This document shows positions 1 to 64,000 of a stretch of DNA of 64,000 nt, piece after piece. Origin of the DNA: Bryobacter aggregatus MPL3. Lineage in GTDB: Bacteria > Acidobacteriota > Terriglobia > Bryobacterales > Bryobacteraceae. Each line of letters begins with the position of its first letter. Position 1 is the stretch's first letter. Location of the stretch: assembly GCF_000702445.1 (NCBI RefSeq), contig NZ_JNIF01000003.1:3596001-3660000 (forward strand), in the 5' to 3' direction. The notes below the pieces were generated by a model that worked only from the letters and a program-made list of their open reading frames with translations, did not search any database and had not been told where the DNA came from. A program made the position numbers and the translations under genes.

Positions 1-1
1 G

Positions 2-373
2 ACGGTGGACCAGCGTTTGCACTATGTCAAACAGGAAGGCCAAGCCGTGTTCAAGTACGCCGTGCGCAAGATGGAAGAGGCTTCGCTCGCGGTGATTGAG
101 AAGGCGGGCTTGCAGCCCTCGGACATCAAGGTCTTGATTCCGCACCAAGCAAACATGCGGATCATCAAGGCAACGGCGGAGCGTCTGGGGCTGGGGGAAG
201 ATCGTGTGATCATCAACATCGACAAGTACGGCAATACGACGGCCGGGACGATCCCATTGGCAACCCGAGATGCTGTGGAGCAGGGCAAGTTACAGAAAGG
301 CGACTATGTGCTTTTTGTAACCGTCGGAGCCGGCTTTACGGTGGGTGCAAATATCTGGCGCTGGTCGATCTAG
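2..373 (+). CDS. fabH: 3-oxoacyl-ACP synthase III (FabH), C-terminal part
   Basis: The window opens inside this gene, so only the last 123 residues are seen. FabH condenses acetyl-CoA with malonyl-ACP to start type II fatty-acid synthesis in the cytoplasm. Two catalytic motifs are visible: the histidine in IPHQANMRI and the asparagine in [14 protein letters not shown]. With the upstream cysteine, which lies outside the window, these form the Cys-His-Asn triad. The C-terminus ends in the usual GAGFTVGA strand. The next gene starts 11 bases after the stop on the same strand, so the two may be co-transcribed although their pathways are unrelated. Confidence 0.93.
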
Positions 374-383
374 AATAGAATTG

Positions 384-1229
384 ATGACTTCACCAGGTCC
401 GCTCGAAAATCTTGATCAGTGGGACGATCATGTGCGTTCCCGTTACCAGGAGGGACGGAAGCAAGAAGACTTCCGTGTCTTCAACGAATCTTCACCGCAA
501 GGGGTGAAGGATTTCTACATGCTGAACCATCGTCACCAGACGCATGCGTTCGCAAAGGCCAAGCGCGCTCAGTATGAGAACCGCAACATGGGGGAGCGCG
601 GGTTGTGGGAGATGATGGACTTCCTCAACACGTTGGTTGATGATTCCGATCCCGATACCGACCTTTCGCAGACCGAGCACAACCTGCAGACGGCTGAGGC
701 GATTCGCGCCGACGGCCATCCGCGCTGGATGCAGTTGACGGGCCTGATCCATGATTGCGGCAAGGTGCTGTGCAGCTATGGCGAGCCGCAATGGGCTGTG
801 GTGGGCGATACGTTCCCGACCGGTTGTGCGTGGGATCCGTCGATTGTGTTTCACGAATACTTCGCATGGAACCCTGATGCTTCGATCCCGGCTTACCAGA
901 CCGTGAACGGAGTGTACGAGCCTGGGTGTGGTCTGGAGAAGGTCCACATGAGCTATGGGCACGATGAGTATCTGTACCATGTGCTGCGCGACTATCTGCC
1001 GGATGAAGCGTTGTATGCGATCCGCTATCACTCCTGCTATCCGATTCATCGTGCGGGCGCCTACGATCACCTCATGAACGACAAGGATCGTGCGATGTTC
1101 GAGTGGGTGAAGAAATTCAACCAGTACGATCTCTATTCGAAGGGCCACAATAAGCCGGATGAGAAGGCGCTGCGGCCTTACTACTCCGAACTGATTGCGG
1201 AATTCTTCCCGGATAAGATTCGCTGGTAG
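384..1229 (+). CDS. Inositol oxygenase (MIOX family)
   Basis: A 281-residue protein of the usual MIOX length. The family uses a di-iron centre to cleave myo-inositol with O2 to D-glucuronate. Iron ligands expected for the family are visible in order: TEHNLQTAE, the HD of LIHDCGKVL, the histidine of YGHDEY, the histidine of RYHSCYP and the aspartate of NQYDLYSK. The signature GEPQWAVVGDTFP is complete. I start at the ATG at 384, after the fabH stop; an in-frame upstream start would overlap fabH and adds residues the family lacks. No inositol transporter or glucuronate gene lies next to it. The family is best known from eukaryotes, and bacterial members are sporadic. Confidence 0.93.
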   Translation: MTSPGPLENLDQWDDHVRSRYQEGRKQEDFRVFNESSPQGVKDFYMLNHRHQTHAFAKAKRAQYENRNMGERGLWEMMDFLNTLVDDSDPDTDLSQTEHNLQTAEAIRADGHPRWMQLTGLIHDCGKVLCSYGEPQWAVVGDTFPTGCAWDPSIVFHEYFAWNPDASIPAYQTVNGVYEPGCGLEKVHMSYGHDEYLYHVLRDYLPDEALYAIRYHSCYPIHRAGAYDHLMNDKDRAMFEWVKKFNQYDLYSKGHNKPDEKALRPYYSELIAEFFPDKIRW

Positions 1230-1248
1230 GTTTCCTTTTGTATTTTGA

Positions 1249-1288
1249 GAATGGCCGGTCAAGGTAATTTGACCGGCCATTCTTTTTT
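1249..1288 (+). terminator. Rho-independent terminator after the inositol oxygenase gene
   Basis: A perfect 14-base-pair stem (1249-1262 with 1269-1282) has a 6-base loop and is followed by TTTTTT. It sits 20 bases after the inositol oxygenase stop and closes the rightward unit. The opposite strand has no clean T-run, so it is mainly a plus-strand terminator. Confidence 0.9.
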
Positions 1289-1338
1289 GTGCGACATCGT
1301 CTCAGCGCTTCGATCGTTGGAATCGTTCGCTCGGGGCT

Positions 1339-2202
1339 CTACCGCTTGGAATTTAGCGCTGCCAGTGCACGCTGACAGGTTTTGTTCTGCTGCGCGGCGC
1401 AGAGCTTGAAGTAGCGCTTGGCGTCACCAGGCTTGCCCTCTGCCATGTATTTTTGCCCCAGCCAAATTTGGGCCAGGACAACCCCTGCAGTTGAGGCCTC
1501 TTTGGCGTATTTTAAGGCCTTCGCGTCATCCTGCGGGACGCCGTCACCGCTTCGATGCAATAGGGAGAGTGCATAGATCGCAAGGGGTGAATTCTTTTCG
1601 GCGCGGCTGGCGAGGAGGAGAGCGCGGGTTGGATCTCGTGGGAGTAGTTTGCCCTCGATGAGTAGAAGTGCGAGAAATCCGTCAGCAGCGGGGTACATTC
1701 TCTCGCTCAACTCTTCGATCGTTTTGATCGACTCTGCGGTTTTCACCGGATCCCTCAACTTCAATTGGTCCAACGCGAGGTTGTAGTTGGTACGATCCTT
1801 CTCTGCAGTGCTGATTTTTTCGTCCTGGCTCGTAAGGGTGATCTGAAGGGCGAACTCACTTTTCACGGGTTTGCCGTCGATCGTGGCTGGTGAGAATTTC
1901 CAATGACGGACTGCACGGATGGCCGACTCATCGAGACCGAGACCGAGCGGGCTCACGACGCGGATCTCGCAGATCTTGCCGGTTTCACTCAGCGTCACCA
2001 AGAGCGCAAGCTTACTGGTGGTTAAGCCCGCCTGGCTGGCTTCGGATGTGAACTGCGGCATCACGGGCTGAGACAGGATTTTCGCCTCTTTGAAGGTGGC
2101 ACTCTTCGGCAGAGGCACGCTGTTGGCTGGGGAGGCGGGGCACGGCTGTGCCACCTCCCCAGACTGCTGCAGCATCAGAAGGAGCGGCAGCGCGAGTATC
2201 AT
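1339..2202 (-). CDS. TonB_C-like domain plus Sel1-repeat protein, probably exported
   Basis: This 287-residue protein joins a TonB C-terminal-like domain (about residues 45-125; GLGLDESAIRAVRHWKFSPA is the typical family segment) to helical Sel1/TPR-like repeats (about 185-280, with SLLHRSGDGVPQDDAKAL and WLGQKYMAEGKPGDAKRYF). The N-terminus MILALPLLLMLQ is a short hydrophobic segment that could act as a signal peptide. It lacks the proline-rich linker and clear anchor of real TonB, so an energy-transducing role is doubtful; a periplasmic binding role is more likely. Its ATG overlaps the stop of the upstream aminotransferase gene by four bases, indicating translational coupling. Confidence 0.75.
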   Translation of the reverse strand: MILALPLLLMLQQSGEVAQPCPASPANSVPLPKSATFKEAKILSQPVMPQFTSEASQAGLTTSKLALLVTLSETGKICEIRVVSPLGLGLDESAIRAVRHWKFSPATIDGKPVKSEFALQITLTSQDEKISTAEKDRTNYNLALDQLKLRDPVKTAESIKTIEELSERMYPAADGFLALLLIEGKLLPRDPTRALLLASRAEKNSPLAIYALSLLHRSGDGVPQDDAKALKYAKEASTAGVVLAQIWLGQKYMAEGKPGDAKRYFKLCAAQQNKTCQRALAALNSKR

Positions 2203-3368
2203 GCTGCGTAGGCAGCCTTGGCAGCAGGGAGGGCACTGGCCTTCGGTGTAAAGCCGGAGGCGCGGAGCGCTTCTTCGAACTTCTCCAGCAGGAAGAGCGT
2301 ATCCTTTTCGGTGGCGAGGACACCCATCAGACCAATGCGGAAGACCTTGCCAGCAAGCTCGCCAAAACCACCGGCGATTTCGATGCCGTAATTTTCCATG
2401 AGGTACTTGCGTACGTCCATGTCGGTGACCCCAGCAGGGACCTTCGGCGTCATGAGGTTCCAGAGCTGATGGCCGCGATGGACGTGCATTTCCATACCCA
2501 TGGCTTCGATGCCGGCAACGAAGGCGTTGCGGTTCTTGCGATGACGTTCAAAACGCTTTTCGAGACCTTCGTCGGCGATGTTCGCCAGGCCTTCGTGGAG
2601 GGCGTAGAACATCGTGATCGGCGCGGTGTGGTGGTAGCGCTTGGCGCCGCCAAAGTATTCGCTCAACAGCTTGAGGTCGAAGTACCAGGTCGGGATGAGG
2701 CTCTTTCGTTCCTTGGTGAGCCAGTTGAGGGCGCGGGGGCTGACGGTGAGCGGGGAGAGTCCCGGAGGGCAACCCATGCCCTTCTGCGAGCAACTGAAGG
2801 CAATGTCGATGCCGGTTTGGTCGAGGTTGATGGGCATCGAGCCGAGCGCGGTGACACAGTCGGCAATGACCAAGGCGCCAACTTCGTGCGCGGCTTCACA
2901 AAGGGCCGTGCCATCGGTCCAGCAACCGGTGGAGGTTTCAGCAGCAACGTAGGCAACTGTGTTGGGTTTCTCGCGGAGGATGGCTTCGCGTTGTTCCTCC
3001 GGGGTCCAGGTTTCACCCCAGGGTTTTTCGATGCGGATGACTTCGGCGCGCTGGCGCTTGCCCATTTCGGTCAAACGGTCGCAGAAAAAGCCGTTGGCGA
3101 AGACGAGAAACTTGGAACCGGGTTCGACAAAGTTTGCGACTGCCGTTTCCATCCCACCCGAACCGGTAGCGGACATTGCCACCGTGAATTCATTTGCAGT
3201 CCCAAAGCATGTGTTGAGGCCGGTCTTGACTGCCTGGGTGATCTCGAAGAAGAACGGGTCCAGGTGGCCGACAATGGACTTTGACATGGCGTCATAGACG
3301 CGCGGCTCGACCATGGACGGTCCAGGTCCATAGAGGAGACGCTTGGGTGGATTTAGAGTGGAAAGCAT
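2199..3368 (-). CDS. Class V PLP-dependent aminotransferase (alanine/serine-glyoxylate type)
   Basis: A 389-residue enzyme of the AGXT-like branch of fold-type I aminotransferases. The N-terminal LYGPGPSMVEPRV and HLDPFF motifs, the cofactor-binding region SATGSGGMETAV, the DCVTALGSMP aspartate segment and the PLP lysine in SCSQKGMGCPPGL are all present. The family moves an amino group from alanine or serine to glyoxylate; the exact donor cannot be read from sequence. It overlaps the downstream TonB_C-Sel1 gene by four bases. Its start lies only four bases from the likely start of hrpB on the other strand, so each promoter must reach into the other gene. Confidence 0.9.
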   Translation of the reverse strand: MLSTLNPPKRLLYGPGPSMVEPRVYDAMSKSIVGHLDPFFFEITQAVKTGLNTCFGTANEFTVAMSATGSGGMETAVANFVEPGSKFLVFANGFFCDRLTEMGKRQRAEVIRIEKPWGETWTPEEQREAILREKPNTVAYVAAETSTGCWTDGTALCEAAHEVGALVIADCVTALGSMPINLDQTGIDIAFSCSQKGMGCPPGLSPLTVSPRALNWLTKERKSLIPTWYFDLKLLSEYFGGAKRYHHTAPITMFYALHEGLANIADEGLEKRFERHRKNRNAFVAGIEAMGMEMHVHRGHQLWNLMTPKVPAGVTDMDVRKYLMENYGIEIAGGFGELAGKVFRIGLMGVLATEKDTLFLLEKFEEALRASGFTPKASALPAAKAAYAA

Positions 3369-3372
3369 AACC

Positions 3373-5589
3373 TTGATTCTACCGATTGACCAGATCCTCC
3401 CTCAAATCCCGTCTTCCGGAAACCTCGTAATCGAGGCTGCGCCGGGTGCGGGGAAGACAACCCGAGTGCCGGCGGCGCTGTCCGGCAATGTTCTTGTCCT
3501 GGAGCCGCGGCGGCTGGCGGCGCGGCTGGCGGCGCGGCGTGTGGCCTCTGAACGGGGCGAACGCATTGGCGAAAGCGTCGGCTACCAGGTTCGTTTCGAA
3601 GATGTGAGCTCGCCTCGGACGCGCTTGCGCTATCTGACGGAAGGAGTTCTCAACCGGCGGCTTGCCTCCGATCCGATGCTGCGGGGCGTTGATGCCGTGG
3701 TTCTCGATGAGTTTCATGAGCGGCACCTCGAGGGGGATCTGGCGCTTGCGTTGCTGCTCGAGTTGCAACGCCGCTATCGGCCGGAATTGCGCATTGTCGT
3801 GATGTCGGCCACTCTGGATGCGGCTCCGATTGCGGCCCATCTTGGGAATTGCCCGATTTTGCGCAGCGAAGGGCGCTTGTTTCCACTCGAAGTGGTTTAT
3901 ACCCCCGAGAGTGCCCAGCCACTCGAGGAGCGCGTGGCGGCGGCACTGGCGAAGGCAAAGGGGGATGCGCTGATCTTTCTTCCGGGCGCCGCAGAGATCC
4001 GGCGGGCGATCGAGGCTTGCCGCCGTCTGGATCGCCTGCTGCTGCCCCTGTATGGAGATTTGAGCCAGGAGGAGCAGGATCTGGCGCTGGAGAAGAGTTC
4101 CCGGCCGAAAGCGATCTTTGCCACGAATATCGCCGAGAGCTCAATCACCATCGAGGGCATTTCCACCGTGATCGATAGTGGGCTGGCTCGTGTGGCTTCC
4201 GATTCGAGGAACACCGGGTTGCCGCAGTTGAGCTTGCAGAAAATCTCACGGGCTTCGGCGATTCAGCGGGCGGGACGTGCGGCGCGTACGGGGCCAGGAC
4301 TCTGCATCCGTCTTTATTCGGAGCATGATTTTGTGAATCGTGCGGAGCGGGCGACTCCTGAGATCGAGAGCCGGGAACTGAGTGGTTTATTGCTGCAGTT
4401 GCGTGCAATGGGGCATTCCGATGCCTCGCTATTGCCCTGGATGACGCCGCCTCGTCCGGATGACCTGCGGCGTGCGGAATCGCTTCTGGACGAATTGGGG
4501 GCGCGGGGCAAAATGGCCGAGCGGATGGCTGCGATGCCAGTGCATCCACGGCTGGCCCGGATGCTGATTGAGTCAAGCGAGCGAAGTGCGGCAACGCCAG
4601 CGGCGCGCGTTGCTGCCCTGCTTTCGAGTGGGGAGAGGATGCAGAACGCAGATCTGATCCATAATGCGGAGCGACCCTTGAGCTCGAATGCGGAACGAAT
4701 CGCGAAACAGTTGGAGCGGCAAGTGGGGCGCTCGCAGGGCCGGGATTGGGAACGGGCGCTTGCGGAGTCAATCTTGTCGGCCTATCCGGACCGCGTGGCG
4801 AAGCGGCGCCGCGAGGATGAGTATGAAGTGGCCGGTGGCGTGAGGCTGCGCTTGCAATCGCCGAAGCCGCCGGAGTGGATTGTGGCTGTCGATACCGATC
4901 AGAAATTTGTACGAGCGGCTTGTCCGATTGAGCCGGATTGGTTGCTCGAATTGTTTCCGGATTCGGTGACGGCGGTGGATCGCTATGTCTGGAATCGCGC
5001 GAGTGAGCGTGTGGAGCAGCATAGCGCGATCGAGTTTCATGGACTGGCGCTTGAGGCGAGTGTGGAGCCGCGGCCGATGTCGGAAGAGGCTTCCGAGGTT
5101 TTACGCGAAAAGGTAAGAGAGGCGGGTTGGAGGCGCTTTGTCGATGTGCCGGAGATGGAGGCGCTGCTGGCGCGAGCTGCTTTTGGGGGGATTCCTTTTG
5201 GGGAGCAGGAGGTGCTGGAACAGTTGCTCGCGCTTTGCGAGGGCTATAACGGCTTCGATCAGATTCGAGCCGCGGCTGCGTATCAGGTCTGGGTGGAGCC
5301 TGCGGTGCTGGATCGCGCGGCTCCGGCTCGGATTCAGTTGCCGGGGGGACGGAGTGTCCGTGTGAACTATGTGCCGAATCAGACACCGTGGATCGAGAGC
5401 CGGTTGCAGGACTTTTGGGGAATGACCGAGACGCCGAAGGTCGGCGGCGTCCCGGTTCTTGTTCACTTACTTGCTCCTAACAAACGTGCTGTGCAGATGA
5501 CGCAGGATCTGGGGAGCTTCTGGACGAAGCTGTATCCGGAATTGCGCCAGCAACTAAGCCGACGCTACCCGAAGCATAGCTGGCCGTAA
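3373..5589 (+). CDS. hrpB: ATP-dependent helicase HrpB
   Basis: A DEAH-family RNA helicase of about 738 residues (family members are near 800). Visible motifs are Walker A in EAAPGAGKTTRVP, DEFHERHLEGD as motif II, VMSATLD as motif III, IFATNIAESSITIEG as motif V and QRAGRAARTGPG as motif VI. The HrpB-specific C-terminal region follows. I place the start at TTG 3373, giving the usual LPIDQILP opening. GTG 3358 and TTG 3343 are in-frame alternatives that would overlap the divergent aminotransferase gene. The 3' end overlaps the convergent PEP-CTERM gene by 36 bases. The cellular role of HrpB is not well defined in the family. Confidence 0.93.
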   Translation: MILPIDQILPQIPSSGNLVIEAAPGAGKTTRVPAALSGNVLVLEPRRLAARLAARRVASERGERIGESVGYQVRFEDVSSPRTRLRYLTEGVLNRRLASDPMLRGVDAVVLDEFHERHLEGDLALALLLELQRRYRPELRIVVMSATLDAAPIAAHLGNCPILRSEGRLFPLEVVYTPESAQPLEERVAAALAKAKGDALIFLPGAAEIRRAIEACRRLDRLLLPLYGDLSQEEQDLALEKSSRPKAIFATNIAESSITIEGISTVIDSGLARVASDSRNTGLPQLSLQKISRASAIQRAGRAARTGPGLCIRLYSEHDFVNRAERATPEIESRELSGLLLQLRAMGHSDASLLPWMTPPRPDDLRRAESLLDELGARGKMAERMAAMPVHPRLARMLIESSERSAATPAARVAALLSSGERMQNADLIHNAERPLSSNAERIAKQLERQVGRSQGRDWERALAESILSAYPDRVAKRRREDEYEVAGGVRLRLQSPKPPEWIVAVDTDQKFVRAACPIEPDWLLELFPDSVTAVDRYVWNRASERVEQHSAIEFHGLALEASVEPRPMSEEASEVLREKVREAGWRRFVDVPEMEALLARAAFGGIPFGEQEVLEQLLALCEGYNGFDQIRAAAAYQVWVEPAVLDRAAPARIQLPGGRSVRVNYVPNQTPWIESRLQDFWGMTETPKVGGVPVLVHLLAPNKRAVQMTQDLGSFWTKLYPELRQQLSRRYPKHSWP

Positions 5590-6120
5590 CGCGAAGAAGA
5601 TCAGTCCCGCGCCGATGAGCAGGTAAGTGCCAGGCTCAGGAATGCTGCTGACGTCGTTGACGGTGACCAGTTGGCTGGTGCTCGAATAGGCGGTTGGGGT
5701 GTCGAGACCGGCATAGAGGAAGCCGTGATCGAGATTGCTTTCGTTCATGGAGAGGAAGATCGTGGTGGCTCCGGCACTCTCCGCACGGAAAGTGAGTGTA
5801 GCCAGCAAAACTGAGTTCTGTCCGGTGTTCGTCACTTCACCGGGCAGCAGTGTGCCAGCGATGAGGTTTGCATTGAGGTACTCAAAGAAGGGCGCTGCGA
5901 CTATGATGCTTTGCAGGCTGAGCCCCAGGTTGGAAAAAGTCTGGTCGAAGCCGAAGGCGAGCAGCGATTCGTCCAATGGGGCGTCCTCAAAAGGATCTTC
6001 GACGGTGACGGTTGCGGTGAAGGTCTGGCCGACCGTAAAGGCAGAGGCCGGAAGCTGCAGGTTGAGAGTGGCAGCCGGTAAGGCGGCTGCGATCGCGAGA
6101 ATCGCAATGAGTGCTTTCAT
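5554..6120 (-). CDS. Cohesin-like PEP-CTERM surface protein
   Basis: A 188-residue secreted protein. Residues 1-17 form a signal peptide. Residues 18-150 read as a beta-rich cohesin-like domain: FTVGQTFTATVTVED, then LLAFGFDQTF and VLLATLTFRAESAGATTI, the spacing seen in cohesins. The C-terminus carries a PEP-CTERM sorting signal: IPEPGTYLLIGAGLIFFAL followed by a basic R. It lies 14 bases downstream of a secreted nuclease gene that ends in a dockerin-like module, so the two are probably co-transcribed and may bind each other; that is inference. No exosortase gene is in the window. Its 3' end overlaps hrpB, so the last residues share DNA with the helicase. Confidence 0.8.
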   Translation of the reverse strand: MKALIAILAIAAALPAATLNLQLPASAFTVGQTFTATVTVEDPFEDAPLDESLLAFGFDQTFSNLGLSLQSIIVAAPFFEYLNANLIAGTLLPGEVTNTGQNSVLLATLTFRAESAGATTIFLSMNESNLDHGFLYAGLDTPTAYSSTSQLVTVNDVSSIPEPGTYLLIGAGLIFFALRPAMLRVASA

Positions 6121-6134
6121 GATGTGTTTCCTTG

Positions 6135-8978
6135 TTAGCGGATGAAGGCGGAGTAGTAACTACTCCAGAGTTTGTAATCCGTGAGGGTGATGACTCCATC
6201 CCCATCGATATCCATGCGCCGGTCGACGCCCTCTTCGCCGGGATGCTTGCCGAGTTTGCTGCGAAGAAGATTGCCGTCGGCGGCATCGACCATGCCGTCG
6301 TCGTTGAGGTCGCCCGGGAGCGGGTTGAAGCCCATGAGGACCGGATCGTGGTCAGAGGCCCGGTAAGGACCAGCGTTGTAATAAGCGGGGTTTGTGGTGT
6401 TGTATTCGAAAACCGGGGGCTCGTCGGAGTTGATGTGCCATTCGGTGACCCCACTGACCAGTGAGAAGAAAACGGGGTTTGAGATGGCGTGGTCGAGCGA
6501 GCCGGACTGTGCACTGAAGTTGTAGGAATAGCTATTGAGGCCAAGAATATTGGTGGCGAGATTCTTGTAACCGGCAGCTTCGAGGATCCGGATAGGATCT
6601 TCCTTCGCGTAAGCATTGAAGTCGCCGAGCAGTACAAACTTACGGGTGGCTACTGGCGTGGGGTCCGCGGTGGGATTGGCGTTGATCCAGGAGAGCACGT
6701 CATTCGCTTGTGCGACGCGCGATGCGTTGGAAGGGCTTTGTCCGTCGTTCTGATCGGCATCGCCCGGCAGCGAACCGGCTGAAGCTTTTGACTTCCAGTG
6801 GTTGACGTAGACGGTGAACTGCTGCAGTTCCGGTTTTACCGCGCCAACAGGGACGAAACGCTGGGCGAGCGTGGGACGGGAGGACACTCCTGCAGGGGGG
6901 AGTCGAGAGGCAAAGGTTCCGACAGGGGCCAGCTTCAGAGGCTGATAGAGGATGCCGTTGGTGATGAGATCGGTGCCCAGCGGACCGGTGGACACAAAGG
7001 CATAGGTGCCGGGACCGGCGACGGCATTGATCGCATTCACCAGATCGGTGATGGCAACGTCGCCGTTGTTCTGCAGTTCTGTGAGGCCGATCACATCCGG
7101 GTTGAGCGCAACGATGGCAGCAACGATCTTTGCCTTCTGCTTTTGGAACTCCGTTGCGTTTGCAGCGCCACGGTTGCTGCCGCCGAAGCTGGTGAAGTAA
7201 TTGAGAACGTTCCAGCCCACCACTCGGAAGCGGCCGCCAACGGCGTCTGGAGCGGTGGTCCGGGGATTGGAAGCGGCCTGGATTGTGAGGGCTGAGGGAT
7301 TGAGCGCGAAGACGCGGTACTCGCTAAAGGAGTAGTCGACAACGGCTTCCCAGCCGGATGCTACGGTGTATCCGGCACGAAGAGTGTTGCTGGTGGCGTT
7401 CAGCCCTCCAATGGGATAGAGCGTGGGGGAGGGATCGGAAACGTTGGAGGCGTCATCGAGCAAAATGGAGCTTCGATTGTTCAGGTTCTGTTGGGTGGTG
7501 GCAGCAACACCGGGAAGGACGATCTGAGTGGGCTGATAGCTGCGGCCCAGTCCCAGCGTGAACTGTCCAAAGTGGGCGAGATCGTTGGTGCCGTTGACGG
7601 TAAGGGTCTGGGGGAAACGGACCTTCATTCCTTCATACTTTTCCCAATCCGCGACGGCGCTGAGGGGGAAGTTGATGTCGACGGCATTGACGGAACCAGC
7701 GGCGGGGCAAACCTGGATCGAAGAGATGTTGCCGATCTGTGTGCGATTGAAGGACTCGGCCACTGTACCGGCGACCCGGACTCTGGAGCCCACAGGGGCG
7801 GGAACGCCAAAGCTGTTATCGAAAATGAAGACGCCGTTCGAAGTATTGGGGTCGTTGTCGGCCTCCAGGGGAGAATCGGATTCTTGCAGGAAGAAGCCTT
7901 TGAGGTCGCTTGCCTGGAAGTTGGCCGTGACGATTCCTTCCACTTCGACGGTGGAGCCAACGATAGGGCTGGCGTTGCCTGGACCTTGGACCGTTCCGAT
8001 ATTCGTCTTGCCCGCGCCACAGGTGAGTACGGGCGGCGGAGGTTTCACGGCGAGGGCGATGGTGAAGTTGCCGGTGCGGGACTGGTCATCGCTCACGGTG
8101 CAAGGGAGATTGTAAGTTTTTGAGACGGTGTTGGCAGGCACGGTGTAGCTGCCGGGAAGACTGAAGCTGGTGCTGCCACCGATTTCGCTCAGGTTGCAGC
8201 TTGCGCTGAGGCCGGTGGAAGTGGGGTTGGCTCCAGGTGACAGGGTTGCTGCCAAGGCGACGGAGAAGCCGACCGGGACGGGATTCGGAGTGGCCGAACT
8301 GATGGCGCCCGGGTTGGTGGGCGCGCCGCAGACATTCAACGCCGTGGCGCTATTGCGGGGAGCCGCGTTGATGGCCGTAAAGTCTGTACTGTTGTTGTCC
8401 GTATCGGTGCAGCCGCCAAGTGCCCGCACTGCTGCCGTTGCATTGTTCAGTCCGGGTGCCGGAGAGGTTTCCGAGCAGCTTGCCGTGCTGCCAAAGCCAA
8501 CCAGATCAACCAGATTGGAGCCGGAGGGGCAGACGCTACCGGAGAGTGCGGTGGTCTGTTTGACGAGGGCCACGCGACCGGCGGTGGCAGACATCGGGAT
8601 GTTGCCGGTGGCGTCGGGAGTGGGGAGGTTGGTGGTGCCACCTGTGCCCTGCGCCTCCTGGACCAGATAGTATTGGCCCGGTTGCAGCAGGACGTTGGTG
8701 AGTTCGGTGACTTGCCAGGCCGAAGTGCCTGCCGCGGAGTTGTACTGGACCGACCATCCATTCAGGCTGACTGCGACCGCTCCGCGGTTGAATAGTTCGA
8801 TGAAGTCGTTCTTGTAGGTTGCCGCAGGAGTGCCAGTGTTGCCGCCCCCTCCGTAGACCTGACTGATGACAATGTTTGCTGAGCCTTGGGCGTAAAGCAT
8901 TCCGAGGGGCAGGAGCGCGAGCGAGACGAACTGAGAGAGTCGCGTTAGCATACTTACTCTGTTGAACCAAGAGTTCAT
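6135..8978 (-). CDS. Secreted ExeM/NucH-type nuclease with C-terminal dockerin-like repeats
   Basis: A 947-residue extracellular protein. After a signal peptide (ending near LGMLYAQG) come a lamin-tail domain (about 35-145; NDFIELFNRG, LNGWSVQY), an OB-fold region (about 325-440; STVEVEGIVTANF) and an endonuclease/exonuclease/phosphatase domain (about 580-880) with VGWNVLNYF, LNPDVIGLTELQN, LLGDFNAY and SDHDPVLMGF. These are the catalytic and metal motifs of the family, which degrades DNA or RNA outside the cell. The last 60 residues hold two calcium-loop repeats, DLNDDGMVDAADGN and DIDGDGVITLTDY, a dockerin type I arrangement. An internal ATG at 8954 is an alternative start and would give a more compact signal peptide. 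Confidence 0.87.
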   Translation of the reverse strand: MNSWFNRVSMLTRLSQFVSLALLPLGMLYAQGSANIVISQVYGGGGNTGTPAATYKNDFIELFNRGAVAVSLNGWSVQYNSAAGTSAWQVTELTNVLLQPGQYYLVQEAQGTGGTTNLPTPDATGNIPMSATAGRVALVKQTTALSGSVCPSGSNLVDLVGFGSTASCSETSPAPGLNNATAAVRALGGCTDTDNNSTDFTAINAAPRNSATALNVCGAPTNPGAISSATPNPVPVGFSVALAATLSPGANPTSTGLSASCNLSEIGGSTSFSLPGSYTVPANTVSKTYNLPCTVSDDQSRTGNFTIALAVKPPPPVLTCGAGKTNIGTVQGPGNASPIVGSTVEVEGIVTANFQASDLKGFFLQESDSPLEADNDPNTSNGVFIFDNSFGVPAPVGSRVRVAGTVAESFNRTQIGNISSIQVCPAAGSVNAVDINFPLSAVADWEKYEGMKVRFPQTLTVNGTNDLAHFGQFTLGLGRSYQPTQIVLPGVAATTQQNLNNRSSILLDDASNVSDPSPTLYPIGGLNATSNTLRAGYTVASGWEAVVDYSFSEYRVFALNPSALTIQAASNPRTTAPDAVGGRFRVVGWNVLNYFTSFGGSNRGAANATEFQKQKAKIVAAIVALNPDVIGLTELQNNGDVAITDLVNAINAVAGPGTYAFVSTGPLGTDLITNGILYQPLKLAPVGTFASRLPPAGVSSRPTLAQRFVPVGAVKPELQQFTVYVNHWKSKASAGSLPGDADQNDGQSPSNASRVAQANDVLSWINANPTADPTPVATRKFVLLGDFNAYAKEDPIRILEAAGYKNLATNILGLNSYSYNFSAQSGSLDHAISNPVFFSLVSGVTEWHINSDEPPVFEYNTTNPAYYNAGPYRASDHDPVLMGFNPLPGDLNDDGMVDAADGNLLRSKLGKHPGEEGVDRRMDIDGDGVITLTDYKLWSSYYSAFIR

Positions 8979-9020
8979 CGCATGGGTGTAAATGTCTGGT
9001 GAAGATCTGGTGAATCTGCT

Positions 9021-9249
9021 TCACTCCACCTGGAAGCGTCCAAAGCGCTTGCTCCAAATCGGGTGAGTGACGGTCACCTCAATGCGAAAACATTGCTCCT
9101 GGTCGTCGTACCATTCGCAGACTTCGGCGACTCCCACCGAGAGATCGAGCTGCCAGGACAGTGTCGGCGTTGAGGCTGAACCGCCACTGGATCTGGGGAT
9201 GGAGCTTGGCAGAATCGGTAGCCTGCACTCGTTCCTAAATAGACTTCAT
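9021..9249 (-). pseudogene. Decayed DUF4166-type gene remnant
   Basis: An ATG at 9249 overlaps the stop of the DoxX-like gene, as expected for an intact coupled gene, but codon 5 is TAG. Reading past it gives ERVQATDSAKLHPQIQWRF, which fits the start of DUF4166 proteins. A second frame then gives YDDQEQCFRIEVTVTHPIW and ends VEW-stop at 9021, fitting the C-terminal end of that family. The middle of the domain, over 100 residues, is missing. I read this as a gene broken by a stop, a frameshift and an internal deletion. Family assignment is from memory of the motifs and needs a profile search. Confidence 0.6.
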
Positions 9250-10154
9250 GCCTGTTTCTCCGGAGGCTCCCGCAGGCAAGTGGACGCGGTGGGGAGATCT
9301 TTCAAAGAGAGCCAGCCGACGATGGAGAGGGCGAATACGGAGAGATTCAATGTAACGGGATTGAAGGCGGCGCTCAGATATGCGGGGGAATAGATCAGGA
9401 TGCCAATCGTCGCAAAGACCATTAGTAGCATGCTGACAAAGAAGAGCGAGGAACGGCGCCAGAGCAGGATGAAGAGAAGTCCGAAGGCAATTTCGGCGAC
9501 GCCGATGAAGGGGAGTAAGCCCAGCGGGAGACCGGCCTGGGCCAGCATCGCTGTCTCATCCCGGTTGCGATACAGTAACTTCGGCACCAGCCCGTGCCAG
9601 ATCCAGATGGCAGCAAGGGCGAAGCGCGCGGTGGCATGGAGGAGCGCCAGATTCATCGAGAGTTCCGGGGACTGTCCGCGTTCAACCCAGAGCCGTAGGC
9701 GATCGAAACTCCAGGCTGTGGCCCAACCCATGAGCGGCTGGAGGAGGAGCTTGTTAACAAGGCGTCCGAGTATGCCAAAGCGGACTTCATAGTCATACCA
9801 GGTGAAAAAGCGGAGCCCGCCCTCGGTGGGGACATAGCACCAGTAGCCCGAGCCTTGGCGGATGAACGACTTGGGATCGTCCGAGGCAAACTGGAGTGAG
9901 GAGGATCTTTCTCCGGTCTCGCTGGCCGGTTGCCCCATGCTTTGTCCGGTGCCTTCGGTCTTGAGTCCGAATCCAATGCGAGTTTCATAGAGGAAGCGTT
10001 GCGGCTCATTCCGATTGGGACGGGGGAGGTATTGGATCTGGGGGAAGCGGAGATCCCAACGTTGGTGGAGATCTGGCTGCTGGGTTAATTTCCAGAGGTG
10101 ATCGACCGTGTCTTTGATGTGAATTTCGACGTAGATTCCGTTGATCTGCTTCAT
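9246..10154 (-). CDS. SRPBCC-like plus DoxX-like membrane protein
   Basis: A 302-residue fusion. The N-terminal part (about 1-150) resembles a START/SRPBCC ligand-binding fold: it begins MKQINGIYVEIHIKDTVDHL and contains LHQRWDLRFPQI and GGLRFFTWYDYEVRF. The C-terminal 130 residues hold four hydrophobic helices of DoxX-like type (FALAAIWIWHGLVPKLL, LLPFIGVAEIAFGLLFILL and two more). I start at ATG 10154, where the family-like sequence begins; codons further upstream lie opposite the next gene. It is followed by, and overlaps, the decayed DUF4166 gene. The ligand is unknown. Confidence 0.75.
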   Translation of the reverse strand: MKQINGIYVEIHIKDTVDHLWKLTQQPDLHQRWDLRFPQIQYLPRPNRNEPQRFLYETRIGFGLKTEGTGQSMGQPASETGERSSSLQFASDDPKSFIRQGSGYWCYVPTEGGLRFFTWYDYEVRFGILGRLVNKLLLQPLMGWATAWSFDRLRLWVERGQSPELSMNLALLHATARFALAAIWIWHGLVPKLLYRNRDETAMLAQAGLPLGLLPFIGVAEIAFGLLFILLWRRSSLFFVSMLLMVFATIGILIYSPAYLSAAFNPVTLNLSVFALSIVGWLSLKDLPTASTCLREPPEKQA

Positions 10155-10229
10155 ACCTGGCTGTTCGCTATCCCTTCTCCAGGCTAGTTCTGTTTGGATC
10201 CCACTGTGATAACGTTTGGGAATCCAACT

Positions 10230-10802
10230 ATGAAACGCCGCAAGTTCTTTGCCCAGGCTGCCGCGATTCCCGCCGCAGGGAGTCTGCTGGCTCAGCAGGG
10301 AGCCCCTACGCCTCCGGGAGCGCCAAATCGCGCTGCCATGGAGTTGCCGAAGCTCGACGTCGGAATCTCCGACGACGTTGCCACAATGGCTCCGAAGTTT
10401 TTCAATGCCGCCCAATTTGCTGCGCTCAAGCGTTTGTCTGAGATTCTTGTCCCTACTCCCGAAGGCGGAGTGGGCGCCAAGGAAGCAAACGCAGCCGAAT
10501 TTCTCGATTTTTTGATCGGACAATCGCCAGCCGACCGCCAGCACGTGTATACGGCAGGCCTGAATGTATTGGTTGCCGCGGGATTTAGCAAAATGAATGA
10601 TGCGCAGGCCGCGGCCGCTCTGGCTCCACTGCGCAAGCCCTGGACTTTCGAGCCGTCCAGTGACCCCTTGACCCGCTTTTTGCAGACCGCGAAGGCGGAC
10701 GTCCGCAACGCGACCCAAAACTCAAAGGAGTTTAGTGTCGCGAATGCTTCTGCCAGCCGTAGATTTGGCGGAGTTGGTTTGTATTGGTATCCGCTCGACT
10801 AG
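10230..10802 (+). CDS. Gluconate 2-dehydrogenase subunit 3-like protein (Tat-exported)
   Basis: A 190-residue protein beginning with a twin-arginine signal (MKRRKFFAQAAAIPAAG). The mature part contains FNAAQFAALKRLSEILVPT and GAKEANAAEFLDFLIGQSP, typical of the small subunit of gluconate 2-dehydrogenase-like complexes. That subunit chaperones and co-exports a flavoprotein. The GMC oxidoreductase partner starts nine bases downstream and has no signal of its own, which fits co-export. The ATG at 10230 is chosen because it sits directly at the Tat motif; an upstream in-frame start adds 12 unlikely residues. The substrate cannot be named. Confidence 0.88.
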   Translation: MKRRKFFAQAAAIPAAGSLLAQQGAPTPPGAPNRAAMELPKLDVGISDDVATMAPKFFNAAQFAALKRLSEILVPTPEGGVGAKEANAAEFLDFLIGQSPADRQHVYTAGLNVLVAAGFSKMNDAQAAAALAPLRKPWTFEPSSDPLTRFLQTAKADVRNATQNSKEFSVANASASRRFGGVGLYWYPLD

Positions 10803-10811
10803 GAGATTGAA

Positions 10812-12386
10812 ATGGCAGCCCAAGATTACGATGTTCTGATTATCGGCTCCGGTGCGTCCGGAGGTATGTCTGCCTACACGCTGACCAAGCTCGGCTTGAA
10901 GTGCGTCATGGTAGAAGCGGGTCCGCTGGTCGATTTTGATCGCGCCCGCGGCATGAAGCCTGTTTACGAATTGCCCTATCGCGGCTTTGGGAAGCCAGGC
11001 CGCCTGCCCCATGTTTTGCAGGCGAATGAGTTCAATGCGAACCAGTGGGTGGATGAGAAGGAAGTGCCTTACACCCATGACCCCAAGGACCCTTATAACT
11101 GGGTGCGTGTGCGCATGGTGGGGGGCAAGAGCCTGTTCTGGGCTCGCATGTCCTTCCGTTTGAGCGATTACGAATTCAAGGCGAAGGATCACGATGGCTA
11201 CGGGGAGAACTGGCCGATCAGCTATGCGGATCTAGCGCCGTTCTATGATCGCGTCGATCCGATCTTCCGCGTTTCCGGACGGAAGGAAGGCCTGAAGCAA
11301 CTGCCAGATGGCTTGTTCATCGAGGATGAGTCGCCCGATTCGACGGCCGCAAAGCGGCTGGCTGTAGCGGGCAAGCCGGAAGGCATGACGATCACTAAGA
11401 TCCGTCGCAGTCTCGGCAATGGCAACCTTGCCAGCTCGCGCAACCTGTTGTTGCCCGATGCCGTGGCCACCGGCAACCTGACGATTATTCCGAACGCTGT
11501 GGCTCGTGAGATCAGCATCGATAAGAACACGGGCAAGGCGAACGGTCTTCACTTTGTGGACCGGAAGTCGCGCCGTGAGATGCATGTGAAGGCGAAGGTC
11601 GTAGTGGTGGCCGCTTCCTGTCTCGAGAGCACTCGCTTGTTGCTGAACTCGAAGATCGCGAACTCGAGCGGTGTTCTGGGCCGCTATCTGTGCGATCAGA
11701 TGTATATCAGCAATAGCGTGGTGGCGTTGATTCCTGAGGCCAAGGGCGGCAAGGCTCCGCGCGGCATGGTGGGCGGCGGTGGCTATATTCCGCGCTTTGC
11801 GAATCTGAACAAGGGCAAGGAGAAGAACTACATTCGCGGTTGTGCGTTTGACTTCTCGACGGGGGGCACGCCAGACCTGAAGTTCTTCCCAGGCTGGGGC
11901 AAGGAAGCCGAGGACGCGCAAAACGAAGCGCGTGGCGCAGGCTTCTCGGCAACGGCGATGGGCGAAGCTCTGCCTCGTTATGAGAATCATGTGCGGATCG
12001 ATAAGTCGGTTGTCGATGCCTATGGCATTCCGGTGCTGAACTTCCAGGTGAAGTACGGGGATAACGATACGGCCTTGATCAAGGATTCGGTGGCGACTCT
12101 TGCGGAGGTTTGCCGGAAGGCAGGCTTTGAAGTGATCCATACGAACGATACGCCGTTCCCTCCGGGTTATAGCATTCATGAAGTGGGCACTTGCCGGATG
12201 GGCGATGACCCGAAGAAGAGTGTTCTGAACAAGTGGAATCAAAGTCATGACATCAAGAATTTGTTTGTCGTGGACGGTAGCAGCTTTGTGACTGCGGGTA
12301 CGCAGAATCCGACCATGACGATCTGTGCGCTGTCGATGCGGGCATCGGAGTATCTGGCTGATAAACTCGGCAAAAAAGAGATCTAA
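10812..12386 (+). CDS. GMC-family FAD oxidoreductase, large subunit
   Basis: A 524-residue flavoprotein of the glucose-methanol-choline family. The FAD-binding GxGxxG is in [17 protein letters not shown] near the N-terminus, and the second FAD segment is [15 protein letters not shown]. The C-terminal active-site region has [15 protein letters not shown] and the closing motif [17 protein letters not shown]. The family oxidises alcohols or sugars. Paired with the Tat-exported subunit upstream, it most likely acts in the periplasm and passes electrons to a cytochrome that is not encoded here. A Shine-Dalgarno-like AGGAG precedes the ATG. The following carboxypeptidase ATG directly abuts its stop. 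Confidence 0.93.
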
Positions 12387-13529
12387 ATGTGGCTGCTCCT
12401 TCTGGTGGCTGTAGTTGGATATGGCGCTGACCTTCGGGTCAGCGCCAATTTTTCTGGTGGGGCCATTGGTCCGGTACAGTCGGTGAGCCCGACGCATTTG
12501 CGTGTGGGCGTTCCGGGGCAGACCGATCAGGACGGCCGCAATCGTCAGGCTAGCTGGTACTACTTTCGTGTGGATGGGGCGAAGAAGGGCCAGCAGATTG
12601 TGATCGATCTGGTGGATTTGCCAGGCGAGTATAACTATCAGAAGAATATTGGCGCGATCACGGGCGATACGCGCCCTTATTGGTTGAACGGGAAGGTTTG
12701 GGAGGAGGCCGCAGGGGATTACGATCCGAAAGAGCCTCATTGGCGTTTGCATTTCAAGGGCACTGGGAAGCCGTTGTATGTGGCGCATCTGATGCCGTAT
12801 ACAGCGAAGAATCTCGATCTGCTCCGCAAGGATCTGAAGCCGGAGATTGAAGTGATCGGGAAGAGTGTTGAGGGACGGAAGCTCGAACTGTGGACTTTTG
12901 ATCGGTCTGGGGGGAATCCGAAGGCGCCGGTGGTCTGGATGATGTTCCGGCAGCATGCCTGGGAAGCTGGGACAAGCTGGACTGGAGAAGGTTTCCTGCG
13001 CCACTTACCCAACGGAGTGATTTGGAAGGTGCAGCCCTGGCTGGATCCGGATGGCGTGGAGCATGGAGGTGTTCGCTTCAACCGCAAAGGCTATGACCTG
13101 AATCGAAACTGGGATTCACCGAATGATGTTGTGTTGCGTCCGGAGATTCTGGCGCAGAAGAAGGCGATGCAGGATTGGTTGGGGGCAGGGAAGAAGATCG
13201 ATTTCTTCCTGAGCGTTCATAACACCGAGATGGGGGAATATCTGGAGGGGCCGAAGTCCCCACTGACGGCGAAGTTAGAGAAGGCGCTGCGGGAGAAGAC
13301 GATCTTTGATCCAAGCGTGGAGAATCCTTCGCGGATGGAGATCACGGGGAAGACCCGGGCGAATGTGGCGCAATGGCTGTGGATCGAGTATCAGGTTCCC
13401 GCGCACTTGATGGAGTTACGAATCGGGTATAGCCAGAAGCGGAAAGGGCGGGCGAATCCGGAGGTCTGGGAGAATTTCGGGACGCAACTGGCGAGGGAGA
13501 TTGCGGGCGCGTTACTGGGGGAGAAGTAG
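12387..13529 (+). CDS. M14-family zinc carboxypeptidase-like protein, exported
   Basis: A 380-residue protein with a signal peptide (MWLLLLVAVVGYGA). Residues 15-140 form a beta-rich N-domain like that of cytosolic-carboxypeptidase-type M14 enzymes (WYYFRVDGAKKGQQIVIDL). The catalytic domain shows the zinc pair in RQHAWEAGTSW (H and E), NRKGYDLNRNWD with the substrate-binding arginine, and the third zinc ligand in FLSVHNTEMGEYL. A clear catalytic Glu near the C-terminus is plausible in HLMELRIGY but not certain. The start codon follows the GMC stop with no gap, so translation is probably coupled. The substrate is unknown; peptidoglycan peptides or proteins are possible. Confidence 0.85.
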   Translation: MWLLLLVAVVGYGADLRVSANFSGGAIGPVQSVSPTHLRVGVPGQTDQDGRNRQASWYYFRVDGAKKGQQIVIDLVDLPGEYNYQKNIGAITGDTRPYWLNGKVWEEAAGDYDPKEPHWRLHFKGTGKPLYVAHLMPYTAKNLDLLRKDLKPEIEVIGKSVEGRKLELWTFDRSGGNPKAPVVWMMFRQHAWEAGTSWTGEGFLRHLPNGVIWKVQPWLDPDGVEHGGVRFNRKGYDLNRNWDSPNDVVLRPEILAQKKAMQDWLGAGKKIDFFLSVHNTEMGEYLEGPKSPLTAKLEKALREKTIFDPSVENPSRMEITGKTRANVAQWLWIEYQVPAHLMELRIGYSQKRKGRANPEVWENFGTQLAREIAGALLGEK

Positions 13530-13580
13530 GCGGCAACAGCTTCGCCGGAAACCAACTGCTCCCCCGGCTTTCAGGAAGCG

Positions 13581-14738
13581 CTAGAGGATGATGTGGTGCG
13601 TGGCCGGGTCTTTGACGAGGATGCGGCACTGTGGGAAGGCGTGGCGAATCTGGGCAGTGTCGTAGGTCAATGTTTGGGTTTGGATTCCATTGCCCACTCC
13701 CGAACCATTGTAGAGATACACTGCGTTCGTCGTGGCGCCGCACATATTGAGCACCGCGTTCGTTTGTTGGATTGGGGTAAAGTAACACAACAAGTACATG
13801 GTGGTCATGTAGTTCCAGCGATGTCCGTGATTACTGGCAATCATGGCGGCTGGAAGATTGAAGATGTCGCCGACGACTGGAGGGGTGTTGACGTAGTTGG
13901 TCAGTATTTGACCCAGATTATCTACGAGGCGCCTGATCAGTGGAGCCATTTCGGGTGAGGTGAGCGTCACATTCATCCGGTTGGTATCGAGAAGCATCTT
14001 CAGGTAGAGGATGGAACGAATATAACGGCTCCTGACTTGGGCGTTCCCCGCCGGTACTTGAGCGGCATTGAAGTCCAGTCCTGTGGTGGCGCAACCGAAT
14101 AGCGTTTGCATTTCCGCTCGGAAAATCGCCGCTCCGCAGCCCACATCGGCGATCGATTGATTTGCCATGGCCTGGAGATCGGCCTGGGTCAATTGAAGCC
14201 GGCTCATGTAGCTTCTGTCGGCGAAACCGTTGGCCTCCGGGATTAGCCCCGACCTCAGAAGCAGGCCTCTCGAGGTAATGTCGAGATTCCCACCATTCGG
14301 ATTTGGAAGGCGCGCTACATAACCCTGCGGAGCCACCGTGACTCCAAAGCCGGCCGCGTTGCCACTCCAGCGCAGTAAGAGTTCGTAGTCCACCCTGTCC
14401 TGAAAGGGGACTAGTCGCGAATGCTGATAGAAGTTCTCCGCAGCCCTGACCGCAACTGCGCCGGTCACCGACGGGTAGTCCCTCTGGTCATAACCCCACA
14501 CGGACACCAATCGCTGAATTGCTGGCAGGTACTTCGTGATGCCCGGGGCATTTGGGACGGCGCAACGTTGGACAGCGTCGATCACCGTCATCGGTTGGGG
14601 ATTGTTGACCCTCCCTCGCAAGAAGACGACGAGGGAGGCAATACTGCTTCGCGTTCCAATAGCCCGGTCAATATTGATGAAGCGATTTGTCTGGCGAATG
14701 TCGGCTAGGAACGCATCCAGCTGTTGTTGTGGTGTCAT
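13581..14738 (-). CDS. Orphan protein with a SAM-methyltransferase-like motif
   Basis: A 385-residue protein without a clear family. It has no signal peptide or membrane segment. Near residues 195-225 it reads SIADVGCGAAIFRAEM followed by TGLDFNAAQV, closely matching motif I and the post-I acidic residue of class I SAM-dependent methyltransferases. The rest is unfamiliar: no clear motif IV, several NPN/GGN turns, and a cysteine- and tyrosine-rich C-terminal part (MTTMYLLCYF). By eye it is more AT-rich than its neighbours. It stands alone between an M14 peptidase and a TonB receptor, which fits recent acquisition. Function unknown. Confidence 0.6.
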   Translation of the reverse strand: MTPQQQLDAFLADIRQTNRFINIDRAIGTRSSIASLVVFLRGRVNNPQPMTVIDAVQRCAVPNAPGITKYLPAIQRLVSVWGYDQRDYPSVTGAVAVRAAENFYQHSRLVPFQDRVDYELLLRWSGNAAGFGVTVAPQGYVARLPNPNGGNLDITSRGLLLRSGLIPEANGFADRSYMSRLQLTQADLQAMANQSIADVGCGAAIFRAEMQTLFGCATTGLDFNAAQVPAGNAQVRSRYIRSILYLKMLLDTNRMNVTLTSPEMAPLIRRLVDNLGQILTNYVNTPPVVGDIFNLPAAMIASNHGHRWNYMTTMYLLCYFTPIQQTNAVLNMCGATTNAVYLYNGSGVGNGIQTQTLTYDTAQIRHAFPQCRILVKDPATHHIIL

Positions 14739-14834
14739 TGTAGTTCGTAGTTTGCATCCTCAACACGGAGTCGCTCTGTGATTGTATATCGGGTTTTTCT
14801 GGATTGAGCGAAGTAAGAGGCGGTCGCCAAATTG

Positions 14835-14866
14835 AAAAAGGCCTCCCCGGTTGGGGAGGCCTTTTT
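14835..14866 (-). terminator. Terminator of the TonB-dependent receptor gene, probably bidirectional
   Basis: A perfect 14-base-pair stem (14835-14848 with 14853-14866) has a GGTT loop. The arms run AAAAAGGCCTCCCC and its complement, so either strand ends in a T-run. It lies 12 bases beyond the receptor stop. Confidence 0.92.
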
Positions 14867-14877
14867 GTGTTCTTTGC

Positions 14878-17800
14878 TTAGAAGCTGAGGCGGAGAGCAA
14901 GTTGGACCTGACGGTTGTTCCCCGAAAGGCTCGTGATGCTCCCTGCGGAAGGCGATCCGATGGCCGCGTTGGGCAAGCCAAATTGCGGCGTGTTCGAGAG
15001 GTTGAAGAGCTCCGCGCGGAACTGGAGGCGGAAGCGCTCCGTCAGTGAGAAGGTCTTGAACACCGAAGCATCGATATTGGTTCTGCCAGGGCCGTAGAGG
15101 ATGTTGCGACCAGCGTTGCCGTAGGTGTAGACCGTGGGGATGCCCCAGGTGGCGCCTGCGGTGTTGAAGCTGGTGTCGAAGTACATAGCGCGGTCTCCAC
15201 TGGTGAAGCTAGGAGACTTCAACAGGTTCGGACGCGAGCCGCCGGCATTCGAGACAGCGCTGTTCAGCGTGGGCGTGTAGGGAAGACCGGTCTGCTTGGT
15301 GAAGATCAGGTTGCCCTGCCAGCCGCCGGCAATCGTGTCGAGGGCGCGGTTGGTGATGTTGAACTTCTTGTTTTTGCCGAAGGGGAGTTCGTAGTTCATC
15401 GACATCGTGAAGCGATGGCGGATGTCGAAGCCGGAGTTGCCGCGATCGACATTGCGATAGCGGATGTCCTGCGGGATGGGTCCGTTGGCTGCGCCGCCGA
15501 ATGCATTCGGGACGTTATCGATCGAGTGGGACCAGGTGTAGGCGCCCAGGAAGCTGAGGCCGTTCGAGAAGCGCCGCTCGATGGTGGACTGCAGCGCGTG
15601 GTAGTTGGCATTGCCATCGGCCACGGCATAGGTGATGCCCTGGACGTTGGGCGCGAGATTGCGGAAGGGACGGCGGGAGAGCACGGTGCCGGGACCGGGG
15701 TCGGGTTGATTCGCATCATAGGTGTAATCGAGGAAGCGATTCAGGTTGCCGACATAGCCGATCTTGAAGACCATGTTGCCCTTGAGTTCCTGCTGCACTT
15801 GCAAGTTGTACTGGTAGGTGGCAGAGGGACGGAAGTGGGAGTCGACGGAGATGAGAGCGCCACGCGGGTCGGCAATGATCGAGTCGGCGCTGGGGACGAC
15901 GAGCGGATCGAAGCCATCGACGACACGGCGAGGATTCGCGCCGAGGGTGTTGATATCGACAGTCTGGACAGGGCCGAAGGGCGTCTGGCGGAAGAGCCGC
16001 ATGGCTGCGCCACCGTTACCCTGGGTGCCGAAGAAGATTCCCGCGCCGCCACGAATGACGGTGGATTTGCGGAGCTTATAGGCGAAGCCGAGACGCGGAG
16101 CGAAACCCTTGCGGAAGGGATGGACGCCGAGATACTCATCGGTGTTCTTGCCGGCGATCATCATTCTCCCGGTGACAGTGTTGAAGTTAGCCAGACGATT
16201 GGCCACTTCGCGGAAGGGCGAGAAGTATTCATAACGCATGCCGACGTTGACGGTGAGGCGATCGCTGACCTTCCAGTCGTCCTGGACATAGAGGCTGTTC
16301 TCCCAGCCGCGCATACCCGGGAAGACGAGGGTGAAATCCTGCTCAATGGTGTTGGCCGTGCCCAGCAAGGAACTGGCCATAGCGTCGCCAGTCGCCCCCT
16401 GGTTGTTGGGATCGTTGCTGAAGGCGTTAGAGAAGTTGAAGCGGCCGTTGCCGCGGTTGGTTTGGAACTCAGAGATCTGACGGCGGATGATGTCGCCGCC
16501 CCACTTGATGTTGTGCTTCCCACGGGTCCAGGTGAAGCCGGCACCATACTGGTAAGTATTCTCGCGACGGAGGATCGGCAGCGAGCGGGTGTGGCCGAAA
16601 CCAAAATAACCAGAGGGCGAGAAGATGGGCAGGCCGTCCGCGCGCGGACCCTGATTGGAGTTCTTGACGCCGAGCTTTTCACCAAGACGCGCGCCAGGTT
16701 CTGCACCGGCCGCGAGGAAGTCGAGCGAGAAGCGTTGGAAGCCAGCCTTCAATTCCATCAAGAGCGCCGGCGTGATGATCTTTGAGTAGTTCAGGTTGGT
16801 GTGATAAGCCTTCTGCGAACTGGTGCCAGCGAAGGTGTCTTCATTGCTGAGCGAGACGGGGACGTCGAGGCCAGCGACCTTGGCAGGCGGGAAGGTGGCC
16901 GGACGAATGGTATCGGTCTTCTGATACGAGTAGCGGCCGAAGAGGAAGCTGGTGGGCGAGAGGTTGTAATCGACGCGGCCGTCAGCCTGGTTCCAATCCT
17001 GCGCCTGTTTGGGAGCAACGGTGTAGTTATTGACGATGCCGGAAGATGTGGGAAGCGGCAAGGCATCGATAAGGCGAGTGGTGATGGGATCGAACTGCGA
17101 ACGTGGGATGGTGCGGTTCGGATAGATGGTGCGTGAGAAGCCGGAACTGGTGCCGGGGGTTGCGCGCAGGCTGAAGGGATCGAAAATATCGCGGACGGCG
17201 CTGAAGTCGCCGTTCTTCATGGCGAGAGTGGGGACGGTGCCGAGGAAGGGAATCTCCTGACGGCGGCGATAGCCTTCGTAGTTGCCAAAGAAGAAGAGTT
17301 TGTTCTTGATGATTGGACCACCGAGTGCCGCGCCAAACTGGTTCTGGGCGAGTTGTGGCTTGCTGGCGGTGGGCGAGGCGAAGTAGTTCTTGGCGTCGAG
17401 ATTGTCGTTGCGCAGGAAGTCATAGGCTGCACCGTGGAGTTCATTGGAGCCGGACTTGGTGACGACGTTGACGGTGGCGCCAGGATTGCGGCCCTGATCG
17501 GCGGAGAAGAGGCTGGTTTGGATCTTGAACTCGCGGACCGCTTCGACCGAGGGGCGCAGGGTGATGGAGACGGTGAGGCGTTCGTTGTTGTCGATACCGT
17601 CGATCAGGAAGTTATTGGAGCCTTCGCGATTGCCGTTAGAGAACAGTTCGGAGGCGGGACGCTGGTCGTCGGGACGGGTGCCCGACATGATGGTGCCTGA
17701 GGCTCCGAAACCGACGCCGGTGACGCCTGGTCCGAGGGTGGCAAGTTGGACGAAGTTCCGGCCATTGAGCGGGAGTTCGACAATCTGCTTGGTCTCCACC

Positions 17801-18204
17801 ACTTGACCGAGCGAGGAGTTTTCGCTTTCCACCAGAGGAGGAGCACTGGAGACGGTGACGGAGTCGGTGATGGCGCCAACTTCGAGCTTGACGTCGATGC
17901 GGAGTACTGCGTTTACTTCGAGACTGATGTTTTCCTGACGGGCACTTTTGAAGCCATCCTTGGTGACGTTCAAGACATACTTACCCGGCTGGAGAAGGGA
18001 AAAAATATAGGTGCCAGCGTCGTTGGTCAGTGTTTCACGCGAGACCTGGGTTTCGATGTTGGTAGCGACGACTTTGGCGGCCGCAACAGAAGCACCGGAA
18101 TTGTCGGAAACGTCGCCGGTAATTTGAGAGCCGGTTTGAGCCCGGCCGGGAATGGTGAGAAGTAATAAGGATAGAAGCAACTTGGCGTATGCAGTACGAA
18201 GCAT
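14878..18204 (-). CDS. TonB-dependent receptor, Oar type with carboxypeptidase-regulatory-like N-domain
   Basis: An 1108-residue outer-membrane protein. After a signal peptide (LLLSLLLLTIPGRAQ) comes a CarboxypepD_reg-like domain (about 25-110; GDVSDNSGASVAAAKV, YVLNVTKDGFKSA), then a plug with QIVELPLNGRNFVQLATL, then a long beta barrel ending in RLSF with the C-terminal phenylalanine expected for barrel insertion. This architecture is greatly expanded in Acidobacteriota and is thought to take up large substrates or act in adhesion. No TonB box can be assigned with confidence. It is transcribed away from the PadR-ADOP unit across a 112-base shared upstream region, and a strong terminator ends it. 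Confidence 0.93.
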   Translation of the reverse strand: MLRTAYAKLLLSLLLLTIPGRAQTGSQITGDVSDNSGASVAAAKVVATNIETQVSRETLTNDAGTYIFSLLQPGKYVLNVTKDGFKSARQENISLEVNAVLRIDVKLEVGAITDSVTVSSAPPLVESENSSLGQVVETKQIVELPLNGRNFVQLATLGPGVTGVGFGASGTIMSGTRPDDQRPASELFSNGNREGSNNFLIDGIDNNERLTVSITLRPSVEAVREFKIQTSLFSADQGRNPGATVNVVTKSGSNELHGAAYDFLRNDNLDAKNYFASPTASKPQLAQNQFGAALGGPIIKNKLFFFGNYEGYRRRQEIPFLGTVPTLAMKNGDFSAVRDIFDPFSLRATPGTSSGFSRTIYPNRTIPRSQFDPITTRLIDALPLPTSSGIVNNYTVAPKQAQDWNQADGRVDYNLSPTSFLFGRYSYQKTDTIRPATFPPAKVAGLDVPVSLSNEDTFAGTSSQKAYHTNLNYSKIITPALLMELKAGFQRFSLDFLAAGAEPGARLGEKLGVKNSNQGPRADGLPIFSPSGYFGFGHTRSLPILRRENTYQYGAGFTWTRGKHNIKWGGDIIRRQISEFQTNRGNGRFNFSNAFSNDPNNQGATGDAMASSLLGTANTIEQDFTLVFPGMRGWENSLYVQDDWKVSDRLTVNVGMRYEYFSPFREVANRLANFNTVTGRMMIAGKNTDEYLGVHPFRKGFAPRLGFAYKLRKSTVIRGGAGIFFGTQGNGGAAMRLFRQTPFGPVQTVDINTLGANPRRVVDGFDPLVVPSADSIIADPRGALISVDSHFRPSATYQYNLQVQQELKGNMVFKIGYVGNLNRFLDYTYDANQPDPGPGTVLSRRPFRNLAPNVQGITYAVADGNANYHALQSTIERRFSNGLSFLGAYTWSHSIDNVPNAFGGAANGPIPQDIRYRNVDRGNSGFDIRHRFTMSMNYELPFGKNKKFNITNRALDTIAGGWQGNLIFTKQTGLPYTPTLNSAVSNAGGSRPNLLKSPSFTSGDRAMYFDTSFNTAGATWGIPTVYTYGNAGRNILYGPGRTNIDASVFKTFSLTERFRLQFRAELFNLSNTPQFGLPNAAIGSPSAGSITSLSGNNRQVQLALRLSF

Positions 18205-18272
18205 GCGCTATTCCTATCACATCTGGTGAAAGGATTCATTGCAGAGTTGCCGTCCTGGCAAGTTAATTTCCC

Positions 18273-18301
18273 TTGACATCTTAGGGGAGCGGCGTTATTC
18301 T
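18273..18301 (+). promoter_or_regulatory. Sigma-70-type promoter of the PadR-ADOP unit
   Basis: A consensus TTGACA (18273-18278) is separated by 17 bases from TATTCT (18296-18301). Transcription would start near 18308, only about nine bases before the PadR ATG, leaving no room for a ribosome binding site. The mRNA would be leaderless or nearly so. Confidence 0.7.
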
Positions 18302-18309
18302 TCCCCTAA
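18281..18309 (+). promoter_or_regulatory. Inverted-repeat operator within the PadR promoter
   Basis: Perfect 8-base arms TTAGGGGA (18281-18288) and TCCCCTAA (18302-18309) are separated by 13 bases, a spacing suited to a dimeric winged-helix regulator. The palindrome covers the spacer, the -10 element and the start point, so binding would block RNA polymerase. Autoregulation by the PadR protein encoded eight bases downstream is the simplest reading. It differs from the classical ATGT/ACAT PadR site. Confidence 0.65.
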
Positions 18310-18316
18310 ATTGATT

Positions 18317-18649
18317 ATGGGACTGAAAAGCCGGGACCTTTTCCCTGGGACCTTAGATCTGCTCATTCTTCAATCTTTACAAGATGGTGCGGCCCATGGG
18401 TACTCGATCATGGAGAGAATCTGGACCAGTTCCGGTGAGTTATTCCGGGTTGAGGAAGGCGCTCTTTACCCGGCACTGCACCGCTTGCAATTGAAAGGTT
18501 GGCTGGCGGCAGAGTGGGGCTCCTCAGAAGCGAATCGAAGAGCGAAGTTCTATGAGCTGACTGCGGAAGGCCGCCGCCAACTGGTGGAGGAACGAGAAGG
18601 TTGGGACCATCTGGTGCTCGGGATGCGCCGGGTATTGGAGGGATCATGA
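18317..18649 (+). CDS. PadR-family transcriptional regulator
   Basis: A 110-residue winged-helix protein of the short (PadR-s2) type. It starts MGLKSRDLFPGTLDLLIL and contains the family signatures AHGYSIMERI and FRVEEGALYPALHRL, then the wing WGSSEANRRAKFYELTAEG. Such proteins repress efflux or permease genes and often their own. I start at ATG 18317; an in-frame extension upstream would run through the promoter. Its stop overlaps the ATG of the ADOP permease (ATGA at 18646), the usual acidobacterial PadR-ADOP coupling. A palindrome in its own promoter suggests autoregulation. The inducer is unknown. Confidence 0.92.
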   Translation: MGLKSRDLFPGTLDLLILQSLQDGAAHGYSIMERIWTSSGELFRVEEGALYPALHRLQLKGWLAAEWGSSEANRRAKFYELTAEGRRQLVEEREGWDHLVLGMRRVLEGS

Positions 18650-21339
18650 TTCGGTTCTGGAGGCAATTGCGGGCGTGGTGGCGTCAAGATCTCGATCAGG
18701 ATCTGCGTGACGAACTCGCCTTTCATCTGGAGATGAAGGAACGGCAGTTGCGATCCGACGGTGTTGCGGAGCAAGAAGCTGGACGGATCGCACGGATTGC
18801 GCTGGGGAACCAAACGGCCTGGCGGGAATCGATGCGAGCGCTCTGGGTGTGGGGATGGTTGGAAGGGTGCTGGCGGGATTTGCGATTCGGCGCCCGCTTG
18901 TTGTGGCGAGAGAAGACCTTCACCGTCGTTGTCCTGCTGACGCTGGGTTTTGGGATTGGCGCGAATAGTGCGATCTTCTCGCTGCTCAATGGACTGTTGT
19001 TGCGGTCTTTGCCGGTGCGAGCGCCGGAGGAGCTTGTGCAGCTGAGCTTGACCAATCTTCCCAAGAGCACACGAAGCTGGGTTGCCGGTAAAGAGACCAA
19101 GGCCACAGAACTAAATCGTTTGAGCTATCCCTTGTTCCGGGTGCTCGAGACCCAGCCTGCGCTGTTGCCTGGAGTATTCGGAGTGACCGGAAGCAGCACG
19201 GTGGCGATGGATTTGCACGGAGTGCCGCGTCAGGTGGTTGCATCGAATGTGACTGGATCGTATTTCCCAGTGCTGGACCTGAACCCGCAGATGGGCCGCT
19301 TGCTCCAGCCGGGCGATGATGTTCCTGGCGGGCCTGCCGGAGGATGGGCAGCGGTGATCAGCTTCGAGATGTGGGAGCGGGCTTTTGGAAAATCAGCTGC
19401 GGCTGTTGGCACAAAGATTGTCGTGGAGCGTGTTCCGTTTACGATCGTCGGCGTGGCGCCGCCTACTTTCTCTGGAGTACAACCGGGGATCCGGATGGAT
19501 CTGTGGCTGCCGCTGTCTGCGCTGGAAGCGATGTACCCCAGTTACTCCTGGCGGCAGGATGTACACGGCGGCATGCTGCAGGTGTTTGGCCGCCGCCCTG
19601 CCAGGGAGAGTGTAGAGGAGATCTCTGCCCGCTTGCGATCTGCCTCTCGAGGGCTATTGGCGATGTGCCTGGATACGGGACGCAGTGCCAAGGCGCAAGA
19701 AGAGTTTCTGGCGATGCGGATCACGGCGAAGGAGGGGCACAATGGGTCTTCCTGGGTGGCGGATGCCTACGGCGAGGCGCTCTGGATGCTCATGATTGCG
19801 GTGGGGGCCGTTCTGCTCATTGCGGCGATGAACCTGACGAATCTTGTCCTGGCGAGATCGGCACGGAGGATGGGGGAATTTGCGGTGCGGATGGCGCTGG
19901 GCGCGAGCGTTGGAGTAATTCGAAGGCAGATGCTGCTGGAGAGTCTGTTGTTGGGTTTGGGTGGGGGCGCCTTGGGCTTATTGCTTTCCAGTTGGATTGT
20001 GCAGGTTTTACAGTACGGGATTTCTAGGGAATCTCTGGTGGTTCAGATCGATACAGCCGGCGATTGGAGATTGGCGCTGTTTCTGGGGCTCACGTTGCTG
20101 GCGGTGATTTTGATCGCCGGCCTGACTCCAACCTGGATGGCAAGCAGAGCTGCGCTGGGCGACCGGAGCGTGGGGCTAGCGGGCTTGCGGCTGCGGTCTG
20201 CGATGACGGTCTTGCAGACGGCTCTCGCGTTTGCGCTTCTGGGAGGCGCGGGTTTGCTTCTGGTATCGGTGCGATCGTTGTTGACCGAGAACACAGGCTT
20301 TGCGGCGGCGAGGACCATTCTGCTCACTCCGGACTTGTTCAATGCGGGTGTCGATCGCCAGCAGCAAAGAGAAAGTTACCGGCGTTTGCTCGATGCGGCG
20401 CGGCGCCTGCCGCAGGCGGTGCAAGTGGCCTGGACACAGACTGTGCCGTTGTCGGGTGGGATGAGCGCTTCGTCCGCCGAGATTCCTGGCAAGGCGGAGC
20501 TCCCGGTAAAGGACCGGCTTTTGTTTCTCCATACGGTGAGTGAGGGTTACTTTGCCGCGATGGGCATTCCGATTCTGGCGGGGAATGATTTTGAGGGGCG
20601 CAAGGAGGTCTGCATACTGAGCGAGAATGCGGCGCGGCGCTTCTTCGGTTCTGCCCAGGCGGCGTTGGGACAGCGGTTGCGCTTCTCGAGCGGCGCGTGG
20701 CTTTCCGTCATTGGTGTCGTCGGGAATGCAAAGTATCAGAATCCACGGGAACAGGAACCGATCACCGCGTATCTGTCGATGTGGGATGGCGCGACGGGAC
20801 CCGGGATGACGATGGTGGTGAGCCATCAGGGGGCCGAGACCAGCGTGCGGCGTGCACTGGAGGAATTGTTTACTCGGGAGGCGGGGCAGCGTCCATTTCT
20901 ACAAATCCACACCATTGCAGGGAACCTCTCCTCTTCGGCGCGCATGGAGCAAGTGCTGGCTTTGCTGCTGACCGCATTTGGATGCTTTGCGCTCGCGATT
21001 GTGGTGACCGGGATTGCCGGCATTGTCGCCTATGGGGTAGAGCAACGGCGCAGGGAGATCGGGGTGCGGCTGGCCGTGGGGGCTTCGCCGCAATCGATTC
21101 GCTCACTGTTTCAGCGTCAGGCGGTCTTGCTGGTGTCTCTGGGACTCAGCGCTGGAGCCATTGTGGCCTGGGGGCTTAGAAGCTCTGTGGACGCTTACTT
21201 ATTCCGGACCTCTGCCGGTGATTGGCGTGTGTGGGTGGTGGTTGTGGCTCTGCTCCTGTTGAGCGCTTTGTCCGCGGCGGCTGTGCCCGCGTGGCGGGCG
21301 TCGCGCATTGATCCGATGACGGCACTGCGGAGCGACTAG
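18646..21339 (+). CDS. ADOP-type FtsX/MacB permease with N-terminal prefix domain
   Basis: An 897-residue orphan ABC-type permease. Residues 1-75 are a soluble prefix (DQDLRDELAFHLEMKERQL) typical of ADOPs coupled to PadR. Then come the first membrane helix with GFGIGANSAIFSLLNGLLLR, a MacB-like periplasmic domain, an FtsX core (about 380-500; ARRMGEFAVRMALGAS), a second periplasmic domain and a C-terminal FtsX core (about 770-890; QRRREIGVRLAVGASPQSIR) ending in WRASRIDPMTALRSD. No ATPase is adjacent. Members are presumed to work in macrolide or lipid export, or as mechanotransmission modules. The start overlaps the PadR stop by four bases. Confidence 0.92.
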   Translation: MIRFWRQLRAWWRQDLDQDLRDELAFHLEMKERQLRSDGVAEQEAGRIARIALGNQTAWRESMRALWVWGWLEGCWRDLRFGARLLWREKTFTVVVLLTLGFGIGANSAIFSLLNGLLLRSLPVRAPEELVQLSLTNLPKSTRSWVAGKETKATELNRLSYPLFRVLETQPALLPGVFGVTGSSTVAMDLHGVPRQVVASNVTGSYFPVLDLNPQMGRLLQPGDDVPGGPAGGWAAVISFEMWERAFGKSAAAVGTKIVVERVPFTIVGVAPPTFSGVQPGIRMDLWLPLSALEAMYPSYSWRQDVHGGMLQVFGRRPARESVEEISARLRSASRGLLAMCLDTGRSAKAQEEFLAMRITAKEGHNGSSWVADAYGEALWMLMIAVGAVLLIAAMNLTNLVLARSARRMGEFAVRMALGASVGVIRRQMLLESLLLGLGGGALGLLLSSWIVQVLQYGISRESLVVQIDTAGDWRLALFLGLTLLAVILIAGLTPTWMASRAALGDRSVGLAGLRLRSAMTVLQTALAFALLGGAGLLLVSVRSLLTENTGFAAARTILLTPDLFNAGVDRQQQRESYRRLLDAARRLPQAVQVAWTQTVPLSGGMSASSAEIPGKAELPVKDRLLFLHTVSEGYFAAMGIPILAGNDFEGRKEVCILSENAARRFFGSAQAALGQRLRFSSGAWLSVIGVVGNAKYQNPREQEPITAYLSMWDGATGPGMTMVVSHQGAETSVRRALEELFTREAGQRPFLQIHTIAGNLSSSARMEQVLALLLTAFGCFALAIVVTGIAGIVAYGVEQRRREIGVRLAVGASPQSIRSLFQRQAVLLVSLGLSAGAIVAWGLRSSVDAYLFRTSAGDWRVWVVVVALLLLSALSAAAVPAWRASRIDPMTALRSD

Positions 21340-21545
21340 CTGGCCAAGTTGAGTTCTACCCATTCGATGTTCGTGCTCCGTTGGGCGGTGACTCTGATCC
21401 GATTCCCATCAGCGAGGCGGGATACAGGTGATGTCTGCTTTTGAGATCGATCAGAAAGGCGTAAGCCACCGGGGGAAGCGATGTTTGATGCCAAGATGGC
21501 AACTGCTCTTCCTGGTCGCCGATCTCCACAAACTTGGCTCTCAGT
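21336..21545 (-). pseudogene. Decayed partial duplicate of the adjacent glycosidase-like gene
   Basis: Bases from 21338 onward repeat those from 21584 onward almost exactly for over 30 bases, 246 bases apart. On the minus strand this copy reads NRIRVTAQRSTNIEWVELN and stops at TAG 21338-21336, against ENLIEVTAQQDTRIEWVELN in the intact gene. A second segment, in another frame, gives PPVAYAFLIDLK against the intact DPVAHALPVDLK. About 60 codons between the two segments are missing. It is the 3' end of a lost tandem paralogue. Its stop lies in a CTAG palindrome shared with the permease stop. The upstream limit near 21545 is approximate. Confidence 0.75.
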
Positions 21546-21575
21546 TCTCGTTCAGTTGGGCAACCGATGGAGGCA

Positions 21576-23123
21576 TCACTGCCAGCTGGCCAAGTTGAGT
21601 TCTACCCATTCGATGCGCGTGTCCTGCTGGGCGGTGACTTCGATCAGATTCTCACCGGCGCGGAGTGGCGCGGTGGTGGCAAAGCGGAAGACGGGCGTGG
21701 CAGGCCCGGGCTTCGGCGTTGCGATTGGCGTGCCCGGCGCGGTGTTTTCGCCATTGACCCGTACTCTCACATTCGAGTTGCTGAGGCCGAGCAGCACGCT
21801 TGCCTGCAACTTCGAATCGGTTGGCCCCGTGGGGAGGCGGAACGCGCGCCACTGGTTGGGCTTGAGATCGACCGGAAGGGCATGGGCCACCGGATCTCCA
21901 GGGCCCCAGGTGTCCTGGTAGGTAACGATGTGGCGGCGTGGCTTGCCCGCGATGGTTTGTTGCTGGCCCACTTCACGGAGTAGGGCAGGGTAGTTGGCGA
22001 CGTCGTCGAGCGTGGTGTCAGCGTCCATGTAATTGAATAAGTAAATGCGATCGACGCCGCGGTGGAGATAGGCTGCCGCCACTCCGCGGACGGATTCGAG
22101 TGAGTTTGATTGCCACGCGCGGCCATCGCCTGCGACGGAGCCGAGGAAGGCGTTGCAGCCGAGCTCGAGACCAGCCGCTAACGTACATTGCTTTGGCAGT
22201 AGGGCTCGCCATTCTTCGATTGGCATGTTGGTGTCGACGGTGCGCCAGTAATTGGTAGCCGTTACATAGTTCACGTCGTTGTTATGCGCCCAGGCGGCTG
22301 CATCCATTCCGAGATGCCTGGCGGCGAGTGGACTGCCCGGGACGCGAACCGCGAGTCCGATGGGATGCTTCCGGCGGCGCTGCCATTGGTTGAGGAGCTT
22401 GCGGATTTCGGAGTGGTACTGCGTGAGGATGCGAGCGCCTGCGTCTTCGTAGCCGGGCCGGAAGTGGAAGCCGTGGCGCATCCAGTCGAGTTCGAGCGTG
22501 TCGAAATCGTAGCGCTCGCAGCACTCCTCGATGTAGCGCAGGTAGTAATCGCGGACTTCGGGATGCGCGTAGTCGAGGGCCTTGTCGCGTTGCTCGTCGC
22601 GATAGGGCACGCGGCGGAATTGCTTGTTCTCCCGCCAGAAAGACGAGTGCATGGGGTGGTCTTCCTGATCGACATTGTGGAGGTCGTTCATGCGGATGGA
22701 GAGCCAGGGGGAAATCTTGCGGCGGCGGATTTCGGGGATCCAAATCGAGTAGAGGTCAAGCTTGTCCTCGTTCATCTGCCAGCCGCAACGAATCCAGTCG
22801 TGGAAGACCTGGCGTGAGGCTGGGGCGACGGGGCTGAGGAAGGGCTGGTCTTTACCGCCCTTGGGGTCAAAGCCGGTCCACCAGGCCTCGCGTTGTTTTG
22901 AGGCGAAGCTGGAACGCATGGCATTGACGTTGAGGACGAGTTCGGAGACCTGGGTGTCTGCGTACTGATCGACCCATTGGCGGATGATCTCGTGAGTGAG
23001 GCGCCTGGCGCGGCGGGCGACAAAGAAGTGGTTGGGATCTTCGTTGAGGGTGACGCCACCGGACTGGGCGGCACGAAACTGGGCGGCAAGGGCAGGGGTG
23101 GCAAGGAGTTGACGGCGGGTCAT
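21576..23123 (-). CDS. Secreted TIM-barrel glycoside-hydrolase-like protein
   Basis: A 515-residue protein with a short exported N-terminus (MTRRQLLATPALAAQF). Residues 30-370 look like a TIM barrel: ELVLNVNAMRSSF, ISPWLSIRMNDLHN, RYDFDTLELDWMRHGFHF and AVRVPGSP suit successive beta strands with acidic residues at their ends. The last 110 residues form a beta-rich module (NSNVRVRVNGENTAPGTP). It resembles hypothetical glycosyl-hydrolase-like proteins of planctomycetes and acidobacteria. I cannot assign a GH family or substrate; the ELDW segment is the best candidate catalytic site. A decayed duplicate of its 3' end lies immediately downstream. Confidence 0.6.
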   Translation of the reverse strand: MTRRQLLATPALAAQFRAAQSGGVTLNEDPNHFFVARRARRLTHEIIRQWVDQYADTQVSELVLNVNAMRSSFASKQREAWWTGFDPKGGKDQPFLSPVAPASRQVFHDWIRCGWQMNEDKLDLYSIWIPEIRRRKISPWLSIRMNDLHNVDQEDHPMHSSFWRENKQFRRVPYRDEQRDKALDYAHPEVRDYYLRYIEECCERYDFDTLELDWMRHGFHFRPGYEDAGARILTQYHSEIRKLLNQWQRRRKHPIGLAVRVPGSPLAARHLGMDAAAWAHNNDVNYVTATNYWRTVDTNMPIEEWRALLPKQCTLAAGLELGCNAFLGSVAGDGRAWQSNSLESVRGVAAAYLHRGVDRIYLFNYMDADTTLDDVANYPALLREVGQQQTIAGKPRRHIVTYQDTWGPGDPVAHALPVDLKPNQWRAFRLPTGPTDSKLQASVLLGLSNSNVRVRVNGENTAPGTPIATPKPGPATPVFRFATTAPLRAGENLIEVTAQQDTRIEWVELNLASWQ

Positions 23124-23138
23124 ACGCTCCCTAAGAGT

Positions 23139-24131
23139 TTATGGGATTGGCAGCTTGATCCAGTCGCGAGTGGGGAGAGGGCGCACGCCGACCATGGCTC
23201 TTTCGAGGAGTGAGTCGCGGGTGGGTGTGAGAAAGACCCAGATGACGGCACCTGGGCCATGCGAGGGGATCTCGAATTCGTGACGCTCCGGTCGCAGCAA
23301 TCCGATCGCGGGGATGGGTTTGGTTTCTGCGCCGTCGATCAGGAAGGCGTAGGTATAGCTGAAGACCTGGGGCTCGAGGACTAGTTTTCCGTTTGCAATG
23401 GCCGCGGTGCGTGCGCGGGTCTCGGCCAGATCATTTCGGCGGACCGGGGCGGCTGCGGAGGCCTCGGTCGATTGGCGGATGAAGCTGTCTTTTGGCGTTG
23501 CCGCCGATATGGCGATCTGCGAATCTGACATGGCTGCCGGAGGATTTGCGCGCCGTTCCGGTTGATGCACTTTGATCTGTGCATCTGCCACGGCTGCCGG
23601 AGGATTCTCACGCTGCGTAGGTAGAACCATTTCCTTCTTCTTCGCAAGCTGCTTGGAGGTGGGCGGCTCGGGCTTGAGCTCGATGACGGCTGGGGTCTGC
23701 TGGGGCACTGGGGCCTGCCGGGGCAATTGTGCCACGGCGACTTCCGTAGGCGGGCTGGGCTGCCGCCAGAGCGCGATGGTGGCGATGCCGCCAGCAAGAC
23801 AGGCGGCAAGCGCGATCAAGAGCCAGCGTCGCTTGGGTTGTGGAGGTGGCGGGCTTAATCTTGTCAGCGTCGGCGCCAGGGCTTGCATCTCTCTGTGCCG
23901 GGCATCGGTAACTCCATTGTCGGCTGCGATTTGTGCGGGTGCGAGAAGGCCAGCCAGCTCTTCGCGGACGGCGGGACTCTCGAGTGCAGCCCGCATCGTT
24001 TCCTCCTCCATGAGCGCATCGAAGAGCGACTGATCGGAGAGGGCCGCCTCCATCAGGCGCGAGCGCTGTTCCTCGGTCAAGGTACCGGCGGCAAAAGCGC
24101 TCAGGAGCGCTTGTATTTCTTGTTCGCTCAT
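23139..24131 (-). CDS. Membrane anti-sigma factor (probable)
   Basis: A 330-residue protein starting MSEQEIQALLSAFAAGTL. Residues 1-70 are a helical cytoplasmic segment, a single membrane helix follows (WLLIALAACLAGGIATIAL, about 103-122), then a proline- and alanine-rich periplasmic stretch carrying an imperfect internal repeat (NPPAAVADAQI and NPPAAMSDSQI), then a C-terminal domain of about 90 residues. Its ATG overlaps the stop of the sigma-factor gene by four bases, the standard arrangement for an ECF sigma and its cognate anti-sigma. There is no zinc-binding HxxxCxxC motif, so it is not a ZAS-type anti-sigma. The start at 24131 is set by this coupling. Confidence 0.7.
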   Translation of the reverse strand: MSEQEIQALLSAFAAGTLTEEQRSRLMEAALSDQSLFDALMEEETMRAALESPAVREELAGLLAPAQIAADNGVTDARHREMQALAPTLTRLSPPPPQPKRRWLLIALAACLAGGIATIALWRQPSPPTEVAVAQLPRQAPVPQQTPAVIELKPEPPTSKQLAKKKEMVLPTQRENPPAAVADAQIKVHQPERRANPPAAMSDSQIAISAATPKDSFIRQSTEASAAAPVRRNDLAETRARTAAIANGKLVLEPQVFSYTYAFLIDGAETKPIPAIGLLRPERHEFEIPSHGPGAVIWVFLTPTRDSLLERAMVGVRPLPTRDWIKLPIP

Positions 24132-24622
24132 TGCGGCCTCCTGTGCTGGGCGATGAGGCGCTTGAGGTCCTCGCGGCAACGCGATTCCCAGGTATATACG
24201 GTATTGATGCTGGCGGCTCCGAGAATGGATTGGATTTCGGGAAAGCTAAGGCCCTCCAGCTTCAGCCGGAAGATTTCCCGGCAACGTTCGCCCAGAAGAG
24301 GCAGGCAGTGGCGAAGACGCTCCAAAAGTTCATTTTGTTCTGCTTCGAGAATCAGATTCACTTGCGGGTCGGGAATTGGTTCCTCAATGATATCGACTGT
24401 GCGATGTTCACCACGCCGTGTGGCTTTTCTGGCACTGGCAACCAATTTGAAGCGGGCAATCTGAAGGGCGAGAGGAACAAGCTGCGCCGGATCTGTGACA
24501 TGGCTGTATTTTTCGTGCAACACCAGCAGCACCTCCTGCGCGATGTCCTCGGCGATTTGCCTCCCATAACGAGATGCCGCGAAAGAGAGAATCCTTTCAC
24601 GCAATGCGCCGAGCACGTCCAT
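24128..24622 (-). CDS. ECF RNA polymerase sigma factor
   Basis: A 164-residue sigma-70-family protein. Region 2 is recognised in RYGRQIAEDIAQEVLLVLH and region 4 in LGERCREIFRLKLEGLSFPE followed by the helix-turn-helix ILGAASINTVYTWESRCRED. Regions 1.1 and 3 are absent, as in ECF factors. I start at ATG 24622 (MDVLGALRER); upstream in-frame ATGs at 24652 and 24694 would run into the divergent fur-like gene. It is coupled to the anti-sigma gene downstream. The target regulon is unknown; the signal presumably enters through the anti-sigma periplasmic domain. Confidence 0.88.
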   Translation of the reverse strand: MDVLGALRERILSFAASRYGRQIAEDIAQEVLLVLHEKYSHVTDPAQLVPLALQIARFKLVASARKATRRGEHRTVDIIEEPIPDPQVNLILEAEQNELLERLRHCLPLLGERCREIFRLKLEGLSFPEIQSILGAASINTVYTWESRCREDLKRLIAQHRRPQ

Positions 24623-24650
24623 AATGTGAGAATAAAGGAACCAACTCGCC

Positions 24651-25106
24651 ATGGAAATGACACGCTCTCTCAAAGAACGTGGCGTTCGACTCACACGTCA
24701 GCGCCAGGTTTTGCTGGATCTCATCGACAAGAGCGGACAGCATCTGGATGCCGAGACCCTTTATCAACGGGCTCGCGAAACAGATCCGAAGCTGAACCGC
24801 GTAACCGTCTATCGCACACTCAAGATGTTGAAGCAATCTGGGCTCGTCGATGAACTCGATCTGATGCATAAAGATGGAGATCAGCATTACTACGAAACAA
24901 AAATGAAGCGCGAGCATGCGCATATCATTTGTTTGCGCTGCGGCAAAGTCGAAGAGTATTTTGGCGAACCTCTGAGCAAGTTACGCCGGGAAGTCGAAGA
25001 GATTTTTGGTTTTGAAATCTTACTCGCCCGCACGGAAATTGGTGGTTATTGTTCGCATTGCCAGGCTCTCCGGAAGGAAGAGATGCACAAGGTCAGTCAC
25101 GCTTAG
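24651..25106 (+). CDS. Fur-family metal- or peroxide-responsive regulator
   Basis: A 151-residue protein of standard Fur length. The winged helix contains RLTRQRQVLLDLIDKSG and LNRVTVYRTLKMLKQSGLVD. Metal-site elements are HAHIICLRCGKVEEY, with a CxxC structural zinc pair, and a second pair in YCSHCQ near the C-terminus. The stretch DGDQHYYE replaces the histidine-rich hinge of classical Fur, so PerR- or Zur-like specificity is possible and cannot be settled. AAGGA precedes the ATG at 24651. It is divergent from the ECF sigma gene, with only 28 bases between the two starts. Confidence 0.88.
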   Translation: MEMTRSLKERGVRLTRQRQVLLDLIDKSGQHLDAETLYQRARETDPKLNRVTVYRTLKMLKQSGLVDELDLMHKDGDQHYYETKMKREHAHIICLRCGKVEEYFGEPLSKLRREVEEIFGFEILLARTEIGGYCSHCQALRKEEMHKVSHA

Positions 25107-25115
25107 AATCAGAAG

Positions 25116-26756
25116 GTGCCCTACGAGCTGACCGTAGTCAATCCGAGCGGTAATTCCCTCCGCGTTCCGCTGGAACAAAACCCCTTCTCGATGGGGCGGC
25201 AAAGCGACAATCACCTCATCCTCCGCGATAGCCGTGTGTCTCGCAAGCATGCGCTGATTCACCAGCGCGGTTCGCAACTCTGGGTGGAAGATCTGGAGAG
25301 CCTGCACGGTGTGCGGGTGAACGAAGTGAAGGTGAACAAGGAGCGGCGGCTGGCCACGGGAGACGTCATCGACTTCGGGCTTGAGGATGGCTACCGGCTG
25401 ATCATTGTTGAGAAGAGTGAGGCCGAGATCCGGCGTTTGATGGGCCGTCTCCCCGGCTCTGATGCGAATCATGGAACCGACCTGTCCAAGCTGCGGGCGC
25501 TGACCGAGGTGGCTCGCAGTCTGGAGCACGCGCTCTCGACGGCAGACGTTTTGGGAACCGTCATTGAGGCGGCGCTGACGATTACGGGCTGCGAGCGGGG
25601 CTTCCTCTTGCTCGACCGGGATCGCAAGCTGTTTGTCGAACTGGGGCGGGACCAGAACGGCAGGGCGCTTGGAGTGGAAGAGCTGCCCGTGCCTCTCGAT
25701 CTGATCCAACGTGCGTTGCGGGAGCGGAAAGAACTGCTGAGCTTTCAGTTTGATCCGTTGTCCGATTTCTCGGGACGCTTTAATAACTCGTTGGAAGGGC
25801 TTGATTTGCGGAGTGTTCTCTGTGTGCCACTGCTGAGCCTGCGCGGTGCTGTCGGGACAGAGACGATGGCGGCGACGATGGACGATACCGTCGGGCTGAT
25901 CTATATGGATTCGCGCATTGCTGAGGTCAGTACGCAGCAGGGCAATCGTGAATTGTTACAGACGCTGGCGCTCGAGGCGTCGACGATTCTTGAGAATGCG
26001 CGGTTGCTTGAGCAGGAGCGCAAGCGGCATAAACTCGATCAGGAACTGGCGCTGGCGCGGACGATTCAGGCGAATCTGTTGCCGCGGCAGTTGCCGCATG
26101 AGGGTTTTCTCGATGCGGTAGGCTCGTCGGTGCCGACACATCAGGTGGGCGGCGATTTTTACGATGTGTTGAAGCGTCCGGACGGATCGTGGCTGGCTGC
26201 CGTCGCCGATGTGTCCGGCAAGGGCGTTGGAGCGGCCTTACTGGCGTCGCTGCTGCAAGGTGTGATGCTCGAGGCGGCTAGCTCCGGCGCGGCGCTTGAG
26301 GAATGGTTGCCGCGCTTGAATCACTTCTTGCTGGAACGGACGGCGGGAGAAAAGTACGCGACGATCTTTGCCTGCATGGTGAGTCCGGAGGGGCAAGTGG
26401 ATTTTGTGAATGCCGGGCATTCGCGGCCTTTTATTCTGCGCGCGACAGCGGGCCTGGAAGTGCTGGACCTGGATGGCTTTCCGGTGGGGCTGCTGGAGAT
26501 GGCGAGCTATGAAGTGAACCGGGTGTATCTACAGCCCGGGGACAGCGTGGTGTTGTTCAGCGACGGCGTGGAAGAGGCGAAGAACTCCTCGAACGAATAT
26601 TTCGGACGGGAGCGCATTGCCGCTGTCTTGAAGGCGAATGCGCATCTGCCCTTGCAAAGCCTGCACGATGCGCTGCGTGGCGCGGTATCGCAATTCGTTG
26701 GGGACGCCGAGCCTCATGATGACGCGACGATGCTGCTGTTGCGCTATGGGCGCTGA
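25116..26756 (+). CDS. FHA-GAF-SpoIIE (PP2C-type) phosphatase
   Basis: A 546-residue cytoplasmic signalling protein. The FHA domain (about 1-100) has FSMGRQSDNHLILRD and VSRKHALIH for phosphothreonine binding. A GAF domain (about 130-290) holds ITGCERGFLLLDRD and LRSVLCVPLL. A short coiled coil leads into a PPM/SpoIIE domain (about 310-546) with VGGDFYD, VADVSGKGVGAALLA, VNAGHSRPF, LFSDGVEEA and HDDATMLLLR, giving the acidic metal ligands. It probably dephosphorylates an anti-sigma-factor antagonist, in a partner-switching path whose partners are not here. The start is GTG 25116, nine bases after the fur-like stop. Its stop abuts the convergent PaiB-like stop. Confidence 0.93.
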   Translation: MPYELTVVNPSGNSLRVPLEQNPFSMGRQSDNHLILRDSRVSRKHALIHQRGSQLWVEDLESLHGVRVNEVKVNKERRLATGDVIDFGLEDGYRLIIVEKSEAEIRRLMGRLPGSDANHGTDLSKLRALTEVARSLEHALSTADVLGTVIEAALTITGCERGFLLLDRDRKLFVELGRDQNGRALGVEELPVPLDLIQRALRERKELLSFQFDPLSDFSGRFNNSLEGLDLRSVLCVPLLSLRGAVGTETMAATMDDTVGLIYMDSRIAEVSTQQGNRELLQTLALEASTILENARLLEQERKRHKLDQELALARTIQANLLPRQLPHEGFLDAVGSSVPTHQVGGDFYDVLKRPDGSWLAAVADVSGKGVGAALLASLLQGVMLEAASSGAALEEWLPRLNHFLLERTAGEKYATIFACMVSPEGQVDFVNAGHSRPFILRATAGLEVLDLDGFPVGLLEMASYEVNRVYLQPGDSVVLFSDGVEEAKNSSNEYFGRERIAAVLKANAHLPLQSLHDALRGAVSQFVGDAEPHDDATMLLLRYGR

Positions 26757-27473
26757 TCAGGCCTTGATCTTGGCGTAGTAGGCCTCGGTAAACTCGGTCA
26801 GATTGCGTTCCTTGGGGCCAGACTTTAGCCCTTCGAGGACGCCGGCGCGGTCGGCGGCGCTGCGTTCGTGGCCGAGCTTGAATTTCGCTTCCACTTTCTC
26901 GATTTCCATCTGGTAGGCGACGATGCCTTGGCGCATGCCCTTGAGGTAGGAGTCTGGGAGCTTCGCGTAGTCCCAGGTGTCGCCGCCGCCGTAGTGGCGT
27001 TCATTCTGGGCGACCAGCCGCTCTAAAGACTTCGCAAAGGCTGTGTCGTCATCGATCCGCTTGGGCTTGCCGGTGGCGTGGACGACGGCGAAATTCCAGG
27101 TGGGAACCGCATTCTTAGTCGCATACCAGTTGGGCGAGATGTAGCCATGCGGGCCGTGGAAGACGACGGTACATTCAGTGTCGCCGTCGAAGACCTGGTT
27201 CTGCTCGTTGCCCTTGGCGATATGCCACCAGACCTTGCCCCAGCCTTCCGCCGCGCGGTCAAAGAGAGTGGGGACATTGGTGATGTGGACGCCGCCCTTG
27301 GCCGTGACGAGCATGGCGAAGGTGAACTCCTCGATGAAGTTGAGGATGGTGGCGCGGTCGCTTTCGAGTTGCTTGCCAGGGATGTAGATGGTCTTCTCGT
27401 CGGCGGTCTCGGCAGCAGTGGCATCGACTCCAAGGGCGGAGAGTGCCATCAGAAAGTTGCGGCGTTCGGGCAT
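26757..27473 (-). CDS. PaiB-like FMN-binding protein with a Tat-like N-terminus
   Basis: A 238-residue protein of the FMN-binding split-barrel (PaiB/FMN_bind_2) family. Diagnostic segments are FAMLVTAKGG, VWWHIAKGNEQN, FHGPHGYISPNWY and VPTWNFAVVHATGKP. The first 25 residues (RRNFLMALSALG) look like a twin-arginine signal, which classical PaiB regulators lack. It could be exported with bound FMN, or the similarity may be chance. PaiB proteins are described as negative regulators of sporulation or protease genes; this variant may instead be a heme- or flavin-using enzyme. It lies 23 bases downstream of an ADOP gene in a leftward run. Confidence 0.82.
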   Translation of the reverse strand: MPERRNFLMALSALGVDATAAETADEKTIYIPGKQLESDRATILNFIEEFTFAMLVTAKGGVHITNVPTLFDRAAEGWGKVWWHIAKGNEQNQVFDGDTECTVVFHGPHGYISPNWYATKNAVPTWNFAVVHATGKPKRIDDDTAFAKSLERLVAQNERHYGGGDTWDYAKLPDSYLKGMRQGIVAYQMEIEKVEAKFKLGHERSAADRAGVLEGLKSGPKERNLTEFTEAYYAKIKA

Positions 27474-27496
27474 GCCATTAGGAAAGCACAGTTTGC

Positions 27497-29863
27497 TTAT
27501 TCGTTGCGCAGAGCAGAGGCAGGATTCACCCGGGTGGCGGCGATGGAGGGCAGTGCCGCGGCCGCCAATGCAACCAGCAAGACGAGTGCGCCTGTTCCGG
27601 CGAGAAGTTCAGGATCGCGCGCGGACACCTCAAACAGCACCGTATTCAGCCAGGGGCCCATCGCGATGGCGATCAGGCACGCAGCGGCGATGCCGCAGAG
27701 CACCGGCTTGGTGGCCTGTTCGAGGAGGAGCGCTGCGACCGAGGGCCGTGGGGCGCCGATGGCGAGGCGGATGCCGATTTCGCGCCGGCGCAGGATCACC
27801 AGATAGGCGAGCAGCGCGTAGAGGCCGGCCCCGGCGATGAACAGCGAGAGGAGCGCAAAGGCAATCGATAAGTTGGCGAGTAGGATTTCTGTCGAAAGCG
27901 ACGCTTCGATGTCGGCGGCAAGCGTCGCGGGATCTTGAATCGGCATGCCGGGAGACAGGCGTTCGATGGTTTGGCGGATAGGCTCGATCAGCGTGCTTGG
28001 GTTCATTTTGCTCCGGACGAGCAGGGCGAGGCGGGCGTGTTCGCTGGGCGTCCAGGCGGAGTAGACGGTGGGCGGGATGGGTTCGCGAAGTGTGCGGTAC
28101 TTTGCGTCTGAGACGATGCCGATGATCTGGTCGGGCGGGCTGTCGCTTGCGCCCGAGCGAACCAGTTTGCCGACAGCCGAGGTGTTGGGAAAGAAGAAGC
28201 GGGCGAAGGCTTGATTGACGATGATGCGGCGGGACGTGCCGGGATGGTAGTCAGCCTCTGTGAAGAGCCGGCCTTCTATTTTTTCGATGCCCATGGTGCG
28301 GAAATAGTTCAGACTGACGCCGTGCATGCTGGTGTTCATTCTTCCGGAGGGCGGAATCACCTGGCCTGGGAGCGCGTAGGTGGTTTTCACGCCCGAGCCG
28401 CGGAGGATGCGGAGACCGGTGAAGGCGACAGAGTCGACGCCGGGCAGCGATTCGATGGCGGCTTGCCATTGCTGGATGGCGCCACCGAGGCCTGGGTTGG
28501 GTGGGAACTGGAGCGTCGGGTCGATGGTGAGGGTGAGGACTTGCGAGGCGCTGAAGCCGGGGTGGAGGGTGCGGAGGCGGAGGAGGGTTTGGAATGTGAG
28601 TGCGGCGGCAATGGCGAGCAGGGTGGCGATGGCGACTTCAAAGGCGATGAGCGCCGAACGGCCGCGGATCGCGCTGCTGCCGCGGGTGCTGCGCAGGGAT
28701 TGGTGGAGATGGGTGGAGGTGGCGCGCAGGGCGGGGGAGACGGCGATGAGGATGGCGGCGAGCGCGCAGATGCCCATCGCAAAGCTGACCAGACGCCAGT
28801 CGGTTTGGAGCAGCAGGGTGGTGGGGACGAGGCTGGTGTCGAGGGTCCGGATGGGTGGCAGGGCGCGTTGGAGCAGCGGGATGCCGAGGAGGATGATGCC
28901 TGTTGCGACGAGCCCGGCCGAGAGCGTGATGAGCATCGCTTCGGCAAGTGCGATGCGGATGAGGCTGAGCGTTGGGGCTCCGAGTGCGCGGCGGATGGCG
29001 AACTCTTCGTTGCGTGCGGCAAAGCGGGCCAGCAGGATCGAAGAGATGTTGGCGACAGCCATCAACAAGAGGAGCCCGACGGCGGCCATGGCGAAGCCAA
29101 GCGCGGGGCCGGATTGCTCACGCAGCCGCGAGGCGCCGCGCTCGATCGGGACCAGTGAGAAGTCGCCATTGACCATGTAGGGATTGGTTTCAGGAGGCGA
29201 GGCGGCCTGGTAGATCTGCAGCGCTTCCTGATTGGCGGCCTGGAGGGAGACGCCGGGCGCGAGGCGGGCTGTGATCTCGAAGAAGCGGTTGTCCTCTCGC
29301 TGTTTCGGGGCTGGGAAGAGTGTGGTGAAGGCGGAGAGGTTGAGGTAGAGGTCGGCGCCTGTTTCGACTTGCGCTCCGTTGAAACCTTCGGGAAGGATGG
29401 CGGCGACGGTGAAGGGTTGGCCGGCGAGGAGGATCTTCTTGCCAATGGGAAGAGGGTGCCGTGCGGCGAAGGCGTGGGACAGAACAACGGTGCCGTCGGT
29501 GGGGCGGAGATTTTCGGCGATGCCAAAGGTATCGAAAAATCCGGGTGAGGCGAGGGCGGGACGGACGCGATCGACGCGTTCACCATCACGCAGGGCGCTG
29601 CTCAGTTCGCGGAGCGCGCCGATGCTGGCGAAGGACCTGGCATGAGTGAGGAAGGCTTGGAGGACGGGCTCCGGGAAGTCGCTGCGCTGGCCCACTTGCG
29701 GGCGGGTGAGCGTGAGGCGAACAAGTTGTTCGGGGTGGGGAACGGGCAGCGGGCGCAGGAGCAGTGCGTCGAAGACGCTAAAGAGCAGCGTGGCGGAGCC
29801 GACACTGAACCCAAGCAGCAGGACGGCCAGAGCGGTGATGCCAGGCTCGCGCACGCCTTTCAT
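27497..29863 (-). CDS. ADOP-type FtsX/MacB permease
   Basis: A 788-residue orphan permease. The first helix contains VLLLGFSVGSATLLFSVFD, then a MacB-like periplasmic domain, an FtsX core (about 255-390; FAARNEEFAIRRALGAPTLS), a second periplasmic domain, and a terminal core (about 670-785; LRRREIGIRLAIGAPRPSVA) ending in AATRVNPASALRNE. It lacks the prefix domain of the PadR-linked copy. There is no ATPase nearby. Its start lies three bases after the stop of the D-threonine-aldolase-like gene, so it is probably expressed from that leftward operon and not from its own promoter. Confidence 0.92.
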   Translation of the reverse strand: MKGVREPGITALAVLLLGFSVGSATLLFSVFDALLLRPLPVPHPEQLVRLTLTRPQVGQRSDFPEPVLQAFLTHARSFASIGALRELSSALRDGERVDRVRPALASPGFFDTFGIAENLRPTDGTVVLSHAFAARHPLPIGKKILLAGQPFTVAAILPEGFNGAQVETGADLYLNLSAFTTLFPAPKQREDNRFFEITARLAPGVSLQAANQEALQIYQAASPPETNPYMVNGDFSLVPIERGASRLREQSGPALGFAMAAVGLLLLMAVANISSILLARFAARNEEFAIRRALGAPTLSLIRIALAEAMLITLSAGLVATGIILLGIPLLQRALPPIRTLDTSLVPTTLLLQTDWRLVSFAMGICALAAILIAVSPALRATSTHLHQSLRSTRGSSAIRGRSALIAFEVAIATLLAIAAALTFQTLLRLRTLHPGFSASQVLTLTIDPTLQFPPNPGLGGAIQQWQAAIESLPGVDSVAFTGLRILRGSGVKTTYALPGQVIPPSGRMNTSMHGVSLNYFRTMGIEKIEGRLFTEADYHPGTSRRIIVNQAFARFFFPNTSAVGKLVRSGASDSPPDQIIGIVSDAKYRTLREPIPPTVYSAWTPSEHARLALLVRSKMNPSTLIEPIRQTIERLSPGMPIQDPATLAADIEASLSTEILLANLSIAFALLSLFIAGAGLYALLAYLVILRRREIGIRLAIGAPRPSVAALLLEQATKPVLCGIAAACLIAIAMGPWLNTVLFEVSARDPELLAGTGALVLLVALAAAALPSIAATRVNPASALRNE

Positions 29864-29866
29864 GAT

Positions 29867-30946
29867 TTACAACAGCTTTCCCCGGGCGGCGATGGGCCAA
29901 CTGGTTTCGACGATTCCGTTCCGGTGGCCATGAGCTTGTTCGTGCAGGTTCATGACGACACAGACGTGGTTCATCAGGATTTGTAACTTCTCGCCGACGT
30001 GGAACTTGCGGTCGCATTGGGTGACGTCGATGAAGCCATGCTCTTCGTTCATCTTGTGGAAGTGCGCGCCGGGGGCGCCGAGCACCATGCCGAAGCTGAC
30101 GCCGGTGTCGTTGTTCAATCGATCCGAGGAGAAGGTCTTCGAGCCGCCATCGATGAGGATCTGGCCGGGCTGCGAGGTGGAGACGACGGTGGCGACGATG
30201 GTGGCGGCGCATTGCTCGAGAGTGCAGGCGTCAGAGTTGATGGTGTTGCGGTCGTTGAAGATGTAGGTGCCCGGACGAATTTCGTTCAGGCCTTCGATCT
30301 TGTGGGAGTGGTACATCGTGGGGGTGGAACCACCGGAGACGACGCGGGGCCTATAGCCAGCCTGAGTGAGTCTCTCGACCGTGGAACCCACTACGTCGTT
30401 CAGCGTGCGCAGCTTTGCCAGTCCGTCTTCGCTGAGATCCTTGATGTGGCCCGGATAGAAGGCGAGCCCGTCGTATTCGACGTGCGGCAGTTTCTGAATG
30501 GATTGGATCAGCGGTATCAACTCATCGGGCTTGACGCCAACGCGGCCCATGCCGGCATCGAATTCGACCAGGATTTTTGCGGCGATGCCTGCATCGCTGA
30601 GGCCTTGGGCGGCTTCGAGCGAATCGAGCGCCACGGTCAATTGGCTTTGTTTGGCGACGGCGGCCAAGCGCTGCATTTTGGCGGCGCCGAAGGTGGGGTA
30701 GGCGAGCAGCAGATCCTTCGGCTGTGCCGCGAGCATCACTTCCGCTTCGCCTGATTTGGCGACGGTGAGCCCAACCGCTCCGAGTTCCAGTTGCCGTTTG
30801 GCGAGCAGCGGGCTCTTGTGCGTCTTGGTGTGCGGCCGCAGGCGGAGATGGTGCGACTGCGTGTAATCTGCCATGCGCTGCAGATTCGCTTCCATGACGT
30901 CGAGATCGACGACGAGTGCCGGAGTATCGAGTTCGAAAATATTCAC
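29867..30946 (-). CDS. D-threonine aldolase / D-serine dehydratase-like PLP enzyme
   Basis: A 359-residue fold-type III PLP enzyme. An alanine-racemase-like TIM barrel begins FELDTPALVVDLDVMEANL and carries the PLP lysine in RPHTKTHKSPLLA. The C-terminal beta domain has the metal site of this family in MNHVCVVMN, with HxC ligands. Members cleave D-threonine to glycine and acetaldehyde or deaminate D-serine; I cannot separate the two. It sits six bases after a secreted-protein gene and three bases before an ADOP gene in the same leftward run. Confidence 0.9.
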   Translation of the reverse strand: MNIFELDTPALVVDLDVMEANLQRMADYTQSHHLRLRPHTKTHKSPLLAKRQLELGAVGLTVAKSGEAEVMLAAQPKDLLLAYPTFGAAKMQRLAAVAKQSQLTVALDSLEAAQGLSDAGIAAKILVEFDAGMGRVGVKPDELIPLIQSIQKLPHVEYDGLAFYPGHIKDLSEDGLAKLRTLNDVVGSTVERLTQAGYRPRVVSGGSTPTMYHSHKIEGLNEIRPGTYIFNDRNTINSDACTLEQCAATIVATVVSTSQPGQILIDGGSKTFSSDRLNNDTGVSFGMVLGAPGAHFHKMNEEHGFIDVTQCDRKFHVGEKLQILMNHVCVVMNLHEQAHGHRNGIVETSWPIAARGKLL

Positions 30947-30952
30947 GAACTT

Positions 30953-31642
30953 CTATTTGAACTCAATGTCGATGCGACCGCCGAGGCCACGGTAGAGAAG
31001 GGTGATGTTCTTGGTCTTGTGCTTGCCGTCGATGGGGAAATAGAGCAGACCCTTGGTGACTTCTGTCATTTCCTTGGCGGGCAGCTCCTTTTCTTCGAGA
31101 ACCTTCTGCATCGGATCTTTTTTGTCCTTGGAGCCGTCGCGTTCCTCGGCGTTGGGCGTTTCAATCTGGGTGGTGGGGTTGCCGATGGAGCCGCCATTGC
31201 CAGGGAGCCGCATCGGACGTCCGTTGCCGACAGGACCGCTCCAGACCGAGCCGTTGTTTTGCCCCATGGCGCCCGAAGTGGGTCCGCGTTGCGAGCGAAT
31301 CACCAGCCCGCCGGTGCCCAGTAGTTGCGCTGGAGCAAAAGGCCGCGTCTTCTGGCCGTCGTCGGTGGTGAGGAGCTGGAAATCGTCGCGATCGATTTTG
31401 ACGCCTTCCTCGACGCGCGGCTTGATCGTGATCTCGACCACCATGACATAGCCGTGGATGTCGTCGCCGAGCAGTTCCTTGACCGCTGACTTGTTGGCGT
31501 GGACGGTGGCGAGGATCTCCATGCGATCGCTGGCTCCGTGGGAACTGGCGACGCGTGGCGGGTCCAGCTTTTCGGGCTTCTTCTCTTTTTCGCCAGCAGC
31601 CAAGGGTAACGCCAGAATGGCGAGGAGTGCGATACGTTTCAT
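30953..31642 (-). CDS. Secreted protein of unknown function
   Basis: A 229-residue protein with a signal peptide ([17 protein letters not shown]). The mature part starts with a lysine-rich stretch, then a beta-rich domain with [19 protein letters not shown] and [20 protein letters not shown], a glycine/asparagine/proline linker (about 125-165), a charged helix ([18 protein letters not shown]) and an immunoglobulin-like end (GRIDIEFK). I know no named family for it. ATG 31642 overlaps the upstream epoxide-hydrolase stop by four bases, so it is translated in the same operon. The beta-rich part resembles secreted domains common in acidobacterial genomes. Confidence 0.7.
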
Positions 31643-32526
31643 TTTTCTCTCCCTAACCACATTTTGACGCTCTGCGACACCTTGCCGGTTGCGTCCTGTT
31701 GTACGAAGTGGCCCGCCTCGGGGATGGTGACGAGGGTGAAGTCGTCGATCCAGTCCCAGGTGCCATTCAAGGCGCTGGCGAGGAGGGCGGTGTCTTTGAG
31801 GCCGTGAATTTCCAGTACCGGCATAGTGAGCCGTGTTGGATTGAGGGTCGCCTGGTAGGGCGGCTTCGGATAGTTGCGTTGGTAATAGGCCATCATCCCA
31901 GCGAGGCTCGAGCGTTTGAGGGCCTCGACATAGAGCTTGCGCGCCTCGGGGTCTTTGACCCAGCCCGCGAGCGCGGCGGCCTTCAATTGGAGCTGCGAAT
32001 CGGGCTGTTGGAACTTGCGGGCATATTCACTAGCTTTCTGCTGGTCGGGATTGTTGGCCAGTTCGCGATGAAAGCCGTTCGGGTGGGGCAGGTTGAGGAT
32101 GATGAGCTTGTCGACGTATTGCGGTGCATGGAGCGCGAGTTGCCAGGCGATGGCGCCGCCCCAATCGTGAGCCATGACGATCGCCTTCTCACGGCCAAGT
32201 TTGCGGATGACGGCAACGAGATCGCCGAGGAGCAGCCGCATGTCATAGTTTTCCGCGCCGGTGGGCTGGCCGGACAGATTGTAGCCGCGCAAATCCATGG
32301 CCGCGCAGTAATAGCCACTGTTGCCCAGCACCTGCATCTGGTCGCGCCAGGTGTACCAGAAGTCGGGGAAGCCGTGGACCATCAGAATGAGTGGGTTGCT
32401 GGGCTTGCCGTAGGTGGCGTAATGGATTCTGACGCCGTGGGAATCGGCGAAATCGTGCTGGACCTGGGAAAGGAAGGGTTGGGCCTGAAGGGAGAACGCG
32501 AGAACAAGCAAAGCCAGAAGCGGCAT
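31639..32526 (-). CDS. Alpha/beta hydrolase, epoxide-hydrolase-like, exported
   Basis: A 295-residue enzyme with a signal peptide ([16 protein letters not shown]). Core motifs are [16 protein letters not shown] for the oxyanion hole (HGFP), the nucleophile elbow [10 protein letters not shown] with aspartate in place of serine, LNLPHPNGF, and the closing histidine in PEAGHFVQQ. The aspartate nucleophile and HGFP point to an epoxide hydrolase or haloalkane dehalogenase. Cap-domain tyrosines ([10 protein letters not shown]) favour epoxide hydrolase. Export of such an enzyme is uncommon. It lies six bases after zapA and overlaps the next gene by four bases. Confidence 0.87.
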
Positions 32527-32532
32527 TTGCCG

Positions 32533-32829
32533 CTATTTTAGCTCGTCATCCAGGAGTTGCAGGAGGTCGTTCAACTTCTGCCGTTGCACGGGTTGGGCTT
32601 TGACAGCTTCGACGTGGACGGCCAGTTGGGCTTGGAGGGATTGGACTTGATCGGCGAGGTGGAGACAAGCCAGCATCGCGGCGCGGTTGGAATCGACCAC
32701 GCCACGACTGGCAATATCACGCATGAGGCTATCAACATGAGTAGCGAGAGCCTCAACGCGTTCCGGTTCTTCGCCCGTAACAACGGTGAAGTGTTGTCCG
32801 TAAATGGTTACGTGAACCGGGTTGGACAA
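32533..32829 (-). CDS. zapA: Cell division protein ZapA
   Basis: A 98-residue protein of normal ZapA length. The globular head starts VHVTIYGQHFTVVTGEEPER and is followed by the helix VEALATHVDSLMRDIA, the DSNRAAMLACLHLADQV segment conserved in the family, and a coiled-coil tail (LQAQLAVHVEAVKAQP). ZapA cross-links FtsZ filaments at the division ring. Here it lies behind rpmI, rplT and a small coiled-coil gene, tying division to ribosomal-protein expression. The spacing to the upstream gene is 15 bases. Confidence 0.88.
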   Translation of the reverse strand: MSNPVHVTIYGQHFTVVTGEEPERVEALATHVDSLMRDIASRGVVDSNRAAMLACLHLADQVQSLQAQLAVHVEAVKAQPVQRQKLNDLLQLLDDELK

Positions 32830-32844
32830 TGGTGAGCCTTCGGA

Positions 32845-33075
32845 CTAATCGACGTCAGGGAATTCCATCTGATCGAGCAGCTTGGAAATCCGCGACGCGG
32901 CTTGCTTGTTTTTGGACTTGGCGGCGGAGAGTTCCGCGTTCAGTTTGTCCACTTCCGTTTGCAACGCTGCCTTCTCCTTACGGAGAACGGCGACGGCTTC
33001 GAGAGCCTTCACGACCCTGTCTTCCAGTTGAGAGAGAAGGTCGGATTCCTGATCTTCGAGCAAGTCTTCTACCAT
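32845..33075 (-). CDS. Small coiled-coil protein, ZapB-like
   Basis: A 76-residue protein that is almost entirely coiled coil: LEDRVVKALEAVAVLRKEKA then LQTEVDKLNAELSAAKS, with heptad leucines and valines. It has no membrane segment or signal. Its place directly upstream of zapA and its length suggest a ZapB-type division factor that binds ZapA. I start at ATG 33075, ten bases after the rplT stop; an in-frame extension upstream would overlap rplT. Low-complexity coiled coils are easily misassigned, so the name rests mainly on context. Confidence 0.7.
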   Translation of the reverse strand: MVEDLLEDQESDLLSQLEDRVVKALEAVAVLRKEKAALQTEVDKLNAELSAAKSKNKQAASRISKLLDQMEFPDVD

Positions 33076-33085
33076 ATGGGAACGC

Positions 33086-33475
33086 TTATGCTTCCACCGT
33101 CTTGGGCAGCGGAGTGCCGGAAGGGAGGGCCGCTTTGGCCTTCTCGATGAGCACCTTGAAGGCGGCGATGTCGAGGGTGGCGATGTCGGACAGAACCTTG
33201 CGGTTGAGGTCGATGCCAGCCTTCTTGAGGCCGTCCATGAATCGCGAGTAGCTGACGCCGTTTTCTTTGCAGGCGGCGTTGATACGAACGATCCAGAGGC
33301 TGCGGAAGTCACGCTTTTTGCGACGACGACCGACGTAGCCGTACTTCAGGGCCTTTTCGACTGCTTCCTGGGCGGAGCGGTTGAGTTTTGATTTCGTGAG
33401 GAAGTAGCCTTCGGCTAGCTTCATCGTTTTGTGGCGGTAATCGCGTCTGCCAGTACCGCGTTTTGCTCTAGGCAC
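33086..33475 (-). CDS. rplT: 50S ribosomal protein L20
   Basis: A 129-residue L20 protein, slightly longer than the usual 117-120. It opens [20 protein letters not shown] and contains [20 protein letters not shown] and [19 protein letters not shown], all diagnostic. It binds 23S rRNA early in 50S assembly and is often an autogenous repressor of its operon. The extra residues are a short C-terminal tail ([16 protein letters not shown]). It follows rpmI after a 96-base gap and leads into the zapB-like and zapA genes. The usual neighbour infC is not present. Confidence 0.97.
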
Positions 33476-33571
33476 GTTTTAACTCCTTAAAAGTTTTTGT
33501 TCAGGATGCGGGTTTGCGGGCACGTGCAATGCGCCGCTCACACCGGGTGCGAAATGCGAGTCCAGACGCCG

Positions 33572-33769
33572 TTAGGCGTAAGGAAGCATGTCGGAAACAG
33601 CTTGGTGGTTGGCGGAAGAGACCATTCCGCCCTCGCCAAGCCGGCGCTTGTTTGCGTTGGACTTACCAGCGAAGAGGTGGCGGGCATAAGCCTTGCCACG
33701 AGTAAACTTGCCGGAGGCAGTCTTCTTGAAGCGCTTCGCGGCGCCCTTATGGGTTTTAAGCTTCGGCAT
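33572..33769 (-). CDS. rpmI: 50S ribosomal protein L35
   Basis: A 65-residue protein with the full L35 pattern: MPKLKTHKGAAKRFKKT, GKFTRGKAYARHLFAGKS and KRRLGEGGMVS. It is a small basic protein of the 50S subunit. AAGGA lies about ten bases before the ATG. It is the first ribosomal gene of the cluster; a strong hairpin stands 38 bases upstream, where infC is normally found. Confidence 0.97.
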   Translation of the reverse strand: MPKLKTHKGAAKRFKKTASGKFTRGKAYARHLFAGKSNANKRRLGEGGMVSSANHQAVSDMLPYA

Positions 33770-33806
33770 CGAAGTATAATCCTTGTGGTTTGAGCAGACA
33801 AGAGAA

Positions 33807-33829
33807 TGGGCCGCAGGGGCTGCGGCCCA
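33807..33829 (-). promoter_or_regulatory. Strong hairpin upstream of rpmI
   Basis: Perfect 10-base arms (TGGGCCGCAG at 33807-33816 and its complement at 33820-33829) close on a 3-base loop. Neither strand has a T-run, so it is a weak candidate for a simple terminator. It could end the haem-binding gene's transcript, or be part of the autogenous control leader of rpmI-rplT. Confidence 0.5.
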
Positions 33830-33856
33830 CGTCTACCTGTTGCAATCTTAGCATGA

Positions 33857-34279
33857 TCACTGCCCGTTGATGGCCCACTTGCAGAAGGCGTCCACCTCGG
33901 CTTTGCTCAGTTCGGCTTCGGGGTGCATCGCCGTATAGGATTTCGGGGGCATTTGTCCGGCCCGCATCTGGTCGCAGGCCTCACCGAGGGTATTTGCCGC
34001 TTCCTCGGGGTCGTTGGTCCAGCGGGAGAAATTCAAGCGCTTGCGAGCCTCGACGATGTGCTTTGAGACAAACCAGGAAACCGGCGAAATTTGCGAGTAC
34101 CAGGGCCATACAGTCTTGTGGGAGTGGCAATCGAAGCAGGCGCGGCGCAGCGAATCTTCCACGGCCCGGGGAGCCTTGAAGTTGTGTCCCTTCGGATTGG
34201 ACAAATCAGGCTGTTTGAGTTGGGCTGCGAAAAAAATAACAGTCAGTGTGAGTAGAACGAACCGGATACTACGACGCAT
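33857..34279 (-). CDS. Haem-binding domain protein, membrane anchored
   Basis: A 140-residue protein with an N-terminal hydrophobic segment (IRFVLLTLTVIFFAA) serving as signal or anchor. A single c-type haem motif, ACFDCHSH, lies at about residue 46, followed by TVWPWYSQISPVSWFVS and the distal-side region MRAGQMPPKSYTAMHPEAELS. This matches the Haem_bd family of periplasmic monohaem proteins. The start is ATG 34279; further upstream codons lie in the EF-G-like 3' region. It may pass electrons to a partner outside the window. Confidence 0.85.
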   Translation of the reverse strand: MRRSIRFVLLTLTVIFFAAQLKQPDLSNPKGHNFKAPRAVEDSLRRACFDCHSHKTVWPWYSQISPVSWFVSKHIVEARKRLNFSRWTNDPEEAANTLGEACDQMRAGQMPPKSYTAMHPEAELSKAEVDAFCKWAINGQ

Positions 34280-34338
34280 GCAAAAGCGGGGAGTACCTGG
34301 GAGCTTATCACGATGGGGCCATGCTGGCCCCTCTCGCA

Positions 34339-36249
34339 TCAATCTTCGTCGGACATCTGGGTGTGATTGGCCGCTGCGATGATCTTTTCGGCCTGCGGCT
34401 GTGGGACGTAATCGTAGTGGTCGAGTTCCATGACGAAGGTGGCGCGCCCCTGGGTCATGGCGGTGAGGTCATTCTGATAGCTCAACATCTCAGCCATTGG
34501 CACCATGGCGCGAATCATTTGCGTTCCCGCATTGACTTCCATGCCGCTCACCCGCCCCCGCCGGCTGGTGAAGTCGCCCAGCAGATCACCCGCATACTCG
34601 ACTGGCGTATAGGTCTCCACTTTCATGATCGGTTCGAGCAGGGCTGGCTTTGCGAGTTCCATGGCCGCCTTGAAGGCCTTGCGCCCGGCCATTTTGAAGC
34701 TCATTTCGTTGGAATCGACGTCGTGATAGCTGCCGTCATAGAGCGTCACTTTGAAGTCGACCATCGGATAGCCGGCCAGCCAGCCGTGAGCGGCGGCCTC
34801 CTGGATGCCCTTCTCGATGGCCGGTACATATTGCTTCGGGACGGAGCCGCCGAAGGTCGCGTTGTGAAACTCGAAGTGCTGGCCACGGGCGAGGGGTTCG
34901 ACTTTAATCTTGCAGTCGCCGAACTGGCCATGTCCGCCGCTTTGTTTCTTATGGCGGCCCTGGACATCGGCCATGCCGCGCACGGTTTCGAGGTAGGGAA
35001 TCTTCGGCGAGCGCAACTCGACATCGACGTTGTAACGTTTGCGCAAGCGGGCGACGATGGCTTCGATGTGTTGCTGGCTGTTGCCGGCAAGCAGAAATTC
35101 TTTGGTGTGGGGATCGCGATAGAAACGAAGGGTGGGGTCTTCTTCGAGCACTTTGTGCATGGCGACGGAGAGACGGTCTTCGTCGTTGCGGGTCTTGGCC
35201 ACAATGGCGAAGGCCATCGCCGGCTCGTGCGTGGGGACAGCGGGCCAGCTTTGGAGTTTGGACTTATCGGAGAGGGAATCGCCGGTTAGAGTCTCTTTGA
35301 GCTTCGAGACGACACCGATGTCGCCGGTGGCAAGCTCTGGAATTTCATTGGCTTGCTTCCCGAAGGGGGTGCTGAGGTGGGCAAAGCGTTCATCGTGGTG
35401 GGTGCGCGCATTCATGAGATGGCCATCGTTGCGCAACGAGCCGGACATGACTTTGAAGTAGCTGACGCGACCGGCAAAGGCGTCGGCCAGAGTCTTGAAT
35501 ACGAAGACCCCGGGAGGGCCTTTGGGGTTGAGCGCCATGCGGTCTGTGGGGCAGGGCAGGGATTCTGTAATGAAGTTCAGCAGGTCGCGAACACCGAGGT
35601 CTGTATAGGCGCTGACCCCGAGGATGGGGAAGACTTTGCGATCAATCAACTCCTTTTTGAGGCCACTGGAGAGGTGCTCCGCGGAGAGATGGCCTTGCTC
35701 AAAGAACTCCTGCATCAGCTCATCGTCGTCCTCGGCGATCATTTCGACGAGCTCTTCTTTCGATTCGAGACTGCAGCAGCGCCGGCCGAAGCGCTCCCGG
35801 ATGCTATCGACAATGGCGGTAAAGTTAGTGCGCTCGTGATCGAGCTTAGTGACGACGAAGACGACAGGCAAATGAAATTCCTGCGCCGCATCCCAGGCCT
35901 TTTCTGTTTGCACTTGCACCCCACAAGCGCCATCGACCACGATGAGCATGGCGTCGGCGGCGGGGAGGCACAGGCGGGCATCATGAATAAAGGTGTTGAG
36001 GCCAGGAGTGTCGAGAAGATTGATCTTCTTGCGTGAGAACTCGAAAGCCGCAATTCCGGTAGAGATGCTGTGCTTCCGTGAGATCTCTTCTTCATCGAAA
36101 TCGGTGATGGTTGCGCCATCTTCGGTACGCAGGAGCCGGCTGGTGGCACCACTCGCAAAGAGCATGGCGCTTGCGAGCATAGTTTTGCCCGCATGTGCAT
36201 GTCCAGCCAGCGCGACGTTTCTGATGTCAGACGTTGGATACACCCGCAT
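34339..36249 (-). CDS. Elongation factor G-like GTPase (EF-G paralogue)
   Basis: A 636-residue translational GTPase, shorter than canonical EF-G (about 700). It has P-loop GHAHAGKTM in place of AHVDAGKTT, DTPG as G3, TKLD in place of NKxD as G4, and then domains II to V, with HGQFGDCKIKVEP and a closing SYQNDLTAMTQGRATFVMEL. This paralogue class is common in bacteria and its job is unclear; some members act in ribosome recycling or have little GTPase activity. No rpsL, rpsG or tuf gene is nearby, so it is not the housekeeping fusA. It leads a leftward series ending near 26.7 kb. Confidence 0.88.
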   Translation of the reverse strand: MRVYPTSDIRNVALAGHAHAGKTMLASAMLFASGATSRLLRTEDGATITDFDEEEISRKHSISTGIAAFEFSRKKINLLDTPGLNTFIHDARLCLPAADAMLIVVDGACGVQVQTEKAWDAAQEFHLPVVFVVTKLDHERTNFTAIVDSIRERFGRRCCSLESKEELVEMIAEDDDELMQEFFEQGHLSAEHLSSGLKKELIDRKVFPILGVSAYTDLGVRDLLNFITESLPCPTDRMALNPKGPPGVFVFKTLADAFAGRVSYFKVMSGSLRNDGHLMNARTHHDERFAHLSTPFGKQANEIPELATGDIGVVSKLKETLTGDSLSDKSKLQSWPAVPTHEPAMAFAIVAKTRNDEDRLSVAMHKVLEEDPTLRFYRDPHTKEFLLAGNSQQHIEAIVARLRKRYNVDVELRSPKIPYLETVRGMADVQGRHKKQSGGHGQFGDCKIKVEPLARGQHFEFHNATFGGSVPKQYVPAIEKGIQEAAAHGWLAGYPMVDFKVTLYDGSYHDVDSNEMSFKMAGRKAFKAAMELAKPALLEPIMKVETYTPVEYAGDLLGDFTSRRGRVSGMEVNAGTQMIRAMVPMAEMLSYQNDLTAMTQGRATFVMELDHYDYVPQPQAEKIIAAANHTQMSDED

Positions 36250-36370
36250 GGTCAGAATCCCCTCCTTACAGGGACTGGCTAGGAGTTATCACAGTTGGAG
36301 GACGGAAGGAAGCGGTAGAATCTGAAACGATCCTATTCTTTGAAAGTCTAGTAATAGAGGAGAATCACCG

Positions 36371-36919
36371 ATGAAAAGCGTATTGATGATGATTTGTTTA
36401 GGCGTGGCCGCTTTTGGCCAACGAATTCCATCGGCCACGGCGATTCAAGTGCGGATTAACGACACGATCGATTCGTCGAAAGCCGAAGAAGGACAGAACT
36501 TCACGGCGAGTGTCGCAGAAGACGTTCGTGTGAATGGCCGGGTATTAGTTACCCGTGGATCGGCCGCCACGGTCCGATTGGTGAATCTCGATAAGAGTGG
36601 CAAGTTTAAAGGATCGACGCAGTTGGGTGTCGTGTTGACGGAATTGCGAGTGGGGAATCGGACGATTCCGGTGGAAAGCGGGGAAGTGACTCGCGTGAGC
36701 GGAAGCCAGGGTAAGAATACGGCGGTCAAGACGGGCGTGGGTGCTGGTCTGGGGGCCGTGATCGGTGCTATCGCCGGTGGCGGCAAGGGGGCGGCAATCG
36801 GGGCCGGTGCTGGTGGCGCTGCGGGTGCTGGCAGCCAGATCTTTACCAAGGGCCAGAAGGTGAAGATTCCCAGTGAGAGTGTGCTGACCTTCACGCTCCT
36901 GCGTGATGCGCGGGTCTAG
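36371..36919 (+). CDS. Exported glycine-zipper protein
   Basis: A 182-residue protein. Residues 1-16 are a signal peptide ([16 protein letters not shown]). A beta-rich domain follows ([34 protein letters not shown]). Residues 116-152 form a glycine-zipper helix pair ([20 protein letters not shown] and then GAGAGGAAGAG) like those of outer-membrane or periplasmic stress proteins. The end [18 protein letters not shown] resembles other acidobacterial secreted proteins. AGAGGAG lies ten bases before the ATG. Function unknown; membrane insertion is plausible. Confidence 0.8.
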
Positions 36920-36949
36920 CCATTGGCTCTGCCCGCCAAGCCGTTTTGA

Positions 36950-38986
36950 ATGTGCTTGACTGTGGGTGTGAGAGTTTTGAAATGTCTGTCGGTCGCGGGC
37001 GCTTTGCTGTCCGCGACTTTCATTTTATCGGCACAGAAAAAGAGCGGAATCGACATTTTGGGAATCGACAAGACCTGTCAGCCCTGCGAGGATTTCTGGC
37101 GTTACGCGAGCGGGAAGTGGATGGAGAGCAATCCGATTCCGCCCTCACAAGCAGGCTGGGGCCCGGTTGCGGCGATGGCCGATCAGAATCGGGAACGCCT
37201 CAAGGTTCTGCTCGATGAAGCGGCGGACGGAGTTACATCTACGGGGAGCGGCAAAAAGATCGGGGATCTTTACCGGGCCTGTATGGACACGGAGCAGATT
37301 GAAAAGCTGGGCGCTTCTCCTTTGCGCTCTCAGTTGGCGAAAATCAACAAGATCGAAGACGCTGCCAGTCTTGCCTCTTACTTCAAAGAACAACAAGCCG
37401 AACTCGGAGGCGGTCCCTTTGGAATTGCGCCCCGCCAGGACCTGAAGAACACGGAGGTGACTGGTGTCTACGTAGGCCCATCCGGCTTGTCTCTGCCCAC
37501 ACGGGACTACTACTTCGAGCAGGACGCCCGCACCACCAGGATTCGCGAAGAGTTTGTGCAGCATGCGGCGCGGATGCTGGCGCTGCTGGGGCAGGATGGC
37601 GACGGTATTGCAGCTGCAAAGAAGATCCTCGAATTCGAAACCCAATTGGCGCAGCCGCAGTTGACCAATATCGCGTTGCGCGATCCTTACGCCACTTATC
37701 ATCCGATGGGAGTGAAAGGACTCAGCGAACTGACACCGGGCATGGACTGGAGGGGAGTGCTGGCCCTGATGCACATTCCCGAAGATACGCTCCTGGTGGT
37801 GGCGCAGCCCGAGTATCAGAAGGTGCTGGAAAAGTTGATGCAGTCGACGCCGAGCGAGACCTGGCGCTTGTGGCTGCGCTGGAAAACGGTGAGCCAGGCG
37901 GCTCCAAATTTGTCCAAGGCTTACGCGGAGGAGAGCTTCTACTTTAGTGGCCGTCTGCTCTCGGGCCTGAAAGAGGCGGAGCCCAGATGGAAGACTTGCA
38001 CTGCGGTGATCGATACCTCAATGGGCGATGCACTTGGGGAGCTGTTTGTGAAAAAGCATTTTCCACCAGCGGCAAAGCAGCGCATGCTCGATTTGGTGGA
38101 GAATCTGCGTGCGACTCTCAAGGACGAACTCGCAAACTCCAAATGGATGAGCCCCGAGACAAAGAAGAGCGCCGTGGCAAAGCTCGAAGCCTTTCGTCCC
38201 AAGATTGGCTATCCGGACCGGTGGCGGGACTATTCGAGTGTGAGTATTTCCCGTGCGGACTTTTTCGGAAGTCTGCGCGCTGCGCAAATCGCCTCCCGCG
38301 CCTATGCGTTGTCGAAGGTTGGCAAAGCACGAGATCGCAATGATTGGGGAATGACTCCGCCGACGGTGAACGCCTATTACAATCCAACGCAGAATGAGAT
38401 CGCGTTCCCGGCAGGAATTCTCCAGCCGCCGATTTTCGATCTTGCTGCTGACGATGCCGCAAACTATGGTGCGGCTGGCGCGGTGATCGGACATGAAATG
38501 GGCCATGGCTTCGATGATCAGGGCTCCAAGTTCGCGGCCAATGGCAACCTGCAGAACTGGTGGACCGATGCGGATCGCAAGGAGTTTGACGCGCGCGCGG
38601 CCTGCGTGATCGAGGAGTTCGATTCTCTCGATCTTGGTGACAATTTGCGTCACAAGGGCAAATTCGTTGTCGGAGAAGCGATGGGCGATCTGGGCGGCTT
38701 GAAGATCGCCTACAAGGCCTACAAGAAGACCTTACACGGCAAGCCTTCTCCTGTGATCGATGGGTATACCGGAGAGCAGCGTTTCTTTCTCGCCTTTGCG
38801 CGTGTCTGGGCAACGCAGTTGCGTCCGGAGAATCTGCGGCTGCGTCTGACGAACGATCCGCATCCGATTGCCCGCTGGCGCGCCATCGGCACTTTGCAAA
38901 ATATGCCGGAATTCCACGAAGCCTTCCAGTGCAAGCCCGGCGACTTCATGGTGCGGCCCGTGGAGAAGCAGTGTAAGGTCTGGTAG
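36950..38986 (+). CDS. M13-family (neprilysin/PepO) metalloendopeptidase, exported
   Basis: A 678-residue zinc peptidase. A signal peptide (LSVAGALLSATFILSAQ) is followed by the family start DKTCQPCEDFWRYASGKW. The catalytic region has NAYYNPTQNEIAFPAG for substrate binding, the zinc motif VIGHEMGHGFDDQG, the third ligand in GEAMGDLGG, and a closing CKPGDFMVRPVEKQCKVW with the conserved cysteine pair and terminal CxVW. Members cleave short peptides in the periplasm. The ATG at 36950 is chosen; GTG 36968 would give a tighter signal peptide. It ends four bases before the convergent TrmB gene. Confidence 0.95.
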   Translation: MCLTVGVRVLKCLSVAGALLSATFILSAQKKSGIDILGIDKTCQPCEDFWRYASGKWMESNPIPPSQAGWGPVAAMADQNRERLKVLLDEAADGVTSTGSGKKIGDLYRACMDTEQIEKLGASPLRSQLAKINKIEDAASLASYFKEQQAELGGGPFGIAPRQDLKNTEVTGVYVGPSGLSLPTRDYYFEQDARTTRIREEFVQHAARMLALLGQDGDGIAAAKKILEFETQLAQPQLTNIALRDPYATYHPMGVKGLSELTPGMDWRGVLALMHIPEDTLLVVAQPEYQKVLEKLMQSTPSETWRLWLRWKTVSQAAPNLSKAYAEESFYFSGRLLSGLKEAEPRWKTCTAVIDTSMGDALGELFVKKHFPPAAKQRMLDLVENLRATLKDELANSKWMSPETKKSAVAKLEAFRPKIGYPDRWRDYSSVSISRADFFGSLRAAQIASRAYALSKVGKARDRNDWGMTPPTVNAYYNPTQNEIAFPAGILQPPIFDLAADDAANYGAAGAVIGHEMGHGFDDQGSKFAANGNLQNWWTDADRKEFDARAACVIEEFDSLDLGDNLRHKGKFVVGEAMGDLGGLKIAYKAYKKTLHGKPSPVIDGYTGEQRFFLAFARVWATQLRPENLRLRLTNDPHPIARWRAIGTLQNMPEFHEAFQCKPGDFMVRPVEKQCKVW

Positions 38987-38990
38987 TTGA

Positions 38991-39812
38991 CTAATCCAAC
39001 TTGCGCGCGCTTTTCCAATGGTTGTGGAAGAGCGCGTGCATGGCTTCGGCAAAGCCAGGATGCTCAAAGACGACGGCGGTCCAGGTGGGGCGGGTGAGGA
39101 CCGGATCGAGGAGGGCAACCAGCCCGACGCTGTTGTCGAAGACGGCGAGCTTCATGGGCAGCTTCTCGGATTCGCGGACTTCGACACCCGCTTCGGCGTA
39201 CTCCTCCAAGCGCTTGCGATGGGTGGCATCGAGGGTGCCTTGTTCAATGAGGAGGCGGCATTTGACCCCGCGCTCGATGGCCTGGCGCACCAGCCGCTCG
39301 TCGAGCGGATCCACTGCATAGGGCGGCCGGGAGAACTCGATGTACTCCGTTTTCACGTTCTGGAGCATCAGGCGATAGTGCTTGGCGGTCTGGCTGGGAT
39401 CGGAGACGATGCGCAGGTAGTCGAGATTGCCGCGCGCGCCGTCGGCGGGAGCGTAGGTCTTGCTGAGTTCGTCGGCCAGTTCCACCGCATTGCGGGACTG
39501 TTCTTCGATTTCCTGCTTGAGCGATTCCTCGCGCCGATTCAAATAGCCGCGCAGGGCCAGGGTGGGTTCGACCGCGCTGAACAGCTTGGTACGTTCCTGA
39601 ACCACATGGGCGAAGCCTTTCTCGACCAGCGAGTCGAGCACCTCATAGATTTTCTGCCTTGGGACCTGCGCCCGGGCGGCAAGTTCTAAAGCTTTGAAAC
39701 GAGTGTGGCCCAGCAGCACCAAATAAGAGCGGGACTCATATGCGTTGAGGCCGATCTGCTGCAATCGACGCCAGTATCTTTGATATTCAGTCCCAGAGAG
39801 TTCTCGCGACAT
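38991..39812 (-). CDS. TrmB-family transcriptional regulator
   Basis: A 273-residue regulator. The N-terminal winged helix shows GLNAYESRSYLVLLGHTRF and RAQVPRQKIYEVLDSLVEKG, then VQERTKLFSAVEP. A coiled-coil linker (REESLKQEIEEQSRNAVEL) leads to a C-terminal phospholipase-D-like effector domain (IEFSRPPYAVDPLDER, RGVKCRLLIEQ). TrmB proteins are mainly archaeal sugar-responsive regulators and are less common in bacteria. It is divergent from the MoxR-like ATPase gene with a 41-base gap, so that operon is a candidate target. The ligand is unknown. Confidence 0.87.
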   Translation of the reverse strand: MSRELSGTEYQRYWRRLQQIGLNAYESRSYLVLLGHTRFKALELAARAQVPRQKIYEVLDSLVEKGFAHVVQERTKLFSAVEPTLALRGYLNRREESLKQEIEEQSRNAVELADELSKTYAPADGARGNLDYLRIVSDPSQTAKHYRLMLQNVKTEYIEFSRPPYAVDPLDERLVRQAIERGVKCRLLIEQGTLDATHRKRLEEYAEAGVEVRESEKLPMKLAVFDNSVGLVALLDPVLTRPTWTAVVFEHPGFAEAMHALFHNHWKSARKLD

Positions 39813-39853
39813 CCAATTGAAAGAAAGGTAGCACGCTAAGCTTAGGGTTTAAC

Positions 39854-41356
39854 ATGTTGAAGTCCAAAACGATGACTCTTCCGGCAACGTATGGCGAATT
39901 GAAAAATAGCGAATGGGGGGCAGGAGCGAAAACGGTTAAGGACGAGATTCGAACCAATTTATTGCGCAAATTGCGGGAGGGCGGCGACCTTTTTCCCGGC
40001 GTGATGGGGTATCAGGACACGGTTGTCCCGCAGGTGGTCAATGCCGTTCTGAGCAAGCACAATTTCATTCTGCTAGGGCTCCGGGGGCAGGCGAAAACGC
40101 GGCTCATCCGGATGTTGACCAGCCTTTTGGATGAATATGTGCCTTATATCACAGGCAGTGAAATTCGAGACAATCCTTTCCGGCCACTGACGAAGTTTGG
40201 GAAGCGGATCCTCGAAGAGAAGGGGGATGCGACTCCAATCTCCTGGCTCTCCCGGGGGCAACGCTATGTCGAAAAGCTGGCCACCCCTGACGTGACCATC
40301 GCCGACATGTTTGGCGACATCGACCCGATCAAAGCGGCCAAGCGGGGTTCTGAGATTGCGGACGAAGAGAATATTCACTATGGCTTGCTGCCGCGAGCGA
40401 ATCGCGGCATCTTTGCGGTGAACGAGTTGCCCGATCTGGCGGGCAAGATCCAGGTGGGGCTGTTCAACATCCTGCAAGAGGGGGATGTGCAGATCAAGGG
40501 CTACCCGGTGCGGTTGGAATTGGATGTGCTGCTGGTTTTCACCGCAAATCCCGAGGACTATACGGCGCGCGGCAAGATCATCACCCCGCTGAAGGATCGC
40601 ATTGGCAGCGAGATCCGGACCCACTATCCGCTTTCGCTCGAGCGCGGCGTCGAGATTACGAAGCAGGAAGCCTGGGTCATACGGGAAGGGGGCGCGCGGA
40701 CCGAAGTCCCGGCCTATCTGCATGAGATTGTCGAGCAGATTGCGTTTCTCGCCCGTGACGACAAACGCATCGACCAACGTAGTGGTGTTTCGCAGCGCTT
40801 ACCGATCTCAGTAATCGAGAACGTGGTCTCAAACGCTGAGCGGCGTGCGGCTCTGAGTGGTGACCATGAAGCTGTGCCCCGCATCCTCGACCTCTATGCG
40901 GCGCTCCCGTCGATTACAGGCAAGCTCGAACTGGAATATGAGGGCGAACTGAAGGGGAGCGATGCCGTGGCGCGCGACCTCATCCGGCAAGCGTTGGCGC
41001 TGGCCTACTCGCGGCTGCTGGAGGGCGAGAATCTGAAGCAGGTGGTGCAGTGGTTTGATCTGGGCGGCTCGCTCCATCTGCCCGAACTGGCGACGGCCAG
41101 CGAACTGATGGCGGAACTCAATCAGATCAATGGTCTGATGGAGAAAACGGCGAAGTTGGGATTGGGCGTGAGGGAATCGGACGCAAAGCGAGCGGCAGCA
41201 GCCGAGTTCATTCTCGAAGGCCTCTACGCGCATCGCCGCATCAGCCGCAACGAAGAGCAATCTTTCGTTGGCGGAGAGCGCCGCCGTGAGCCAGGCCCCG
41301 GAGAGGCGCAAGAGGACGGCAAACGGGCCGAGCGGCGGAAACAGAACTTCCAGTAA
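39854..41356 (+). CDS. MoxR/magnesium-chelatase-like AAA+ ATPase
   Basis: A 500-residue AAA+ protein. The Walker A segment is LLGLRGQAKTRLIRML, with alanine where glycine normally precedes the lysine, and Walker B lies around GIFAVNELPDLAG. Sensor 1 is VFTANPEDYTARGKI and DRIGSEIRTHYP follows, as in chelatase-type ATPases. The C-terminal third is helical and ends in a charged tail (ERRREPGPGEAQ). Such ATPases act with a VWA partner as metal-inserting or complex-remodelling chaperones, and the VWA gene follows after 13 bases. A TrmB regulator is divergent upstream. The target protein is not evident. Confidence 0.88.
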   Translation: MLKSKTMTLPATYGELKNSEWGAGAKTVKDEIRTNLLRKLREGGDLFPGVMGYQDTVVPQVVNAVLSKHNFILLGLRGQAKTRLIRMLTSLLDEYVPYITGSEIRDNPFRPLTKFGKRILEEKGDATPISWLSRGQRYVEKLATPDVTIADMFGDIDPIKAAKRGSEIADEENIHYGLLPRANRGIFAVNELPDLAGKIQVGLFNILQEGDVQIKGYPVRLELDVLLVFTANPEDYTARGKIITPLKDRIGSEIRTHYPLSLERGVEITKQEAWVIREGGARTEVPAYLHEIVEQIAFLARDDKRIDQRSGVSQRLPISVIENVVSNAERRAALSGDHEAVPRILDLYAALPSITGKLELEYEGELKGSDAVARDLIRQALALAYSRLLEGENLKQVVQWFDLGGSLHLPELATASELMAELNQINGLMEKTAKLGLGVRESDAKRAAAAEFILEGLYAHRRISRNEEQSFVGGERRREPGPGEAQEDGKRAERRKQNFQ

Positions 41357-41369
41357 AAAAAGAGGCACT

Positions 41370-42587
41370 ATGCGACGGATTCGCTATTCGAAGTACACCG
41401 GCGAAGACCTCGGCATCTCGTCTGAGGATCTGATGCGCGCCCTCGGCGACTTCTTTCTCGACAGCGGTTTTCAGGATTGGTGGAGCCCGAACTCGGAAGC
41501 GAAACAGAGCTGGGAAGGGCTGAAGAATGCCATTCTGCAAGCCCTTCTCGATGGCCGGATGTTCGAGGACGAAGAGCGGGCCCGGCAGATTCGGGAACTG
41601 CTCGAAGGGATGGAACCGGAAGAGCTAGAGAAGCTGCTGAGCCAGTATGCACAGCAGCTTGTCGAAGACGGCTATGTGAATCAGGGCGGGCAACTTGGAC
41701 AGAGCGGCGAAGGCGAGATGGAGATGTCTGTTGAACCAACGGACAAGAGCGTCGACTTTCTCGGCTTCAAAACGTTGAAAGACCTGCTGGGAAGCCTGGG
41801 ACGATCGAGTTTTGGCGCTCACGATACCAAAGATCTTTCGACGGGGATCGAAGCCAGTGGTGGCGTGAAGCCTTATGAGTTTGGCGACACGATGAATCTC
41901 GACATCACGGAAACGCTTGCGTCGGCGCTCGGCCGCCAGGGACTCGGTTCGCCACTTGAACTGGAGTATTCCGATTTGCAGGTCCACCAGAGTGAGTACC
42001 AGAGTTCTTGTGCCACGGTTCTGATGCTCGATTGCAGCCACAGCATGATTCTCTATGGCGAGGATCGTTTTACGCCGGCCAAGAAGGTGGCGCTTGCTCT
42101 TGCCCAACTGATTAAGACCCAGTATCCAGGCGATAGTCTGCGCTGTGTCTTATTCCATGACACGGCGGAAGAGGTTCGTATGGGCGAACTGGCCCGTTTG
42201 CAGGTGGGGCCGTATTACACGAACACGCGCGATGGGCTGATTTTGGCACAGAGGATTCTGAACCAGGAAAAGAAAGACATGAAGCAGATCATCATGATCA
42301 CGGACGGCAAGCCGAGCGCGCTGACCCTTGATGATGGCCGTGTCTATAAGAATGCCTTTGGCCTCGATCCGCTGGTAATCAGCAAGACGATGGAGGAAGT
42401 GAGCCGCTGCAAGCGGCAAGGCATTCTGATCAATACCTTCATGCTGGCGACAGACCCGGCGCTGGTGAACTTCGTGCGCCAGGTGACACAACTCTGCAAG
42501 GGGAAGGCGTACTTTACGACGCCGATGACTCTGGGCGAGTATCTGCTGCTCGATTACATGAATCGCAAGACGCGCACCGTTCACTAA
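41370..42587 (+). CDS. VWA-domain protein, partner of the MoxR-like ATPase
   Basis: A 405-residue protein. The first 200 residues are acidic and helical ([20 protein letters not shown]). The von Willebrand A domain (about 215-390) has a complete MIDAS start in [19 protein letters not shown] (DxSxS), a TNTRDG segment supplying the threonine, and [12 protein letters not shown]. It pairs with the AAA+ ATPase upstream as in MoxR-VWA and magnesium-chelatase systems. I start at ATG 41370, preceded by AGAGG; an in-frame extension upstream would overlap the ATPase gene. Its stop overlaps the convergent catalase stop by four bases. Confidence 0.88.
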
Positions 42588-44614
42588 AGAAGCGGGCGGC
42601 CCCAATGGCGGTGTTTGCCGAGCGCGGTGAGGAATGCGTCCAGCTTAACGGTGCCAGGTGCTAGTTCCACGATGCCTTCGTCTTCGGGCGCGGACGGAAT
42701 ACCAGCTGCTTTGAGCACCGGCCCGGGTGCTCCGCCGACACCGATCGTTTTGAAGTGCCGGTACATCCAGTGGATGAAGTCGAGCGCAAGCCTGTCGGTG
42801 GGAATCGGGCCCGGCGGGACGATCACGGCGTCAAACAACACGGGTGGCGTTGTCACAATGGTGTGGGCGATGGGAACGGATGACTTCGGGTCGAGCTTGG
42901 CAGCGAGGACTTTCGGTACTGCGCCTGCCGCTTCGATCTCTGCCTTTGCCTTGGTGATGAAGGCAAGGTCTGCGCCGGGTGTGAGCAGGATCGCGACTTT
43001 ACGGGTGGCCACGCCTAGTTCGCCGGGCAGATGCATCAGGCTGAGGGCTGGCGATGCGTGGACGCTCGCAACTTTCGATGAGGCTGGCGCCGGAATGCCG
43101 AGGGCATCGGCAACGCGAGCAGCCAAGGTTGGATCGACGTGACTGAGGTTGCTGACCGCGCGCTCGCGCACGGCTGGCGTTTCGACCTTGGCGAGTTCAA
43201 ACTGGAATCCCCCCACGATATGGTCTTGCTCGACGGGCGTCTGGCTCTTCCAGAACAGGGTGGCCTGGGAATAGTGATCTCCAAAACTCTCGGGCCGGAC
43301 GCGGATCTTGGCGCCGGTCTGCGGCTCGGGGAAGCTCGAGAAACCCTTGACGGCATTCTGCATTGGGCAACCGCCTTGCAGCGAGTTCGGTTCGTAGTTG
43401 ACGCGACCTTGAGGGATGTTCTGCTGCATGTGTCCGTCTCGCTGTAGATTGTGCACCGGGCATACGGCACGATTGATCGGGATCTGATGCGAATTCGGGC
43501 CGCCAAGCCGGATCAGTTGGGTATCGGTATAGGAGAAGAGCCGGCCCTGGAGCAGCGGGTCGTCGGAGAAATCGATTCCGGGAACGACATGACCGGGATG
43601 AAAGGCCACCTGCTCTGTTTCGGCAAAGAAGTTATCGGGATTGCGATCGAGCACCATCCGTCCGATGTAGGTGATAGGGACCAGTTCTTCCGGCACCAGC
43701 TTGGTGGCGTCCAGGATGTCGAAGGGGAATTTCGCGGCCTGCTCTTCGCTGAAAATCTGGAGGCCGAATTCCCATTCGGGATACTGTCCCGCTTCGATTG
43801 CCTCCCACAGGTCGCGGCGATGGAAATCGGCATCGCAGCCATTGATCTTGACGGCCTCGTCCCAGATCAGTGAGTGTGTGCCGAGCTTGGGACGCCAATG
43901 GAATTTGACGAAGGTGGAATGCCCCTTCCCATTGACCAGCCGGAAGGTGTGGATTCCGAAGCCCTGCATCATCCGGTAGCTGCGGGGGATGGCGCGGTCG
44001 GACATGGCCCACAGCAGCATATGGGTGGACTCTGGAATCAGGGTGACAAAATCCCAGAAGTTGTCGTGAGCCGAGGCGGCCTGGGGCATGCCGTGGTGGG
44101 GTTCCTGCTTGACGGCGTGGATGAGATCGGGAAACTTGATTGCGTCCTGGATGAAGAAGACGGGGATGTTGTTGCCGACCAGATCGAAATTGCCTTCCTC
44201 GGTATAAAACTTCACGGCGAAGCCGCGCACATCTCGCACCGCGTCCGCAGAAGAGGAGCCGCCGGCGACGGTTGAAAAGCGAACAAATACTGGAGTCCTA
44301 CGGGAGGGATCGGTGAGGAAACCGGCCTTGGTCAGCTTCTCCTGGGATTCGTAGACTTCAAAAAATCCATGCGCCGCCGAGCCTCGCGCATGGACGATTC
44401 GTTCTGGAATGCGCTCATGGTCAAAGTGAGTGATCTTCTCGCGCAGGATGAAGTCTTCGAGCAGACTGGGACCGCGTTCCCCGAGCTTCAGTGAGTTCTG
44501 ATTGTCAGCAATCACAGTGCCTTGGTTTGTGGTCAGTGTGGCGCCTTCATCGCTTTTTTTTGCATACTCTTGCAGGTCGGGAGATTTCGCCGTGGGAGAC
44601 TTCTTGCGGGCCAT
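42584..44614 (-). CDS. katE: Large-subunit catalase (HPII type)
   Basis: A 676-residue clade 2 catalase. The catalytic histidine is in [12 protein letters not shown], the asparagine in [14 protein letters not shown], and the proximal haem-ligand tyrosine in [14 protein letters not shown]. After the catalase core (to about residue 500) comes the extra flavodoxin-like C-terminal domain of large catalases ([38 protein letters not shown]). It removes hydrogen peroxide, usually in stationary phase. AGAGGA precedes the ATG. No other oxidative-stress gene adjoins it. Confidence 0.96.
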
Positions 44615-44732
44615 GATGGTGCCATCCTCTTTTGAAATGAGTCACACGACGCAGAACGCAGGCGAGCCTGTCGCGGACGTTTTTAAGAGGAAACGAAGAG
44701 GGGGAGTGTTACGAAAAGAAGGGGAAGAAGAA

Positions 44733-44808
44733 TGGTGAACGCGGTAGGAATCGAACCTACAACCTATTGATTAAGAGTCAATTGCTCTGCCAGTTGAGCT
44801 ACGCGTCC
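44733..44808 (-). tRNA. tRNA-Lys (anticodon CTT)
   Basis: The 76-nucleotide gene folds into a full cloverleaf. The acceptor stem is GGACGCG with CGCGTTC (one G-U pair), the D-arm GCTCAACTGGCAGAGC, the anticodon loop CTCTTAA with CTT at 44775-44773, and the T-arm GTAGGTTCGATTCCTAC. The 3' CCA is encoded (44735-44733). It lies 18 bases downstream of the EMR-like gene, so it either shares that transcript or uses a promoter inside that gene. Confidence 0.97.
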
Positions 44809-44826
44809 ACAACGCGAATACAAGAA

Positions 44827-46686
44827 TTAATTTACCACGGGGAGCCGTGCCGCCGCTAGTTCTGCGATGTCTTTTAGTGCAGGAGTGGGCATAGAAATTT
44901 GTGTGAGGGCTGCCTGGAACATGGTTTGGCAGAAGGGGCAACCGGTTCCGATGGTTTTTGCTCCTGTTTCTGCGAGTTCCTTCGCGCGTGTTTCATTCAC
45001 CCGCGTCCCTTCTTCTTCGCCGAGGAATGCCAATCCGCCGCCTGCGCCACAGCAGAAGCTGCGTTCGTGATTGCGAGGCGCCTCGAGCAGTTGCGATGCA
45101 GAGGCCGCGGCCACTTTGCGCGGCTCCTCGTAGATGTTCTGGTAGCGGCCCAGATAGCAGGGGTCGTGAAAAACGACTGTGTCTTTTTCCGGGGCTGGCG
45201 GGAGCAAGTACTCGTAGCGAGCCAGGAACTGCGAATGGTGCTCGATTTCGGGCGTGGGGCCGAATTCCTTCCAATCCTCACGGATCGTGCGCACGCAATG
45301 GGGACAGATCGAGATCAGCTTGAAGCGCTTGCCTTCGGCACGGAACGGTTCCATCGTTTTCAGATTCTGGCCGGCCAGTTCCCCGAAGGCGAGGTCGTTT
45401 CCGAGGCGGCGTGCGGGGTCGCCTGTGCAGCGTTCTTTTTTGAGGACACCGAAGGTTGTATTGAGATGGCGCATCACGCGGGTGAGGGCTTCGACAATCT
45501 CGCGGCCGCGGGCATCCATGCTGCCCATGCAACCGAGCCAGAGGCAATACTCCTGGGTACCGTCAAAGATCGGTAGCGCGGCGCGAGTGATGAACTTGTC
45601 TCGATCAGAGGCGGGCAGACCGAGCGGGTTGCCGTTCTTCTCGAGATTGCGGAAGAGTTTGGCGCCCTGGTCATCTTCCCAGGATCCTGTGTTGGTGGCG
45701 CCTCGGCGCAGGCCGATCAGCAGCGGCAGGTGTTCGATGCCAACCGGGCACTGGAATTCGCAGGCGCCGCAGGTGGTGCATTGGAACACGGCCTTTTGCG
45801 ACAGATGCGCGCCGAAGAGCGGCACTTCCGATTGCGCGCCATTCTCGTTGAGAAAGCTCCGCAACCCGAGGACGATCTGTTTCGGGTTCAGTTCCTTGCC
45901 GGTGTTCGCGGCAGGGCAGTGTTCGGTACAGCGGCCACATTCGACGCAGGAATAGGCCTGGAGCGCGGAGACTTGCGTGATGTCTTTGCCGCTGACCAGT
46001 CCAAAATCTTCGTCGCCTTCGAGCGGCGGAATGTGGCTGAAGCCTTCGCGCTTGGCCAGAATCGCAACTGGGCTGAGCACCAGATGCAGATGCTTGGTGT
46101 GTGGGATCAGAGGAAGAAAGATCAGCAGCGCGAGCGTGTGGGTCCACCAGTTGATGGCCCCCGAATGTCCGTCCATCGACCAGTCCACGAGATAGGTGAG
46201 CATCAGTGTGAAGATGAGCCCGGCGATGAAGCCGCTTTCGATCGAGACCTTCTCTCCCAGCCACTTGGGGCGCACGACAAAACGGCGGATGAAGAGCCCG
46301 GTGATGCCAATCGCGGTGGCAACTGCAAACAGGGCGGCAAAGCCAAGATAGAAGCGCGAAAATCTGGCGCCGTGCGAGAGGAACGGAACGCCAAAGCCGC
46401 GTGCGGCGTGGTCCAGGGTGACAAGCGAAAAGGCGAGAAATCCCCAGAAGACCAGGGCGTGCGCGATGCCAGGCAGCGGACGCTGGGCGATCACCTTTGA
46501 CTGCAGCAGTACTTCCCAGAAGAATAACCAGAATCGGTGCGGGAGATTGGTGAGCGCGTATCCAGGCTCCGGTTTGGAATCGCGAATGCGGCCGAGGATG
46601 GGCCAGAGACGCCAAAGGAAGCCGCCGAGGCTTGCGGCGAGGAGCAGCGCAAAAACAATCTTTGCCAGAAGACCGGGTTCGTACAT
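44827..46686 (-). CDS. Membrane Fe-S oxidoreductase, EMR-like (ETF:menaquinone oxidoreductase)
   Basis: A 619-residue protein. About six membrane helices with several histidines occupy residues 1-240 (a NarI-like b-haem module). Two [4Fe-4S] motifs follow: CVECGRCTEHCPA and CTTCGACEFQCPVG. Two CCG domains then come, as in heterodisulfide reductase HdrD (CLWLGCMGSMDA, SICPHC, FHDPCYLGRYQ, SFCCGAGGG, GTGCPFC). This order matches the proposed electron-transfer-flavoprotein:menaquinone reductase, which passes electrons from acyl-CoA oxidation to menaquinone. No etfAB is in the window. I start at ATG 46686, the MYEPGLLAKIV helix; upstream in-frame starts run toward the divergent gene. Confidence 0.85.
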   Translation of the reverse strand: MYEPGLLAKIVFALLLAASLGGFLWRLWPILGRIRDSKPEPGYALTNLPHRFWLFFWEVLLQSKVIAQRPLPGIAHALVFWGFLAFSLVTLDHAARGFGVPFLSHGARFSRFYLGFAALFAVATAIGITGLFIRRFVVRPKWLGEKVSIESGFIAGLIFTLMLTYLVDWSMDGHSGAINWWTHTLALLIFLPLIPHTKHLHLVLSPVAILAKREGFSHIPPLEGDEDFGLVSGKDITQVSALQAYSCVECGRCTEHCPAANTGKELNPKQIVLGLRSFLNENGAQSEVPLFGAHLSQKAVFQCTTCGACEFQCPVGIEHLPLLIGLRRGATNTGSWEDDQGAKLFRNLEKNGNPLGLPASDRDKFITRAALPIFDGTQEYCLWLGCMGSMDARGREIVEALTRVMRHLNTTFGVLKKERCTGDPARRLGNDLAFGELAGQNLKTMEPFRAEGKRFKLISICPHCVRTIREDWKEFGPTPEIEHHSQFLARYEYLLPPAPEKDTVVFHDPCYLGRYQNIYEEPRKVAAASASQLLEAPRNHERSFCCGAGGGLAFLGEEEGTRVNETRAKELAETGAKTIGTGCPFCQTMFQAALTQISMPTPALKDIAELAAARLPVVN

Positions 46687-46734
46687 GATGCGAAAACAAT
46701 CTACCATGTGTGGGAAGTTCGATAACCTGATAAA

Positions 46735-47688
46735 GTGCAAGTTCTTCTCTCCGGCGCGGCCGGATTTATTGGATCTCATCTAGTCGATCGCCTTTTGCAG
46801 GATGGGCATCGGGTGCTCGGTGTCGATAATTTCATTACCGGCGATGCGGTCAACTTGGCACACCTCACGGGGGCGGCGAACTGGAGTTTTGTCCAGGCGG
46901 ATGCAACTTCCAATGATTTTGTCGCGAGGATGACGGACTTGGGGCCCTTTGATTTGGTGCTCCATCTGGCATCGCTCGCCAGTCCGAAAGACTATCTGGC
47001 TTATCCGCTGGAAACGCTGGAATCGGGTTCCACGGCGACACGCAACATGCTGGAGATTGCTCTCCGATTTGAGGCTCGCTTCCTGATCACTTCGACGAGT
47101 GAATGCTACGGGGACCCGCTCGAACATCCGCAGCGGGAAAGCTATTGGGGGAACGTGAATCCGATCGGGCCGCGGAGCTGCTACGACGAATCGAAACGCT
47201 TTGCAGAGGCGATTACGATGGCCTATCACCGCAAGTACGGTTTGCGCACCAACATTGCCCGGATCTTCAATACCTATGGGCCGAGGATGAAGCTCGACGA
47301 TGGCCGCGTGGTGCCTGCTTTTCTTTCCCAGGCCTTGGGGGCAAAGCCGCTCACGGTTTTCGGAGATGGGACGCAAACGCGCAGCTTCTGTTTTGTCGAT
47401 GACATGGTGGAAGGGCTTTGCCGCCTGATGCTGAGTGACGAACGGGAACCGGTCAACCTCGGCAACCCGCAAGAGATTACGCTGCTGGAGTTTGCGGAAC
47501 GGATTCAGCGAATGCTGGGCACCAGCAGTCCGCTGGAATTTCATCCATTGCCGGAAAATGATCCGACACGCCGCCAGCCTGATATCTCGAAGGCAAAACG
47601 AACGCTCAGTTGGGAGCCGAAGGTCAATCTGGAATCGGGCTTAGCGACAACCGTTGCATACTTTCAGGGCCGGCTCGCTGCGCACTAA
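46735..47688 (+). CDS. NAD-dependent epimerase: UDP-glucuronate decarboxylase-like
   Basis: A 317-residue short-chain dehydrogenase-type sugar-nucleotide enzyme. The NAD motif is SGAAGFIGSHLVDRLL, the catalytic TSE is in ITSTSECYGDPLEHPQ, and the YxxxK pair is in GPRSCYDESKRFAE. The string YWGNVNPIGPRSCYDE is close to the UDP-xylose synthase signature. It would convert UDP-glucuronate to UDP-xylose in the cytoplasm for surface polysaccharide. The start is GTG 46735. It is divergent from the EMR-like gene with a 48-base gap, and its stop overlaps the DtxR-type stop by four bases. Confidence 0.9.
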   Translation: MQVLLSGAAGFIGSHLVDRLLQDGHRVLGVDNFITGDAVNLAHLTGAANWSFVQADATSNDFVARMTDLGPFDLVLHLASLASPKDYLAYPLETLESGSTATRNMLEIALRFEARFLITSTSECYGDPLEHPQRESYWGNVNPIGPRSCYDESKRFAEAITMAYHRKYGLRTNIARIFNTYGPRMKLDDGRVVPAFLSQALGAKPLTVFGDGTQTRSFCFVDDMVEGLCRLMLSDEREPVNLGNPQEITLLEFAERIQRMLGTSSPLEFHPLPENDPTRRQPDISKAKRTLSWEPKVNLESGLATTVAYFQGRLAAH

Positions 47689-48341
47689 GCGACAGCGACC
47701 CAAACTTTTGCGGCGGCGCCGTTTCCGAGCGGCACCGTCTTGCCACCGAGGTCGAGCGTAAAAGTATCGTCGATATTGCGAGAGACCATGCGCACCATCG
47801 CGCCGGGCCGGATGCCGAGTGTGTTCAAGTATTCGAGCAATTCCCGGTCGCGTTCATAGGCACTCTGGATATTGGCCTGGCCCCCGGCTGAGAGCTCTGA
47901 GAGGGGGAGCCAGCCGCGCTTGCGGCGCTCCTTCGGCGAATCGAGGCCAATGAAATTCCCATGAGGGCAGGCTTCCCCGTCGCCGAGTTTCTCTACCAGC
48001 TTCTTTTCAAACTCGGCGCTCACGGCATGCTCCATCTGCTCTGCCTCGTCATGCACCATATACCAATCCATGCCAAAGACTTCTGTGAGCATGCGTTCGA
48101 TCAGATGATGACGGCGAATCAGCCGGTGGGCGATCTCCTTGCCGGTCGGGGTGAGGGTGATGACGCCTTCTGCATTGACAGCAATGAGTTTGTCGCGCTT
48201 GAGACGGCGCAGCGCCATGGTCACGGCAGGTGCACTGACTTTGAGCCAGCGGGCGAGCGTGGCGGCAATCACAAGTTCGCCTTCGCTCTCTGCCTCCGCG
48301 ATCGCTTTGAGGTAATTTTCCTTTGAAATCGTGATTTTCAC
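47685..48341 (-). CDS. DtxR/MntR-type metal-dependent regulator
   Basis: A 218-residue regulator. The winged helix has ATLARWLKVSAPAVTMALRR and the wing VNAEGVITLTPTGKEIA. The metal-binding and dimerisation domain has RRHHLIERMLTEVFGMDW and HDEAEQMEHAVS, with the expected histidine and glutamate ligands, then GEACPHGNFI. The C-terminal 60 residues are a FeoA/SH3-like domain (LNTLGIRPGAMVRMVS). It should repress manganese or iron uptake genes; none is adjacent. It is convergent with the UDP-glucuronate decarboxylase-like gene. Confidence 0.93.
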   Translation of the reverse strand: MKITISKENYLKAIAEAESEGELVIAATLARWLKVSAPAVTMALRRLKRDKLIAVNAEGVITLTPTGKEIAHRLIRRHHLIERMLTEVFGMDWYMVHDEAEQMEHAVSAEFEKKLVEKLGDGEACPHGNFIGLDSPKERRKRGWLPLSELSAGGQANIQSAYERDRELLEYLNTLGIRPGAMVRMVSRNIDDTFTLDLGGKTVPLGNGAAAKVWVAVA

Positions 48342-48398
48342 GCGGTAGCTCTCATTGTAACCGGCGAAGTGTGTTTGCTACACTCGCGGCAACCCCTT

Positions 48399-50021
48399 AT
48401 GCGCAGACGCAACTTTCTCGCACTATCCTCGCTACCGCTTACGGTGCCTGCCAGCTTTACTTTAGCTGCGCAAGGTCCAGAGACTGTGGACCTGAACATG
48501 GTCCATCAAATTAAGAATGAAGCCTTCAACAATTCGAAGGTGATGGATACGATGTTCTGGCTTTGTGACGCGAACGGTCCGCGTCTCTCTGGTTCGCCCG
48601 GCTACCGTAAGGCGGCGGAATGGGTGAAGAAGAGTCTGAGCGAGCAGGGCATTGAAGCAAAGTTTGAACCTTTTGAGTTTGGCCGGGGTTGGCAGCACTC
48701 GAAGTTCGCGGCACGGATGACAGAACCGGCCATTGGCGAGATCATCGGATTCCCGATGGCCTGGACGCCGGGCACTAACGGCATTGTGAGCGGCGAGGCG
48801 ATGCACGCAACGCTTGCCACGCAGGCGGATCTCGACAAGTGGAAAGGCAAATTGAGCGGCAAGATCGTGTTGGTGGATGTGCCGCGTGTTCTTGAGTTTC
48901 CGGACAAGGCGAACGGCCATCGCTATACCGGCGAAGAATTGGGCAAGCTGGCCGAGGCTCCCGATCCAGGCGCCGCAGGGCCGGGACGCGCCGGTGCGCG
49001 GCCGGGCGGGCCCCCAATGTCGCGCGAGCAGATGATGGCCTTCCGCGACAAGCTCTATCAGTTCATGAAGGACGAAGGGATCCTCGTCGTAGTGAAGACG
49101 AGCTATGCCGGGGATGGCGGCGCGGTGTTCGGTTCGGCGGGTGGCCCTTACCAGAAAGGCAAGCCCGTGCCTCCGCCCACTGCGGTGATTGCGGCGGAGA
49201 ACTACAATCGCGTGATCCGGTTGCTCGAGAAGAAAGTGCCGGTCAAGCTGGAGTTTGAAATTGCGGCTCAGTTCAACGAGGAGGCCGACAACGCATTCAA
49301 TGTGATTGCCGAGATTCCGGGGACCTCGAAGAAGGGCGAGTATGTCATGATCGGCGCGCATCTCGATAGTTGGCATGGCGGCACCGGCGCCACCGATAAC
49401 GCCAGCGGCTCGGCGGTGATGCTCGAGGCGATGCGGATCCTGAAGGCGCTCAATGTGAAGACTGCGCGGAGCATCCGTCTGGGTCTGTGGTGTGGTGAAG
49501 AGGAAGGTCTCATCGGTTCGCGCGCTTATGTGAAGAGCCATCTCGCCGATCCGGCGGATATGAAGCTCAAGCCGGATCATGGCAGAGTGACGGCGTACTT
49601 TAACGTCGATAACGGATCTGGAAAAATCCGCGGCATCTATACGCAAGGCAATGAGATGGTGCGCAAGCTATTTGGACAGTGGCTCGAGCCCTTCATGGAT
49701 CTTGGCGTCTCGACCGTCACCAGCCGCAACACGGGCGGTACGGATCACCTGTCCTTTGACGCGGTTGGTGTGCCTGGCTTCCAGTTCATCCAGGACCCGC
49801 TGGATTACTCGACCCGGACGCATCACTCCAACATGGACACCATTGATCGTGTGCAGAAGGGCGACCTGATGCAGATGGCGGCCATTGTTGCCAGCTTCGC
49901 CTATCACGCGGCGAATCGGGACGCGCAGGTGCCGCGCAAGCCGCTGCCGAAGCCCACTCCTCGTCCTGGTGAGGGCCAAGCCCCGCCGGCGCCGTCCAGC
50001 GCTGCGGCGAATCAAGAATAA
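48399..50021 (+). CDS. M28-family aminopeptidase, Tat-like export
   Basis: A 540-residue metallopeptidase. It begins with a Tat-like signal (MRRRNFLALSSLPLTVPA), and I use ATG 48399 for that reason. A protease-associated-type insert occupies about residues 100-280. The di-zinc site is visible in order: GAHLDSWHGG (H), GATDNASGSAV (D), GEEEGLIGS (catalytic and ligand E), YFNVDNGSGK (D) and RTHHSNMDT (H). The C-terminus is a proline-rich tail (KPLPKPTPRPGEGQ). It probably degrades peptides outside the inner membrane. A hairpin with a T-run 23 bases downstream is its likely terminator. Confidence 0.92.
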   Translation: MRRRNFLALSSLPLTVPASFTLAAQGPETVDLNMVHQIKNEAFNNSKVMDTMFWLCDANGPRLSGSPGYRKAAEWVKKSLSEQGIEAKFEPFEFGRGWQHSKFAARMTEPAIGEIIGFPMAWTPGTNGIVSGEAMHATLATQADLDKWKGKLSGKIVLVDVPRVLEFPDKANGHRYTGEELGKLAEAPDPGAAGPGRAGARPGGPPMSREQMMAFRDKLYQFMKDEGILVVVKTSYAGDGGAVFGSAGGPYQKGKPVPPPTAVIAAENYNRVIRLLEKKVPVKLEFEIAAQFNEEADNAFNVIAEIPGTSKKGEYVMIGAHLDSWHGGTGATDNASGSAVMLEAMRILKALNVKTARSIRLGLWCGEEEGLIGSRAYVKSHLADPADMKLKPDHGRVTAYFNVDNGSGKIRGIYTQGNEMVRKLFGQWLEPFMDLGVSTVTSRNTGGTDHLSFDAVGVPGFQFIQDPLDYSTRTHHSNMDTIDRVQKGDLMQMAAIVASFAYHAANRDAQVPRKPLPKPTPRPGEGQAPPAPSSAAANQE

Positions 50022-50044
50022 GCAAAAGCGACTTCGATAGACTG

Positions 50045-50078
50045 ATGGGCGTTTCCGCGAAAGGGGGACGCCCATTTT
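50045..50078 (+). terminator. Terminator or attenuator between the M28 peptidase and esterase genes
   Basis: Arms ATGGGCGT (50045-50052) and ACGCCCAT (50068-50075) extend inward through TTCC/GGGG to give about 12 base pairs around a GCGAAAG loop, followed by TTTT. It ends only seven bases before the esterase ATG. The only SD-like AGGGGG is locked in the stem, so it may also control that gene's translation. Confidence 0.75.
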
Positions 50079-50085
50079 GATTTGT

Positions 50086-50877
50086 ATGAGATTGTTGCCG
50101 GTGCTACTCGCACTTGGCCTTGCCGGTGCGGCGGAGCTGAAGAAAGATATCGAATACTCGCGGCCAGGTGGTGTGCCGCTGAAGTTGGATGCTTCGATCC
50201 CCGATGGTCCGGGGCCTCATCCGGCAGTGATCATTGTCCATGGGGGAGGCTTTGTGCGCGGCGATAAGCAGACTTATGTTCCCCCTCTCTTTCCTCCACT
50301 CGCGGCAGCCGGCTTCGCCTGGTTCTCCATCGATTACAGGTTGGCGCCGAAGCACAACTACACCGCCGCCAATGAGGATGTTCGCGCCGCCTTTGCTTAC
50401 TTGATGGCGCACGCCAAGGAGTTGAAGATTGACCCGAAGCGCATTGCGCTGAGTGGTGAATCGGCTGGTGGCACGATAGTCGCCTACTATGCGGCGACCG
50501 AGAAGGGAAAGTACCGGCCCCGCGCGGTGGTGGATTTCTATGGGGTGAGCGATTGGGTGTTCCATCGCGAAACTCTTGGCCAACTGAGCGAGGGCGCGGC
50601 GGCCTGGCTGGCCGGTGCAGATTTAAAGAACGCTTCTGCCATTACTTACGTCTCGAAGAGCATGCCGCCCTTTCTTCTGATTCACGGTACTCAGGACCAG
50701 CAAGTGCCCTTTGGACATAGCGAGCGGTTGTGTGCGGCGATGAAGCAGGTGCATGCGGAATGCGAGCTGTTTGTGGTGGAAGGGGCTGGTCATGGCGTGG
50801 GAAATTGGGAAAAGGTGGAGGCCAATCAGGTATACAAGAAGAAGATGGTGGATTGGCTGCAAAAGCAGCTTCCCTAG
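50086..50877 (+). CDS. Alpha/beta-hydrolase esterase (BD-FAE/HSL-like), exported
   Basis: A 263-residue secreted esterase with a signal peptide (MRLLPVLLALGLAGAA). The oxyanion motif is VHGGGFVRGD, the nucleophile GESAGG, the acid in HGTQDQQVPFGHSE, and the histidine in EGAGHGVGNWE. The substrate is probably an ester of a plant polymer or a small molecule; it cannot be named. I use ATG 50086; TTG 50077 is in frame but lies in the terminator T-run. There is no free Shine-Dalgarno sequence upstream. The next gene starts 71 bases later. Confidence 0.9.
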   Translation: MRLLPVLLALGLAGAAELKKDIEYSRPGGVPLKLDASIPDGPGPHPAVIIVHGGGFVRGDKQTYVPPLFPPLAAAGFAWFSIDYRLAPKHNYTAANEDVRAAFAYLMAHAKELKIDPKRIALSGESAGGTIVAYYAATEKGKYRPRAVVDFYGVSDWVFHRETLGQLSEGAAAWLAGADLKNASAITYVSKSMPPFLLIHGTQDQQVPFGHSERLCAAMKQVHAECELFVVEGAGHGVGNWEKVEANQVYKKKMVDWLQKQLP

Positions 50878-50948
50878 CATGACAAGAGTTGTGCCATTGC
50901 GAAGAGTTTTATGGCATCCTACGAATCGTTGCGACTTTCGGAGGTTTT

Positions 50949-51227
50949 ATGATTACTTGCCCAGCCTGTGCTGCTGATATTGATTTTGATGAAGAAGATC
51001 TGGATGAAGGCGACCTTTTCGACTGCACTGAATGTGGGGCGAATCTGCGTGTTGCGAGCCTGAAACCGCTCGAACTGGAAGCGGTCAAGGACGACGCTGC
51101 GGCTGCGGATGAAGAAGACGACTTCGACGACGAAGATGACGACGAAGACGACGAGGATGAAGAAAAGGAAGACGACTACGAGGATGAACTCGAAGAGGAA
51201 GAGGACGAAGAAGAAGAGTGGAATTAG
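50949..51227 (+). CDS. LysW-like zinc-ribbon protein with long acidic tail
   Basis: A 92-residue protein. Residues 1-50 match LysW-type amino-group carrier proteins: MITCPACAADIDFDEEDLDE, then FDCTECGANLRV and SLKPLELEAV, with two CxxC zinc pairs. The rest is almost pure Asp/Glu and ends in EEEEWN. True LysW ends in EDWGE, whose last glutamate carries the substrate; here that glutamate is replaced by Asn, so carrier function is uncertain. No LysX, LysZ or ATP-grasp gene is near. GGAGG lies four bases before the ATG. It heads a tight operon, and the next gene probably starts inside its tail in another frame. Confidence 0.8.
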   Translation: MITCPACAADIDFDEEDLDEGDLFDCTECGANLRVASLKPLELEAVKDDAAAADEEDDFDDEDDDEDDEDEEKEDDYEDELEEEEDEEEEWN

Positions 51228-51570
51228 CCGCCGGCACCTGTTGGCTGCGCTGCTCTGTCCGGCTGCCTTAAGCTTTGCCGAGACTTCTTATGCCGTTGTC
51301 GCGGGAACTGTATTCCGCGACAACGGCCTTGCATTTGCGGGTGTCCCGGTGGAACTGAAGCCGCTTGTGCCCAGCTCAAAACGGAAGAAGCAACTGACGC
51401 ACACCAACACCCGGGGCGAGTTTGCTTTCCGCGTTCCGGCAGGGGAAGCCGAGTTCGAGTTGAGCGTCAAAACGGATGGTTACCGCCCTGAGTTGAAACG
51501 CGTCAAAATAACAGGAGACGAGCGTGTCGATCAGAACTTTCTGCTCGATCGCCTCTTGAAGGAGAAATAG
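51184..51570 (+). CDS. Exported carboxypeptidase-regulatory-like protein
   Basis: A protein of about 128 residues. If translation starts at ATG 51184, the basic n-region (MNSKRKRTKKKSG) is read in a second frame from the upstream acidic-tail codons and leads into a Tat-like signal (SRRHLLAALLCPAALSFA). TTG 51241 is a possible later start without the charged part. The mature domain is a transthyretin-like beta sandwich of the CarboxypepD_reg type: VAGTVFRDNGLAFAGVPVEL, HTNTRGEFAFRVPAGEAEF, DQNFLLDRLL. Such domains bind or present partners at the cell surface. It ends four bases before the next gene. Confidence 0.72.
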   Translation: MNSKRKRTKKKSGISRRHLLAALLCPAALSFAETSYAVVAGTVFRDNGLAFAGVPVELKPLVPSSKRKKQLTHTNTRGEFAFRVPAGEAEFELSVKTDGYRPELKRVKITGDERVDQNFLLDRLLKEK

Positions 51571-51574
51571 GGTG

Positions 51575-51988
51575 ATGACATTGCGAGCCAAATGGATGCT
51601 GATGGGCTTGGGCGTGTTGCTGGGTGGTTTCGCATACGCGATGGCGCAGGAGACCCCGGTGCCAACCCCGAAGAATCCGCCACTCTTCAAAGGAGATCGG
51701 TCGAAGAAAAATGACGGATCGCGCGTGGTGGGGGGCGTGGTTCGTGACCCGCAGGATAAGCTGGCCGACGGTGCGGTCGTGAAGTTGAAGGATACAAAGT
51801 CGTTGAGCATCCGCAGCTTCATTACGAAAGAAGACGGCTCCTATAGCTTCCAGGGCCTGTCGACCGGTGTGGACTACGAGCTCAAGGCAGAGAACAAAGA
51901 GGGTTTGTCGAGTTCGACAAAGATTCTTTCGGTCTATGACAACCGCAAAGAGGCTGTCATCAATCTCAAGCTGGAAGCCAAGAAATGA
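51575..51988 (+). CDS. Exported carboxypeptidase-regulatory-like protein
   Basis: A 137-residue protein. An N-terminal hydrophobic segment (WMLMGLGVLLGGFAYAMAQ) is a signal or anchor. A proline- and lysine-rich linker follows, then a CarboxypepD_reg-like sandwich: VVGGVVRDPQDKLADGAVV, ITKEDGSYSFQGLSTGVDYE and AVINLKLEAKK. It is a second, more diverged copy of the type encoded just upstream. The ATG at 51575 has GGAGAAATAGGG in front; GTG 51572 is an alternative. Its stop overlaps the redoxin ATG by four bases. Confidence 0.82.
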   Translation: MTLRAKWMLMGLGVLLGGFAYAMAQETPVPTPKNPPLFKGDRSKKNDGSRVVGGVVRDPQDKLADGAVVKLKDTKSLSIRSFITKEDGSYSFQGLSTGVDYELKAENKEGLSSSTKILSVYDNRKEAVINLKLEAKK

Positions 51989-52509
51989 TTGCGGCCGCAG
52001 TTGCGGCCCTGCTCAGCGTCCTGGCCGCGGACCTGCAAGTGCGCGATCTGAACGGTAAGGCGCAGCGGGTGGAACTGGGCTCCACGGTTACGGTGGTCAC
52101 CTTTGTTTCCACAACTTGTCCGGTGTCGAACGCGTATAACGATCGGATGATTGCGGCCTACCAGGACTATTCGAAACAGGGTGTGAAGTTCGTTTTTGTC
52201 GATGCGAATGTGAACGAATCGGCAAGTGAGATCGCGGCATATCAGAAGACGGTGGGCTTTCCTTTCGCGATCTATCGGGATCAGAATGTGGCCGAGCAAC
52301 TGGGAGCCCAGGTGACGCCCGAAGCTTTTGTCTTTGACCGGGCGGGGAAGCTGCGCTACCAGGGAGCGATCGATGATTCGCGCAATGCGGCACGGGTGCG
52401 CAACCAGGCCTTGCGGGATGCGCTTGACGCGGTGCTGGGCGGAAAAGCAGTGGCGCAACCGGTGCTGAAAGCCTTTGGTTGCATGATCAAGAAAGCAGGA
52501 AGAAACTGA
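51985..52509 (+). CDS. Redoxin (thioredoxin-fold) protein, exported
   Basis: A 174-residue thioredoxin-fold protein with a short hydrophobic start (MIAAAVAALLSVLAADLQV). The active-site segment is VSTTCPVSNAYNDRM, which has a single cysteine where thioredoxins have CxxC, as in redoxin/peroxiredoxin-like proteins. The cis-proline region is LGAQVTPEAFVFDRAGKLRY and the C-terminus ends in AFGCMIKK, supplying a possible resolving cysteine. It may reduce peroxides or act in thiol relay in the periplasm. Its start overlaps the upstream stop by four bases, and its stop overlaps the TlpA-like ATG by one base. Confidence 0.85.
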   Translation: MIAAAVAALLSVLAADLQVRDLNGKAQRVELGSTVTVVTFVSTTCPVSNAYNDRMIAAYQDYSKQGVKFVFVDANVNESASEIAAYQKTVGFPFAIYRDQNVAEQLGAQVTPEAFVFDRAGKLRYQGAIDDSRNAARVRNQALRDALDAVLGGKAVAQPVLKAFGCMIKKAGRN

Positions 52510-52979
52510 TGCGGATGCTCTTGGTTCTGATGGCGGGCGCGCTGTTGTCGCAGGCTGCGGGGAAGCTGTCGCCTCTCGATGAGGCGACTTATCCAAAGAC
52601 CGTTGCGGCCCAAAAAGGCAAAGTGGTGCTGGTGAACTTCTGGGCCACTTGGTGTGTGCCTTGCCGCAAAGAGATGCCGGAGCTGGCGAAGATGGCCGCG
52701 AGTCTGAAGGCGAAGAACTTCGATCTGGTGACGATTTCAGCCGATGAACCGGAAGACGAGCAGACGGCGATTGCGTTTTTAGCGAAAGCTGGCATCACCG
52801 GCCCGGCCTTTGCCAAGCGCGCCAAGAACGACGACAAGTTCATCAACGCCATTGAGCCGAAGTGGTCTGGCGCTTTGCCTGCCTTGATTCTCTACGATAA
52901 GACCGGCAAAAAAGTGAAGGCCTGGATTGGCGAGACCGATCTGGCTGCCGTGCAACTGGAAGTTAAGAAATTACTTTAG
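52509..52979 (+). CDS. TlpA-type thioredoxin, exported
   Basis: A 156-residue thioredoxin-like protein with a signal peptide (MRMLLVLMAGALLSQAAG). The redox motif is VNFWATWCVPCRKEMPEL (WCVPC) and the cis-proline lies in GALPALILYDKTGKKVKAW. Such proteins reduce disulfides in the periplasm, for example in cytochrome c maturation. It is the last gene of the LysW-like operon and could reduce the redoxin encoded before it. The ATG at 52509 is set by TGATG coupling. Its 3' end overlaps the convergent DUF2721 gene by 17 bases. Confidence 0.92.
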   Translation: MRMLLVLMAGALLSQAAGKLSPLDEATYPKTVAAQKGKVVLVNFWATWCVPCRKEMPELAKMAASLKAKNFDLVTISADEPEDEQTAIAFLAKAGITGPAFAKRAKNDDKFINAIEPKWSGALPALILYDKTGKKVKAWIGETDLAAVQLEVKKLL

Positions 52980-53505
52980 CGCTGTTGGTGCCGTGACGGG
53001 TGGTGAGGCTTCTGAGGAAGTCGGTTTCCTCATGCAGGCCGTCGAGAGCAAGCCGGGCTTCTGTAATCAGCCGGATGGCCGCCACCAGTAGCATGACGGC
53101 GCCTGAGACGCCGAGGATCACCGGAATGGTGGCCCACTTTGCCGAGAAGATCGAAACGAAGCCAATTGAGACGCTGGTGAGGACGAAGAGGCCGCTGGCC
53201 ATGTACAGCGCCATGAGGGTGCGCATGAGCAGGCTGGCGCGCTTGGATTGGACTTCCATCTGACGTGAAATCTCTTCGCGATATTCCTGATCGAAATCCG
53301 ATTCGCTCCCGGCACGAATCATCTCTTCCATCTTTTCGGAGAGGCGACGCACGCGGTCGACCACGCGTCCCAGACGGTTGGAAGTGGAGATGATAAAACT
53401 GCCGGTGGCGCTCAGCAACAAGGCAGGAGTCAGCATGGCGGTCAGGACATTGAGCGCGCTCGACAGGTTCTGGAAAAACGCCGGCAGCGTAAAGAGGGAG
53501 TTCAT
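52963..53505 (-). CDS. DUF2721-family membrane protein
   Basis: A 180-residue protein with three predicted membrane helices: one near the start (LTAMLTPALLLSATGSFII) and two in the C-terminal half (LYMASGLFVLTSVSIGFVSI and PVILGVSGAVMLLVAAIRL). The loop STSNRLGRVVDRVRRLSE and the following charged helix are typical of DUF2721. Function is unknown. AAAGGAG precedes the ATG. Upstream, between it and the divergent ADOP, is an inverted repeat. Its 3' end overlaps the TlpA-like gene. Confidence 0.82.
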   Translation of the reverse strand: MNSLFTLPAFFQNLSSALNVLTAMLTPALLLSATGSFIISTSNRLGRVVDRVRRLSEKMEEMIRAGSESDFDQEYREEISRQMEVQSKRASLLMRTLMALYMASGLFVLTSVSIGFVSIFSAKWATIPVILGVSGAVMLLVAAIRLITEARLALDGLHEETDFLRSLTTRHGTNSAKVIS

Positions 53506-53525
53506 GGGCTGCTCCTTTGATGGTA

Positions 53526-53553
53526 ACCAAGTGTCCGTCAGCGAACACTTGGT
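53526..53553. promoter_or_regulatory. Inverted repeat between the DUF2721 and ADOP genes
   Basis: Perfect 9-base arms ACCAAGTGT (53526-53534) and ACACTTGGT (53545-53553) are separated by 10 bases, with further partial symmetry inside (CCG against CGA). It lies 20 bases from the DUF2721 start and 73 bases or less from the ADOP start, a position suited to an operator for either divergent unit. No T-run follows on either side, so a terminator is unlikely. Confidence 0.55.
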
Positions 53554-53626
53554 CTGCGTTTGATTTTGCTAAGTAATTGAGAATAGAGTGCTTCTGTTTG
53601 GCCCCCGGATTGCATTTCTCCTGTCC

Positions 53627-56131
53627 ATGCTCAATGGCCTGGAACAGGATATTCGCTACGCATTGCGGGGCTTTGGACGGACTCCTGTCTTTACCTTGGT
53701 GGCGACGCTCAGCGTTGCGCTAGGGATTGGCGCGAATGCGGCGATCTTCAGTCTTTATGACCAGATGATGCTGCGGCCGCTGCCGGTTGCCGCGCCCGAA
53801 CGGCTGGTGATGCTCGATTTGCCTGGGCCGCGTACGGGCTCTACTCACATTGATTTTCCCTTCTCGAATGTGATGTACCGGGGGCTGCGCGATCAGAACC
53901 AGAGTTTCGATCACTTGATCGCCACCATGCACGAGATGGCGAACTTCAGTTGGAAGGGCAAGAGTGAGACGGTTCGTGTGGATCTGGTGAGCGGCAATTT
54001 TTTCTCGGCCCTGGGTCTCAAACCTTTCCTCGGACGCCTGCTGGAAAGCACGGACGACGAGAAGAAGAACGCGCATCCCCTGGCCGTGCTCAGCTATGGC
54101 TATTTTGAGCGCCGCTTTGGCGCTGACGCAGCGATTCTGGGCCAGAGCGTCCGTATCAACGCTCAGCTCTACCGGGTGATCGGGATTGCCCCGAAAGGCT
54201 TTGTGGGGCTGGAGATGGGCGCGGTGCCCAACCTCTATGTGCCGCTGGCGCAGAAGGCGCTGGTGACAAGTACTTGGGATGGCATGGAGGACCCGAACGA
54301 ATATTTTCTCCATGTGTATGGGCTGCTCAAAGCGGGCGTGAGTCTGCCGATGGCCAAAGCCAATCTCGATGCGTTGGTGCTGCCGATGATCGAGGCCGAA
54401 ATGGTGGCGATCCCCAAGATCTCGCCGACTCGCCGTGAACGGTATCTGGCCAAACGTTTTGTTCTCACGGCTGCCGGGACGCCGCTGGTGGGGGATCGGG
54501 AACGAGTCAGCCAGACCTTGAAATTGCTGCTGGGTGTGGTGGGGCTGGTGCTGCTCATCGCTTGTGCGAATGTGGCGAATCTGCTGATTGCCCGGGCGAG
54601 TGGCCGTGTTAAGGAGGTAGCGGTACGGATGGCGCTGGGGGCGGGACGCGGCAGACTGGCGCGGCAGATGATGGTCGAAAGTCTGCTGCTGTCGCTGTTT
54701 GGGGGCGTCTTCGGGATGATGCTTTCGCTCTGGATTCTGGATGCGATTCTGGCAAGCCATGCAGCGGAAGAGGCCGAGCCTTTTCTGAATGCGCAACCGA
54801 ACTGGCGCGTGACGGCCTTCTGCTTTGCCGCCAGCTTGTTGACCGGCTTGCTCTTTGGTTTGGCGCCGGCGATGCGTGGAGCTAAGCATGCACTGATCGA
54901 AACGTTGAAGGCGAATACGGGCGCGATTGCCGCCCATGCGACGCAGGGATGGCTCCGCCGGGCGCTGGTGATTTCGCAGGTGACGATCAGTCTTGTGCTG
55001 CTGGTGGCCGCCGGACTCTTTGCCAAGAGCCTGCTGAACTTAAAGAATTCGAGCCTCGGCTTCAACGCCGAGTCTCTGCTGAGTTTTCGCATCGATCCTT
55101 CTTTGAACGGCTATGAGAAGGCACGTGGACTTAGCCTTCTCGACGCTCTTCGCAGGGAACTGGGAGCATTGCCAGGAGTGCGGGAGGTCGCCATTGCTTC
55201 TGAGCCACTGATTGAGAACTCGATGAGTTCGAACACCTATTCAGTGGAGGGACATCCCCAGCGCGATGGAGTCCATTCGAACTCGGGAACGAATTATGTG
55301 GGCCCGGGCTTCTTCCGGTCCTTGGGCTATCCACTTCTGGCGGGCCGTGAGTTTGGCGATGGGGACCAGGCGAATTCGCGCCGGGTGGCCGTGGTGAATG
55401 AACAGTTTGCCCGCGAGTACTTTAACGGGGCGGCGATCGGCAAGCGGATCGGCTTAGGCTACGAGAAGGATGGCTCGCTGCATCTGGATACCGAGATTAT
55501 TGGTGTGGTGCGCGATGGCAAGCAGCAGAATATGCGCGATGACAAGGCAAAGCGTTTTGTGTACCTGGCTTACACACAGGATCAGGCGGTGGAAGGGATG
55601 ACCTTCTATGTGCGGAGCAACCGAGAGCCAGAACAACTGGCAGCTGAGATTCGCGGAGTGCTGCGCAAGATCGACGACAATCTTCCGATGTATCGTGTGC
55701 AGACGATGGAAGCAACCATCAATCGCAGCTTGCAGAGTGAGCGGATGGTGGCAACCTTATGTTCGTCTTTTGGGTTGCTGGCGACACTGCTGGCGGCCAT
55801 CGGTCTTTATGGCGTGATGGCCTTTAGCGTAGCGCGCCGCACGCGCGAGATCGGCATCCGGCTGGCGCTCGGGGCGGAGCGGTCTACCGTCATCCAAATG
55901 GTGATGCGGGAAGTGGGCTGGATGCTGTCGAGCGGGCTTGTGGCCGGGCTACTGCTCGCCATTGGCTTTGGCAAGTTGGTGGAGTCGCAGTTGTGGGGCC
56001 TAAGTGGCTGGGACCCTCTGATTTTGAGTGGCGCTGTCGTATGTTTGAGCCTGGTAGCGTTAGTTGCCGGTTTGTTGCCGGCGCTGCGTGCTTCGCGCAT
56101 TCAGCCGATGATCGCGTTGCGTTGCGAGTAA
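53627..56131 (+). CDS. ADOP-type FtsX/MacB permease (first of a tandem pair)
   Basis: An 834-residue orphan permease. It starts MLNGLEQDIRYALRGFGRTP, the usual ADOP opening; GTG 53588 is an in-frame alternative adding 13 residues. The first helix has VALGIGANAAIFSLYDQMML. FtsX cores lie near residues 285-430 (ASGRVKEVAVRMALGAGRGR) and 700-830 (ARRTREIGIRLALGAERSTV), with an end RASRIQPMIALRCE. The MacB-type periplasmic domains lie between. No prefix domain and no ATPase are present. A second ADOP follows after four bases. Confidence 0.92.
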   Translation: MLNGLEQDIRYALRGFGRTPVFTLVATLSVALGIGANAAIFSLYDQMMLRPLPVAAPERLVMLDLPGPRTGSTHIDFPFSNVMYRGLRDQNQSFDHLIATMHEMANFSWKGKSETVRVDLVSGNFFSALGLKPFLGRLLESTDDEKKNAHPLAVLSYGYFERRFGADAAILGQSVRINAQLYRVIGIAPKGFVGLEMGAVPNLYVPLAQKALVTSTWDGMEDPNEYFLHVYGLLKAGVSLPMAKANLDALVLPMIEAEMVAIPKISPTRRERYLAKRFVLTAAGTPLVGDRERVSQTLKLLLGVVGLVLLIACANVANLLIARASGRVKEVAVRMALGAGRGRLARQMMVESLLLSLFGGVFGMMLSLWILDAILASHAAEEAEPFLNAQPNWRVTAFCFAASLLTGLLFGLAPAMRGAKHALIETLKANTGAIAAHATQGWLRRALVISQVTISLVLLVAAGLFAKSLLNLKNSSLGFNAESLLSFRIDPSLNGYEKARGLSLLDALRRELGALPGVREVAIASEPLIENSMSSNTYSVEGHPQRDGVHSNSGTNYVGPGFFRSLGYPLLAGREFGDGDQANSRRVAVVNEQFAREYFNGAAIGKRIGLGYEKDGSLHLDTEIIGVVRDGKQQNMRDDKAKRFVYLAYTQDQAVEGMTFYVRSNREPEQLAAEIRGVLRKIDDNLPMYRVQTMEATINRSLQSERMVATLCSSFGLLATLLAAIGLYGVMAFSVARRTREIGIRLALGAERSTVIQMVMREVGWMLSSGLVAGLLLAIGFGKLVESQLWGLSGWDPLILSGAVVCLSLVALVAGLLPALRASRIQPMIALRCE

Positions 56132-56135
56132 AAAG

Positions 56136-58511
56136 ATGAAGAGTAGCTTCCAACAAGCCTTCCGAGCGCTGCGGCGCGATCTGCTTTTTGCCGGATTCGC
56201 GATTTCGATCCTGGCGATTGGGATCGGGGCCAACACCACTGTCTTCACGCTGCTCAACACGATTCTGCTGAAGCCGCTGCCGTACCGGGAACCGGCGCAA
56301 CTGGTGCAACTGACGGAAAGTCTGCCGGACATCGCTGCTGGTGGCTATCCTTTCTCTGCGCCCGACGTGATTGAGCTGCGCAAACGCAATCGATCGCTGC
56401 GTGAGTTGGCCGCTTGCGCGAACATGGAATTTGATCTTTCCGGGAAGGTTGATCCGATGCGCCTGCGGGGAGCCAAAGTGGAGGCGCAACTGTGGCCAAT
56501 GCTCGGTGTGGCGCCGGTGATGGGCCGGGTTTTTGACGAGGCGGAGGAGCGGCGGGACGACAAAGTGGCGGTGCTGAGTTATGCAACCTGGCAGGGGGTT
56601 TTCGGCGGCGATCCTGAACTGATCGGGAAGACCCTGGATCTGGATCGCGAGAGCTACCGCATCGTTGCGGTGATGCCTCGCGGGTTCCAGTATCCGCCGC
56701 TGGCTGCGAAGCATGCGGAGATCTGGGTGCCGCTGTCCTTCACCCAGCGGCAATTGGCAGACCTTGGCAATAACTACTACAACCGGGTGGTTGCGCGGCG
56801 TCGCGACGGCGTGGGAGACCTGAAGCTGCAGGAGGATCTGAAGCGCGTTGGCGCTGAGATCCGGGCTACTTATCCTGCGGCCTTTCCGGGCAAGTTATTG
56901 ACCATTGCCGCGACGCCGCTGATGGAGGATGCGGTTGGCAACACGCGTGGGCTTTTGGGATTGTTAGCGGCAAGCGTCGGCTGCGTGTTACTGATTGGCT
57001 GCGCGAATATCGGAAGCCTGATGCTGGCCAAGGCCGTGGCCCGTCGCGATGAGTTTGCGGTTCGCAAGGCGCTAGGGGCGACGGGTTGGCATCTGCTGAA
57101 AGCAAGCGCGACCGAGGGTCTGCTGGTGGCCATTCCGGGCGCGGCGCTGGGTCTTTTGCTGGCCAGTTGGGGGATCGAAATTCTGGTGCGTCTGGCGCCG
57201 GAGAGCCTGCCCCGGCTCGCGGAAGTGAGTGTCGATTGGCGGGTGGCGCTTTTTGCCATGGCGATGAGTCTGGTGACGACGCTGCTGTTCTCACTTGCCC
57301 CGGCCTGGCAGGCGAGCCGGAGCGATCCGGGGCTGGTTCGCACGCAATCGCGCGGAGCCTTGCGGCTGGGCAGTGGACTGGTTGCGGTCGAGGTGGCGCT
57401 GTGCCTGGTTCTATTGGGCGTGACGGGCCTACTGATGCAGAGCTATTGGAATGTTTTGCATGTCGACCCGGGCTTTCGTCCGGAGCGGCTGCTGAGCTTT
57501 GAGATCAACTCGAAGAGCCCCAAGCTCTACGAGCAACTCGACCCATTGCTGGCCGCGCTGCCGGGAGTGCAGTCGATGAGCTATGCCGATGCGGCGCCCT
57601 TGAACCTGGGCTGGCAACAGATCTTTGGCATGGAAGGGCAGACCTCCATTCCGGCCAATACGCCGCAGATGAGCTTCCATGGGTTGGTGAGCGCCGGACA
57701 CTTTGAGAATCTGGGCATCCGTCTTTTGTCCGGGCGTGGCTTTGGCCCTGGAGACCGGGAAGGGCAGCCGCTGGTTTGCGTCATCAACGAGACGTTCTCA
57801 AAGCAGTTCTACCCGAAAGGGGATGCAATTGGACGAGCTTTGCGCTTTGGGGGATTGGATGCGAGTTTTCCGCTGGTTCGGATTGTCGGCGTGGTGGCCG
57901 ACACCAAACGAAGCTCGCTGAGTGAGGCCCCGGCCCCGCAGACTTATCAGCCGATGTTGCAGGTGCCGGTTCCACGACGCAGTTACTTTTTGCGGACCGC
58001 GATTGCGCCTGACAGGCTTGCCCACTCCGTACGGCAAGTGGTCCACAGTGTCGATCGCAAGCAGGTGGTTGCCGAGATGCACAGCATGGAGGAGAGGATC
58101 GATCAGAAGGCGGCGGGCCGCAAGTTCCAGATGCTGCTGCTCAGTGTTTTTGGCGTTGCGGCGCTACTGCTGGCTGTCACGGGGATCTTTGCGGTGATCG
58201 CGAATCTGGTCGCCCGGCAAAGCAAGGAGATTGGTCTGCGGATGGCTCTGGGTGCGGGCAGGGCAGAGACGCTTGGCATGGTGTTGCGGCGTGGTTTCGC
58301 GCTGGTGGTTGTTGGAATCGGGATTGGTGTTGCGGGACTTTGGCTCTGTGGCAAACAGATGGAGAGCTTTCTCTATGGCGTTGCCCCGGGCAATCTGTGG
58401 TCCGTGAGCGGCGCGATTGCCGTGATGCTACTGGCGGCCATCGCTGCGATTGCCTTGCCGGCGCTGCGCGCGGTGCGTATCAATCCGGCGGTGGCGCTGC
58501 GTGGCGATTAG
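56136..58511 (+). CDS. ADOP-type FtsX/MacB permease (second of a tandem pair)
   Basis: A 791-residue orphan permease starting MKSSFQQAFRALRRDLLFAG, with SILAIGIGANTTVFTLLNTI as the first helix. FtsX cores are near 265-400 (AVARRDEFAVRKALGATGWH) and 665-785 (LVARQSKEIGLRMALGAGRA), ending LRAVRINPAVALRGD. It is clearly a diverged paralogue of the gene four bases upstream, so the two probably form a heterodimeric complex, each protein itself being an internal duplication. Its stop overlaps the convergent lnt stop by four bases (TTAG). Confidence 0.92.
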   Translation: MKSSFQQAFRALRRDLLFAGFAISILAIGIGANTTVFTLLNTILLKPLPYREPAQLVQLTESLPDIAAGGYPFSAPDVIELRKRNRSLRELAACANMEFDLSGKVDPMRLRGAKVEAQLWPMLGVAPVMGRVFDEAEERRDDKVAVLSYATWQGVFGGDPELIGKTLDLDRESYRIVAVMPRGFQYPPLAAKHAEIWVPLSFTQRQLADLGNNYYNRVVARRRDGVGDLKLQEDLKRVGAEIRATYPAAFPGKLLTIAATPLMEDAVGNTRGLLGLLAASVGCVLLIGCANIGSLMLAKAVARRDEFAVRKALGATGWHLLKASATEGLLVAIPGAALGLLLASWGIEILVRLAPESLPRLAEVSVDWRVALFAMAMSLVTTLLFSLAPAWQASRSDPGLVRTQSRGALRLGSGLVAVEVALCLVLLGVTGLLMQSYWNVLHVDPGFRPERLLSFEINSKSPKLYEQLDPLLAALPGVQSMSYADAAPLNLGWQQIFGMEGQTSIPANTPQMSFHGLVSAGHFENLGIRLLSGRGFGPGDREGQPLVCVINETFSKQFYPKGDAIGRALRFGGLDASFPLVRIVGVVADTKRSSLSEAPAPQTYQPMLQVPVPRRSYFLRTAIAPDRLAHSVRQVVHSVDRKQVVAEMHSMEERIDQKAAGRKFQMLLLSVFGVAALLLAVTGIFAVIANLVARQSKEIGLRMALGAGRAETLGMVLRRGFALVVVGIGIGVAGLWLCGKQMESFLYGVAPGNLWSVSGAIAVMLLAAIAAIALPALRAVRINPAVALRGD

Positions 58512-59974
58512 CGGCGCGAGGCCCAGGCGCTGATCGCCAGACCAATCGCGAGGGCGGTCCAGGCAAAGAAGTCGCCGGTTTTGGTGTAGCGCGTGGTGAC
58601 AAAGGCCGTGGTGTATTGCAGGCGTCCGCTGGTTGCGCGGTAGGTTTCCAGTTCATCGATGACGCGTCCGGCGGGATCGATGCTGGCAGTGATGCCATCG
58701 TTGGTGGCCCGCAGCAGCCAGCGTGCGTTTTCCGCGGCGCGCATCCGAGCGAGGCGCAGGTGCTGGCCGCGGGCCGCGGAATGTCCGAAGTAGCCGTCGT
58801 TGGTCAGGTTCACCAGGACGTCGGCGCCTGCCGCGGTGATCGCGCGGACATGGTGTGGGAAGGCGGATTCGTAACAGATGAAGGGACCCAGCTTGCCGCC
58901 GGAAGTGGGGAAGATCTGGATCGCCGTTCCTGGCTGGAAGGTGCCCGCTTCTTGCGAAACCTTGCCGACAATCTGATTGAAGATCGGCGGGACATATTCG
59001 CCAAAGGGCACCAAATTCATCTTGTCGTAGGCGCCAAGCGGGTCGCCGGTGGCGGTGAGAGCTTGCGCGGTGTTGAAGGGGTTGCCGTGGGCATCAAAGC
59101 GCACCGTGCCAAACAAAAAGGGTGCGCCACTCAGGCGGGCGAGGCTGGCCACCTGAGCGCGGAAGGCGGGGTCAGTGTCGTAATAGAGACTCGCTGGGGC
59201 TTCGGGCCACAAGAGCAGCGAAGGCCTGGGCTTGGACGGATCGAGGCTTGCCGCCAGCGTTACGCGGGCCATGCGGTCATAGAGATCATGAATCGCCTCG
59301 CTCGAGAGCGAGCCGTCTTCGGGGATATTCGGTTGCACGGCGACGGCGCTTAGATCGCCTGGCTTGATGTCGGGCAGGGCAGGCAAGAGGTAAAGGGCGA
59401 GCAGGGGCACGCACCAGGCGAGTTGCAAGCGCTCGCGGCGCAGGTACCAGGCGGCGACCGAGGTGCTCATCAGTGCAAAGACGAAGCTGACGCCGTAGAC
59501 GCCGAAGAGTGGCGCCAGACGCATCGGAACGCTCATGTCGATGCCCGCGTTGCCCAGCAGCAGCCAGGTGAAGCCCAACTCGGCGTGCGTCCGTTCGAGG
59601 CCCACCCAGAGCAGTGCGAGGATGGGCGCGGCCCAGCGCAGGCCGAAGAGCCAACCGGCGAGTAACGAGAAGATCGCGAGGTGCAAACCCTTGGCCAGTG
59701 CGAAGAGGACAAAGAGCAGCGTGGCGAGCCAGCCTGGCATGCCACCGTGCGCCGCGAGGGTCCCCTGGATCCAGTAGCAGGTGGCGCCCCATTGCAGAAT
59801 GCCGGCCAGCCAACCCATCAGGAAGCGTTGCTTCGGGCTGGCCTCCTGCGCGCAGGCAATGAGGATGGGAACCAGCGCGAAGGGTGCGAGAAAGGTGAGT
59901 GCGGGGGCGGGCGCGATGAGAACCAGCAGGAGGCCTGTCGCTGCTGCCAGCGCGTAGCTAAATTGTGGCTTCAT
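58508..59974 (-). CDS. lnt: Apolipoprotein N-acyltransferase
   Basis: A 488-residue inner-membrane enzyme that adds the third acyl chain to lipoproteins. About seven membrane helices come first, then the nitrilase-like domain. The catalytic triad is visible: the glutamate in LLWPEAPASL, the lysine in YDKMNLVPFGEYVP and the cysteine in PFICYESAFP. A last helix (FFAWTALAIGLAISAWASR) closes the protein. I start at ATG 59974, which overlaps the lipA 3' end by 17 bases; a longer frame reaches further into lipA. It is the third gene of a SPOR-lipA-lnt operon. Confidence 0.93.
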   Translation of the reverse strand: MKPQFSYALAAATGLLLVLIAPAPALTFLAPFALVPILIACAQEASPKQRFLMGWLAGILQWGATCYWIQGTLAAHGGMPGWLATLLFVLFALAKGLHLAIFSLLAGWLFGLRWAAPILALLWVGLERTHAELGFTWLLLGNAGIDMSVPMRLAPLFGVYGVSFVFALMSTSVAAWYLRRERLQLAWCVPLLALYLLPALPDIKPGDLSAVAVQPNIPEDGSLSSEAIHDLYDRMARVTLAASLDPSKPRPSLLLWPEAPASLYYDTDPAFRAQVASLARLSGAPFLFGTVRFDAHGNPFNTAQALTATGDPLGAYDKMNLVPFGEYVPPIFNQIVGKVSQEAGTFQPGTAIQIFPTSGGKLGPFICYESAFPHHVRAITAAGADVLVNLTNDGYFGHSAARGQHLRLARMRAAENARWLLRATNDGITASIDPAGRVIDELETYRATSGRLQYTTAFVTTRYTKTGDFFAWTALAIGLAISAWASRR

Positions 59975-60854
59975 GGGCAACCAGATCGGCCATATAACTG
60001 GAGCGGACAAAGGGTCCGGCAAAGACGGCACGGAAGCCGAGCGAGTGGCCAAACTTCTGCCATTCCTCGTACTCCTGCGGTTCCACGTAGCGGGCCACCG
60101 GACGATTGCGGCGAGTGGGTTGCAGATACTGTCCGATAGTGGCGATATCGGCTTTACCGTCCTGCCGCAGATGGGTCAGCAATTCGCGAACTTCTTCGTG
60201 CGTTTCGCCGAGCCCGACCATGAGGCCGCTCTTCGATAGGATTTCCGGATGCGCCTGCTTGGCATAGGCCAGCACACGCAGACTCTGTTCGTAATTCGCC
60301 TGGGGACGCACGCGGCGGTACAGGCGCGATACAGTTTCCATGTTGTGGTTGTAGACGTCGGGCTGAGCGGCGAGGACGCGTTCGACGGCGCTCAGATCGC
60401 CATTGAAATCGGGGGTGAGCACTTCCACTTGCGCCTCTGGCAGCGCGCCCTTGACGGCGGCAACGGTCAGCGCCCAATGAGTGGAACCGCCATCCCAAAG
60501 CTCGTCGCGGTTGACGCTGGTGAGCACCACGTAGCGCAGTCCCATGGCGGCGGCTTGGGCGGCGACATGAGCGGGTTCGAGCGGGTCAAGATCGAAGGCG
60601 ATCTTGCGCGGATCGGCTTTGGGAACACTGCAGAAGCCACAACCGCGCGTGCAGAGATTGCCCAGAATCATGAAGGTGGCGGCGCCGCGCGAGAAGCACT
60701 CGTGGATGTTGGGGCAGCGCGCGGATTCGCAAACCGTGTGCAGGTGCAGACTGCGAAGATCGCGCTTCAGCGCGCTGACGGCCTGGTATTCGTGCTGCGG
60801 TTTGCGCAAGAATTCCGGCAGGCGCGGGCGGGCCTTTTCAATCTGCACCAGCAT
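59958..60854 (-). CDS. lipA: Lipoyl synthase
   Basis: A 298-residue radical-SAM enzyme that inserts two sulfurs into protein-bound octanoyl groups. The auxiliary cluster is CESARCPNIHEC (CX4CX5C), the radical-SAM cluster CTRGCGFC (CX3CX2C), and the C-terminal RSSY serine motif is in FVRSSYMA. Length is normal. I start at ATG 60854, two bases after the SPOR gene stop; codons upstream belong to that gene in another frame. It overlaps the start of lnt. lipB is not in the window. Confidence 0.96.
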   Translation of the reverse strand: MLVQIEKARPRLPEFLRKPQHEYQAVSALKRDLRSLHLHTVCESARCPNIHECFSRGAATFMILGNLCTRGCGFCSVPKADPRKIAFDLDPLEPAHVAAQAAAMGLRYVVLTSVNRDELWDGGSTHWALTVAAVKGALPEAQVEVLTPDFNGDLSAVERVLAAQPDVYNHNMETVSRLYRRVRPQANYEQSLRVLAYAKQAHPEILSKSGLMVGLGETHEEVRELLTHLRQDGKADIATIGQYLQPTRRNRPVARYVEPQEYEEWQKFGHSLGFRAVFAGPFVRSSYMADLVAHEATI

Positions 60855-60856
60855 GA

Positions 60857-61486
60857 TTAATAACTGCGGGGGAAGGGGGCGAAGCCGAGTCCATTCAACT
60901 CGGAGCGGGTCTTGCCCAGTTCCGATTTCTGGATGGGGCCCACCAGGACGCGGAAGATAGTCTCCTTGTCGGACGGGGCAATCCAAATCGAATAGCCTTT
61001 GCCTTTCAGCACTTTGGCGACAACGTCGGCTTCGGCGCGGCCCACTGCGGCCACTTGCAGGAACAGGCTGCCCTTGGGGGGCTCGCCCGCCTTGGTTTCG
61101 GTACGTCGCGACTCTTCGCGCTTCGGCTCTTCTTTTTTGGGTTCGGGCTTCTTCGACTCGGCCTTCTCCACTGGCTTCGCGATTCTTTCAGCTCTTTCGA
61201 CGGGCCGTTCCACCTGGACAGGCTTTTCCACAGCCGGCTCTGCCTCTGCGGCAGCGCTCTCCTTGGCCGCACTCTTGTCGATGATGATCGGATTGGGCGC
61301 TGGTCCCGATTCGGCGGAGCTCCGCGCGCCGGCCACTTCGGTGGCAGGGTTGGGAGAAGAGTTCTTACCCAGAATGTATCCCATGACAAAGAACACTCCG
61401 AGCAGAACCACAACTATGAAGAAAACACTAAGCAACTGGCGATTGCCCAGTACGAGCTCGAACTCGCCTTCTTCGTTACGTGGCAT
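60857..61486 (-). CDS. SPOR-domain membrane protein
   Basis: A 209-residue bitopic protein. A short cytoplasmic end (MPRNEEGEFELVLGNRQ) precedes one membrane helix (LLSVFFIVVVLLGVFFVMGY). A long periplasmic linker rich in Pro, Glu and Lys follows (about 50-135; charged repeats such as KPEPKKEEPKREE). The C-terminal SPOR domain (about 140-209) starts GSLFLQVAAVGRAEADVVAK and contains FRVLVGPIQKSELGKTRSEL. SPOR domains bind denuded peptidoglycan at the division septum. The start at 61486 is fixed by the cytoplasmic end. lipA follows after two bases. Confidence 0.88.
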   Translation of the reverse strand: MPRNEEGEFELVLGNRQLLSVFFIVVVLLGVFFVMGYILGKNSSPNPATEVAGARSSAESGPAPNPIIIDKSAAKESAAAEAEPAVEKPVQVERPVERAERIAKPVEKAESKKPEPKKEEPKREESRRTETKAGEPPKGSLFLQVAAVGRAEADVVAKVLKGKGYSIWIAPSDKETIFRVLVGPIQKSELGKTRSELNGLGFAPFPRSY

Positions 61487-61591
61487 ATGTCTAGGGTATA
61501 AGGTAACAGACTTGGCCGCTTGCCGAATCGAACATTTCTTGGTGCGAATGTTTGGACTTCTGCCGACGAACCTTCGGGCGATAATTCGGAG

Positions 61592-62053
61592 ATGATGCTC
61601 GAGACGATCCGGCAATGGATGCGCGATGGCGATCCGATGCCGGTATGTAAGTTGGTGGGGATGCGTGTGGAAAGCGTGGACCCGGGTGCCTGCCGCGCCA
61701 CTTTGGAAGTGGGGCCGCAACACTGGACTCCCTTTGCCACCGTCCATGGGGGGATTCTTTGCGATCTGGCAGATCTGGCGATGGGGATGGCTTTTATGAC
61801 GACGCTGGGCGAAGGCGAAGGCTTGGCGACGATCGAACTGAAGATCAACTATCTGCGGCCGTTTCGGCAGGGGGAACTCCATGCGGAAGGCCGGGTGGTT
61901 CATCGCGGGCGTACCACCGGCTATGTGGAGTGCGAAGTCAAAGACGGGCAGGGGAAGGTGATCGCGAAGGCGTCGTCCACTTGCATTGTTGTGAAAGATG
62001 ACCGGGCGGCTGCGATTTTAGAAGTCTTTCAGAGGAGGAAAAATGACGCTTGA
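61592..62053 (+). CDS. PaaI-type hotdog thioesterase
   Basis: A 153-residue hotdog-fold protein. The signature is FATVHGGILCDLADLAMGMA, with the histidine-glycine-glycine pair and the acidic residue of PaaI-type acyl-CoA thioesterases. LATIELKINYLRPFRQGEL and GRVVHRGRTTGYVECEVKD follow, typical of the family. It hydrolyses an acyl- or aryl-CoA in the cytoplasm; the substrate is unknown. ATG 61592 or 61595 may be used; both lie behind CGGAG. It overlaps the DinB gene by 11 bases. Confidence 0.9.
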   Translation: MMLETIRQWMRDGDPMPVCKLVGMRVESVDPGACRATLEVGPQHWTPFATVHGGILCDLADLAMGMAFMTTLGEGEGLATIELKINYLRPFRQGELHAEGRVVHRGRTTGYVECEVKDGQGKVIAKASSTCIVVKDDRAAAILEVFQRRKNDA

Positions 62054-62558
62054 ACAAGCCCGTTTCCCGATCGGGCGCTGGCAGTATTCGGGGATGAGCA
62101 ATGAGGCAGAAGCGGCTGCTCGCGTCGAGCGCCTGCGCCTGCTGCCGGAGCAGTTGCGGGCTGTCCTTTTGCAAGGAGGAGAAGCGCGGCTCGACGTTGA
62201 GCCGCGTCCCGGCGCCTGGACGCCGCGCCAGATTGTCCATCACCTTGCCGATGCGCATGCAAACCTGACGATCCGCGTCCGTCTGATTCTCACCGAGGAG
62301 CAACCGAAGGTGAAGCCCTTTGATGAAAATACTTGGGCGGAACTGGTGGATGCCAGCTCCGCCCCGGTGGAAGAGAGTCTGCGGATTTTGGACGGTCTGC
62401 ATAGCCGCATCGCCAGGCTTCTGGCAACGCGGCCCCACAGCGATCTTGCCCGTGAGATGTTGCATCCCGAGCAAGGACTGGTGCCGCTCGACCGCCTGCT
62501 GTCCTATCTCGATTGGCATGGCCGGCACCACACCGCCCAGATTGCGGCCGCTCTTTAG
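62043..62558 (+). CDS. DinB/YfiT-like putative metal-dependent hydrolase or transferase
   Basis: A 171-residue four-helix-bundle protein of the DinB/YfiT type. It begins FPIGRWQYSGMSNEAEAAAR, and the metal triad is visible: the first histidine in RQIVHHLADAHANL, the other two in DWHGRHHTAQIAAAL. Related proteins are thiol S-transferases, such as the bacillithiol transferase BstA, or unassigned hydrolases. GGAGG lies just ahead of the ATG. It is coupled to the thioesterase upstream and shares a 4-base stop overlap with the AAA+ gene on the other strand. Confidence 0.88.
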   Translation: MTLEQARFPIGRWQYSGMSNEAEAAARVERLRLLPEQLRAVLLQGGEARLDVEPRPGAWTPRQIVHHLADAHANLTIRVRLILTEEQPKVKPFDENTWAELVDASSAPVEESLRILDGLHSRIARLLATRPHSDLAREMLHPEQGLVPLDRLLSYLDWHGRHHTAQIAAAL

Positions 62559-63853
62559 GCGACCGCGAATCCGGGCTGGCGCTTGTGCCCTCCACGCTGC
62601 TCGCTCTGCACCTGTATCAGCGCGTCATCGAGATCGCGATAGCTTAAATCGCGATTGCCGTCGAAGGCAAACTGACAGCCGAGCAGCCAGATCTCGCGCA
62701 ACTGCGCGAAGCTCATGCGCTCGCTTCGCTTGGCGATTGCCGCCAGCTTGGTTCTCGCAACGCCCTTGCGGCACATCCGCGCGAGATAGTCGAGGCGAAG
62801 CGCCTCTGTCGGCGCCGGGAAGTGGACGACGCGATCAAAGCGGCCCGGCCGCTTGAGAATCGCCTGATCGAGCAACTCCGGATGATTGGCTGTCGCCACC
62901 ACGATCACACCCTCCTGATTGCCGACGCCGTCGAGATAGTTCAGCAAGTGCGACAGCGTGCAGTTGAGATCCTCCTTCTTGCCTTCGGCAAAGAGGCGAT
63001 CGATCTCCTCGAGAATCACCAGCCCGGGAGCATGGTTTGAGGCGGCCGAGAAGAGCTGGCTCAAGGTGATGTCATAGACATCGTCCTGCGCCAGATTGAT
63101 GCTGAAGGCGGCGATGTCCGGGTGGCTGGCCATCGCTCGCACCACGCTCGTCTTCCCGTTGCCAGGAGCGCCATGCAGCAGATACCCGCGCCTCCAGGGC
63201 ACGCGCCGCTGTGCAAACCACTCCCGGCGGGCCAGGAAGTTCTCAAAGTCCTTGCGGACCAGAGCCTGGGCGTTGTCGTCGAGCAGGACGTCGTCCCAGG
63301 AGTAGGCGTTTGGGTCGAGATAGAAATCCTCGCCGGAAAACACCTGCACACGCTTCTTGCCGGAGGTGGTCCAGCGATAGGTGTGATCGAGCAGGGCGGG
63401 GAGGTCGACCGCTCGCAAGAGCACGAGCTGCCGGTTCTCTTCGTAGAAGCCACCGCCCCGGGTGGGATTCAGGTTCTGCGTCACCACGACGACGATGGGC
63501 GCCGGCAGAAAGTCAAACTGCAGCGCGAAGGCAATGTCGTGCAGGTCGGCCGTCCAGGTGGTGTTGCTGTGAATGCGATGATTGGCCGCCGTTGCGCGCA
63601 ACTGCGGCAGTTCGTTTGCGAAACGAATCGACTGGACGTGGGGACGAGCCTTAGGCCAGAGGTCGTTTGCCCCGTGGGTGAAGCGGCCACCGAAGAGGTG
63701 GTCGAGGGCCAGGGACGTGAATGAAAAGTCGGTCTCGATGGCAACGGTTTCGTCAATCGAAACGCCAAGCGAGTTCTTGATGAAATCACCGCGCTCCGTT
63801 GCCGCCTTTCGCAAGGCGGCCGCGGGCGTGGTGAAGCTAAGTGCAGTGTGCAC
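62555..63853 (-). CDS. BCS1-like AAA+ ATPase
   Basis: A 432-residue protein. Residues 1-200 form an unfamiliar N-terminal domain with a membrane-like stretch (APIVVVVTQNL) that is probably a beta strand. The AAA core (about 205-370) has Walker A in LLHGAPGNGKTSVVRAM, Walker B in GLVILEEIDRLF, sensor 1 in VVATANHPE and the arginine finger region in LKRPGRFDRVVHFP. The core is closest to BCS1/classical AAA proteins that remodel other proteins. It starts 11 bases after an SPFH-like gene on the same strand. A membrane-associated remodelling pair is possible; the substrate is unknown. Confidence 0.8.
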   Translation of the reverse strand: MHTALSFTTPAAALRKAATERGDFIKNSLGVSIDETVAIETDFSFTSLALDHLFGGRFTHGANDLWPKARPHVQSIRFANELPQLRATAANHRIHSNTTWTADLHDIAFALQFDFLPAPIVVVVTQNLNPTRGGGFYEENRQLVLLRAVDLPALLDHTYRWTTSGKKRVQVFSGEDFYLDPNAYSWDDVLLDDNAQALVRKDFENFLARREWFAQRRVPWRRGYLLHGAPGNGKTSVVRAMASHPDIAAFSINLAQDDVYDITLSQLFSAASNHAPGLVILEEIDRLFAEGKKEDLNCTLSHLLNYLDGVGNQEGVIVVATANHPELLDQAILKRPGRFDRVVHFPAPTEALRLDYLARMCRKGVARTKLAAIAKRSERMSFAQLREIWLLGCQFAFDGNRDLSYRDLDDALIQVQSEQRGGHKRQPGFAVA

Positions 63854-63864
63854 GAACGTATCCT

Positions 63865-64000
63865 TTAGTCTTTGATACTGACGAGGTTGCGGAGCAATCC
63901 ATCGACACCGCCAAGAATTTGGATTTTCTCCACCTTCCCAGCGACCTTCTCGAGGGTCTCCAGTTCTTTCATGCGAACCAATAGCGGATGCTCCGCCATC
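63865..64000 (-). CDS. SPFH/band-7-like protein, C-terminal fragment
   Basis: Only the last 44 codons lie in the window, reading MAEHPLLVRMKELETLEKVA then KVEKIQILGGVDGLLRNLV. This matches the C-terminal helix and tail of SPFH/band-7 (slipin or prohibitin-like) proteins, where LLRLKELE and GGLDGLL recur. Such proteins form membrane-bound oligomers. The rest lies beyond 64000, and the first ATG here may be internal. It sits just upstream of the AAA+ gene. Confidence 0.65.
   Translation of the reverse strand, partial: MAEHPLLVRMKELETLEKVAGKVEKIQILGGVDGLLRNLVSIKD

Follow-up and report, generated by a model that had tools for sequence, protein, structure and literature searches.

Cellulosomes are anchored, for example through type II anchoring scaffoldins, by pairing a dockerin on the cargo with a cohesin on a cell-bound protein, with SLH or sortase providing the anchor. 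In type I dockerins, the F-hand calcium loop is duplicated and places its ligands at positions 1, 3, 5, and 12. Cohesins and dockerins are also used outside cellulose breakdown, as in ANME archaea, Archaeoglobus, and the glycosidases of C. perfringens. For archaeal modules, the available parts of the published account report verified cohesin-dockerin binding, suggest that these modules attach functional proteins to the outer cell layer, and describe archaea as being without large scaffoldins, with ANME scaffoldin-like proteins carrying up to five cohesins (PMC9012536).

Two further systems bear on the locus described here. According to the accessible portion of its description, the ExeM nuclease of Shewanella oneidensis is found with the cytoplasmic membrane, is absent from supernatants, and is required for normal biofilm; it has its own GlyGly-type transmembrane tail and is membrane associated even without it (PMC6085458). 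For the PEP-CTERM/exosortase system, PMC1569441 makes no mention of cohesin, dockerin, or nuclease, and the part of it that was available gives no docking role for PEP-CTERM proteins. A search of the open literature found no paper containing both "dockerin" and "PEP-CTERM."

We analyzed a window of 64,000 nucleotides from Bryobacter aggregatus MPL3, in which a dockerin-terminated nuclease of the same family as ExeM of S. oneidensis and Vibrio Xds, likewise with an LTD domain, is followed by a gene for a small PEP-CTERM protein (the partner). The arrangement resembles cellulosome anchoring in its division of modules between cargo and anchoring protein but differs in having a single cohesin per partner, a PEP-CTERM/exosortase tail in place of the cellulosomal anchors, a nuclease, Ig-like, or propeller protein as cargo, and a partner gene that adjoins the cargo gene; neither a scaffoldin nor a cellulase was seen in the pair. 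Relative to the noncellulosomal modules, cognate pairs are adjacent here, an exosortase tail is present on the cohesin, and a single enzyme family carries this pair in bacteria that are distant from one another, an arrangement not present in the available parts of PMC9012536. Compared with Shewanella ExeM, a dockerin occupies the end of the protein where the transmembrane tail would be, and retention would come from a second protein.

The nuclease and its adjacent partner

The features of the locus are as follows.

6135..8978, minus strand: ExeM/NucH-family extracellular nuclease, 947 aa (NCBIfam and Pfam; signal peptide by eye)
8562..8888, minus strand: lamin-tail domain (LTD), nuclease residues 31-139 (PF00932, 52.8 bits; cut-off, 34.3)
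6324..7943, minus strand: ExeM/NucH nuclease core, residues 346-885 (NCBIfam match)
6168..6317, minus strand: C-terminal type I dockerin, nuclease residues 888-937 (PF00404, 26.7 bits; cut-off, 22.9)
6121..6134, minus strand: intergenic gap of 14 bases from nuclease to partner (sequence)
5554..6120, minus strand: partner, 188 aa, with a signal peptide (recognized by eye), a distant cohesin domain, and a PEP-CTERM tail (Pfam and cohesin-core HMM)
5650..6069, minus strand: cohesin-related beta-sandwich region, partner residues 18-157 (HMM, hhalign, AF2/VIA-align)
5584..5646, minus strand: PEP-CTERM sorting signal, partner residues 159-179 (PF07589, 24.3 bits; cut-off, 20.7)

The nuclease matched NCBIfam ExeM_NucH (NF033681) at 524 bits (cut-off, 300) and Pfam Exo_endo_phos over residues 589-877 at 43.1 bits. 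Against NF033680, the model of the GlyGly-CTERM form (ExeM-GG), it scored only 219 bits for a cut-off of 1300, and its end is a dockerin with no GlyGly tail. This dockerin matched dockerin chain 2y3n_B (E 1.5e-6). Its calcium loops, read from the translation at residues 890-901 and 923-934 as DLNDDGMVDAAD and DIDGDGVITLTD, both have Asp or Asn at positions 1, 3, 5, and 12. A preliminary description had claimed a dockerin-like nuclease end with these two loops, a partner gene 14 bases away, and a PEP-CTERM signal on the small protein, all of which are borne out by the coordinates and scores above. An AAGGA motif just 5' of the partner ATG, within the 14-base gap, was judged by eye to be a ribosome-binding site; scanning the locus for promoters and terminators gave matches at chance level only. 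The partner resembles proteins of the PEP-CTERM/exosortase system in its signal peptide (by eye), PEP motif, hydrophobic stretch, and basic end, and in the presence of an exosortase in the same genome.

The small protein had also been called cohesin-like. Pfam Cohesin (PF00963) did not match the window partner even at E 1, Pfam and NCBIfam scans of this protein gave PEP-CTERM-type matches only, and none of six nuclease partners (set A2) matched Pfam Cohesin, so we term the window partner cohesin-related rather than a Pfam cohesin. The likeness stands by profile, through relatives. A cohesin-core HMM, built from 24 partners of Cys-type dockerins with no nuclease partner in the training set, found 6/6 scanned nuclease partners with E values from 2.3e-6 (the window partner) to 6e-4 for a search space of 5000; of 27 control PEP-CTERM proteins from the B. 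aggregatus genome, none came below E 1. On untrimmed frames, the HMM score of G550, the weakest of the nuclease partners, dropped to less than 14 bits. In hhalign, the partner subfamily gave a probability of 96.7. In set A3, 19 of 25 partners matched Pfam Cohesin at E <=0.01 (best, 4.3e-16) and 16 matched PEP-CTERM; the profile of this set found cohesins among solved structures, the best being a scaffoldin cohesin (3l8q, 1.3e-13), which is a further likeness to cellulosomes. When the six nuclease partners were themselves made into a profile, it found no solved structure among PDB sequences.

Structural comparison of the partner was less decisive. An AF2 model of the sandwich (pLDDT 66.8, pTM 0.66) had cohesins as its top three rows in VIA-align (Z 8.7, 8.3, and 8.3; rmsd 3.2-3.4; 110 aligned), all from C. 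perfringens (2vo8, 2w1n, and 2jh2). Unrelated sandwiches followed closely at Z 8.0-8.2, with alpha-2-macroglobulin rows less than 1 Z unit away, VIA-align itself notes that a best Z of 7-8 is usual for models without a clear match, and Foldseek gave none at E 0.001 or better. A single-sequence AF2 model (pLDDT 51), for which Foldseek returned mostly Ig-like noise, was set aside. The absence of a cohesin fold, which would have refuted the preliminary description, was not borne out in that cohesins rank first to third, yet Z values of 8.3-8.7 are only modest. Profile comparisons support the partner as a putative distant cohesin, with a modest fold match.

Pairs in the genome, the family, and distant bacteria

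Searching the genome for an exosortase and for other dockerin proteins, as the preliminary description had suggested, was productive in both respects. One exosortase was found (241.9 bits). Two distinct proteins exceeded the Pfam dockerin cut-off, the nuclease and a 1019-aa protein encoded elsewhere, for which the dockerin is the sole Pfam match at E 0.001 and which is followed after a 30-base gap by a PEP-CTERM protein; both C-terminal dockerins over the cut-off (2/2) have a PEP-CTERM neighbor. A third, partial dockerin match lay under the cut-off (12.4 bits). Because PEP-CTERM matches over the cut-off occupy 35 distinct places in the 5.75-Mb genome (37 rows, two being copies on an 8-kb contig), the calculated chance of a same-strand PEP-CTERM gene starting <=60 bases past a given stop is about 2e-4. 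The Pfam cohesin search of this genome gave one match, at the C terminus of a secretin-like protein, and no multicohesin scaffoldin, and the partner itself has a single cohesin-like domain. No dockerin-bearing plant-wall enzyme was present among the two dockerin proteins over the cut-off.

We surveyed 200 genomes of the bacterial family. Dockerin matches comprised 100 rows, reduced to 95 by removing two contig-C1 copies and three of the five rows that came from a single G601 frame, and 72 were counted after exclusion of 23 that were not C-terminal. Automatically assigned classes were amended by reading (G512 from A to C; G035, G454_C288, and G560_C249 from C to D), two regex-only partner matches were discounted (G557 downstream and G010_C516), and partners lying upstream or one gene off were added (G557, G490_C875, and G490_C653); a contig end truncates the G605 partner, whose tail is unseen. 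A PEP-CTERM or cohesin neighbor accompanied 41 of the 72 dockerins, and 27 of 28 Cys-type dockerins had a partner nearby. No PEP-CTERM neighbor was found for any of the 23 DVQ-class dockerins (two with <600 bases of downstream sequence), indicating that dockerins exist without anchors nearby and ruling out that all family dockerins are anchored by a PEP-CTERM partner. A weak cohesin-HMM match lies near three DVQ-class dockerins (G520_C11, G573_C51, and G545), where no such tail was found.

Cargo bodies are diverse, including Ig-like repeats, propellers, and macroglobulin-like proteins, with the dockerin common to all, and many are not obvious toxic enzymes. Up to four dockerin/partner pairs were mapped in one genome (G553), and the partners of "NDDGVVN" dockerins are noncohesin proteins. 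Of the 30 genomes that carry a pair of class A, B, or D, 28 have an exosortase, a share no higher than in the family overall (181/200); the draft genomes G019 and G605 have a pair with no exosortase found.

In the reverse test, cohesin-core matches in frames of about 800 aa, taken as the secretin-like protein, were common among the matches listed. Fifteen listed matches were in frames <300 aa and were not known partners; two were secretin-like (L295 and L300), leaving 13 small PEP-CTERM cohesin-like genes. Among these listed matches, five are adjoined by a gene encoding a dockerin-like module (L287, L289, L290, L291, and L293) and eight have no intact dockerin neighbor: three lie at contig ends (L283, L284, and L286), one is broken (L285), one is accompanied by no more than a dockerin-like scrap in a different frame (L288), and three have nothing (L282, L292, and L294). 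Many unlinked single copies of either module would have told against the pair; this refuting condition is partly fulfilled by the DVQ class, the secretin-like cohesins, and these eight listed genes, whereas Cys-type and most nuclease dockerins are linked.

All 10 ExeM nucleases of the family end in a dockerin-like module (eight by Pfam and two by eye), and seven have a partner; none lies beside the other three (G023, G582, and G594). An eleventh, partial nuclease (G518) has only a partner remnant. In the phylum outside the family, a PEP-CTERM frame was present at 1 of 30 sampled dockerin loci, where the dockerin is not C-terminal. A partner-like profile found three small frames outside the family at E 1e-14 (weaker ones would be missed): G333; G426, which has a further dockerin/PEP-CTERM pair; and G305, which has no dockerin within 1.5 kb.

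The same pair of nuclease-dockerin and cohesin was found in Rheinheimera, Colwellia, and Glaciecola, with five gammaproteobacterial loci carrying nuclease-dockerin and cohesin-like genes (L222, L227, L228, L230, and L234). In Rheinheimera, both modules exceed the Pfam cut-offs (partner Cohesin, 24.4 versus 24.1). None of three gammaproteobacterial partners scanned reached the Pfam PEP-CTERM cut-off (L230, 18.3 versus 20.7; two with no match), their tails are sorting-like by eye, and an exosortase was found in 4/5 of the genomes with the nuclease pair. No exosortase was found in the genome of L220, a dockerin-nuclease without a partner. A chance neighbor was rejected in view of the second pair in the B. 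aggregatus genome, the family survey, and these distant bacteria. Dockerin-free ExeM nucleases of Duganella, Rugamonas, and Massilia also adjoin a PEP-CTERM gene, which in the two scanned belongs to another family, NF038129. Part of the ExeM/PEP-CTERM association may therefore bypass dockerins, and the idea that every such pair needs a dockerin is excluded by Duganella and its relatives.

The analysis assembled 44 dockerin/partner pairs. Divergence among dockerins is correlated with that among their partners (Mantel r 0.70, p 5e-5, n=38 pairs, excluding G605, G610_C115, and G029), and the true pairing ranked first of 6144 within-genome swaps (swap mean, 0.43). Since adjacent genes co-diverge by linkage alone, this mirror-tree result indicates an inherited unit and not contact. 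Dockerin-partner pairing, an inference without binding data, has independent comparative support in the cohesin profile match, the second pair, recurrence on unlike cargos in the family and on the gammaproteobacterial nucleases, and the exosortase gene.

A proposed tether and its alternatives

We consider it likely that the two genes encode an operon-like tether, in which the nuclease dockerin would sit on its own exosortase-sorted monocohesin, as one case of a wider device found in the family on different cargos. The domains, the gene order, the exosortase gene, recurrence on other cargos, the distant nuclease pair, and co-divergence are shown here; binding, its calcium dependence, processing, and location are inferred. 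The partner would be exported and, once the exosortase of the genome had processed its PEP-CTERM tail, would be presented either at the outer surface or within the exopolysaccharide matrix; this matrix, and not a membrane, may be where PEP-CTERM proteins finally reside. The calcium-loaded C-terminal dockerin of the secreted nuclease would then bind the single cohesin-like domain of the partner. With the nuclease held in this way, DNA would be cut beside the cell and the enzyme would not be lost as free nuclease, with a presumed benefit in phosphorus or nucleotide capture or in controlling the extracellular DNA of biofilms. For this pair, both the "nucleic-acid scavenging" and the "cell surface" of the preliminary description are still inferences. 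That the gene pair recurs with further proteins and in remote bacteria suggests a cellulosome-style fastener working one protein at a time.

Alternatively, the PEP-CTERM neighbor may be a co-made matrix protein instead of a receptor, with the dockerin binding elsewhere, such as to the cohesin of the secretin-like protein. The genome does encode that cohesin, the corresponding frames of about 800 aa are common among the matches listed, and the PEP-CTERM neighbors of dockerin-free ExeM would be explained. We nevertheless regard a mere matrix protein as unlikely: the same kind of partner lies beside nonnuclease dockerin cargos, Pfam Cohesin matches the majority of class A partners, the partner varies together with its dockerin within genomes, and Cys-type dockerins almost always have a partner nearby.

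Much less credible is the possibility that the dockerin is a calcium-stabilized C-terminal cap or pairs with itself, beside an unrelated PEP-CTERM sandwich brought there by chance or co-transfer. Although the unaccompanied DVQ class and the nucleases without a partner would fit a cap, it is difficult to reconcile with both pairs of the genome, with the 41 neighbors in the family, with recurrence in Gammaproteobacteria, where both Rheinheimera modules pass Pfam cut-offs, or with the finding that the window partner is homologous to cohesins by profile, with clean controls. We give equally little weight to a partner acting as a periplasmic guard that keeps the nuclease inactive, or as a pilot to a secretion machine, with no outside tether. 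Gene order and tight spacing are those of a guard/enzyme pair, but the partners end in a PEP-CTERM or similar sorting tail, and a guard is not needed for the many cargos that are not obvious toxic enzymes.

An extension of the tether reading, which we hold as a possibility short of even odds, is that each dockerin is caught only by the adjacent cohesin-PEP-CTERM protein, so that a cell would contain several mutually orthogonal pairs, and that many orphan PEP-CTERM proteins beside secreted enzymes are receptors for C-terminal domains, such as NF038129 proteins for dockerin-free ExeM (Duganella and Massilia) and the noncohesin "NDDGVVN" partners. Co-diverged natural pairs within one genome would supply orthogonal fasteners for protein engineering. 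The roles of cohesins and dockerins outside cellulosomes, and those of PEP-CTERM proteins, have been poorly answered so far, and an adjacent exosortase-sorted cohesin for each dockerin cargo would be a simple, testable answer to both. If true, the tether would explain how the nuclease, and large adhesin-like proteins without a direct anchor, are retained by the cell.

The nuclease, its neighbour and their genome

The preliminary description had read the C terminus of a nuclease as dockerin-like and had seen a PEP-CTERM tail on the product of the gene 14 bases downstream, and Pfam placed both modules above its cut-offs. The features are as follows.

6135-8978, minus strand: ExeM/NucH nuclease, 947 aa, with an LTD domain and a nuclease core (524 bits)
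Residues 888-937 of the nuclease: type I dockerin (26.7 bits; cut-off, 22.9)
5554-6120, minus strand: 188-aa partner; signal peptide identified by eye; PEP-CTERM tail at 24.3 bits (cut-off, 20.7)

The partner gene is second in order across the 14-base gap and has AAGGA immediately 5' of its start. Its 3' end (5554-5589) forms a 36-base tail-to-tail overlap with a convergent 748-aa ORF (3343-5589, plus strand) resembling a DEAH-box helicase by eye.

Searches suggested in the preliminary description, for an exosortase and for other dockerin proteins, each found one in the 5.75-Mb, four-contig genome. The further dockerin protein (1019 aa, contig C4) also has a PEP-CTERM neighbour, a 184-aa protein whose gene lies 30 bases past the dockerin gene, and with copies on small contig C1 left out, these two are the only distinct Pfam dockerins above the cut-off. 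By our own arithmetic, the 35 distinct PEP-CTERM places above the cut-off (contig copies removed) give a chance expectation of about 2e-4 per dockerin, far below the two of two observed. The 8158-base contig C1 carries the C4 dockerin/PEP-CTERM locus twice, mirrored (366-530, plus strand, and 7632-7796, minus strand; locus L039), and therefore resembles a palindromic assembly product. The sole Pfam-grade cohesin of the genome is C-terminal on a protein named by eye as a GspD/PilQ-like secretin (3841-6264, minus strand, of locus L040; contig C4, 68000-76500), and its gene adjoins pseudopilin-like genes. Among the matches listed in our family and phylum searches, cohesins in frames of similar size were common.

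Dockerin-partner pairing in the family

The group of the window's bacterium, which we infer to be an acidobacterium from features of its proteins, is called the family here. Dockerin matches at E 0.002 occurred in 69 of the 200 family genomes, 68 of them above the Pfam cut-off. We examined 95 of the 100 rows of this search, sorting neighbourhoods automatically and then correcting by hand, and 41 of 72 C-terminal dockerins had a PEP-CTERM or cohesin neighbour. Pairing was strongest in class A, defined by Cys residues in the first loop and near the C terminus, in which 27 of 28 dockerins had a partner matched by the cohesin HMM (sole exception, genome G506). This partner was the next gene downstream in 24 cases (23 on the same strand, 1 convergent), directly upstream in two (G557, same strand; G490_C875, divergent), and the second gene down in one (G490_C653). 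Partners also accompanied 6 of 9 class B (ExeM-type) dockerins and 2 of the 5 dockerins outside classes A-D. Six of seven class D ("NDDGVVN") dockerins had a PEP-CTERM neighbour of a different kind, and the aligned neighbours (loci L117, L113, L135, L142, L170, and L171) showed no relation to the cohesin HMM by profile (E 0.9 at best). A further dockerin-like class ending in RCTxxNC, mostly under the Pfam cut-off and thus missed, adjoins PEP-CTERM partners at L060, L287, L289, L290, L291, L293, and L315, the last outside the family. Also outside the family, at L070 and L092, the gene after a dockerin gene matches the cohesin HMM, and our search found no PEP-CTERM tail in it.

Many unlinked single copies of either module would, according to the preliminary description, count against a pair. 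Such copies do exist, since a PEP-CTERM neighbour was present for none of the 23 class C ("DVQ") dockerins and, starting from the partner side, no intact dockerin neighbour could be seen for 8 of 13 further small genes for PEP-CTERM cohesin-like proteins among the matches listed, but class A is paired almost throughout. Pairs also seem to decay, as suggested by a broken cohesin copy (L285, genome G493), a partner with a mere dockerin-like scrap upstream (L288, genome G484), and, at L298 in G518, a partial dockerin nuclease followed by a truncated partner remnant. This nuclease is the eleventh in the family, in which 10 of 200 genomes encode ExeM above the family cut-off. Each of these ten nucleases ends in a dockerin-like module (by Pfam in eight, by eye in G510 and G594), and a partner gene lies beside seven (G000, the window's own genome, G484, G493, G510, G531, G550, and G553) and is absent beside three (G023, G582, and G594).

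The cargos themselves differ. We scanned 33 of 44 paired cargos, many partial, and called dockerins in 28; other domains were Ig-like He_PIG (9), Big_1 (3), SMP-30/Vgb propellers (2), and macroglobulin MG2 (2), and the singletons included one FGE-sulfatase plus caspase-like protein. Unlike cargos thus share the dockerin/partner cassette. Across 38 pairs, drawn from classes A and B plus the Pfam-missed class, distances among dockerins correlated with those among partner cores (r 0.70; p 5e-5, the lowest value possible with 20,000 permutations). When partners were exchanged only inside the nine genomes with at least two pairs, the true pairing was the best of 6144 swaps (swap mean, 0.43). This co-divergence would suit cognate specificity; linkage alone could yield it, and the result therefore shows an inherited unit and is no proof of contact.

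Relation of the partner to cohesins

Judged from sequence, class A partners are cohesins. In an alignment of 25 partners (24 of class A plus that of L060), 19 matched Pfam Cohesin with E values of at most 0.01 (best, 4.3e-16), and the alignment profile matched solved scaffoldin cohesins (best E, 1.3e-13). Pfam does not recognise the window partner as a cohesin, and a profile of six nuclease partners found no match among PDB sequences. We built a cohesin-core HMM from the 24 class A partners, trimmed of signal and PEP tail and with no nuclease partner included, and with the search space set to 5000 it found all six nuclease partners tested (window, E 2.3e-6; weakest, 6e-4; the G510 partner was left out). 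Among 27 other PEP-CTERM proteins of the window genome, used as controls, the best E value was 3.6. The hhalign probability for a cohesin relation of the nuclease partners was 96.7%, and over whole genomes the full-length 25-partner profile matched the window partner at E 7.7e-16, a score that takes in signal and tail.

An AF2 model of the window partner from six sequences (pLDDT 66.8, pTM 0.66) had cohesins as its top three VIA-align rows (2vo8, Z 8.7, rmsd 3.2, 110 aligned; 2w1n, 8.3; 2jh2, 8.3), with other sandwiches close (8.0-8.2); best Z values of 7-8 are usual there for models without a clear match, and Foldseek found nothing below E 0.001. The cohesin-like character proposed in the preliminary description thus stands by profile, without Pfam recognition and with a modest fold match. 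Because HMM and profile matches face the lack of a Pfam or PDB-sequence match and closely ranked folds, we label the window partner a distant cohesin by homology, the sequence profile counting more than the fold.

Distant pairs and the proposed docking

Among 80 nuclease loci sampled from public genomes, 7 without a readable frame, six had a dockerin-like end by motif. Five of these had a partner: Rheinheimera sp. SA_1 (L222), R. riviphila (L227), a gammaproteobacterial MAG (L228), a Colwellia MAG (L230), and Glaciecola KUL10 (L234). These partners are signal-peptide proteins of 171-188 aa encoded 35-109 bases downstream, with tails PEP-CTERM-like or VPAPA/VPIPT-like by eye; none of three scanned reached the Pfam PEP-CTERM cut-off. 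The family cohesin HMM matched the first four at E ~1e-8, L234 being outside that test. Both modules exceeded Pfam cut-offs at L222 (dockerin, 24.9 against 22.9; cohesin, 24.4 against 24.1), the cohesin fell slightly below at L234 (22.8; dockerin, 25.4), and both fell below at L230. Four of the five paired genomes encode an exosortase, and the MAG behind L228 showed none. At the sixth locus, L220, a partner was lacking, and the search of its genome found no exosortase. In the nuclease of a seventh locus, L241, further residues follow the dockerin-like stretch, and no partner was seen.

A PEP-CTERM neighbour does not by itself imply a dockerin. At 16 loci of Duganella, Rugamonas, Massilia, and relatives, recognised by motif (L178, L179, L181-L184, L186, L189, L190, L192, L194, L195, L208, L216, L218, and L225), the C terminus of ExeM is instead a dockerin-free domain of ~110 aa (no Pfam match in two scanned). 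A PEP-CTERM gene follows immediately downstream at every one of them (identified by script at 15 and by eye at L225). The same end, again followed by a PEP-CTERM gene, was seen by eye at L187, L196, L207, and L217. In two scanned members the neighbour is NF038129 (190 and 184 bits; cut-off, 65). PEP-CTERM neighbours also occurred at 8 of 13 nuclease loci with RTX-like ends and 7 of 38 with other ends. The association of ExeM with such a neighbour is therefore wider than dockerins, reflecting either other docking pairs, of which ExeM/NF038129 is possibly a second, unrelated one, or partly another cause.

For the dockerin nucleases, the likeliest working scheme remains the tethering first proposed, in which the partner would be exported, its PEP-CTERM tail would be processed by exosortase, and its single cohesin-like domain would be exposed at the cell surface or within exopolysaccharide, where the separately exported nuclease may dock through its calcium-loaded dockerin. 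All of this is inferred: the binding and its dependence on calcium, the processing, the location, and any benefit. In the available part of one study (PMC6085458), the related Shewanella ExeM is cell-associated, is required for normal biofilm, and has its own GlyGly-type tail, remaining membrane-associated even with that tail deleted. The window nuclease would likewise stay with the cell, but its end would be a plug whose socket is a separate protein.

The open-licence PMC literature, with subscription journals outside our scope, yielded no paper joining dockerin with PEP-CTERM, with or without cohesin, and none joining cohesin, dockerin, and "extracellular nuclease." A single paper, on ANME archaea, mentions dockerin and exosortase, with no link drawn between them in the portion available (PMC5244752), and in one of 17 papers that contain both dockerin and Acidobacteria, dockerin is mentioned a single time, in a figure caption, as one of the categories counted (PMC5900883). 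Archaeal non-cellulosomal cohesin-dockerin systems have been reported, with surface attachment suggested, in the accessible part of PMC9012536. The component parts are already known; new, as far as our searches reach, is an exosortase-sorted monocohesin adjoining its dockerin cargo, as a variant of cohesin-dockerin biology. This combination recurs on unlike cargos and, among distant bacteria, on a single nuclease family, and the idea is inexpensive to test.
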